Shown here piece after piece: positions 1-33,917 of a stretch of 33,917 nucleotides of DNA (positions within the stretch are counted from its first letter, which is position 1; each line of letters starts with the position of its first letter). The stretch comes from Egicoccus sp. AB-alg2 (GTDB lineage: Bacteria > Actinomycetota > Nitriliruptoria > Nitriliruptorales > Nitriliruptoraceae), in assembly GCF_041821065.1 (NCBI RefSeq), contig NZ_JBGUAX010000019.1, positions 1 to 33,917 of the forward strand, given 5' to 3'. A program made the translations under genes and the position numbers. The notes beneath the pieces are model-generated. The model had not been told where the DNA came from, made no database searches, and saw only the letters and a program-made list of their open reading frames with translations.

Positions 1-19
1 ACCGCTCGGGACGCCGCGA

Positions 20-538
20 TCACGGCAGCGGCTGGGCGGTCAGCTCGACGACCGTGCCGTCCACGACCACGGCGTGGTAGGGCTCGTAGAAGCTGGCTTC
101 GCCGTCGGCGTTCACCTTCACGTGCCGCGACCATTCCTGCGGGCTGACCACGCGCTGCGCGCCCTCGTCGTCCACCAGCGTGATCACCACGTTGCCGGCC
201 ATCGGCAGGGTCTGCAGCGCGGGGTCGGGGTTGACGACGAGCTGGCCGACCGGCGCGTCGGTCGACGAGTGCCCGGCCGCGCGCGCAGCGGCCTCGGCCT
301 GCGCGCCGGTCGACCAGGTGGCCTCGTCGAAGGTCACGGTGGCCGGGAAGCCGGTCGCGTCCACGGCGTGGACGAACCCGAAGGTCCGGACCCGCCCGTC
401 GACGGTGGTGTCGTGCACCTCGACGTCGAGGTCGGCGGTGGCGGCGGCCGTGGTGGTGTCGACCTGCAGGGCGCCACACCCGGTGGCGAGCAGGCCGGCG
501 ACGGCGAGGCAGGCGGACAGCAGGCGACGGCTGGGCAT
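20..538 (-). CDS. putative secreted lipoprotein
   Basis: A 172-residue protein of unknown function. The N-terminus is a lipoprotein signal: basic residues (MPSRR), a hydrophobic stretch, then a lipobox LATGC with the lipidation cysteine at about residue 21. The mature part begins with a Thr/Ala-rich linker and then a small globular region with no motif I recognise. The protein should be anchored to the outer face of the membrane. The start is ATG, with only a weak G-rich Shine-Dalgarno. It lies 128 bp downstream of recR in the same direction and could share its transcript, but nothing links the functions. Confidence 0.75.
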   Translation of the reverse strand: MPSRRLLSACLAVAGLLATGCGALQVDTTTAAATADLDVEVHDTTVDGRVRTFGFVHAVDATGFPATVTFDEATWSTGAQAEAAARAAGHSSTDAPVGQLVVNPDPALQTLPMAGNVVITLVDDEGAQRVVSPQEWSRHVKVNADGEASFYEPYHAVVVDGTVVELTAQPLP

Positions 539-666
539 GGCGGACCCCGTGGTGAGCGGGTGCGCTCACGTCGAGCGCACGGACGTCCGCTCCGACGCGC
601 GACACCCGACCGGGGTTGCACCGGGTTCGCGCCGCGTTGCCGGTCCGTGTCGTGAAGTCCGTGCGG

Positions 667-1266
667 TCAGGCGCGGACGTCGCGACGCCCGGCGAAGGCC
701 CGTCCCAGCGTGACCTCGTCGGCGTAGTCGAGGTCGCCGCCGACCGGCAGTCCGCTGGCGAGCCGGGTGATGCGGACCCCGAGCGGCTCGAAGAGTCGCG
801 AGAGGTAGGAGGCGGTGGCCTCGCCCTCCACGTTCGGATTGGTCGCGATGATCAGCTCGTCGACGGGTTCGTCGTCCAGACGCCGGACCAGCTCACGCAC
901 GTGCAGGTCGTCGGGGCCGATGCCGTCGATCGGCGAGATGGCGCCGCCCAGCACGTGGTAGCGGCCGCGGTACTCGCGGGTGCGCTCGATCGCGATGACG
1001 TCGCGGGCCTCCTCGACGACGCACAGCACGCTGGCGTCGCGCCGCGGGTCGCGACAGATGCGGCACTCCTCGGCCTCGCTGACGTTCCAGCACCGGGCGC
1101 AGAAGCGCACCGTGTCCTTCACGCGTGTGATCGCGTCGGCCAGCCGTTTGGCGTCGACGGCGTCGGCCTGCAGCAGGTGGAACGCGATCCGTTGGGCGCT
1201 CTTCGGGCCGACCCCGGGCAGGCGCCCGAGCTCGTCGATGAGGTCCTGGACGGCACCCTCGTACAT
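667..1266 (-). CDS. recR: recombination protein RecR
   Basis: A 199-residue RecR, the usual length; with RecF/RecO it loads RecA at single-strand gaps in the cytoplasm. Visible in order: an N-terminal helix-hairpin-helix ([17 protein letters not shown]), a four-cysteine zinc finger (C-x2-C-x8-C-x2-C, around residues 54-69), and a Toprim domain starting at [10 protein letters not shown] and continuing through the conserved [12 protein letters not shown] segment. The ATG start is chosen because GGAGGA sits just upstream and the protein then begins [10 protein letters not shown] as in other RecR proteins. The open frame runs further upstream only through repeat sequence. dnaX lies upstream on the same strand, but the ybaB/ebfC gene that normally sits between them is absent. 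Confidence 0.97.
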
Positions 1267-1341
1267 GCAGGTGTCCTCCGGGACGACGACGGCGTGCGAG
1301 TACCGCCGAGCGTATCCGTGCGGCGCCCCCGGTCCGCCCAC

Positions 1342-1510
1342 GCACCGCGCCGGAACGGGTTCCCGTCGTATGCACGGGAAACCGTGGCCGCCAGGACCCC
1401 GCGGGCCACCGCGCCGGAACGGTTTCCGTCGTATGCGCGGGAAACCGGCGTCGCGTGCCCCCCGCCGAACACCGCGCGGGGACGGTTTCCGTCGTATCCG
1501 CGGGAAACCG
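1342..1510. repeat. three tandem palindromic repeats between dnaX and recR
   Basis: Three near-identical copies of an inverted repeat, CGGTTTCC, a centre containing GTCGTAT, then GGGAAACCG, lie at 1356-1384, 1420-1447 and 1483-1510. The period is 63-64 bp. About 14 bp before each palindrome is also conserved (ACCGCGCCGGAA-like), so the real unit is about 43 bp plus about 20 bp of variable sequence. Copy 1 differs slightly in its left arm (one extra G). Each copy can form a stem-loop on either strand. They fill almost all of the dnaX-recR gap. They could be protein-binding sites, RNA hairpins or a palindromic repeat family. Confidence 0.85.
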
Positions 1511-1519
1511 GCGCCGAGG

Positions 1520-3613
1520 TCAGGCGGTGCCGGGGGCGGGGCGCTCCTCGAGGAGCTCGGCACCGAGCTCGCGGGCCAGCAACTCGTCGGTCTGCGCGGC
1601 CTCGACCGTGGCGGGCAGGGCCGCCTCGGCCTCGCGGACGTCCTCGACCTCGGCCGGCGTGGGGCCGTCGTCGAGCACCGGCGTGCGGGCGTCGTCGGGC
1701 GTCACCGACGGGGGCACCGGACGACGGCGGTCGTCGTCCCCCTCGACGACGACCTCGATGCGCAGGCGCAGGCCGCAGGCACGCTCGATCGCTTCCTTGA
1801 GCGTGTCGGCGAACTCCGCCTTGCTGGCGTTCTGGGCGTGGAAGGACGCGTAGCGCTGCCCGTAGCGCAGGGTGACGATGCCGCGCGAGACGGCCGTGAC
1901 GGTGGCGGGCAGGAACACCGCGTGGCTGCGGCGGCTGCGGTTCTTCACCAGCTCGAGCACGCCGTCCCAGTGCCGCTGCAGCAGGTCGAGCTCGTCGACC
2001 TGCTCGGACCCGGCCGCCGGCGTGGCCGTGTCACCGTCGCGGGGCGCGGCGTCGTCGACCGGTGGCGTGGCGCTGCCGGTGTCGTCGGTCGGCGGCGTGG
2101 CCGCGGGGGCCGGCGTCGGGCGCTGCCCGGCAGAAGACGTCGAGGTGGCAGCCGCCTCGTCTGCAGCGGCGGGCGCGCCGGTGGCCTGGCTGCGGGCACG
2201 GGCACGGGCCTGCAGCGGGGTCTCGCGACCGGTCGCGCCGGGAGCCGACGCTGCGGCGGCTGGCCGCGACGCCTCCCCATCGGCTGCCTTCGGCGATTCC
2301 GGCGTGGACGCCGGTGGTGCTCCCGCGCCCGCACGCGGCGCCGCTGCCCCCCTGGACGGCGCGGCGGCCTCCGACGGTGCGACGCTCTCGGACGGCGCGG
2401 CGGAACGGGTGCCCGCCGCCCCGGCAGCCGCGCCCCCGGCAGCCGACGCCCGGGCGGGCGCCACCACGCCGCCGGACTCCAGCCGGGCCACCCGGTCGGC
2501 GAGCCCGGCCACGTCCCCGTCCGCGCCGGGGACGGCCAGCTTGGCCAGGGTCAGTTCCAGTGGCAGTCGCGGCGAGCCCTGGCGCTGCTCGACGACGGTC
2601 TGCGCCAGCAGGTCGACGGCCCGTAGCAGCGACTCGCGCGGCAGCGCGGCGGTCTGCGCCTGCAGCTGACGGCGACGCTCGTCGGTGGCGTCGACCAGGT
2701 CGGGCCGGTCGGGCGCCACCTGCAGCACCAGCACGTCGCGCAGGTGCTGGACGAGGTCGAGCGTGAAACGCCGCAGGTCGTGCCCCTCGTCGAGCAGGCC
2801 CTGCACCATCGCCAACAGGCCGGCGAGGTCCCGGCCCGCGACCAGCTCGACGGTCTCGAAGACGCGGTCGGCCGGGGTGTGACCGAGAACCTGCGCGACG
2901 GCTTCCGCGGACACCTCGGTGCCCGCGAACGCCAGCACCTGCTCCAGCACCGACTGCGTGTCGCGCAGCGAGCCGTCACCGGCGCGGACGATCGCCTCCA
3001 CGGCGCCGTCGTCGATGGTGTAGCCCTCGGCCTCGCACAGCCGCCGCACGTTGCCGGCGACCTCCGGGGCCGACACGCGGCGCAGGTCCAGCCGCTGCAC
3101 CCGCGAGAGGATGGTCGGCAGGACCTTCTGCGGGTCGGTGGTCGCCATCGCGAACAGCACATGGGCCGGCGGTTCCTCGATGAGCTTGAGCAGCGCGTTG
3201 AACGCCGCTGTGGAGGCCATGTGGACCTCGTCGAGGATGTAGACCTTGCGCCGCGCCCGGGCCGGGGCGTACAGGGCGCGGTCACGCAGCTCGCGGGCGT
3301 CGTCGACGCCGCCGTGCGAGGCCATGTCCAGCTCGATCACGTCGACCGAGCTGCCGTCCGCGATGGCCGTGCAGTGCTCGCAGGTGCCGCACGGGGTGGG
3401 CGTCGGGCCCTCCTCGCAGTTGATGGCCTTGGCCAGCAGCCGTGCGGTGGAGGTCTTGCCGGTCCCGCGGGGGCCGGTGAAGAGGTAGGCGTGGTGGAGC
3501 CGGTCCTCCTCGATGGCGTGCACCAGCGTCTGGATGACGTGCTGCTGGCCGACCACGTCCGCGAAGGACTGCGGGCGGTACTTGCGGTACAGCGACACGT
3601 AGGCCACGCGCAT
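1520..3613 (-). CDS. dnaX: DNA polymerase III subunit gamma/tau
   Basis: A 697-residue clamp-loader ATPase that loads the beta clamp and couples polymerases in the replisome. The N-terminal AAA+ domain is intact: [11 protein letters not shown] entry, Walker [11 protein letters not shown], zinc module C-x8-C-x2-C-x2-C (around residues 64-79), Walker B YILDEVHM, and the sensor/arginine-finger region ILSRVQR. Domains II-III follow to about residue 370. An Ala/Pro/Ser-rich linker of about 190 residues then leads to a C-terminal tau-like domain beginning [24 protein letters not shown]. The ATG start ([14 protein letters not shown]) is the closest to the family N-terminus, but its ribosome site is weak and an in-frame GTG two codons later is possible. 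I see no A-rich slippery site for a gamma frameshift. The SRP RNA lies upstream. Confidence 0.96.
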
Positions 3614-3751
3614 CACCCCGAGGGAGACGGACGAAGAACGAGGCGCTTCGCACCCCGGTCCCCCACCGTAGCGGCGGTCGGGGACAGACCCGGTCGGGGA
3701 CGCGGAGCCCGCCCGAACGACGTCACGCGGGGCGGCGAACCGACGGGGTGG

Positions 3752-3840
3752 GGTGACGGACGCCCGGCTCGGCACCCGTCCGAGAACGGCTTAGGGCTGC
3801 TGCCTCTCGGCCCTGACCCGGTTCACCGGGGGACGTCACC
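3752..3840 (-). ncRNA. ffs: signal recognition particle RNA, small bacterial (4.5S) type
   Basis: Read on the minus strand, the segment contains the invariant SRP domain IV signature: GGTCAGG, then GCC, a GAGA tetraloop, GGC, then AGCAGC. This is the Ffh-binding hairpin with its asymmetric internal loops. The ends pair to close the rod: GGTGACG at the 5' end (3834-3840) with CGTCACC at the 3' end (3752-3758). The length of about 90-95 nt fits the small bacterial SRP RNA, and a position just upstream of dnaX is typical of actinobacteria. The exact ends are estimated from the closing stem. The tetraloop is GAGA instead of the more common GGAA. Confidence 0.88.
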
Positions 3841-4095
3841 GACGGACGCCCGTCACCGCACACCGCCGGGGTCGCTCGACCCCGCGTGAGTGGCGGACGG
3901 TACCAACCGGAGCCGTCCCCCGCACCCTCGGCGACCTCGGGCGCAGGTGCCACGTGCCGGCACGAGCGCCCGAGCACGGGACCGCAGACCTTGGCAGGTC
4001 AGTGCGGTTGGGTCGTCCGGGCGGACCTGTCGTCAGCCCGCCGATCACCGCGGCCCCCTCCAGACTGGTGATGCCCAATCGACCGGAGGACTGCC

Positions 4096-4287
4096 ATGGG
4101 TGGCACTGGAGACAAGATCAAGGGCAAGGCCAACGAGATCACCGGCAAGGTCACGGGTGACCGTTCGCAGCAGATGAAGGGCAAGGCCCAGCAGACGAAG
4201 GGCAAGGCCACCGAAGGTGTGCAGGACGCCGGCGAGCGGCTCCGTGACGCCGACGAGCGCGCCGGCCGGCTCCCCGGCGAGGAGTGA
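4096..4287 (+). CDS. CsbD family stress protein
   Basis: A 63-residue hydrophilic protein of the CsbD family, small general-stress proteins of unknown mechanism and presumed cytoplasmic location. The family pattern is clear: GDKIKGKANEITGKVTGD, followed by repeated KGKAQQTKGKATEGVQDAGE motifs of lysine-glycine-rich amphipathic helix. The start is supported by GGAGGA about 7 bases upstream of the ATG. It stands alone in its direction and ends at a strong bidirectional terminator. CsbD genes are commonly under general-stress sigma control, but I did not find a convincing promoter. Confidence 0.93.
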   Translation: MGGTGDKIKGKANEITGKVTGDRSQQMKGKAQQTKGKATEGVQDAGERLRDADERAGRLPGEE

Positions 4288-4309
4288 GCCGGGCGTACGC
4301 GCCGTACGC

Positions 4310-4347
4310 ATGACGAGAGGCCGGGCGAACGCCCGGCCTCTCGTCAT
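4310..4347. terminator. bidirectional hairpin terminator
   Basis: A perfect 18-bp inverted repeat, ATGACGAGAGGCCGGGCG and its complement, with a 2-nt centre. It lies between the convergent csbD-like and TM-helix genes. It can act on both strands, although neither side has a long T-run. Confidence 0.85.
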
Positions 4348-4357
4348 GTCGGAAGGG

Positions 4358-5167
4358 TCAGCGCGACGGGCGCGTGCCCGACGTGTCGACGCGGCTCGAG
4401 CCCGGCTGGTCGATGGTGTGCTCCATCGGCCGGGTCGCGTCCGCCTCGGTGTCCCCCTGCGGGCGACGGTCGCGGTTGCTGCGGGCCTCCTCGCGCAGGC
4501 GGGGCGCCTCCTCCTCGACCTTGTTCAGGGCCTTCTCCCACTGGCGGCGCATGGGCGGGATACCGCCGCCACCGATGGCGATGATGGCCGAACCGGCGAT
4601 GATGGCGAGCAGCGCGTAGAACAGCCCGTTGACGATCGCGGGAGCGATGTTGATCTGGTTGAGAGCGGCGAAGACGCCGATCACGAGGATCGTCGCGGCG
4701 GCGATGTTGGCGACGAGCCGGCCGTAGGACAGCCCCCCGATGCTGGCGGCGATGAGCTCACGCACGGCCGACGCGATCGCCGACGCGACGACGATGATCA
4801 GCAGCGCCACGAACAGGTTGGGCAGGAAGGCGATGACGCCGTAGATCAGGTCGCTGACGGGGTTCGGACCGAACACGCCGAAGGCGAGCTGCAGCACGAA
4901 CAGCATCAGCGCGAAGAAGACCAGGCGACCCATGATGTCGCTGGCGTCGTAGTCGCTTCTGGCGAGGGCACGCCCGACGCCACCGCGTTCGACGGCGCGG
5001 TCGAAGCCGACACGCTCCAGGATGGCGTTGACGGCCTTCGCGATCGCCTTGGCGATCAGGTAACCGATGATGAGGATGACCAGGAAGGCCAACAGCAGTG
5101 GCAGGAAGTTGACGACGCTGGTCAACATCTCCTGAAAACTCTCCCCGGCATTGAATTGTGCGAGCAC
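4358..5167 (-). CDS. conserved TM-helix (mechanosensitive-channel-like) membrane protein
   Basis: A 269-residue integral membrane protein resembling the conserved TM-helix repeat family related to small-conductance mechanosensitive channels. It has about five hydrophobic segments: around residues 20-42 (FLPLLLAFLVILIIGYLIAK), 83-102, 110-135, 148-170 and 178-200. The first segment is followed by AIAKAVNAILERVGFD, the typical amphipathic helix, and a second copy of the pattern follows (FLPNLFVALLIIVVASAIASAVREL). The last about 65 residues are charged, disordered and cytoplasmic. There is no beta-domain of full MscS channels, so channel activity is an inference. The start is GTG with GGAGGT seven bases upstream. 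Confidence 0.82.
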   Translation of the reverse strand: MLAQFNAGESFQEMLTSVVNFLPLLLAFLVILIIGYLIAKAIAKAVNAILERVGFDRAVERGGVGRALARSDYDASDIMGRLVFFALMLFVLQLAFGVFGPNPVSDLIYGVIAFLPNLFVALLIIVVASAIASAVRELIAASIGGLSYGRLVANIAAATILVIGVFAALNQINIAPAIVNGLFYALLAIIAGSAIIAIGGGGIPPMRRQWEKALNKVEEEAPRLREEARSNRDRRPQGDTEADATRPMEHTIDQPGSSRVDTSGTRPSR

Positions 5168-5389
5168 GGTCGTACCTCCGGTCGGGACGGTGTCTCGGAA
5201 TCCAAGGATGCGACCCTGCGCGCAGCGTCAACACGGACAATCAGGGCACCTCGACCGCGTCCAGCCCCGACCCATGGCCCTTCGGGAAGCGCCCCACCGA
5301 CCACCGGTCGCGCCCGTACGGTCGGTGACGTCGGTCCCCCCGGCCCTCCGACGCCTCCGAATCCGTGCACATGGTTCGTGACGCAAGAA

Positions 5390-5417
5390 GGACGGGACCC
5401 CCTGTGGGGTCCCGTCC
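5390..5417 (-). terminator. intrinsic terminator of the SRPBCC gene
   Basis: A 12-bp perfect stem (GGACGGGACCCC and complement) with a 4-nt loop lies 20 bp after the stop codon of the minus-strand SRPBCC gene. On that strand it is followed by TTCTTG, giving a fair intrinsic terminator. Confidence 0.85.
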
Positions 5418-5437
5418 GATGGTGCGGCGACGCGGCA

Positions 5438-6565
5438 TCACTCGCCGTCGTCGTCCTCGTCCTCCTCGGTCTCCTCGTCGTCCTCCGATTCCGAGGAGCT
5501 CTTGAAGCGACCGTCCTCGCCGCGAGGCCGGTCGGAGTCGGCGTCCTCCTGCTCCTCGTCGGCGTCCTTGCTCTTGCTCTTGCTCTTGCCCTTGCCGCCG
5601 CGCTGCTCACGCATCTTCGCGGCGTCGTTCTGCTCCTGCTCCTGCTCCTCGCCGCCCTCGGCGCCCTCGTCCTCTTCCTGGACCTGGCCCTCCTCGATGC
5701 GGCCGCGCCAGGCACCGGTCTCCTCGGACTCGAACTCGAGGTAGTGCTTGAACAGTCGCAGGTCCTTGCGCACGCGGTGGCGGACCGTCAGGAACAGGTT
5801 CCCGAACTTCTCCACGATCCCGCTCGGGTGGTACTCCATCTCGACCTGGACCCGCGTGAGGTTCTCGTCGAGTTCGTGGAAGGTGACCACGCCACGCTGA
5901 TTCACGTCGCCGGAGGTCTCCCAGACGATGCGCTGGTCCGGGATCTGTTCCTTGATCTCGGCCTTCCAGTTGCGGCGGGAGAAGAGGATCTTGGCCTGCC
6001 AGTTGGTGGCCTCGTCCTCCTCCTGCTCGACCTGCTCCGTGGCCCGCGTGAAGGTGGGGAAGTCCTCGAACTGGGTCCACTGGTTGTAGACCTGCTCGCG
6101 CGGCACGGCGATGTCGATCTGTTCCTGGATGATCAGGCGCTGCTTCTTCAACACCTCGTCGCCGTCTCCGCCCCCTTCGCCGTCACCACCGCCGGCGAGG
6201 GACTTGGCAGCCTTGAAGACCTTGCCGATGCCGGTGGACGCGCCGCTGGCCGCCTCCTGGGCCTGGCTGATCTGCCCACCGACGTCGGTGACGGTGTCGG
6301 TGGCCTCCTTGCCCTTTTCGATCAACTCGCCGGCCGGGGACGCCTCGAGCGCCTCCTCGCCCTTCTCCTTCAACTTCTCGGTCAGGCCGCCACCGGCCTC
6401 ACCGTTGCCGTCATGGTGACGTAGACGACCCACCAGCCGGGTGCCGGCGACGGCGGCGGCGCCGCCAAGCGTCGCGACCCGCGACCAGTCCGTCTGCTTC
6501 GGACCGATCGGCAGGCCGAGCACCGTCGACCGTTTGGTGATGCCGAGTTGTTCCTTCACGCCCAT
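5438..6565 (-). CDS. SRPBCC (cyclase/dehydrase) family protein, gas vesicle locus
   Basis: A 375-residue protein. Residues 15-42 form a module (LGLPIGPKQTDWSRV followed by an Ala/Gly-rich stretch) also found in the protein at 12353-12997. Residues 60-135 are Gly/Lys/Glu-rich and helical or disordered. Residues 138-280 are an SRPBCC/START-like domain of the cyclase/dehydrase type (EQIDIAVPREQVYNQWTQFEDFPTF, later HELDENLTRVQVEMEYHP). Residues 290-375 are an acidic low-complexity tail. SRPBCC proteins of this type accompany actinobacterial gas vesicle clusters; the ligand and role are unknown. ATG with AAGGAG is the chosen start. It is transcribed divergently from the gvp operon, sharing a 283-bp intergenic region. 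Confidence 0.88.
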   Translation of the reverse strand: MGVKEQLGITKRSTVLGLPIGPKQTDWSRVATLGGAAAVAGTRLVGRLRHHDGNGEAGGGLTEKLKEKGEEALEASPAGELIEKGKEATDTVTDVGGQISQAQEAASGASTGIGKVFKAAKSLAGGGDGEGGGDGDEVLKKQRLIIQEQIDIAVPREQVYNQWTQFEDFPTFTRATEQVEQEEDEATNWQAKILFSRRNWKAEIKEQIPDQRIVWETSGDVNQRGVVTFHELDENLTRVQVEMEYHPSGIVEKFGNLFLTVRHRVRKDLRLFKHYLEFESEETGAWRGRIEEGQVQEEDEGAEGGEEQEQEQNDAAKMREQRGGKGKSKSKSKDADEEQEDADSDRPRGEDGRFKSSSESEDDEETEEDEDDDGE

Positions 6566-6848
6566 GGCGTCGTGCTCCTTCGAGAGAGGGGAAATGTCCG
6601 AGCACTCCGGGCTGTGCCGGACGAGCACCCCCAACCGTGCCGTACGGAGCGGCGACGCGAGCACAGGCACAAGGTCAGCGGACCGGACGGACGTGACCGT
6701 GACCATGGTCAACGATCGGGCGACCACACCGGATGACTGCACGCCGCCCACGGGTCCGGAACGGTGAGGTCGCCGGAACGGTCGAAAGACCGTCTTTCCC
6801 GCCTGCCACGGACCGACCAAGCTCACCGGCGACTCCCAGGAGGTCGAC
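6566..6848. promoter_or_regulatory. divergent regulatory region of the gas vesicle locus
   Basis: The 283-bp gap must hold both the SRPBCC and the gvp operon promoters. Visible elements: a direct repeat CCGGAACGGT at 6756-6765 and 6773-6782 (period 17), and a perfect hairpin ACGGTC-GAAA-GACCGT at 6778-6793 with a GNRA loop followed by CTTTCCC, about 55 bp before the first gvp gene. The hairpin overlaps the second repeat. The pair could be a binding site, or the hairpin a leader or attenuator element. I could not assign -10/-35 boxes with confidence. Confidence 0.5.
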
Positions 6849-7121
6849 ATGCCAAGCGCACGTGACTACGCCGACGAACTCGCCGGCATTCTGATCGACC
6901 GCTCGCTGGGCTCGCAGCGCCACCCGAGCCACCAGATGCTGGAGCGGGCCGAGGGCGCCATCGTGGATCGCGCCATGGCCGAGGAATACCTCGACCGGCT
7001 GCTCGACCTCGTGGCGTCACAGCGCTACCCGAGCCACCACATCCTCGAGCGCATCGCCCGGGTGATCCGGGTGCTGGCCACCGCCGAGGCGCTGGCCGAA
7101 CAGCAGGAGAACGCCGCCTGA
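6849..7121 (+). CDS. unrecognised tandem-repeat protein, first gene of the gvp operon
   Basis: A 90-residue protein I do not recognise. It is built of two copies of an approximately 35-residue unit. The signature [18 protein letters not shown] is at residues 22-39 and [18 protein letters not shown] at 57-74, each preceded by a helix ([11 protein letters not shown] and [10 protein letters not shown]). The consensus is SQR-[HY]-PSH-x2-LER. It looks like a small soluble helical protein with conserved His and Arg, and has no membrane segment. GGAGG lies six bases before the ATG. It begins the plus-strand gas vesicle operon 61 bp ahead of gvpA, which suggests a role in vesicle assembly or regulation; this is inference. 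Confidence 0.8.
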
Positions 7122-7149
7122 CCGCCGGTTCGTACCGGAAGAAGACGAC

Positions 7150-7167
7150 GGCTCCTCCTTCGGAGCC
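7150..7167 (+). other. hairpin upstream of gvpA
   Basis: A 6-bp perfect stem GGCTCC/GGAGCC with a 6-nt loop sits between the first gene of the operon and gvpA, 15 bp before the gvpA start. It could stabilise or process the gvpA transcript, giving high gvpA expression relative to the upstream gene. It is short, so confidence is low. Confidence 0.35.
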
Positions 7168-7182
7168 AGGAAGGCACAACAG

Positions 7183-7563
7183 ATGAGTTCCGCCCAGGTC
7201 GCTCGCCGCCCCGCATCCGGCACCCTCGCCGAGGTGATCGACATCATCCTCGACAAGGGGTTGGTGATCGACGCGTACGTCCGTGTGTCGCTGGTCGGCA
7301 TCGAACTGCTGACGATCGACGTCCGCGTCGTGGTCGCCAGCGTCGACACCTACCTGCACTTCGCGGAGGCGACCAACCGCCTCGACCTGCGCGGGCAGGC
7401 CGAGGAGCACGACGCCGACCTGCAGGACCTCGTCGGTGGCATGGGCCGTCAGGTGGCTTCATCCAAGACGTCCGGCGCGATCGAGGGCGGCGTCAACAAG
7501 ATCCGCGACATGTTCTCGCACGACGAGGAGTCCGAGGAACAGCCGGCCGAGGACGAGAGCTGA
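7183..7563 (+). CDS. gvpA: gas vesicle structural protein GvpA
   Basis: A 126-residue GvpA/J family protein, most likely the major shell subunit. The canonical core is at residues 14-66: [43 protein letters not shown] in pattern, with the helix-strand-strand-helix layout and the conserved DKG and SLVGIELL motifs. Of the three GvpA-type proteins here it is closest to shell GvpA. The C-terminal 50 residues are hydrophilic and end in an acidic tail ([13 protein letters not shown]), longer than in minimal GvpA. AGGAAGG lies about 8 bases before the ATG. The next gene starts 2 bp after its stop. Confidence 0.95.
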
Positions 7564-7565
7564 CG

Positions 7566-8273
7566 ATGCCCCTCCTGGTCCACGGGGTCGTGCCCCGAAC
7601 GCCGCGTCTGGACGACGCGGCGTTCGGTGATGTCGACGCGCCGACGCTGGTGGCGGGCGGCGACCTCGCCGCGATCGTCACCGAGGTGGCCGAGGACGAC
7701 CTCGTGCCCAGCCGCAGGATGCTGCTGCGCCACACCCAGGTGGTCGAGGCGGCCGCGAAGCAGACCACGGTGGTGCCGATGCGCTTCGGCGTCGCCGTGC
7801 CGTCCGCCGACCGCCTGGTCGAGGACTTCCTCGCGCCGGCCGCCGAACGACTCACCGCCACCATCCAGCGGCTCCAGGGCCACCAGGAGTACCGACTGCG
7901 CGGCCGCTACGACGAGCCGGCCGCGCTGCGGGCGGTGCTGGCCGCGGACCCCCGCGCGGCACGCCTGCACGGGCGTCGCGGCATGGACGCCAAGCTCGAG
8001 CTCGGCGAACGGGTGGTGCAGGGCCTCGAACGACGGCGCGCGACCGACACGGCGCGGGCCCTCGAGGCGCTGCGACCCGTCGTGTCGGACGTCGTGGAGA
8101 CCGCCGTCACCGATCCCCTCGATGTCTTCGCGCTGTCGCTGCTGGTGGCATCCGACGCCGAGGACGGGTTCGACCGAGCGGTGGAATCGGTGGCCGAATC
8201 CCTTGCCCCCGAGGTGAAACTCGAGCTCGTCGGCCCGATGCCGGCCTACAGTTTCGTCGAGGAGGAGGGCTGA
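7566..8273 (+). CDS. gvpF: gas vesicle protein GvpF/GvpL family, first copy
   Basis: A 235-residue GvpF/L protein. The family starts with a short strand (LLVHGVV), has the central VVPMRFGVAVPS motif (the family TVLPxRFG signature) around residues 67-78, and ends with the GPMPAYSF motif. GvpF/L proteins bind GvpA and are thought to nucleate or chaperone the shell, and some are minor shell parts. It lies directly after gvpA and one base before gvpG, matching the common A-F-G order, so gvpF is the best name. Two further paralogues follow in the operon. Confidence 0.93.
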   Translation: MPLLVHGVVPRTPRLDDAAFGDVDAPTLVAGGDLAAIVTEVAEDDLVPSRRMLLRHTQVVEAAAKQTTVVPMRFGVAVPSADRLVEDFLAPAAERLTATIQRLQGHQEYRLRGRYDEPAALRAVLAADPRAARLHGRRGMDAKLELGERVVQGLERRRATDTARALEALRPVVSDVVETAVTDPLDVFALSLLVASDAEDGFDRAVESVAESLAPEVKLELVGPMPAYSFVEEEG

Positions 8274-8274
8274 C

Positions 8275-8526
8275 GTGCTGGGACTCGTGACCAGGCTCGT
8301 GGCGCTGCCCGTCACGGCGCCGTGGTGGCTGCTCCAGCGCATCGTCGAGGCCGCCGAGGAGGACCTGTACGACGAGGGCCGGATCACGGCCGAACTGCGG
8401 GCTCTGGCAGCGGACCTGGAGGCCGGACGCATCACCGAGCAGGAGCACGCGGCCGCCGAGGAGATTCTGTTGGATCGTCTTCTGGAGGCGCGGGCCTACC
8501 GAACTGCGACCCAGGAGAGCCCATGA
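8275..8526 (+). CDS. gvpG: gas vesicle protein GvpG
   Basis: An 83-residue GvpG. The family pattern is clear: an N-terminal hydrophobic stretch (LVTRLVALPVTAPWWLLQRIVEAAEEDLYDEG) followed by an amphipathic helix (ITAELRALAADLEAGRITEQEHAAAEEILLDRLLEAR). GvpG is an essential accessory protein in assembly, probably acting with the F/L proteins. The start is GTG, one base after the gvpF stop. Its stop overlaps the next ATG as ATGA, so gvpO is translationally coupled. Confidence 0.93.
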   Translation: MLGLVTRLVALPVTAPWWLLQRIVEAAEEDLYDEGRITAELRALAADLEAGRITEQEHAAAEEILLDRLLEARAYRTATQESP

Positions 8527-9137
8527 GCTACGACGACTTGAACCACGACGAGCTGCGCGAGGAACTCGACGCGCGCGGTTTGTCGACCGAGGGCGACACC
8601 GAGGAACTCCGCGAGCGTCTCACCGAGGACGACGCCGCAGCCGAAGACGACGCCGCGGCCGAAGACGACGCCGCGGCCGAAGACGTCGAGGACGAGGAAC
8701 TCGAAGACGAGGACCTCGAAGACGAAGACGTCGAGGACGAAGACCTCGAAGACGAGGACCTCGAAGACGAGGACGACGACGCGTCCGCCGACGAACGCCC
8801 GGCTGCCGAGGACGACGACGCGTCCGCCGACGAACGCCCGGCCGCCGAGGACGACGGCAAGTCCCGCCGCCCGCCGGCCAAGCCACTGGCCGTGGCCCGT
8901 ACGGCGCTGCGCCAACTGACCGAGCTCACCGGACGTCGGATCGACGGCATGGCCGGCATGGAGCCCGTCGACGGCGGCTGGCGCATCCTGGTCGACGTCG
9001 TCGAGGTGGCCCGTATCCCCCCGTCGACCGACGTCATCGGCACCTACGAGGTGGACGCGGACGCGGACGGTGACCTGCTGCGCTACGAGCGCGTCGCCCG
9101 CTACATCCGCGGTCAGGCGAAGGGTGACGAGCAGTGA
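8523..9137 (+). CDS. gvpO: GvpO gas vesicle protein with N-terminal SAP-like domain
   Basis: A 204-residue protein in three parts. Residues 5-33 (DLNHDELREELDARGLSTEG, then DTEELRERL) match the SAP helix-extended-helix fold, usually a nucleic-acid-binding module. Residues 34-112 are a highly acidic linker of Asp/Glu/Ala repeats. Residues 118-200 are a GvpO domain (GWRILVDVVEVARIPPSTDV, then IGTYEVDADADGDLLRYERV and ARYIRG). GvpO is needed for vesicle formation in actinobacteria and haloarchaea; its exact function is unsettled. The start overlaps the gvpG stop (ATGA) and the stop overlaps the gvpJ GTG. The SAP fusion is the odd feature: the haloarchaeal form is shorter and lacks it. Confidence 0.92.
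   Translation: MSYDDLNHDELREELDARGLSTEGDTEELRERLTEDDAAAEDDAAAEDDAAAEDVEDEELEDEDLEDEDVEDEDLEDEDLEDEDDDASADERPAAEDDDASADERPAAEDDGKSRRPPAKPLAVARTALRQLTELTGRRIDGMAGMEPVDGGWRILVDVVEVARIPPSTDVIGTYEVDADADGDLLRYERVARYIRGQAKGDEQ
8628..8846 (+). repeat. in-frame tandem repeats inside gvpO
   Basis: The acidic linker of GvpO is encoded by repeats: three 18-bp copies at 8628-8645, 8646-8663 and 8664-8681 (one base difference), a run of GAGGACCTCGAAGAC-like 15-bp units to 8768, and two 39-bp copies at 8769-8807 and 8808-8846 differing by one base. All units are multiples of three, so length change keeps the frame. This looks like a slippage-prone linker. Confidence 0.9.
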
Positions 9138-9523
9138 GCCAGAACCCGTACCTGTCCCGGGCGCCGGTCTCGGCACCCCGTGGCGACAACCTCGCCGACG
9201 TCCTCGAGCGGGTGCTGGACAAGGGCCTGGTGATCGCCGGCGACATCCAGCTCAACCTGCTCGACATCGAGGTGCTCACCATCAAGGTGCGGCTCCTGCT
9301 CGCCTCGGCGGACACCGCCCAGCAGATGGGCATCGACTGGTGGCGGCAGGATCCGTTCCTGTCGTCGGAGGCCCGCGAGGAGGCACGCGAGCTCGAGGAG
9401 CGCGCCCAGGCGCTCGAGCGCACCAACGCCGAGCTCATGGAGCGGCTCGAGCGCCTCGAGGCCCAGCTTCCCGCCGGCGACGACGGTGAGGCGGCGGCCA
9501 GCCAGGAGCAGGAGGACGAGTGA
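9134..9523 (+). CDS. gvpJ: gas vesicle protein GvpJ (GvpA family)
   Basis: A 129-residue GvpA/J protein. The core at residues 18-60 (NLADVLERVLDKGLVIAGDI, then QLNLLDIEVLTIKVRLLLAS) matches GvpA, but DIQLNLLDIEVLTI is typical of GvpJ/GvpM minor shell or tip proteins. A tryptophan pair follows (MGIDWWRQDPFL), then a heptad-rich coiled coil at residues 80-118 and an acidic tail. GvpJ is thought to start or cap the conical tips. The start is GTG overlapping the gvpO stop, and its stop overlaps the next GTG, so three genes are coupled. Confidence 0.92.
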   Translation: MSQNPYLSRAPVSAPRGDNLADVLERVLDKGLVIAGDIQLNLLDIEVLTIKVRLLLASADTAQQMGIDWWRQDPFLSSEAREEARELEERAQALERTNAELMERLERLEAQLPAGDDGEAAASQEQEDE

Positions 9524-10656
9524 GCGCCGAGCAGGAGCTGCTGCGGCGACTGCGGGCGGTGCTGGCCAGCAGCGACGTCGACGCGGACGCGCTGGTCGGC
9601 GAGGCGTGGCAGGAGGCACGTGACGAGGTGCGCGCGGTTCTCAAGCGCGCCTTCACGCACGACCTGCTGACCCGCGTCGTGGAGACGCTCGAAGGCGCGG
9701 GCTCGAGCACGTCGCGGCGCACGACGACGACGGCCGGGTCGCAGCCCGCGGCCGAGCGCGAGGCCGCCTCGGAGCGGCAGCTCGCGGCACAGCGAGAGCC
9801 CGCCTCGGAGCCGGCGGCACCGTCCGCACCGGCGGCGACGACCGAGGCAGCCTCACCGTCCGCGCCAGCGGTGCCGCAGCCGACCGGCCAGCACGTGACC
9901 TACGTCTTCGGCGTCGTCCGTGCCGTCGACGACGTCCCCGCACCGTCCGCCGCGCCTCAGCTCCCCGGCGGCGGGCCGGTTCGTGCGCTGGACGCCGGCG
10001 ATCTGCGGGCGCTGGTCTGTGACCTGGACGTCGCGATCATGACGGCGCTGACGGAGCCGGGCCCCGACGGGCTGGACGTCCTCGCGGCCGCAGCCCTGGC
10101 CCACGACGAGGTGCTGGCGGCGATCGCTGCGCGCCAGACCGTCCTGCCCCTGCGCCTCGGCACCGTCGTCGACGACGACGACGCCGCGGTCGCGGTCCTC
10201 GGACGCCACCACGACGCGCTCGCGGCCGAGCTCGACCGCCTCGACGGCCGCACGGAGTGGGCCGTCACCGTCCGCACGACCGACACGACACCGGCAGCCC
10301 AGACCGCCGGTGACGACGAGTCACCCACCGCCGACGGCCGCAGCTACCTGCAGGGCCGCCAGCGCGACCTCGAGGCACGCCAGCGCCGCCGCGACGCGCG
10401 CCGCTCGGCCGCCGAGGAGGTGCACGGCGACCTCGTCGCCCATGCCGTCGACGCCGAGCGGATCGACCGGCGCGGCGACGAGACGACCGGCCCACCCCTG
10501 CTCTACGGCGTCTACCTCGTCGACCAGGGGTCCGTCGGCGACTTCCTCGCCAGTGTGGAGCAGGTCCGGGCCGCCCGGCCGGAGCTGCTCGTCGAGGTGA
10601 GCGGGCCGTTGCCGCCCTACCACTTCGCCCGCTTCGAGGAGCCCTTCGGCACATGA
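9520..10656 (+). CDS. gvpL: GvpF/GvpL family protein with extra N-terminal helical domain
   Basis: A 378-residue GvpF/L protein, over 100 residues longer than its relatives. Residues 1-60 form an unfamiliar helical domain (EQELLRRLRAVLASSDVDAD, then ALVGEAWQEARDEVRAVLKR). Residues 61-123 are an Ala/Pro/Ser/Thr/Glu linker. The F/L domain begins near residue 126 (HVTYVFGVVRAVDD), with the TVLPLRLGTVV signature near residue 207 and the C-terminal GPLPPYHF motif. It belongs to the set of GvpA-binding assembly proteins. The extra domain could add a contact to another cluster protein. GTG start overlaps the gvpJ stop; its stop overlaps the next ATG. Confidence 0.9.
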   Translation: MSAEQELLRRLRAVLASSDVDADALVGEAWQEARDEVRAVLKRAFTHDLLTRVVETLEGAGSSTSRRTTTTAGSQPAAEREAASERQLAAQREPASEPAAPSAPAATTEAASPSAPAVPQPTGQHVTYVFGVVRAVDDVPAPSAAPQLPGGGPVRALDAGDLRALVCDLDVAIMTALTEPGPDGLDVLAAAALAHDEVLAAIAARQTVLPLRLGTVVDDDDAAVAVLGRHHDALAAELDRLDGRTEWAVTVRTTDTTPAAQTAGDDESPTADGRSYLQGRQRDLEARQRRRDARRSAAEEVHGDLVAHAVDAERIDRRGDETTGPPLLYGVYLVDQGSVGDFLASVEQVRAARPELLVEVSGPLPPYHFARFEEPFGT

Positions 10657-10859
10657 GCGAGCTCCAGCCCGCACCACGTCCGGAGACGGTCGGCACGGCG
10701 GAGAGCGACGAGACCACGCTGGTCGACGTCCTCGACCGCGTGATCGATCGCGGGGTCGTCATCTCCGGCGACGTGATACTCGGCGTCGCCGGCGTGGACC
10801 TGATCTACCTCGGGGTCCGGCTGGTGCTGCACGGCATCGACCCGCCGGAGCTGCCCTGA
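10653..10859 (+). CDS. short GvpA-family protein (GvpS/GvpM-like)
   Basis: A 68-residue protein that is almost only the GvpA core: TLVDVLDRVIDRGVVISGDV, then ILGVAGVDLIYLGVRLVLHGID. DRG replaces DKG and GVDLIYLGVRLVL replaces the shell-GvpA second strand. That fits the minor GvpA-like proteins (GvpS in Streptomyces, GvpM elsewhere) better than the main shell protein. It lacks the tail seen in the two other copies. The ATG overlaps the preceding stop, and the next gene starts one base after its own stop. The letter name is uncertain. Confidence 0.88.
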   Translation: MSELQPAPRPETVGTAESDETTLVDVLDRVIDRGVVISGDVILGVAGVDLIYLGVRLVLHGIDPPELP

Positions 10860-10860
10860 C

Positions 10861-11532
10861 GTGCTGCTGATCTACGGCTTCGTCGCGCCGCCGCTGCCGG
10901 TGGACGACCTGACCGGCGTCGACGGCGCGCCCGTCGAGGTGGTCGGCTCCGCACCGGTTGCCGCCGTCGTCTCACGGCACGTCGAGGTGCCACCGACCAC
11001 CGAGGAGCACGCGCTGGCACACGCGCGTGTCGTCGCGGCGCTCGGGGAGCGTGCCCCCAGCCTGCCCGGCCGCTACGGCATCGTCCTCCCGGACGAACCA
11101 GCGGTGGCGGCGGTGCTGGCCAACGCCACCGAGTCGCTGCAGACGGCCCTGGCCCGCGTCGGTACCGCCGTCGAGTTCGCGGTGCGCGGGCGTGAGCGGG
11201 TCGCCGTGCCGCCGTCGCCACCACGCGACGGCTCCGGTCGCGCCTACCTCGAGGCGCGGCTCGCCGGCGAACGCGCCCGCGAGGTAGCGATCGCCGAACG
11301 GCATGCGGCCATCGCCGCGGCGAGCGAGCCGCTGCGGGCCTTCGCGACGGAGGAACTCTGGGTGGAGGGGCCGCTCGGACCCGAGCACTGCCTGCTGATC
11401 CGGCGCGACGACGTGGCCGCCTTCCGGTCGGCCGCCGCCTCCCTCGACGACGACCCGGTGGTGCGGGTCACCGGGCCCTGGCCGCCCTATACGTTCGCAT
11501 CCGTCACGCTGCCACACGTGGAGTCGGCATGA
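10861..11532 (+). CDS. GvpF/GvpL family protein, third copy
   Basis: A 223-residue F/L protein. It starts LLIYGFVAPPLPVDD like other family N-termini, carries the diverged central motif (SLPGRYGIVLPDE where others have VLPMRFG), a middle helix rich in Ala/Glu/Arg, and the C-terminal GPWPPYTF. It is the most divergent of the three copies in the central signature, which suggests a specialised role. GTG start one base after the preceding stop; its stop overlaps the gvpK ATG. Confidence 0.9.
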   Translation: MLLIYGFVAPPLPVDDLTGVDGAPVEVVGSAPVAAVVSRHVEVPPTTEEHALAHARVVAALGERAPSLPGRYGIVLPDEPAVAAVLANATESLQTALARVGTAVEFAVRGRERVAVPPSPPRDGSGRAYLEARLAGERAREVAIAERHAAIAAASEPLRAFATEELWVEGPLGPEHCLLIRRDDVAAFRSAAASLDDDPVVRVTGPWPPYTFASVTLPHVESA

Positions 11533-11864
11533 GCCTGCACGGCGAGGACCCGTTGGCGGGCCTCGATCTCGGCCGCCAACTGGACCGGCTGCTCGACGAG
11601 GGGCGGGCCGCCGACGCGAAGCCGGAGAACCTGCAGCGGGGGTTGGCGGCGCTCGTGCTCACGCTGGTCGAGCTGCTGCGCGACCTGATGGAACGACAGG
11701 CGGTCCGGCGCATGGAGCGCGGCACGCTGACCGACGACGAGGTGGAACGCCTCGGCGAGGCGTTCCTCGCCCTGCGCGAGCGCATCGACGAACTGTGCGA
11801 GGTCTTCGACCTGGACAAGGAAGACCTCACGCTCGACCTCGGCCCGTTGGGCCGCCTGCGCTAG
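11529..11864 (+). CDS. gvpK: gas vesicle protein GvpK
   Basis: A 111-residue GvpK, last gene of the operon. The family core is visible: NLQRGLAALVLTLVELLRDLMERQAVRRMERGTL near residues 33-67, then the DDEVERLGEAF helix and the closing DLTLDLGPLGRL motif. GvpK is needed for normal vesicle formation in several organisms; its molecular job is unknown. It ends in a short convergent gap facing the acidic-tail gene, with a possible shared hairpin at its stop codon. Confidence 0.95.
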   Translation: MSLHGEDPLAGLDLGRQLDRLLDEGRAADAKPENLQRGLAALVLTLVELLRDLMERQAVRRMERGTLTDDEVERLGEAFLALRERIDELCEVFDLDKEDLTLDLGPLGRLR

Positions 11865-11875
11865 ACGGCCCAGCG
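11845..11875. terminator. possible bidirectional terminator after gvpK
   Basis: CGTTGGGCCG at 11845-11854 can pair with CGGCCCAGCG at 11866-11875 (one G-U wobble) across an 11-nt loop that contains the gvpK stop codon. It sits between convergent genes. There is no T-run, so this is tentative. Confidence 0.4.
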
Positions 11876-11894
11876 GGCGAGAGGTCTGAGGGCG

Positions 11895-12356
11895 TCAGGC
11901 GACGCCGGCCTCGGCCTTCTCGAACTCCTCGGACGGCTCCTCGTCGTCGGCTTCCTCGTCGTCGACGTCCTCGGCCACGGGCGCCGACTCGTCCTCTTCG
12001 GCTTCCTCGTCGTCCTCGAGGTACTCCTCGTCATCGAGGTCCTCTTCGTCGACGAAATCTTCCTCGTCGTCGGCGTACTCCTCTTCGCCGAGGTCGTCGT
12101 CGGCGAGGTCCTCCTCGTCGAGGTCCTCCTCCGCCTGCTCGACCTCGCCGTCACCGACCACGGGCAGCGGCTCGCCTTCGTTCCAGGCCTGCAGCCAGTC
12201 GACGAGGATGCCGGCCTTCGTGCCGCCGACGGTGGACTCGAGCGTCTCGATGATCTCGCGCCGGCGCTCGTACCCACGGTCGCCGTCAGCCAGGTAGGCG
12301 ACGGCGAGCCCGACGCGGAACCCCCACTTGAGGGTGGTGCGTCGCTTGAGGATCAT
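11895..12356 (-). CDS. hypothetical protein with acidic tail, gas vesicle locus
   Basis: A 153-residue protein I do not recognise. Residues 1-65 look folded: basic start (MILKRRTTLKWGFRVGLAVAY), then a helix DGDRGYERRREIIETLEST and VGGTKAGILVDWLQAWNEGE. Residues 72-150 are almost entirely Asp/Glu (blocks such as EEDLDEEDLADDDLGEEEY), so the protein is strongly acidic and the tail disordered. It is translated by ATGA overlap with the gene before it (12353-12997) and converges on gvpK. An acidic tail is a theme in this locus. Stabilising the vesicle surface or recruiting partners is a guess. Confidence 0.78.
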   Translation of the reverse strand: MILKRRTTLKWGFRVGLAVAYLADGDRGYERRREIIETLESTVGGTKAGILVDWLQAWNEGEPLPVVGDGEVEQAEEDLDEEDLADDDLGEEEYADDEEDFVDEEDLDDEEYLEDDEEAEEDESAPVAEDVDDEEADDEEPSEEFEKAEAGVA

Positions 12357-12997
12357 GACTGACGCTCCTCCTGCTCTTCCTTGCGCCGCTTCTCCATGCG
12401 CTCGGAGGGCTTGCCCTCCCGTCGCTGCGTCCGCTTGCCGCTGGGCCGGCTGGAGCGCTCGCCGGACCGCTTCGCCGCCGGGCGCTTGCGCTGCTGACCC
12501 TCACCACGCGAACGCGACGACTTCTTCTTGCCTTCCTCGGCCTCGCCGGACGACTCCGACTTGGCGGAGGACTCTTCCTCGCCCTGTTCCTTCTCGGACT
12601 CCTCGGACGACTGCTGCTGGGCTGACGTCGACTTCTCGCCCTGCCCCTTGCCGGACGCCTGCCGCTTGCCGGGCGACCGCTGCCTGCTGGAGTCACCCCT
12701 GCCACCAGCGGACGTCTTCTGGCGCGACTTCTGCGACGTCTGCTCGGAGGTGGCCTTCGTCTCTTCCTGGGACTCCTCACCTTCGGGGCTCTGGCCGTCG
12801 CTGCTGCGATTGGTGGCAGCCTTCGCGGTGCCGGCGACGGCGGCCGCGGCAGCGCCGATGGTGCCCACACGGGTCCAGTCGGTGGTCTTCCGCCCAATGG
12901 GCAGGCCGAGGATCTTCTTGCGGCGGCGCAGCTTCAGGGTGTCCATGGCGCCGTCGACGGCGTTCTTGACGGTGCCGAGCGGTTGCTTGCCTCGCAC
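12353..12997 (-). CDS. low-complexity protein sharing an N-terminal module with the SRPBCC protein
   Basis: A 214-residue protein. Residues 29-57 (LGLPIGRKTTDWTRV and an Ala-rich stretch ending AVAGT) match residues 15-42 of the SRPBCC protein at 5438-6565 nearly position for position. The rest is disordered: Ser/Gln/Glu/Lys/Arg-rich, with a more acidic middle and a strongly basic end. There are no cysteines and no catalytic motif. GTG start with GAGGAG nine bases upstream; an internal ATG (MDTLKLRRRKK) is possible. It is coupled to the acidic-tail gene downstream, pairing a basic tail with an acidic one. It may serve as scaffold or surface protein of gas vesicles; function unknown. Confidence 0.8.
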   Translation of the reverse strand: MRGKQPLGTVKNAVDGAMDTLKLRRRKKILGLPIGRKTTDWTRVGTIGAAAAAVAGTAKAATNRSSDGQSPEGEESQEETKATSEQTSQKSRQKTSAGGRGDSSRQRSPGKRQASGKGQGEKSTSAQQQSSEESEKEQGEEESSAKSESSGEAEEGKKKSSRSRGEGQQRKRPAAKRSGERSSRPSGKRTQRREGKPSERMEKRRKEEQEERQS

Positions 12998-13753
12998 GGT
13001 GGTCGCTCCTCTCGCGGGCCTCCGGTGGCCCGTCTGTCGTCAGCGTCGCGGCCGGCCCCGGTCGGCTGTTACGGCCGTTGGTTCGGACGGCCACCTCCCC
13101 GGCGCGTTGCTCGCACGAGGGCACCGGCCACGCGAACGAGTCCGGTCGGCCGGGTCGGTACGGAACCCCCATCGCGCGACCGGTGGCCGGGGTTGCGCGG
13201 TCGGGTTTCGCGGCCGGCGGCGCCGTCGCACGGAAACCGAGCTTCGTCAACGATGTCGGACCTCGATGCCCCGCGGACGCCACTGGGTCGCCAAGAACCA
13301 TGCCATTCGCTTGCGCCGGCCGAACGGGAGGGCTGTCCCACCACTCGCGTCGACGCGTCGGGCGCTGGAGGTCACCGAGCCAAGGGCGGCAGCCGCAGGC
13401 TGTCGCTGAGCGGTGGGGACCCCGACGGCTCTCGCCGGTGCTGACATGGCCGCGTGCACGTCCTGGTGTCGAAGATGGTCTCCAGCGGCCAACCACCGCG
13501 GGTGCGTGCGGTTCTCCACAGTTCGCGGACGACTCATCGGGACCGTGTCACAGGCATCGCCGATACTGGGTCGATGCTTCGCACCGCTTCCGCCCCGTTG
13601 CTGTCGGCCGCTCCGGCCGGCCGCTATCGGGCTGCGGGTGGGGCCGCGCGTCGGGGGGCGCGGCCGCACACGGTCGGTCGCGTGCTGGCGGCCGATCACG
13701 GTCCCGGCTACTCCGCCGGATCTGAGGACGTACCTGCCGCCACCAGTCCTGTC
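12998..13753. other. long intergenic region upstream of the HNH gene
   Basis: About 750 bp without a gene I can support. Open frames on both strands have skewed composition and no ribosome sites, so I treat them as chance. The leftmost part must hold the promoter of the minus-strand gene ending at 12997. The right 180 bp (from 13574) could be an N-terminal extension of the HNH protein if an upstream ATG is used. I see no strong hairpin or repeat. Confidence 0.5.
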
Positions 13754-15196
13754 ATGGTCGCGCAGCGGCCGGATCACGCGACGGAGCTGGACGCGTTCCC
13801 GTTGCTGGCCGAGGTGCCGGCGCTGGCCGGGATGCTCGACGAGCTGCGCCTGGTCGATCGGCTGCTCGCCTCGGTGTTGGACACGATCATCCAGCTCCAG
13901 GACAGCTCCGCAGTCGAAACCGTGACCGGGGTGCCGTTGGAGCAGTGGCTGCTGTCCGAGGCCCGCCGTACGACGGCGGATCGGCGGATGCTGCTCACGG
14001 CCGCCGACGTGCTGCGGCGGCTACCCGGCCTGAAGGCCGCATTCGACCAGGCCCGGATCTCGTGGGCACAGCTGCGCATCATCGCGCTGGAAGTGCAGCG
14101 GCTGCCGCGCCGGCTCGACGCGCAACTGGACGCCGCGGTCGACGAGCTGGTCGACCGGTTGGAGGGCACGGACCCGGATGCCGTATCCGGCCTGGTCCGG
14201 TGGCTGGCCGTCGACCTCACCGCCACCGACCCCGAACCCGCTGCCCCGGACGACGAGCCGGCGGAGATGCTGGTGCTCCAGCCGCGGCTGGACGGCACCG
14301 GCGGCCGGTTCTTCGGACAGGCAGGCGCGGCCAACTTCGCGCTGCTCGAGGCCGCCACCGACCCCGGACGGGCCGGTCCGGCCACCAAGCCCGGCATCGG
14401 CCACGCCCCGGATCCCGACCAGGTCCGGCAGGCGAATGCCGATCGGGGCCGGCGCCGGTTCGAGAAGCTGATCGACCTGCTCGAGGCCGGAGCGACCGGC
14501 GACGGCGGCGGGCGGGTGCCGGTCAAGGTGTTGCTGCGTGTCTCGTACGACACCCTGCTCGACACCGACCGGCTGCCGGCCGAGGTGTTGACCCGCCTGT
14601 CCGGCGGGCGGCTGCAGCTCACGTCCGTGGCGGCGCGGCGGCTGCTGGATGAACGCGGGACCGAGCTGCGGGCCATCGTCGTCGACGACACCGGCCAGGT
14701 CCTCGGCGTCGGACGGTCACGCCGGTTGCCGCCCGGTTGGCTGTCCGACGCCGTGCTGGCGGTGCACGACACCTGCAGCGAACCCGGCTGTCAGGTCGCT
14801 GCGCTGGCCTGCGATCTCGACCACGCCCGCCCCTGGCATCCGGTCCGACCTGGCGAGCTGCCGGGGCGGACCGACATCGGTCAGTTGGCGCCGGTGTGCC
14901 GGCCCACCAACCACACCAAGGAGACCGCCGGCTGGACCGTCTCCCAGACCGCCGACGGGATCCGGATCTGGCACCACCCCCGCAGCGGCCTCAGGATTCG
15001 GACCCTGCCCGGCACCACCCGCATCCCCCTCCCACGCACACCCGTCGACGGCGATCCCAGCGGCGGCACCGACCCGCCGGCCACGCCGCGCGGCTCGCCG
15101 CGAACCGGTGCCGACCCGCCCGCCGCGCCTCGCGACGGACCCGAAGGCGCCGACGCCGCCGACCCGGACGGGCCCGGCGACGCCATGCCCACATGA
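13754..15196 (+). CDS. DUF222 / HNH endonuclease family protein
   Basis: A 480-residue protein of the actinobacterial DUF222-HNH (13E12-like) family, usually present in several copies and tied to repetitive DNA; function unproven, endonuclease by fold. The DUF222 part spans about residues 10-330 (LDELRLVDRLLASVLDTI, later LEQWLLSEARRTTADRRMLL). The HNH motif is near residues 335-395: C-x4-C (CSEPGC), CDLDHARPW with the catalytic His, then LAPVCRPTNHTKE; the usual second HH pair is TNH here. The last 80 residues are Pro-rich and disordered. The start is uncertain: ATG 13754 gives the family length, but ATG 13574 is also in frame; neither has a clear ribosome site. Confidence 0.85.
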   Translation: MVAQRPDHATELDAFPLLAEVPALAGMLDELRLVDRLLASVLDTIIQLQDSSAVETVTGVPLEQWLLSEARRTTADRRMLLTAADVLRRLPGLKAAFDQARISWAQLRIIALEVQRLPRRLDAQLDAAVDELVDRLEGTDPDAVSGLVRWLAVDLTATDPEPAAPDDEPAEMLVLQPRLDGTGGRFFGQAGAANFALLEAATDPGRAGPATKPGIGHAPDPDQVRQANADRGRRRFEKLIDLLEAGATGDGGGRVPVKVLLRVSYDTLLDTDRLPAEVLTRLSGGRLQLTSVAARRLLDERGTELRAIVVDDTGQVLGVGRSRRLPPGWLSDAVLAVHDTCSEPGCQVAALACDLDHARPWHPVRPGELPGRTDIGQLAPVCRPTNHTKETAGWTVSQTADGIRIWHHPRSGLRIRTLPGTTRIPLPRTPVDGDPSGGTDPPATPRGSPRTGADPPAAPRDGPEGADAADPDGPGDAMPT

Positions 15197-15503
15197 CGCG
15201 AGCAACCGCGCCGCCAATCGCGTCGCGGCCTCGCGCGAGATCCACCACGTCACCCGCCCACCACGCCGAACCCGCCTCCCGCGGGACGTCGCGTGGTGGG
15301 CTCGACGTGCCCGAACCGATTCGGATCTGCTCGCAGGACGCCGCTGCCCCCAGCGGTCGACGCCTCGCCCAGACCGTCGACCCTTCGCCGCAGGCGAGCA
15401 CCCACGCGGTGCGGAGAACGGGGCTTCGCACCGCGACCCGGACGCGGTGGACCGAGCCGTGACCGGTCGGAGGCCGCTCGGCGTCGGGTGGCTCCGGACA
15501 CGT
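15197..15503. other. intergenic region before tRNA-Ser terminator
   Basis: About 300 bp between the HNH stop and the tRNA terminator. I see no supported gene, repeat or RNA in it. Confidence 0.5.
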
Positions 15504-15533
15504 GAACGCCCCGGCCAACGAGCCGGGGCGTTC
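15504..15533 (-). terminator. terminator downstream of tRNA-Ser(GGA)
   Basis: A perfect 12-bp stem (GAACGCCCCGGC and complement) with a 6-nt loop lies 24 bp beyond the 3' end of the minus-strand tRNA-Ser. It is the likely end of the tRNA transcript, though it lacks a long T-run. Confidence 0.75.
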
Positions 15534-15556
15534 TCGCAGATCAGACACTGATTCTG

Positions 15557-15648
15557 TGGCGGAGGGTGGGGGATTCGAACCCCCGAGGGATGTGACTCCC
15601 AACACGGATTCCAGCCGTGCGCCATAGGCCAGACTAGGCGAACCCTCC
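15557..15648 (-). tRNA. tRNA-Ser, anticodon GGA
   Basis: On the minus strand the ends pair as GGAGGGT/ACCCTCC, followed by discriminator G and an encoded CCA. The anticodon arm is CACGG-CTGGAAT-CCGTG, giving GGA (reads UCC/UCU). The T-arm contains GGTTCGAATCC. A long variable arm, typical of serine tRNAs, lies between the anticodon and T arms. Confidence 0.97.
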
Positions 15649-15701
15649 TGGGACCCCACCGGGCGAACCGGAGCGAGGCGGGCAGGAGGGTACGCGCCGT
15701 C

Positions 15702-16544
15702 TCACCTTCGCGGCAACGTGGCCTCCTGCGGGTCGCGCAGGTCGACCGTGCGCGTGGCCCCGCGGCCGGTCGGGAGCTCGGGCAGACCCGGCGGCGGCCA
15801 CGGCCGGGCGGCATCCCCCAACAGCTCGATGAGCCGATGCGCGTTGCGCACCGCGTGGCCCTCGTAGTCGTTGTTGAAGAACACCCACGCGGGCTTGCCG
15901 GTCGCCGCGACCTCGCGCAGCTGCTCCGCCCAGGGCCGCAGTTCGGCGTCCGTGTAGTCGTGCCGGTAGGCCTGCTCGGACAGGCCGTGGAAGCGCACGT
16001 AGACGTGGTCACCGGTGGCGATGGGCTCGTGGCGCTTCGTCAGGCTCGACGACAGCCACACGTGCGCGGCCCCGTGCGCGTCGAGCACCGCGTACGTCTC
16101 CGGGTGGAACCAGTCGTCGTCGCGGAACTCAACGGCGTAGCGGTGGGTCGGCGGTAGCAGGTCCAGGAAGGCGTCGAGGCGGTCGAGGTTGCGCTTGAAG
16201 TTCGGCGGCAGCTGCCACAGGATCACCGAGGTGCGTTCCAGCACTGGCACCAGCGGCGCGAAGAACCGCCCGACGGCCGCGTGCGCGTCCCGGAGCTTGA
16301 GCCGGTGCGTGATGAACTGGCTGCCCTTCAGCACGAACTCGAAGCCGGGCGGGGCGGCGGCACGCCAACGTTCGGCAGCGGTCTCACGCGCCAGCCGGTA
16401 GAAGGTCGAGTTCACCTCGACGGTCGGGAACCAGCGCACGTAGTGCGACAGCCAACGCGCGGGCCCGACACCCGGCGGATACACGGTCCCGCGCCAGTCG
16501 TCGTACTGCCAGCCGCTGGTGCCGACCCGGACCTCTCCCGTCAC
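15702..16544 (-). CDS. DUF72 (YecE-like) family protein
   Basis: A 280-residue DUF72 protein with a TIM-barrel-like fold and no proven activity. Family hallmarks: VGTSGWQYDDWRGTVYPPG at the N-terminus, the VEVNSTFYRL motif near residue 42, FVLKGSQFITH near 70, WQLPPNFKRNLDRLDAFL near 110, YAVEFRDDDWF near 135, YVRFHGLSEQAYRHDY near 180, and WVFFNNDYEGHAVRNA near 220. The start is GTG preceded by a purine-rich stretch. It faces away from the DUF2891 gene across 109 bp. The end lies 54 bp from the tRNA-Ser gene. Confidence 0.93.
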   Translation of the reverse strand: MTGEVRVGTSGWQYDDWRGTVYPPGVGPARWLSHYVRWFPTVEVNSTFYRLARETAAERWRAAAPPGFEFVLKGSQFITHRLKLRDAHAAVGRFFAPLVPVLERTSVILWQLPPNFKRNLDRLDAFLDLLPPTHRYAVEFRDDDWFHPETYAVLDAHGAAHVWLSSSLTKRHEPIATGDHVYVRFHGLSEQAYRHDYTDAELRPWAEQLREVAATGKPAWVFFNNDYEGHAVRNAHRLIELLGDAARPWPPPGLPELPTGRGATRTVDLRDPQEATLPRR

Positions 16545-16653
16545 GACGTGGCCCCCGTCTCGTCATCGCCCCACGGTAGGGTCCGACGCCGGCCGCGCCG
16601 GCGCGTTGCCCTGTCCACTCGGCGCGGTTGCGCCACGACCACGAGGTACCTCG

Positions 16654-17697
16654 GTGCCCGACCCTGCCGTCGTCCCGGCCCCACCGGGGCTCGACGTCGC
16701 GACGGCGTCCCGCTATGCGCGTGCGGGGCTCGACAACGTGGCCCGCGAGTACCCGAACCAACCGATGCACCTGCTCAGCGGCCCGGACGACCTCGGCGCC
16801 AGCCCGTCCGAGCTCCATCCGCTGTTCTTCGGCAGCTACGACTGGCACTCGGCCGTCCACCAGCACTGGATGCTGGTGCGCCTGCTGCGACGCCACCCCG
16901 CCCTGCCCGAGGCCGCCGCGATCCGGGCGTGGTTCGACCGGCAGTTCACACCGGACGCCGCGGCCGTCGAGGTGGCCTACCTCGCCGAGCCCGCACGGCG
17001 TAGCTGGGAGCGTCCCTACGGCTGGGCGTGGCTGCTCACGCTGGCCGCGGAACTGCACGTCGCGGCCGACGACGATGCCGTCTTCGCGCCGTGGGCGCTC
17101 GTCCTGGGGCCGTTGACGTCGGCGGTCCGCGAACGGTGCATCGAGTGGCTGCGCACGACCGTCTACCCGCAGCGCAGCGGCACGCACGCAAACAGCGCCT
17201 TCGCCTGCGGGCTGCTCCAGTCGGCGGCGTCGGTGACCCACGACGCCGGCCTGACCGCGGCCGTGGCCGAGGCCACGCTGCGCTGGTACGGCCGCGACGC
17301 CGGGTACGCGGCCGGGTTCGAACCGTCCGCGAACGACTTCCTGTCGCCCGCGCTCGTCGAGGCCGACCTGCTGCGCCGGATCCTCGAACCGACGGAGTTC
17401 GCCGGCTGGCTGCGCAAGTTCCTCCCCGACCCGGAGCCGCTGACTCGACCGGCCGTGGTCAGCGACCGCAGCGACCCGCAGACGGTCCACCTCGACGGGC
17501 TCAACCTCAGCCGCGCCTGGTGCTGGCAGGCGATCGCCGCGGCGCTGCCGGCCGGCGACACGCTCGTACCGGTCGCGCGAGACGCGGCCGCCCGGCACCG
17601 TGAGGCGTCGCTGCCCGCGGTGCTCAGCGGCGAGTACGTCGGCGAACACTGGCTGCCGACCTTCGCGGTCCACCTGCTCGATCGCGACGGGGCCTGA
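16654..17697 (+). CDS. DUF2891 family protein
   Basis: A 347-residue cytoplasmic protein of the DUF2891 family, alpha-helical and of unknown function. Family motifs: REYPNQPMHLLSGPDDL, LHPLFFGSYDWHSAVHQHWML, RPYGWAWLLTLAAEL, HANSAFACGLL and HLDGLNLSRAWCW. The layout is that of an alpha/alpha-barrel, as in glycan-acting enzymes, but no reaction is known. GTG start preceded by GAGGTACC. A run of 19-bp repeats follows its stop, before the beta-propeller gene in the same direction. Confidence 0.92.
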   Translation: MPDPAVVPAPPGLDVATASRYARAGLDNVAREYPNQPMHLLSGPDDLGASPSELHPLFFGSYDWHSAVHQHWMLVRLLRRHPALPEAAAIRAWFDRQFTPDAAAVEVAYLAEPARRSWERPYGWAWLLTLAAELHVAADDDAVFAPWALVLGPLTSAVRERCIEWLRTTVYPQRSGTHANSAFACGLLQSAASVTHDAGLTAAVAEATLRWYGRDAGYAAGFEPSANDFLSPALVEADLLRRILEPTEFAGWLRKFLPDPEPLTRPAVVSDRSDPQTVHLDGLNLSRAWCWQAIAAALPAGDTLVPVARDAAARHREASLPAVLSGEYVGEHWLPTFAVHLLDRDGA

Positions 17698-17708
17698 CCC
17701 GACTCGCC

Positions 17709-17798
17709 GAGCCTCCTCGGCCGCGAACGGACCTCGTCGCCCCAGGCGGACCTCCTCGGCCCCGGCGGACCTCCTCGCCCCCGGCGGACCTGCGCGGG
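17709..17798 (+). repeat. 19-bp tandem repeats
   Basis: About four and a half imperfect copies of a 19-bp unit, consensus CGGACCTCCTCGGCCCCGG, at 17709-17727, 17728-17746, 17747-17765, 17766-17784 and a partial copy to 17798. They lie between the DUF2891 stop and the beta-propeller start. The middle copies differ by one or two bases. Confidence 0.85.
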
Positions 17799-17854
17799 AA
17801 CCAGACCCCGGTCGGGCACGTCCCACCGTGCGGACGCCCGCCGAGGAGCCCGTG

Positions 17855-19993
17855 ATGCGCCGCCTGACCGCCATCCCGCTGACGCTGCTGCTGCTGCTCG
17901 TCGCCTGCACCGGCGAACCCCCGCCGGAGCGGCTCGGCCTCGGCGAGCGCGAACCCGCGCGTTCGACCGACGGCGGGGCGTTCGTGCTGCCCGACGACCT
18001 GCAGATGGCCGCCGCGTTGACGCCGTTCGCCGCCTGCGACGACTACCTCGCCCACGTACGGGAGCAGGCGCTGGAGGTCGTCACGCCGTGGGGTATCGGG
18101 GGCTGGCGCGGCTGGGACGTCGGCATGGCGATGGAAGAAGAGGCGGCGGCCGACGCCGGCGGCGAGCGGGCGAGCGGCGACGCCGCGACGATGGCCGCCC
18201 CGGAGCCGGGGGTGGACTACAGCGGCACGAACGTGCAGGAGGCCGGCGTCGACGAACCCGACCGTGTCAAGACCGACGGCAACGTGCTCTACCTCGTCGA
18301 CGACACCCGTCTGCGGGTCCTGGACATCACCGGCGAGGACCCGGTCGAGCTGGGCTCGCTGCAGATGCGCGACAGCTGGGACGCGCAGCTGCTGCTGGAC
18401 GGCGACCGGCTGCTCGTCACCTCGTCCACCTACGGGGTGCTGCCCTTCGCCGGCGAACGCATCGGCGACGTGCTGCCGCACGGCGGCAGCGTCACGACCG
18501 TCACGCTGGTCGACGTCGCCGACCCGTCGACGCCACGGGTGCTGGAGCGGCTGACGGTCGACGGTGCCACCGTCTCCGCCCGGCTCGTGGACGGCGTGGC
18601 CCGCGTGGTCATCCGCACGGAAGCCGGCCTGAACCTGCCGTGGGTGCACCCCGAGGGCGCCGGCCTGCGGGCCGAGCGGCGCGCCCTGGACGCCAACCGG
18701 CAGCTCGTCCGCGAGTCCGCGGCCGAGGACTGGATCCCCTACTTCGTACACGAGACCGCCGACGGGGACAGCACCGAACGCACGCTGCTGGCCTGCGACC
18801 AGATCGCCCGCCCCGACGTCTTCGCCGGCCTGGGGACGCTGTCGGTGCTGACCGTCGACGTCGCCGACGGCGGGCTGCTGCCGGACGATGGCGGGGTCGG
18901 CGTCCTGGCCGGCGGCGACACGGTCTACGCGTCGGCGGAGCGGCTGTTCGTCGCGACCACCCGCTGGGTGGACTGGGAATCGCTGTCCGAGCGCGAGGCA
19001 CGGCGGGAGGCCGAACGCACCGTCACGGAGATCCACGCTTTCGACATCACCGACCCCGGGGGGACCCGCTACCTCGCCTCGGGCGAGGTGCCCGGCCGAC
19101 TGCTGAACCAGTGGGCGATGTCGGAGCACGCCGGCCACCTGCGCGTCGCGACCACCGTCGGCGACACCAGCTGGTGGGGCGGCGCCGGCGAACCGTCGCA
19201 GAGCCTGGTCAGCGTCCTGGACGTGTCCGACCCCGGCCTGCCGCTCGTCGGGCAGGTCGACGGGCTCGGCCCGACCGAGCGGATCTACGCGGTGCGCTTC
19301 CTCGGCGACGTCGGCTACGTCGTGACCTTCCGCGAGACGGACCCGCTGTACACCATCGACCTCGCCGACCCGGCGAACCCGCGGGCGACCGGCGAGTTGA
19401 AGATCACCGGCTACTCCGCCTACCTGCACCCGATGGGCGACGACCTGCTGCTGGGGGTCGGCCAGGACGCCGACGAGCGCGGCATGACCCTGGGCATGCA
19501 GCTGTCGCTGTTCGACGTGTCCGACCCCGCCGCACCGCAGCGTCTGGACCAGCTCACGGTCACCGACGGCCACAGCGAGGTGGAGTGGGACCACCACGCG
19601 TTCCTGCACTGGCCGGCGACCGGGCTGACGGTCGTGCCCTTCCAGCGCTGGAGCTGGGACGAGGAGACCCACGAGGAGGACAGCGAGTCCGGCGCGCTGG
19701 CGTTCACCGTCAGCCGGGACGGCGGCATCGCCGAGACGGGCCGGCTGTCGCACCTGGCGCAGCTGCGGCGCGACTTCGCCGACGCCGGCGGCGACCCGGA
19801 CCTGTTCGGGTCGACGACTGCCGACCCCGACGCGGCACTCGGCGGTCTGCACCCCGGCGAGTGGGTGTGGCGCGGCGCGATCAACCGCACGCTCGTGCGG
19901 GGCGACCGGTTGCTGACGATCTCCCGGGCCGGGGTGGCGACCCACGACCTCGACACGCTGCAGGACCTCGGCTGGCACCGCTTCGGCGCGTGA
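17855..19993 (+). CDS. secreted beta-propeller domain lipoprotein
   Basis: A 712-residue exported protein. Residues 1-19 are a lipoprotein signal (MRRL, a leucine run, lipobox LVAC). The mature part carries the bacterial secreted beta-propeller family signature: YSGTNVQEAGVDEPDRVKTD near residues 125-144, then repeated blade motifs (VLDITGEDPVELGSL, LVDVADPSTPRVLERL, FDITDPGG, VLDVSDPGLPLVGQ, IDLADPANPRATGEL, LFDVSDPAAPQRLDQL). Each has the D-P-x-x-P turn. The final part ends in THDLDTLQDLGWHRF. It is anchored to the outer face of the membrane and its ligand is unknown. ATG start with GAGGAG six bases upstream; an adjacent in-frame GTG is possible. Confidence 0.92.
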   Translation: MRRLTAIPLTLLLLLVACTGEPPPERLGLGEREPARSTDGGAFVLPDDLQMAAALTPFAACDDYLAHVREQALEVVTPWGIGGWRGWDVGMAMEEEAAADAGGERASGDAATMAAPEPGVDYSGTNVQEAGVDEPDRVKTDGNVLYLVDDTRLRVLDITGEDPVELGSLQMRDSWDAQLLLDGDRLLVTSSTYGVLPFAGERIGDVLPHGGSVTTVTLVDVADPSTPRVLERLTVDGATVSARLVDGVARVVIRTEAGLNLPWVHPEGAGLRAERRALDANRQLVRESAAEDWIPYFVHETADGDSTERTLLACDQIARPDVFAGLGTLSVLTVDVADGGLLPDDGGVGVLAGGDTVYASAERLFVATTRWVDWESLSEREARREAERTVTEIHAFDITDPGGTRYLASGEVPGRLLNQWAMSEHAGHLRVATTVGDTSWWGGAGEPSQSLVSVLDVSDPGLPLVGQVDGLGPTERIYAVRFLGDVGYVVTFRETDPLYTIDLADPANPRATGELKITGYSAYLHPMGDDLLLGVGQDADERGMTLGMQLSLFDVSDPAAPQRLDQLTVTDGHSEVEWDHHAFLHWPATGLTVVPFQRWSWDEETHEEDSESGALAFTVSRDGGIAETGRLSHLAQLRRDFADAGGDPDLFGSTTADPDAALGGLHPGEWVWRGAINRTLVRGDRLLTISRAGVATHDLDTLQDLGWHRFGA

Positions 19994-20059
19994 CCGGCGG
20001 CCGACGCGTGGCCGGCGGCCGGCGCGTGACCGGCGGCCGGCGCGTGACCGGCGGCCGGC
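19988..20059 (+). repeat. 18-bp tandem repeats at the end of the beta-propeller gene
   Basis: Four copies of GCGTGACCGGCGGCCGGC with period 18 at 19988-20005, 20006-20023, 20024-20041 and 20042-20059. The first differs by one base and the second by one. The TGA stop of the beta-propeller gene is in the first copy, and further in-frame TGA codons recur in copies 3 and 4. Confidence 0.88.
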
Positions 20060-20084
20060 GGCGGACCGCGCCCGTCGGCCCGGG

Positions 20085-21701
20085 TCACCGGTCCGCGGGC
20101 GGCGCACCGAAGGGCTGGGCCCCGACGCGGTACAGCTCGGGCCAGGGCGGACAGCCGAGCTGGCCCGGCCCGTCCGCCGGCGGGTCCTCCAGGACCTCGC
20201 CGTCCAGGAACCGGTCGGCGGCGCGGTGGAAGTGCGGGGTGATCGGCAGGTAGGGGTGGGCCTCACGGATCGGGCACACGTCGATCGCCCCGTCGATGCG
20301 CCAGCCGTCGGGCATGACGGCCAGGTCGCTGGACGCGGTGGCCGCCAACACCTCGACGTCGTCGGGCAACGGCTGGCTGAACACGTCGCTGGCGGCGTCG
20401 GGTGAGGCCAGCATCTCCCGGGTCAGCGGTGCGTCGACCAGGAAGTCGAAGTCCACCAGGTCCGCCAGCGGCACGAGCAGCCGGAACAGGTCGCCACCGA
20501 CGATGCCCGGGCCGTGCTCGCCGGGTGGTGGGAAGGCCAGCGGGCTGGTCGGGAACGGCCCGAGGAGGACCAGCGCGGCCAGCCCGTCGATGCGGTCCTC
20601 GGCCGCGGCCTGCCAGGCGACCCAGGCCGCCTGCGAATGGGCGAACACCACGATCGGCGGCTCGAGGTCGGCGGTCTGCAGCCCCAGCTGTTCGACCTGC
20701 TCGGCGAACGGCCGTTGGGTGTCCTCGGGCTCGTAGGGCGCACCGGTCTCGATCGGGCAGACGGCGACGCCCTGCGGCTGCCCGTCGCCCGGACCGGCGT
20801 ACGAGTAGTAGACGAACTGCTCGCAGGTGTAGCCGACGAACGGGGGCTGCAAGGTGAAGATCGCGCCCTCCCCGGACGAGGAGTTGATGCCCGACATGAT
20901 CACCGCCGTGCCGTCGCGCTGCGAGGTGGAGGCCGTCCACGGGGCGTCACGGGTGACGACGGTGACCGCGGCCAGCACCACACCGATCCCGGTCACCACC
21001 GCGGCTGCGACCAGCGGCCGGCGCGGCACCGGCGCGCGCAGCCGGCCGATCGCCAACAGCGTCAGCACCCCCGAGACCGGCACCGACACGACGAGGCCGA
21101 CCGGCCGGGTCGCTTCCGCCAGCGTCCCCAGCCCGACCAGCGCCAGCGCGTAGACGGTCAGCACCGGCAGACGCAGCCCGGCCCGCAGCGCACCGCGCCA
21201 GGCGACGCCGAGCCGGTCGGGCACCGGGTCACCGCCGGCGGCGGCCCGACCGACCGTCGCCGCGTGCCCGGCCGACCACGGTGTCGCCGCGAGCAGCACG
21301 AACACGGCCGTCAACACGAACAGTCCGGCGCCGAACAGCCGCGAGTACAGGGCGGCGTGGGCGATGAAGTCGAGCTGGGCGGCCAGCACCATCGGCAGCC
21401 AGGCCACGGCGTAGAAGGTGAGCGCGAGCCGCCAGCGCGGCCGTCGGCCACCCAGCAGGACCGCCATGGTCGCCACGCGCACCGCGAACAGCGCCGCGCC
21501 GGCCGCCACCGCCAGCGGCCAGCTGGTGGCCCGGGCGAGCAACCAGCGGGCGTCGGCGGCCACGTCCAGGGGCGGCAGGGCGACGAGATGGACGGCGCCC
21601 GACCACCGTGGCACCCATCCGCTCGCCACGCCGAGCGTGACCAGCGCCACGAGCGTGGCGTAGGCGGCCACGCCCGGGCGCGACGGCCAGCGAAGCGTCA
21701 T
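20085..21701 (-). CDS. membrane-anchored alpha/beta-hydrolase-like protein
   Basis: A 538-residue protein. The N-terminal half (residues 1-245) has about six hydrophobic segments (around 12-28, 58-80, 92-112, 118-138, 178-193, 200-220, 229-246). The C-terminal half (from about 255) is soluble and probably extracytoplasmic. It has a hydrolase-like core: IVVFAHSQAAWVAWQAAAED with a serine in an A-H-S-Q-A elbow near residue 355, then LAALVLLGPFPTSPL and a late His-rich stretch (HPYLPITPHFHRAADRFL). The elbow is not a classic G-x-S-x-G. The protein is probably a hydrolase; the substrate is unknown. Its ATG overlaps the stop of the upstream gene. Confidence 0.75.
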   Translation of the reverse strand: MTLRWPSRPGVAAYATLVALVTLGVASGWVPRWSGAVHLVALPPLDVAADARWLLARATSWPLAVAAGAALFAVRVATMAVLLGGRRPRWRLALTFYAVAWLPMVLAAQLDFIAHAALYSRLFGAGLFVLTAVFVLLAATPWSAGHAATVGRAAAGGDPVPDRLGVAWRGALRAGLRLPVLTVYALALVGLGTLAEATRPVGLVVSVPVSGVLTLLAIGRLRAPVPRRPLVAAAVVTGIGVVLAAVTVVTRDAPWTASTSQRDGTAVIMSGINSSSGEGAIFTLQPPFVGYTCEQFVYYSYAGPGDGQPQGVAVCPIETGAPYEPEDTQRPFAEQVEQLGLQTADLEPPIVVFAHSQAAWVAWQAAAEDRIDGLAALVLLGPFPTSPLAFPPPGEHGPGIVGGDLFRLLVPLADLVDFDFLVDAPLTREMLASPDAASDVFSQPLPDDVEVLAATASSDLAVMPDGWRIDGAIDVCPIREAHPYLPITPHFHRAADRFLDGEVLEDPPADGPGQLGCPPWPELYRVGAQPFGAPPADR

Positions 21702-23128
21702 CCGAGGACGGTGTGACGCTCACCGTCGGGGGTGATGTCCTCGACGAAGGTGCGCTCGTAGCGCGGCGCCTGCGCCAGGAACTCGTCGAACTCCGCCAGC
21801 GACAGCGGCCCCGGGATCGGGTACTGCGCCGGCAGCTTCTTCATCGCCCGGTTGTACTTGGCGTAGTGGGCGAAGTCGTGGGGGAACTCGTCGAGGTCCG
21901 CGCCCAGCGTCGAGCCCTCGCGTCGGGCCCGGTCGAGCAGGGCCTTCCAGTCGTCCGGCGAGGGGATGCCGACGGCGTGGACCCCGTGCTGGAACAGCGC
22001 GAGGTGGATGTCGTCGAATGGCTCGCGTTCGTCGAGGAAGTGGTGCAGCGCCTCCAGCGACGGCTTCATGTTGAAGCGCATCCAGTACGGCACGGAACCG
22101 GTGCGCAGGGTCTGCATCGGGTCGTTGATGACGAACGAGGTCACCATGAGCCGGTTGGCGGGGATCCGTCGGCGCCGGTACCACCACCGGTAGAGGTCGG
22201 CGACCAGCGGGCTGAGGTCGTCGGGGCCGTCGAACACGATCCGTCGCACCGTGTAGCGGCGTTCCTTGGCCAGGCGCAGCACGTCGTCGCGCAACGCCTC
22301 CTCGAAGCCCCACTCCGCCTCGGGGCTGAGGGTGTCGGGCTCGGGTCCGTCCCAGACGCGCTTCGGCGAGTCGTAGCGTTCGAGGTACTCCTCGACCCGC
22401 TCGCTGCCCTCGTGGAACTCGTCCTCGGTCGCCCCGCCGACGGCACCGTGCTGGAACACGTGCCGTTCGCCGATGCGGGTCGTCTTCCAGGTGGTGCGGC
22501 ACTCGTAGAGCAGGATGGTGCCGCCGGGTGGCAGACGGTCGGCCAGGAACTGTTCGTAGCCGGCGCCGAGGTTGCGGCGCTTGACCCGGAAGTAGGTCAG
22601 GATCCGCACCATCAGGCGGTCCTGGTTGGCGTCGTGCATGTGGTGCAGCTGCCAGTCCGGGTTGGCCTCCACCAGCGCGCGGCCGGACTCGATGCCCTGC
22701 TCCATCGCCTTGGTGGGGTCGTCGGGGTGGACCGGATGGCGCACCGGCAGGAACACCGTCTGGGGCAGCCACGGCGCGCCCAGGGCGGCGTCGAGGAAGA
22801 CGGCCGCGCCGCTCGAGGAGCCCAGCGCCACCGCCGGGTAGCGGCGATCCGGGTACTCCTCCAGCAGCCATTCGCCGATGCCGTCCAGGTCGATGTCGCC
22901 CATCTTCTTCGGCGAGGTCGTCTCCAGAGCACCGGAGGCGATGAAGATCTGCTCGCGGGCCTTGCGGGGCAGGATGTTGGCGATGGAGACCGGCGGTTCC
23001 AGCAGCTTCGGGTTGCCGAGTGCCGGCCAGTCCTCGCCGCGCAGGTAGGCGGCGGTCGCCTGGGCCATTGCGGTCGCGGAGTCGAAGTCGGCCACGTAGC
23101 TCGGAGGGGAGGCCATGAGGAGGTGCAC
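21698..23128 (-). CDS. unrecognised hydrolase-like protein
   Basis: A 476-residue protein I cannot name. It shows YPAVALGSSSGAAVFLDAAL near residue 100, an alpha/beta-hydrolase-like nucleophile elbow (G-S-S-S-G), then LPQTVFLPVRHPVHPDD. A middle region, YTVRRIVFDGPDDLSPLVADL, is followed by a Trp/Arg-rich stretch. Near the C-terminus is LALFQHGVHAVGIPSPDDW, where a catalytic His could sit. There is no signal or membrane segment. GTG 23128 is chosen because GAAAGGAC is just upstream; the alternative ATG at 23116 has none. It overlaps the next gene by ATGA and follows the alpha/beta hydrolase gene by 32 bp, so the unit is probably an operon. Confidence 0.75.
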   Translation of the reverse strand: MHLLMASPPSYVADFDSATAMAQATAAYLRGEDWPALGNPKLLEPPVSIANILPRKAREQIFIASGALETTSPKKMGDIDLDGIGEWLLEEYPDRRYPAVALGSSSGAAVFLDAALGAPWLPQTVFLPVRHPVHPDDPTKAMEQGIESGRALVEANPDWQLHHMHDANQDRLMVRILTYFRVKRRNLGAGYEQFLADRLPPGGTILLYECRTTWKTTRIGERHVFQHGAVGGATEDEFHEGSERVEEYLERYDSPKRVWDGPEPDTLSPEAEWGFEEALRDDVLRLAKERRYTVRRIVFDGPDDLSPLVADLYRWWYRRRRIPANRLMVTSFVINDPMQTLRTGSVPYWMRFNMKPSLEALHHFLDEREPFDDIHLALFQHGVHAVGIPSPDDWKALLDRARREGSTLGADLDEFPHDFAHYAKYNRAMKKLPAQYPIPGPLSLAEFDEFLAQAPRYERTFVEDITPDGERHTVLG

Positions 23129-23160
23129 GTCCTTTCTCGGGTGCGGGTGTCGGGGTCGGG

Positions 23161-23997
23161 TCAGGCCGCTGAGGCCGCGGCGGCGGGTGACGCGCCGTCG
23201 GCCGTGACGGCCACGTCGGGGTTGTCGAGGAAGTGGGTGACCACGCGCGCGGTCTGCAGCGGCATCTCGTGGTTGACGGCGTGGGTCGCGCCCGGCAGCC
23301 GGCACAGCCGGGCGTCGGGGAGCAGACGGCTCACCTCGACCGCCCAGCGGTCCTCGACGATCGGGTCGCGGGTGCCGCGGACCACCAGGGCCGGGGCGTC
23401 GAGGTAGGGCAGCTTGTCCTCGATCGCGTCGTTCATGGCGTGGCGGAAGGTCGCCAGCGCGCGGGGGATCCCGGCGGTGAGGTAGTCGCGCACGAGCAGC
23501 CGCTGCAGGGCCCGGCTCTGGGTCTTCTGCTCCAGCCGCCAGCGGCGCAGCTGTTCGTCGTAGCGGCGGGCGCGCGGGTCCATGGTGGGGCCCAGCAGCA
23601 CGAGCCGGTCGGCCAGGTCGGGGCGGGCCAGCAGCGCCTCGGCCACGACCTGGCATCCGTAGCTGTTGGCGACCAGCGCCGTGCCGGTCAGGCCGCGTGC
23701 GTCCATCCAGTCGATCAGGGCGCGGCCGAGGCCGCGGGTGTCCAGCGCCTGCTCGGGTCGTTCGCTGCGCCCGAAGCCGGGCAGGTCCGGGGCGTGGACG
23801 GTCCAGCGGCCGGCGAGGCGCTCGGCGAGCGGCACGTGGTAGGCGCTGCTGACCACCAGCCCGTGAACGAGCACGACCGGCCGTCGGCCGGTCGTGTCGT
23901 GCCGTTGCCAGATGCGGCTGGCCGTGCGCCAGCGCCCGGCACGGACCTCGTGCCAGCGCGGCGAAGGTGGGGCATGGGCGGCCGTGTGCGTGGCCAT
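23161..23997 (-). CDS. alpha/beta fold hydrolase
   Basis: A 278-residue soluble hydrolase. Motifs: VVLVHGLVVSSAYHVPLAERL (oxyanion region) near residue 42, VHAPDLPGFGRSERP near 70, the nucleophile VANSYGCQV near 112 (Ala replaces the first Gly of the elbow), DRLVLLGPTMDP near 130, acid in VVRGTRDPIVEDRW near 224, and the catalytic His in LPGATHAVNHE near 250. The substrate is not evident. The ATG overlaps the stop of the SDR gene upstream (shared ATGA), so the two are translationally coupled. An Ala-rich tail ends the protein. Confidence 0.9.
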   Translation of the reverse strand: MATHTAAHAPPSPRWHEVRAGRWRTASRIWQRHDTTGRRPVVLVHGLVVSSAYHVPLAERLAGRWTVHAPDLPGFGRSERPEQALDTRGLGRALIDWMDARGLTGTALVANSYGCQVVAEALLARPDLADRLVLLGPTMDPRARRYDEQLRRWRLEQKTQSRALQRLLVRDYLTAGIPRALATFRHAMNDAIEDKLPYLDAPALVVRGTRDPIVEDRWAVEVSRLLPDARLCRLPGATHAVNHEMPLQTARVVTHFLDNPDVAVTADGASPAAAASAA

Positions 23998-24980
23998 CAG
24001 GCGGCCCGCTTCTTCAGGCCGACAGCGGTGGCGGCCGCAGCCGCACCGACGCCACCGACGATGGCCAGCGTGCGGCCGGGGTGACCCGCCCGGGACGGCT
24101 TCCAGCCGCCGCTGACGGAGATGCCGGCCGGGACGGGCTCGAAGAGGTTGCCGGCGGTCGGCGCCTCGGCCTCGTCGGTCAGGTGGGAGGCCGCCATGGC
24201 CTTGGCCGCCACCCGCTCGGTCGTGCCGGGCAGCACCTTCATGAAGAACAGGGCCGGGCGCGTGGCGGCGCTGACCGGTACCTCGCGGCGCGGGTGCTTG
24301 AGGTTCTTGATGATGGCCGCCGCGACCCGCGTGGCGTCGACGGTCGGCTCCGGTGGCTTGACCCGCTTGCCGGTGCGGTTGGCGGCGTGCTGGAACAGCG
24401 GCGTGTCGACCGGGCCGGGCATGATCAGCGCGATGCCGATGCCCTTGGCGTCCTGGGTCTCCTGACGCAGCGACTCGGTGAGTCCCCGGATCGCGTACTT
24501 GCTGGCCACGTAGGCGCTCTGCAACGGCGCCGGGACCTTGGAGAGCACGGAGCCGACGTTGACGAGCACACCGTGGCCCTGCTCGCGGAACCAGGGCAGC
24601 GCGGCCCGCGCGCCGTTGGCGTAGCCGAACAGGTTCACCTCGACGACGCGCTTCCACTCGTCCAGCGGCAGCTCCTCGAAGCGCCCGTACTGGTTCACCG
24701 CGGCGTTGTTGACCCAGGCGTCCAGCCGGCCGAAGCGCCCGACCGTGTCCTTGGCGAGGCGTTCGACGGCGGCGGCGTCGGTGACGTCCAGTGCCTCGAC
24801 GTGCAGGCGCTCACGCGTCGAGCCGTCGACCTCCTGGGCGAGGTCCTGCAGTGCCTGTTCGCGACGTGCCACGGCCACCACGGTGCTGCCCACCTGCAGC
24901 AGGCCCTTGACGGTGGCGCGTCCGATGCCGCTGGAGGCCCCGGTCACGACGACGACGGCGTCCTTGAGTTTGGTCCCCAC
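23997..24980 (-). CDS. short-chain dehydrogenase/reductase with hydrophobic C-terminal tail
   Basis: A 327-residue SDR, longer than the usual 250. Cofactor motif TGASSGIG near residues 13-20, DVTD near 66, NNAA near 92, the active Ser in VGSVLSK near 138, and the catalytic Y-x3-K in SAYVASKYAIRGL near 152-156, followed by PGPVDTP. The cofactor is probably NADP(H) because of the ARREQ after strand two. An extra segment after residue 240 ends in an Ala/Gly/Val stretch and KKRAA, which could associate with the membrane. GTG start with GAAGGTGG upstream. It is first gene of the hydrolase unit. Confidence 0.92.
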   Translation of the reverse strand: MGTKLKDAVVVVTGASSGIGRATVKGLLQVGSTVVAVARREQALQDLAQEVDGSTRERLHVEALDVTDAAAVERLAKDTVGRFGRLDAWVNNAAVNQYGRFEELPLDEWKRVVEVNLFGYANGARAALPWFREQGHGVLVNVGSVLSKVPAPLQSAYVASKYAIRGLTESLRQETQDAKGIGIALIMPGPVDTPLFQHAANRTGKRVKPPEPTVDATRVAAAIIKNLKHPRREVPVSAATRPALFFMKVLPGTTERVAAKAMAASHLTDEAEAPTAGNLFEPVPAGISVSGGWKPSRAGHPGRTLAIVGGVGAAAAATAVGLKKRAA

Positions 24981-25165
24981 GGTGTGTCCACCTTCCGCTG
25001 GCACGACTGGTCGCTTGGCCGGCCAAGGTGGCATGCGGCACGCGCCGTGTCGGGGCCCCCCGGACACCCGACGTTCGTCGAGCGTGTTCCTGCCGATGGG
25101 ACGGGACTTGCTGGTCGGCGCCTGAAGCTGCGGCCCAGCCGCGCCCGTCTCGGCGTGCCGGCGCG

Positions 25166-25747
25166 CTACTGCACGCGCCCGTCGGCAGCGTCGACGAAGC
25201 GCACCCGCAGGTGCAGTCGGCAGTCCGACCGGCCCAGCGCCTCGGCCATGCGCTCGCTGACGGCGGCGGCGTGTTCACGAAGCGCGGTCAGGTCGCTGGA
25301 GACCGAGGTGGCGACCCGCGCCTCGACCTGCACCGGCTCGTCGTCGACCACCCGGGCGGTGACCTCACGCACATCGGGCCCGCGGGCCAGGTCTCGCTCG
25401 ACGGCTTTCGCGAGCGCGGCCCCTCGCAGCCGTGTCCGGTGCGGTCCGGGCGACGTGGCCAGGTCGAGCTCGGTCACCGCCCGAGGTCGGCGCGCCGGCA
25501 GCAGGTGACGCAGCACGAGGACCAGCCCGAGGATCGCGACCACGACGGCGACCGCCACGACCGCCGCAGGTGGCCACGTTGCCACGAGATCCTCCGTCGT
25601 CTGCAGCAGTTCGGTCGTCGTCGGCAACGAGAACACGCCAGCCGCGGCGAGCAGCACCGCGGCACCGGCCGCGGCGAGGATCAGGCCGAGGATCGTCGTG
25701 ACGAGCCGATCGCCGAACCCGAACAGCCGGCCGGTCCCCCTGGTCAT
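25166..25747 (-). CDS. AmaP/DUF6286-like membrane protein
   Basis: A 193-residue protein with two transmembrane segments (around residues 16-40 and 60-82), then a soluble domain. The layout resembles AmaP, the membrane anchor that holds Asp23 at the envelope, and the related actinobacterial DUF6286 proteins. The C-terminal strands (VREVTARVVDDEPVQVEARV, later CRLHLRVRFVDA) look like the Asp23-type alkaline-shock fold. Its ATG overlaps the preceding stop (ATGA). It is the last gene of the envelope-stress operon. Confidence 0.78.
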   Translation of the reverse strand: MTRGTGRLFGFGDRLVTTILGLILAAAGAAVLLAAAGVFSLPTTTELLQTTEDLVATWPPAAVVAVAVVVAILGLVLVLRHLLPARRPRAVTELDLATSPGPHRTRLRGAALAKAVERDLARGPDVREVTARVVDDEPVQVEARVATSVSSDLTALREHAAAVSERMAEALGRSDCRLHLRVRFVDAADGRVQ

Positions 25748-26283
25748 CGCACCCGCCCCCCGCTGGATCTCACGTCGAGGCGCACGCGCGGCGCGCGACG
25801 GGCCACGAGCTCGTCGAGTTGTGCCCGCAGCGCGGTGCGCAGCCGCTGCCGGAGCGAACGGTCGTCGGTGCCCTCCACGCGATAGACCCGAACCCTCGCT
25901 CGTCGCCGGATCCGCACCCGGGCGCTCCGAACGTCCTCGTCACCCTCGGCGGTGGCCGCCAGACGCCGCTCGAGGCCACGACGCTCGAGCATCACCGTGA
26001 CCCGCTCGGTCGCATGGTGTTGGAAGGCGCGCCGTCCCCGGGGGACGAACTGCAGCGCGAGCAGTGCCAGACCCAGCACGAGGAGGAGCGCGGCGACCAG
26101 CACACCTTCGGTCGACGTCAACGCGAACCCGCCGATGGCGTCCCGCACCGCGTCGACGTCCACCAGACGCTCCGGTCGCCCCAGGTTGGCGAGCACGACG
26201 TCGGTGGCGACCACGACGGCCAGCGCCGTCACGGCCCCCCAGAAGACGAGGGCCACCAGGCGCTCCACCACCCGCGGCACCAT
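25744..26283 (-). CDS. DUF6286-like membrane protein
   Basis: A 179-residue protein with two transmembrane segments (around residues 8-32 and 58-82) and a basic soluble domain (ARVRIRRRARVRVYRVEG, then RLRTALRAQLDELV, then RVRLDVRSSG). The layout parallels its neighbour at 25166-25747. Both probably bind the Asp23-family proteins encoded just upstream in the operon to the cytoplasmic membrane. The stop overlaps the next ATG. Function is inferred from family and context. Confidence 0.75.
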   Translation of the reverse strand: MVPRVVERLVALVFWGAVTALAVVVATDVVLANLGRPERLVDVDAVRDAIGGFALTSTEGVLVAALLLVLGLALLALQFVPRGRRAFQHHATERVTVMLERRGLERRLAATAEGDEDVRSARVRIRRRARVRVYRVEGTDDRSLRQRLRTALRAQLDELVARRAPRVRLDVRSSGGRVR

Positions 26284-26296
26284 GCGTTCACCCCCG

Positions 26297-26656
26297 TCAC
26301 GATCGCTCTGGCGAGCCGTTCCCGCGACCCGCCGGCTCGCCCGACTCGAGGTCGACGAATCGGATGTCGATCCGCAGTGGTTCGTCCGCCGGGCCCACCC
26401 GCTCGCGGACGGCCCGACTCACGGCGCTGGCCAGCGCCGGCAACTCGTAGCCGTAGGTGGCGACGAGGCGGAGGCGGACGGTGATGGGCGCCTCCAGGAC
26501 GACCCGGACGCCTTCCACCGGCTCGCCGTCCGCATACGTCGCGAACTCACCCAGCGCGCCTCCGTCGAGGCGTGCCACCCCGGGCGTGGCCTGCGCGGCC
26601 TCGACCGCCGCGCGAGCGATCGCCACCCGACGCGGTGGCGCGGTCTCATTCGACAC
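26297..26656 (-). CDS. Asp23/Gls24-like protein, short form
   Basis: A 119-residue soluble protein with the strand-helix pattern of Asp23-type proteins: ATPGVARLDGGALGEFATYA near residues 23-42, ITVRLRLVATYGYELPALAS, then VSRAVRERV and LRIDIRFVDLESGE. It is shorter and more divergent than the neighbour and its N-terminus lacks the usual VVAKIVAIAAREVNGV motif, having VAIARAAVEAAQATPGV instead. GTG start with AGAGGAA upstream; it overlaps the end of the Asp23 gene by 11 bp. Confidence 0.8.
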   Translation of the reverse strand: MSNETAPPRRVAIARAAVEAAQATPGVARLDGGALGEFATYADGEPVEGVRVVLEAPITVRLRLVATYGYELPALASAVSRAVRERVGPADEPLRIDIRFVDLESGEPAGRGNGSPERS

Positions 26657-27113
26657 GGCGTTCCTCTTCGGCGCCCTCGTCGTCCTCGTCGCCGAACCGC
26701 AGATCGGTGACGGCGATGTTGACCTCGACGACCTCCAGGCCGGTGAGTTCCTCGACGCGGTCGATGACGTTCTGACGCACCGAGGAGGCGACCTCCTGGA
26801 TCGTCGCCGGATACTGGACGGTGAGGGTCAGATCAGCTGCGGCCTGGCGGGTGCCGACCTCGACCCCGACCCCGGCCGTCCGGTGCTCGTCACCGCGGAT
26901 GCGGCCGACCACGTCCGCGATCGCGCCGCTCACCGCGCCGCCGAGCGACGCCACACCATTGACCTCCCGGGCGGCGATCGCGACGATCTTGGCGACGACG
27001 TTGTCGTCGATGGTCGTCGTACCCCGGTCCCCTTCGTGGCGCGCCACCTCGGTCGACGGGCCGCCTCGTCGCTCGGTGCTCGACGGCTCTGCTGCGGCGG
27101 GCGTACTGCTCAT
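26646..27113 (-). CDS. Asp23/Gls24 family envelope stress response protein
   Basis: A 155-residue Asp23 protein, known from Gram-positive bacteria as an abundant membrane-associated envelope-stress protein held by AmaP. Diagnostic motifs: TIDDNVVAKIVAIAAREVNG, VASLGGAV, the strand VGVEVGTRQAAADLTLTVQY, and IQEVASSVRQNVIDRVEELT followed by VVEVNIAVTDLRF. The C-terminus is acidic. ATG with AAGGAG eight bases upstream; the ORF continues 11 codons further upstream without a site. It is followed by the short Asp23-like gene with an 11-bp overlap and preceded by a DUF2273 gene. Confidence 0.95.
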   Translation of the reverse strand: MSSTPAAAEPSSTERRGGPSTEVARHEGDRGTTTIDDNVVAKIVAIAAREVNGVASLGGAVSGAIADVVGRIRGDEHRTAGVGVEVGTRQAAADLTLTVQYPATIQEVASSVRQNVIDRVEELTGLEVVEVNIAVTDLRFGDEDDEGAEEERRVE

Positions 27114-27184
27114 GGGCTGCTCCTTCGTCCGATGACTCCGCTGCATGGGCGTCTGGGCGGGTCGACCGGGAGCGACCAGCAGGC

Positions 27185-27364
27185 TCAGGTCTCGTGCTGA
27201 TGACCCAGGTACTCGGCCAGGTCCACGCGCCCGGTCGTCACCGCGGCGATCACGGCACCCGCGGCGGCGAGGACGCCGACGAGGAGCGCCGACAGGAAGC
27301 CGGCGAAGACCCAGATCGACCCCAGCACCAGCCCGACGAGCGCTCCGAAACGGATGGCGGTCAT
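27185..27364 (-). CDS. DUF2273-like small membrane protein
   Basis: A 59-residue protein with two hydrophobic segments (about residues 6-24 and 27-47, GALVGLVLGSIWVFAGFL and SALLVGVLAAAGAVIAAV) separated by a short turn. Small DUF2273 proteins are typical partners in Asp23/AmaP operons, which supports the call. ATG with GAGGTGG directly upstream. It is first in the operon, 71 bp before the Asp23 gene. Confidence 0.82.
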   Translation of the reverse strand: MTAIRFGALVGLVLGSIWVFAGFLSALLVGVLAAAGAVIAAVTTGRVDLAEYLGHQHET

Positions 27365-27481
27365 GTCCACCTCGAGTCGTCCCGGGCAGCTCACCGTCCC
27401 GCGACTGCCCGCTTCCCGGTCACCCGAACAAGACCAGCATGCGGGACCCTCCCGCGGGTGGTCATGGCCGATCGGGAGCCA

Positions 27482-27835
27482 TCACTGCAACGAACGCCGG
27501 ACCCTGGGCTTTCGAACGACCCCACGACGGATGGCGCGCAGCAGGCGGCGCCCGCGCCGCCGACGCACCGTCAGCCGGCGGGCCGGGTCGGTGACGTGCC
27601 GGGCGTCGACGCGCGTCGCCGGTCGCGAGGCCGCCAGCAGCAGGTCACGGGCCGCGGTGAGCGTTGCGAAGGCCTGCGGGTCGCCACCGGCGTCCGGGTG
27701 CAGACGCCGCGCGAGTCGTCGATAGGCCGCGAGGACCTCGCGCTCACCGGCCGTCGCGGAAACGCCGAGGAGGCGGCGCGCCTCGGCGGTGCTGCGCGGA
27801 CGGTCATGGGACACGCTGGAACTGCCTCGCCTCAT
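27482..27835 (-). CDS. J-domain protein
   Basis: A 117-residue protein with a J-domain core: EARRLLGVSATAGEREVLAA, then YRRLARRLHPDAGGDPQAFA, with the essential HPD at about residue 50. The rest is a basic Arg-rich tail. It is a short DnaK co-chaperone-like protein; the partner is unknown. The start is uncertain: ATG 27835 has no good ribosome site, and a GTG at 27814 (VSHDRPR) is an alternative with GAGG further upstream. It lies between the Asp23 operon and tRNA-Ser on the same strand. Confidence 0.8.
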   Translation of the reverse strand: MRRGSSSVSHDRPRSTAEARRLLGVSATAGEREVLAAYRRLARRLHPDAGGDPQAFATLTAARDLLLAASRPATRVDARHVTDPARRLTVRRRRGRRLLRAIRRGVVRKPRVRRSLQ

Positions 27836-27919
27836 GGGCGTGCACCGACCGCGGTCGGCGCGCCAGGTGGTGACCCGATGGTGAACACCTGCGCGCCGCC
27901 GTGCCAACCCCGACGTGCG

Positions 27920-27945
27920 AGAGGCGGCCCCGTGGGGCCGCCTCT
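27920..27945 (-). terminator. terminator downstream of tRNA-Ser(CGA)
   Basis: A perfect 12-bp stem (AGAGGCGGCCCC and complement) with a 2-nt loop centre, 14 bp beyond the 3' end of the minus-strand tRNA-Ser. It probably ends the tRNA transcript; there is no T-run. Confidence 0.75.
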
Positions 27946-27959
27946 GCGGGATGTGTCGG

Positions 27960-28048
27960 CGGAGGGAGAGGGATTCGAACCCTCGAGGGGCGTGAACCCC
28001 TACTCGCTTTCGAGGCGAGCGCACTAGGCCGGACTATGCGATCCCTCC
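27960..28048 (-). tRNA. tRNA-Ser, anticodon CGA
   Basis: On the minus strand the acceptor ends pair GGAGGGA/TCCCTCC with discriminator G. The anticodon arm CTCGC-CTCGAAA-GCGAG gives CGA (reads UCG). A long variable arm and the T-arm GGTTCGAATCC are present, as expected for serine. The bases after the discriminator are CCG, so CCA is not encoded and must be added by the CCA enzyme, unlike the other tRNA-Ser in the window. Confidence 0.97.
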
Positions 28049-28105
28049 AGACGGTCGGGGAGGGTACGTCGTCGCCGGCCCGACCGGCAACCGCGGCCGG
28101 CCGCG

Positions 28106-29284
28106 TCACCCGGTGGGCGTGTCGGCGCGCACGAGCACGTCACGGGTCAGCCCGGCCACCGACGGGATGCCGGCCAGCGCCAGGGTCAGGTCGAGGTCCG
28201 CGAGCAGGCACCGGAAGACGTGACGCACGCCCTCCTCGCCGGCCAGCGCGAGCCCCCACACCCACGGCCGCCCGATCAGCACCGCACGCGCGCCGAGGGC
28301 GATGGCGACGGCCGCGTCGGCCCCCGACCGCACGCCACTGTCGAACAGCACCGGCACCGTGCCCCCGACGGCCTCGACCACGCCCGGCAGGGCGTCCAGC
28401 GACCCGATGGCGTTGTCGACCTGCCGGCCGCCGTGGTTGGACACGACCAGCCCGACGACGCCGGCGTCGATCGCCAGGCGGGCGTCGTCGGGGTGCTGGA
28501 TGCCCTTGACCAGCACCGGCAGCGGTGAGCGGGCGCAGAAGTCATGCAGGTGCTGCCAGGTCTGCGACGGGTCGCTGAAGACCTGGATCCACCGCATCAC
28601 CGCGGCCTGCTGCTCGGACAGGTGCTCATTGGGCTCGGCGACGCCGGCCGTGAAGGTCGGGTCGGTGAGGTAGTTGGCCAGCCCCTCGGCGTGCAGGAAC
28701 GGCAGGTAGGCGGTGGCCAGGTCGCGCGGCCGCCACGCGAGCAGGCGCGTGTCCAGGGTGATCACGACCGCCTCGTAGCCGGCGTCGGCGGCCCGCTGCA
28801 CGAGGCTGTCCGTGACCGGGTCCTCCGCCGGCCAGTACAGCTGGAACCAGCGTGGCCCGTCCCCGGCGGCCTCGGCCACCTCCTCCAGCGGGAACGAGGA
28901 CACCGTCGACAGGATCGAGGGCAGCCCCAGCGACGCGAGGGCGCGCGCGACGGCCTTCTCGCCCTCGGGATGCACGATCGACTGCACCCCGACGGGTCCG
29001 GCCAGCAGGGGTGCGGGCAGGGTGCGCCCGAACAGCTCCACGTCCAGGTCGCGCTCGGCGACGTCGACGAGCATGCGGGGCACGAACCGCCAGCGCGCGA
29101 AGGCCTGCCGGTTGGCGGCGGCGGTGCGCTCGGCGCCGGCGCTGCCGGCGACGTAGCCGAACGCCCGGTCGTCGAGCACCTCGCGGGCCGCCGCCTCCAG
29201 CGCGTCGTAGGTCACCGGCAGATCCGGGACCTTGCCGCCCATGCCGGCGAAGTACAGCTCGTACTGGAACGTGTTGAAACCCAT
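28106..29284 (-). CDS. FMN-dependent alpha-hydroxy-acid dehydrogenase/oxidase
   Basis: A 392-residue enzyme of the lactate 2-monooxygenase / glycolate-lactate oxidase family, which oxidises 2-hydroxy acids using FMN. Motifs: FGYVAGSAGAE (Tyr of the active site) near residue 43, LLAGPVGVQSIVHPEGE, WFQLYWPAEDP, VVITLDTRLLAWRPRD, the FMN lysine in VLVKGIQHPDDA near residue 265, the catalytic His in VVSNHGGRQVDNAIG near 288, DSGVRSGADAAVAIALGARA and IGRPWVWGL. It resembles lactate 2-monooxygenase in the long middle part. The start MGFNTFQYELYFAGM has GAGAGGGG upstream. Confidence 0.95.
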   Translation of the reverse strand: MGFNTFQYELYFAGMGGKVPDLPVTYDALEAAAREVLDDRAFGYVAGSAGAERTAAANRQAFARWRFVPRMLVDVAERDLDVELFGRTLPAPLLAGPVGVQSIVHPEGEKAVARALASLGLPSILSTVSSFPLEEVAEAAGDGPRWFQLYWPAEDPVTDSLVQRAADAGYEAVVITLDTRLLAWRPRDLATAYLPFLHAEGLANYLTDPTFTAGVAEPNEHLSEQQAAVMRWIQVFSDPSQTWQHLHDFCARSPLPVLVKGIQHPDDARLAIDAGVVGLVVSNHGGRQVDNAIGSLDALPGVVEAVGGTVPVLFDSGVRSGADAAVAIALGARAVLIGRPWVWGLALAGEEGVRHVFRCLLADLDLTLALAGIPSVAGLTRDVLVRADTPTG

Positions 29285-29385
29285 GGCGCCCCTCTCCGCG
29301 ACGACGGCTGCGCGCACCGTAGGCGGGCGCCGCCCCGGACCGTGGATCGACGCGTCAGCGCGGCAACGTGCCAGGACCAATCACG

Positions 29386-29955
29386 TCAAGCCGTAGCTCG
29401 CGTGGGCCGGTATCGCAGGGCGACCGCCCCCGACCGGAACTCCTGGCGATCCACGAGTTCGAGCTGGATGCGCTCGCGCAGACCGGCGAGCAACGTCGGC
29501 CCGTGTCCGGCAAGGACCGGCTGCACGAGGAACTCGTACTCGTCGATCAGGTCCAGATCCGCCAACGCCAGGGGGAGCGTCACGCCACCCACGAACAGGC
29601 GCTCGCCTGGCTCGTGCTTGAGCCGCTGAACCGCTTGTCCCAAGTCGCCTCGCACCAGCTCGGCATTCCAATCGACCTCGCTCAGTGTGCTCGACACGAC
29701 GTACTTCTTTGCCCGGTCGATGGTCTCGGCGAACGGGATCTCCCACTCGTCCATCCAGTCCGGCCACGTGCCCGAGGCCGGCTGCCGCCACGCCGACTCC
29801 ATCATCTCGTAGGTCACCCGGCCGAACAGCAGGGCATCGGCCCGTCTCATCTCGGCGGTCCAGTAGCGCATCGACTCCTCGTCTGGGGGCAGCCCTGCCT
29901 CGTGATGGCAGCAGCCGTCGAGCGTGACGTTGATCGAGTACCGAAGGGGTCTCAT
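29386..29955 (-). CDS. RibD C-terminal / dihydrofolate-reductase-like family protein
   Basis: A 189-residue protein of the bacterial RibD-C/DHFR-like group; the reductase reaction is inferred from fold, with no confirmed substrate. Motifs: RPLRYSINVTLDGCCHHEAG at the N-terminus, ADALLFGRVTYEMMESAW near residue 40, KKYVVSSTLSEVDWNAELVRGD near 85, LFVGGVTLPLALADLDLIDE near 118 and EYEFLVQPVLAGHGPTLLAG. ATG start with GGAG upstream. It is a lone gene flanked by repeat-containing intergenic DNA, and its sequence has more A/T-ending codons than its neighbours, so it may be a recent arrival. Confidence 0.9.
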   Translation of the reverse strand: MRPLRYSINVTLDGCCHHEAGLPPDEESMRYWTAEMRRADALLFGRVTYEMMESAWRQPASGTWPDWMDEWEIPFAETIDRAKKYVVSSTLSEVDWNAELVRGDLGQAVQRLKHEPGERLFVGGVTLPLALADLDLIDEYEFLVQPVLAGHGPTLLAGLRERIQLELVDRQEFRSGAVALRYRPTRATA

Positions 29956-30277
29956 CTCGTTTGCTCTCCATCGATGGGCGCCGCGCGTTCACCGGACCGT
30001 ATGCAGACGACTGCCGGCGCGATGTCTCATCGGCGCCTCGATCCCACCGCCGCAGGAGCTGGCGATTCCAGGCGTGTCGAGCCGGCGATGTGAGGCGCCT
30101 CGGTGCGTCGCTCGTTCGACCTCGTGCCCGACGCTCGGCGCACGGCCCGGCGGTCGGCCTGCTCGAAACCTGGCCATGCTCAGGAAGTGGGCGGTCGCGC
30201 CGTCCGGCACGGCGGTCGGCCTGCTCGGAACCTGGCCATGCCCAGGAAGTGGGCGGGCGCCGGCGGATCGACGCGGA
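29956..30277. other. intergenic region between tadA and the RibD-like gene
   Basis: A gap of about 320 bp holding the two direct repeats at 30149-30256. The first 190 bp show nothing further that I can support. Confidence 0.6.
30149..30256. repeat. two 46-bp direct repeats
   Basis: Copies at 30149-30194 and 30211-30256, with only two or three differences, period 62 bp, separated by 16 bp. Each starts GGCGGTCGGCCTGCTCG and ends AGGAAGTGGGCGG. Copy 2 contains an internal hairpin CCTGG-CCATGC-CCAGG; in copy 1 the right arm is one base weaker. The period is close to that of the repeats at 1342-1510. Confidence 0.88.
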
Positions 30278-30739
30278 TCAGCGCAGCTGGCGTGGCTTGC
30301 GGCGGCGCGCGAAGAAGTCGCGCAGCAGCTGCCCGCACCGCTCGGCCGCGACCCCGCGCACCACCTCCACCCGGTGGTTGAGCCGCGGGTCGCGCGGCAC
30401 GTCGTACAGGGCCCCGACGGCGCCGGCCTTGGGGTCGTCGGCCCCGAACACCAGCCGCGGCAGGCGGGCCAGCACGAGCGCCCCGGCGCACATCGTGCAC
30501 GGCTCCAGCGTCACGTACAGCGTGCAACCGTCCAGGCGCCAGGAGCCGACGACGGCGGCCGCGTCACGCAGGGCGAGGATCTCCGCGTGGGCCGTTGGAT
30601 CCTGGTCCACCTCGCGGCGGTTGTGGCCCCGGGCGATCACCTCGCCGTCGCGGACGACGACCGCGCCGATGGGCACGTCGTCGTGCGCCGCGGCCCGCTC
30701 GGCCTCGGCGATCGCCGCCTGCATCCAGGTCTCGTCCAT
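30278..30739 (-). CDS. tadA: tRNA adenosine(34) deaminase TadA
   Basis: A 153-residue deaminase that converts A34 to inosine in tRNA-Arg(ACG). Catalytic zinc motifs are intact: TAHAEI (His and the general-base Glu) near residues 50-55 and PCTMCAGA near residues 81-88. The N-terminus MQAAIAEAERAAAHDDVPIGAVVVRDGEVI is typical. The length is standard. ATG start has a weak ribosome site. It lies on the same strand as the two tRNA-Ser genes and dnaX; in actinobacteria tadA is often near tRNA-Ser. Confidence 0.95.
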   Translation of the reverse strand: MDETWMQAAIAEAERAAAHDDVPIGAVVVRDGEVIARGHNRREVDQDPTAHAEILALRDAAAVVGSWRLDGCTLYVTLEPCTMCAGALVLARLPRLVFGADDPKAGAVGALYDVPRDPRLNHRVEVVRGVAAERCGQLLRDFFARRRKPRQLR

Positions 30740-30831
30740 GTTCGCCGGCAGGCTAGACGCGCTGCGGGGACGACCCGCCGCCGCTACGTTCAGCGGACGG
30801 GTCGGACGCGGAGTGGCCCGCAGAGGACAGC

Positions 30832-31602
30832 GTGGAGTACCACCCCGGGGTCGAGTTGCAGCTGCTCGACGTCACCGTTCGAGCGCAACGAGCGATCCTG
30901 CGGGCCAAACGGCCGGAAGACGTCGTTGCGGCGCTGGAGCGCGCCGTGGCCCAGCTCGGCGGCTCCCTCGTGCCGGCCCACATCGCGGGCGACGAGGTAC
31001 TGCACATGGACGTCGGCCTCGGCGTGCGCGGGCCGCTGCTGCCCTGGGCCGCGCCCGACGACCCGGCGCGCCCGCGGCTGGAGCACGTGCTGCCCGGCCT
31101 GGTCGAGGACGGCCAGCAGATGGTCCATCGCCTGTGGCGCCTGGCCGAACGCGGCGACCCTACGCTGCACGACGAGCTCACCGGCGCGCTTCACGCCACC
31201 GCCACCACCAGGCTGATCACCCGCTCGCGTGCCGGTGACGTGCTGGCGGGCCTGGTGCTGGACCCGGACGGAGCCGTTGCGCGCCTCCATGGCGGCGCCC
31301 GCATGAGCAGCCTGCTGCACCAGCTGGCCGTCAACGTCCGCAGCGAACTCGACGTGGACGAACGGCTCGGGCGCCTGCACGGCCTCGCACTGGTCGCGGT
31401 CCTGCCCCAGTCCGACGAGGCGCGGGCGCAGGAGCTGCTGACCCGACTCGACCAGCGCTGGCGGCGCCGCGAGGACACGATCGACGCGCCGCTGCGGGGC
31501 GCGGTCACGGTCGTGGCCGACCGGCCGATCGACGCCCTGGCACGGCTGCGCGAGCGGCTCGGCCTGGTCCGCAGCGACGACGAGACGGTGGACGCCCCAT
31601 GA
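30832..31602 (+). CDS. degenerate GGDEF-domain protein
   Basis: A 256-residue cytoplasmic protein. Residues 1-100 are an unfamiliar N-terminal domain, possibly GAF-like (VVAALERAVAQLGGSLVPAHIAGDE). Residues 105-250 follow the GGDEF fold: DELTGALHATATTRLI is the DxLTGLxNR entry, LVLDPDGAVARLHGGARM matches the LDIDxFKxINDxxGH strand, and RLHGLALVAVLP is where RxGGDEFxVLLP should be. The signature is HGLAL and the metal-binding aspartate is replaced, so it cannot make cyclic-di-GMP by the known mechanism. GTG start with AGAGGA upstream. Its stop overlaps the next ATG, coupling it to the B12-domain gene. Confidence 0.82.
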   Translation: MEYHPGVELQLLDVTVRAQRAILRAKRPEDVVAALERAVAQLGGSLVPAHIAGDEVLHMDVGLGVRGPLLPWAAPDDPARPRLEHVLPGLVEDGQQMVHRLWRLAERGDPTLHDELTGALHATATTRLITRSRAGDVLAGLVLDPDGAVARLHGGARMSSLLHQLAVNVRSELDVDERLGRLHGLALVAVLPQSDEARAQELLTRLDQRWRRREDTIDAPLRGAVTVVADRPIDALARLRERLGLVRSDDETVDAP

Positions 31603-32666
31603 CCGCTGACCCGCGACCGTCCACCGAGCCGGTCATCGACCTCAGCCGCCACACGCAGCTCGACGACCGCCAGTCGGCGCTGGTCGCCACGTTCGTGGAG
31701 CTGTTCTCGCTCGCCGACCGTCACGGCGCGGCCGTGCACGCCCGCGAGCTGCTGACCGGCGGCCGCGACGCCGACGAGATCCGCGAGGCGCTCGCGCTCG
31801 CCCAGCGCCACGTCGGCGAGCTGTGGCAGGCGGGACACTGGACCATCACGCAGGAGCACGCCGCCACGGCCGTCGCCGAGGCGGTGTTGGCGACGCTCGA
31901 CGAGACGGTGGACGACCGCCCCGCCGTCGGCCGGGTCGCGATCGCGGCCGCCGACGGCGAGTGGCACGCCCTGCCGGCCCGCCTGGCCGGCCACGCGTTC
32001 TCACGGGTCGGGCTGGAGACGGTCTTCCTCGGCGCCGGCCTGCCGGCCGGCGACGTCGCACGCACGCTGCCGGCCCTGCAGGTGGACGCCCTGGCCGTCA
32101 GCGTCACCATGCCGTCGAACCTCACCGGCGCCGCCCGCACGGTCGCGGCCGGCCACAGCGCCGGGCTGCCGGTGCTGCTCGGCGGCGGGGCCAGCTCACC
32201 GCAGCGGGCCCGCGCGCTGGGCGCCGAGGCCCACGCCTCGTCCGTGCAGGACGGGGCCCAGACCGTGTTGCGCTGGATCGAGGAGGGCGCCCGTGCGACC
32301 GGGACCCCGGCGCTGCGCAGCGCGGAGACGGACGCCATGCGCCGCCGTCGCACGGTCCTGCTCGACGAGGCGTTCTCGGCCGCCGAGGAGCGCTGGCACG
32401 CGCTCGACGAGGTGCCCGACGACCTGCTCGACCACGTCATCGAGGACCTCGAGCAGCTCTACGACCACCTCGTCGCGGCGGTGCTGGTCGACGAGCCGCC
32501 CGTGTTCACCTCGCTGGTGCCGTGGCTGACCGAGGTGCACGCCGGCCGGGGCCTGCCGCCGGCCCTGCTGGAGATCGAGCTGGAGTCCCTGGACACGGTG
32601 CTCGGCGAGCATCCCGAGGCCCGAACGCTGGTACGGGATGCGCGGTCGAGCGGCGCGGGCGACTGA
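31599..32666 (+). CDS. cobalamin-binding protein, CarH-like photosensory domain
   Basis: A 355-residue protein. Residues 25-100 are a helical B12-binding cap domain with the photoreceptor motif W-x9-EH (W76, E86, H87 in LWQAGHWTITQEH). Residues 110-230 are the Rossmann B12-binding domain, with the lower-ligand motif ExHxx (E121, H123 in DGEWHALP; Pro replaces the usual Gly), SVTMPSNLTGAAR and PVLLGGGAS. This matches the light-sensing adenosylcobalamin module of CarH/LitR, but there is no MerR DNA-binding domain. Residues 245-350 are a helical C-terminal domain with no name. It probably senses light and passes the signal to the coupled degenerate GGDEF protein; that is inference. Confidence 0.85.
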   Translation: MTADPRPSTEPVIDLSRHTQLDDRQSALVATFVELFSLADRHGAAVHARELLTGGRDADEIREALALAQRHVGELWQAGHWTITQEHAATAVAEAVLATLDETVDDRPAVGRVAIAAADGEWHALPARLAGHAFSRVGLETVFLGAGLPAGDVARTLPALQVDALAVSVTMPSNLTGAARTVAAGHSAGLPVLLGGGASSPQRARALGAEAHASSVQDGAQTVLRWIEEGARATGTPALRSAETDAMRRRRTVLLDEAFSAAEERWHALDEVPDDLLDHVIEDLEQLYDHLVAAVLVDEPPVFTSLVPWLTEVHAGRGLPPALLEIELESLDTVLGEHPEARTLVRDARSSGAGD

Positions 32667-32700
32667 GGCAGACTGGCGTCCGACCTCAAAAGGACGTCGC

Positions 32701-32955
32701 ATGCTGAACACCCGCACCTACCACGTGCCCGACATCTCCTGCGACCACTGTCGTGCCGCCATCGAGGCCGAGCTGGACAAGCTGGCCGGCGTCGGCTCAC
32801 GCACCGTGAACATCCCGGACAAGACGGTGATCGTGGAAGGCACCGTGTCGGAGGACGCCGTCACCAAGGCGATCAGCGACGCGGGTTACGAGGTCGAGCG
32901 GGTCACCGGTGAGGGCACCTCGATGCCCGGCGGCCACCCCGGCCCCATGCCGTGA
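32701..32955 (+). CDS. heavy-metal-associated (CopZ-like) metallochaperone
   Basis: An 84-residue HMA protein. The N-terminus YHVPDISCDHCRAAIEAEL carries the C-x2-C metal site, followed by strand-helix elements (TVNIPDKTVIVEGTVSEDAV, then VTKAISDAGYEVERV). It fits a soluble copper(I)-binding chaperone or a small metal-binding domain. It is not next to a P-type ATPase here. AAAAGGA lies eight bases before the ATG. A strong terminator follows. The short His/Pro/Gly tail may add metal ligands. Confidence 0.92.
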   Translation: MLNTRTYHVPDISCDHCRAAIEAELDKLAGVGSRTVNIPDKTVIVEGTVSEDAVTKAISDAGYEVERVTGEGTSMPGGHPGPMP

Positions 32956-32979
32956 TCTCGCCGTCCGCCCAGCACCAGC

Positions 32980-33006
32980 GGATCCCGGGCCGTCGGCCCG
33001 GGATCC
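32980..33006. terminator. terminator between convergent genes
   Basis: A perfect 12-bp stem GGATCCCGGGCC/GGCCCGGGATCC with a 3-nt loop between the CopZ-like gene and the hypothetical minus-strand gene. It is symmetric and can serve both. Confidence 0.85.
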
Positions 33007-33024
33007 GTCCGTCTCACGGCCGCG

Positions 33025-33441
33025 TCACGCGTCCAGCGTGAGCTCCTGGATCTGGTTCTTGCCGTAGAAGGCGATCGCCCGCACGCCGTGCTCGCGCATC
33101 ACGGCGCCGATGCGACGCTTGTCCTGCTCGCGGGCGTCGTCGTCCTCCGACGGCAGGCCGGCCTGGACCACGAGGTTGCCGCGCTCGAGCTCGTCGTTGA
33201 GGTTCTCGAGACGGATCGCCTCGTCGCCGAGCGCCTTCTGGACCGTGCGGACCACCTTGCCCAACGCGCCGTGCTCGTCGCCGCCGGGATCGATCTGCTC
33301 GGTGCCCTCGTCACCGGACAGCACCTCGACGTCGGTCACGCCCGCGTCGGACAGCGCCTGGCGCAGGTCGTCGACGCGGCCGCGGTCGTCGAGCACGCCG
33401 ACGACCTTCTCGGTCGGATACACGAGCATGTTGTCGCTCAC
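33025..33441 (-). CDS. hypothetical protein
   Basis: A 138-residue cytoplasmic protein of unknown function. The N-terminal half (EKVVGVLDDRGRVDDLRQAL, then DAGVTDVEVLSGDEG) resembles a small alpha/beta domain as in some general-stress proteins. The C-terminus is conserved-looking (HGVRAIAFYGKNQIQEL). No catalytic motif, signal or membrane segment. GTG start with GAGGAG upstream. It is convergent with the metallochaperone gene and adjacent to an insertion sequence. Confidence 0.8.
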   Translation of the reverse strand: MSDNMLVYPTEKVVGVLDDRGRVDDLRQALSDAGVTDVEVLSGDEGTEQIDPGGDEHGALGKVVRTVQKALGDEAIRLENLNDELERGNLVVQAGLPSEDDDAREQDKRRIGAVMREHGVRAIAFYGKNQIQELTLDA

Positions 33442-33604
33442 GTGAGGCTCCTCGCACGTCGGCCGCGGCGTTCGCGGCCTCGGACGTCGGCCGCCGTCGC
33501 GGCCCTCGCCTCCATGACAGTCGGCGCTCGTGGCGCTGTCCACCGTCGCGCCTGCCCATCCGGGCAGACGTCCCGCGTCCCGACGTCCCCGGAGGTGGCC
33601 GCGG

Positions 33605-33917
33605 CTAGGTGTCGCAGATCGCAGCGTTGTTGACACGGGTGATGGGCGGGCCACCGACTGCGTGATGGAAACGGTGATGGTTGTAGCGGGGGAGCCAGCG
33701 GTCAAGGTTGGCGGTGCGCGCGGCGTTGGAGCGGTACAGCTGCTGGTAGGCCCACTCGCGTCGCAAGGTCTGGTTGAACCGTTCGACCTTGCCGTTGGTC
33801 TGTGGCCGCCGGGGCCGGATCCGGAGGTGGCGGCGCACCCCGGTTTCGGTCAGGGCTTGGGCGAACTCGCGCGAACGGACGTAGGCCAGGGCGTTGTCGG
33901 TCATCACGCGTTCGACT
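33605..33917 (-). mobile_element. IS481-family transposase, C-terminal part, runs off the window
   Basis: The last about 100 residues of a DDE transposase, open through the right edge of the window (upstream codons read VERV before MTDN). The rve core shows TDNALAYVRS (second Asp), GVRRHLRIRPRRPQTNGKVERFNQTLRREWAYQQLY (with the third catalytic Glu in KVERF) and the WLPRYNHHRFHHAVGG end typical of IS481. The N-terminal DNA-binding part and first Asp are outside. It ends at a TAG stop (33605). The element end is near 33590-33600 but the partner inverted repeat cannot be seen. Confidence 0.9.

Follow-up and report, generated by a model that had tools for sequence, protein, structure and literature searches.

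Two overlapping genes of Egicoccus sp. AB-alg2, found in a stretch of DNA of 33,917 nucleotides (the window), probably encode a split photocobilin light-signalling module, in which an N-terminal domain of the first protein, here called Nd, would dock on the standalone photocobilin encoded by the second, and in which an enzyme output has turned non-catalytic and would work by contact. The observations behind this reading are the gene pair itself, the folds and key residues of the two proteins, their conservation, a natural fusion, the loss of catalytic residues and the selection acting on both genes.

The gene pair

ORF A starts with GTG and encodes 256 aa, and ORF B starts with ATG and encodes 355 aa. 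The features of the locus are as follows.

30832..31602, +: ORF A, with the Nd domain and a GGDEF domain predicted to be catalytically dead
30874..31125, +: Nd domain (A residues 15-98), associated with photocobilins, absent from Pfam, with modest structural matches to GAF domains
31174..31572, +: GGDEF-fold domain without catalytic residues (A residues 115-247)
31378..31392, +: HGLAL, where an intact domain would have the GGDEF signature (A residues 183-187)
31599..31602, +: 4-base overlap (ATGA) between the stop of ORF A and the start of ORF B
31599..32666, +: ORF B, predicted standalone photocobilin
31719..31898, +: B12-binding_2 four-helix domain (B residues 41-100), with W76 at 31824-31826 and E86-H87 at 31854-31859
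31929..32225, +: B12-binding Rossmann domain (B residues 111-209), with H123 (31965-31967) as the predicted lower axial cobalt ligand
32316..32633, +: predicted bilin-binding globin domain (B residues 240-345), with D283 at 32445-32447 and W309 at 32523-32525
32701..32955, +: gene for an HMA/CopZ-like metal-binding protein, downstream of the pair

The sequence-only reading that preceded this work had noticed that the stop of a GGDEF-fold gene overlaps the start of a B12-domain gene, and the ATGA overlap was confirmed on both ORFs. Overlaps of the ATGA or GTGA form are usual between the Nd gene and the following gene in relatives. Co-occurrence in related genomes had been left as a point to check, and the ORF A/ORF B pair does recur there; because both genes are also under purifying selection, the pairing is not a product of chance. 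The HMA gene is probably not a member of the module, since a matching order after the photocobilin pair was found only in G002, a genome of the same genus. A search with Rfam gave no RNA element, cobalamin riboswitches included, close to the pair, and elsewhere in the window it identified a bacterial small SRP RNA (3754-3852, -) and a tRNA gene (27960-28048, -). An imperfect direct repeat of about 45 bases in two copies (30147-30265; GCGGTCGGCCTGCTCG..AACCTGGCCATGC..AGGAAGTGGGCGG) adjoins a tadA-like gene, and a transposase/integrase-core fragment (33605-33917, -) runs off the contig end.

ORF B as a photocobilin

Photocobilins are light sensors that combine B12 with a bilin (Nat Commun 2024, PMC10979010), and members of the family need no DNA binding for light sensing and influence a diguanylate cyclase by protein contact (PMC10979010). 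Upon light conversion the Co-C bond is broken, the B12-domain dimer is rearranged and the fused cyclase is activated more than tenfold; the standalone SasPcob alters a cyclase in trans in an artificial setting, and the natural role of standalone photocobilins is unclear (PMC10979010). In SasPcob, His108 is the lower cobalt ligand and Asp270 the main bilin contact (PMC10979010).

In the PDB, ORF B was matched over residues 37-345 by SasPcob of Saccharothrix syringae (8J2W/8J2X; E 1e-50), followed by 8J2Y (AbPcob; E 1e-28), and by CarH only at E 1e-9. Like SasPcob it comprises a four-helix bundle, a Rossmann B12 domain and a C-terminal bilin globin, and W76, E86-H87, H123, D283 and W309 correspond to Trp61, Glu71-His72, His108, Asp270 and Trp296, all of them conserved and demonstrated to function in SasPcob (PMC10979010); among the SasPcob positions checked, the sole difference was His137, which is D152 in ORF B. 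Across 14 aligned photocobilin neighbours, W76, E86, H87, H123 and D283 were invariant and W309 nearly so. A family profile built from this alignment matched phycocyanins and allophycocyanins with its C-terminal part (best E about 5e-7), and Pfam Phycobilisome was above the cut-off in two relatives. Because the SasPcob bilin-contact residues are kept and the globin part has these matches, the sensor probably carries a bilin site. Judged from its sequence, ORF B is a standalone photocobilin of the B12 and bilin type, with binding of adenosylcobalamin (AdoCbl) and biliverdin and Co-C photolysis as predicted properties.

The sequence-only reading had called this protein CarH-like. The residues it had pointed out, W76, E86-H87 (a W-x9/10-EH motif) and H123 (in E121-x-H123, the E/DxH motif), are all in place as in the AdoCbl site of CarH/LitR, and it was also correct that no MerR DNA-binding domain is present (none was found with Pfam); the label itself did not stand. 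Unlike CarH/LitR, ORF B has a bilin globin, the NCBIfam CarH model gave 49 bits against a cut-off of 400, and with the MerR domain absent and the photocobilin match far better, we rejected filing ORF B as CarH. The HMM search that had been proposed placed both B12-binding_2 and B12-binding above the Pfam cut-offs. These two domains are common to corrinoid proteins, and ORF B might on this ground be taken for a corrinoid protein of the usual kind, belonging to a methyltransferase system, and no photoreceptor; this is hardly credible, as ORF B has W...EH and ExH motifs of the light type and its best matches over the full length are proven photoreceptors.

Bilin supply and the host genome

The host is related to MAGs of the Nitriliruptoraceae. 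A PduO-type cobalamin adenosyltransferase is present in the host genome, and a heme oxygenase of the PF01126 type was not found in it. The latter result would suit a CarH-type switch that responds through B12 only and in which the globin domain is a scaffold without chromophore, as would the CarH-like B12-site motifs and the case of AbPcob, a poor bilin binder, which is held to stem from a replacement of the bilin Asp by His (PMC10979010). We consider such a switch unlikely, because ORF B keeps D283, invariant in its 14 relatives, as well as W309, and because the host has one IsdG-like gene, away from the pair and with Asn/Trp/His in place, which could supply bilin. The photocobilin with a predicted bilin site remains our preferred description of ORF B.

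In about a dozen loci, ABM proteins are encoded beside, between or fused to the genes of photocobilin modules (L037:9986-10342, L038:8263-8643, L039:5165-6712, L046:22-1179 and L051:7852-8325; further L080:9026-9733, L112:6187-7014, L113:2-631, L116:8636-9784 and L118:4828-5007). Their nearest solved relatives are the heme-degrading enzymes HmoB/IsdG, and a role in bilin supply or handling is possible. At the positions that we take to be the catalytic triad, two of the three residues are changed in the six aligned proteins (Ser for Asn, Tyr for Trp). For this reason, and because no ABM protein accompanies the ORF A/B pair, we refrain from regarding them as proven bilin-makers. Another locus, L122:823-2775, joins photocobilin-type B12 domains, a GAF domain and an RNA-binding ANTAR domain in a single frame, possibly a light-controlled antiterminator.

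The Nd domain

The sequence-only reading had overlooked two parts of the pair, namely the bilin-binding globin at the C-terminus of ORF B and Nd, a domain of about 84 residues at the N-terminus of ORF A. A profile of Nd retrieved about 22 loci in the class. Adjacency was counted by hand in the 18 loci with flanking DNA, four further loci being cut by contig ends, and a photocobilin gene adjoins the Nd gene in 15 of these 18; the other three are paralogues in a single genome (G019). A genome of a few thousand genes holds one or two for photocobilins, so that at any one locus the two would be neighbours by accident in well below 1% of cases. A narrow Nd alignment, used in a profile search of genome contigs, returned five loci. 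Nd is not exclusive to photocobilins, an idea that we rejected on account of the three unaccompanied G019 paralogues and of the genomes G310 and G233, in which Nd is present and a photocobilin was not found.

In most loci Nd is joined to GGDEF, and the partner proteins of relatives are for the most part intact cyclases or outputs of another kind. It is also joined to GGDEF-EAL or EAL proteins (L041, L071-L074) and to PAS-HisKA-HATPase kinases (L051, L052), and in a Nocardioidaceae MAG (L080, JAQSWV010000033.1) Nd and the photocobilin form one reading frame, a natural fusion. As far as sequence comparison can tell, the constant element across the partner proteins is Nd, rather than the GGDEF domain. 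A MerR-Nd gene convergent to a photocobilin gene was seen at L053:8847-10758, an arrangement resembling a CarH divided into its DNA-binding and sensor halves. At L047:9055-9849, an Nd-GGDEF gene beside a photocobilin appears frameshifted inside its GGDEF part, where the Pfam hit is absent.

Nd has no entry in Pfam, and searches with its sequence gave no significant match in the PDB and none on plasmids. When modelled alone it reached a pLDDT of 94; Foldseek returned nothing under E 0.5, and the top VIA matches were GAF domains (KdpD, DUF484, phytochromes) at a modest Z of 6.9.

The GGDEF domain of ORF A

The GGDEF fold that had been proposed for ORF A was borne out by its model and its homologues. 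Pfam GGDEF stayed under the cut-off (E 0.11), and the close homologues are clear, intact GGDEF proteins. The AlphaFold2 model (pLDDT 85.5, pTM 0.54) aligned to the GGDEF crystal structure of DgcB (6ttr) with a Z of 14.5 and an rmsd of 2.2 A over 126 residues (VIA-align), and according to this model the domain has the GGDEF alpha/beta fold. Compared with intact homologues, the GGDEF motif is HGLAL and the metal Asp, FK and ND positions are replaced, as the sequence-only reading had held for the signature and the metal and substrate residues; the S-x-G motif, K442 and the RxxD I-site are gone as well (labels such as K442 follow what we take to be PleD-style numbering). All that marks an active diguanylate cyclase, namely the GG(D/E)EF motif, the metal Asp and the GTP-contact residues, is thus replaced, and c-di-GMP synthesis by ORF A is not to be expected.

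The same changes are found in relatives. The G002 protein repeats all of these losses, and those of G008 and G020 repeat the loss at most of these positions; the set forms a single clade with a support of 100/99, in a tree that carried a long-branch warning. The reading frame of the dead form has stayed open in four or more genomes, which belong to two or more genera. Between the genome of the pair (G000) and G002, dN/dS (Nei-Gojobori) was 0.20 for Nd, 0.37 for the dead GGDEF domain and 0.37 for ORF B, and such purifying selection implies that the dead domain is maintained. These results bear on the possibility that the module is decaying, in that a light-regulated cyclase has been lost, a relic of ORF A is kept for the translation of ORF B through frame and overlap, and ORF B acts alone elsewhere. 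The missing catalytic residues would agree with decay, and so would those photocobilins of the class that stand without an Nd neighbour (nearly half, in the flanking DNA examined). We nevertheless regard it as quite improbable, since selection on Nd and the dead domain is no weaker than on ORF B, the frame stays open in several genomes and the ORF A model folds confidently.

Degenerate GGDEF domains are known from E. coli CdgI and P. aeruginosa FimX, which like ORF A have the fold without the cyclase signature. Domains of the FimX type sense GTP (PMC8846402), and by analogy the dead domain might be a non-catalytic receptor for GTP or another ligand, with ORF A and ORF B integrating light and a metabolite. 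To this we attach a slightly lower probability than to decay: ORF A has other residues at the metal site, at the GTP contacts and at the I-site alike, whereas CdgI keeps its I-site (PMC5635695) and FimX responds to GTP, and neither shares the tie of ORF A to a light sensor. The strong binding of CdgI to other GGDEF domains (PMC5635695) offers a precedent for the contact-based output that we prefer. Since ORF A has lost every catalytic residue and is presumed not to synthesize c-di-GMP, light is probably relayed by protein contact instead of messenger synthesis. The host genome holds 14 other GGDEF domains above the cut-off, which are candidate targets. On sequence grounds, our results support the earlier view that the photosensor is of the B12 type, has no DNA-binding domain and is accompanied by a dead GGDEF protein, its partner or output.

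A proposed model for the probable split module

Cofactor binding, light response, contact between the two proteins, the docking role of Nd and the target are what we infer from these observations, and we suggest the following sequence of events. Green light would photolyse AdoCbl on ORF B, or red light would do so by way of the globin-bound bilin if this is supplied, and loss of the adenosyl group would loosen the B12-domain dimer. ORF A would be the dedicated partner of ORF B, with the stop/start overlap keeping their production in step, and its Nd would dock on the photocobilin and relay the dark or light state to the output joined to it. Among relatives, this output is mostly an intact diguanylate cyclase domain, or else a GGDEF-EAL, kinase or MerR module. 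In the dead clade the cyclase would have become a non-catalytic protein-interaction domain that hands on the light signal through contact; the most plausible way is to pair with a GGDEF protein of its own cell or to block one. Observations that count against the model are the Nd genes without a photocobilin, the nearly half of the class's photocobilins that lack an Nd neighbour in the flanking DNA examined, the failure to find a PF01126 heme oxygenase, and D152 in place of SasPcob His137.

The two genes look like a natural trans version of the control of a cyclase by a photocobilin. AbDPcob of an Acidimicrobiaceae bacterium (8J2Y) likewise couples a photocobilin to a GGDEF domain, as a single fused chain with an active cyclase and with the bilin Asp replaced by His. 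Unlike AbDPcob, the pair is encoded by two genes; its GGDEF domain is dead, ORF B retains the Asp, and ORF A adds an Nd to the GGDEF side. ORF B further differs from SasPcob in the 4-base overlap with a dedicated Nd-GGDEF partner gene; for SasPcob a natural partner was not established (PMC10979010). While the sensor family is known, the split arrangement with an adaptor and the maintained dead output may be new relative to the literature examined, and the neighbourhood has possibly been described in part already.

The locus and its relatives provide natural candidate partners and a candidate docking domain for standalone photocobilins, and with these named, the trans mechanism becomes directly testable. 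For green/red optogenetics, an adaptor that can be detached would be of use. We tentatively suggest, as a possibility somewhat short of probable, that Nd is an adaptor which plugs a standalone photocobilin into varied outputs (cyclase, GGDEF-EAL, kinase, MerR), and that the dead clade, in which the enzyme output was lost and the gene pair was kept, may represent a light-gated regulator of c-di-GMP enzymes that works by contact only.
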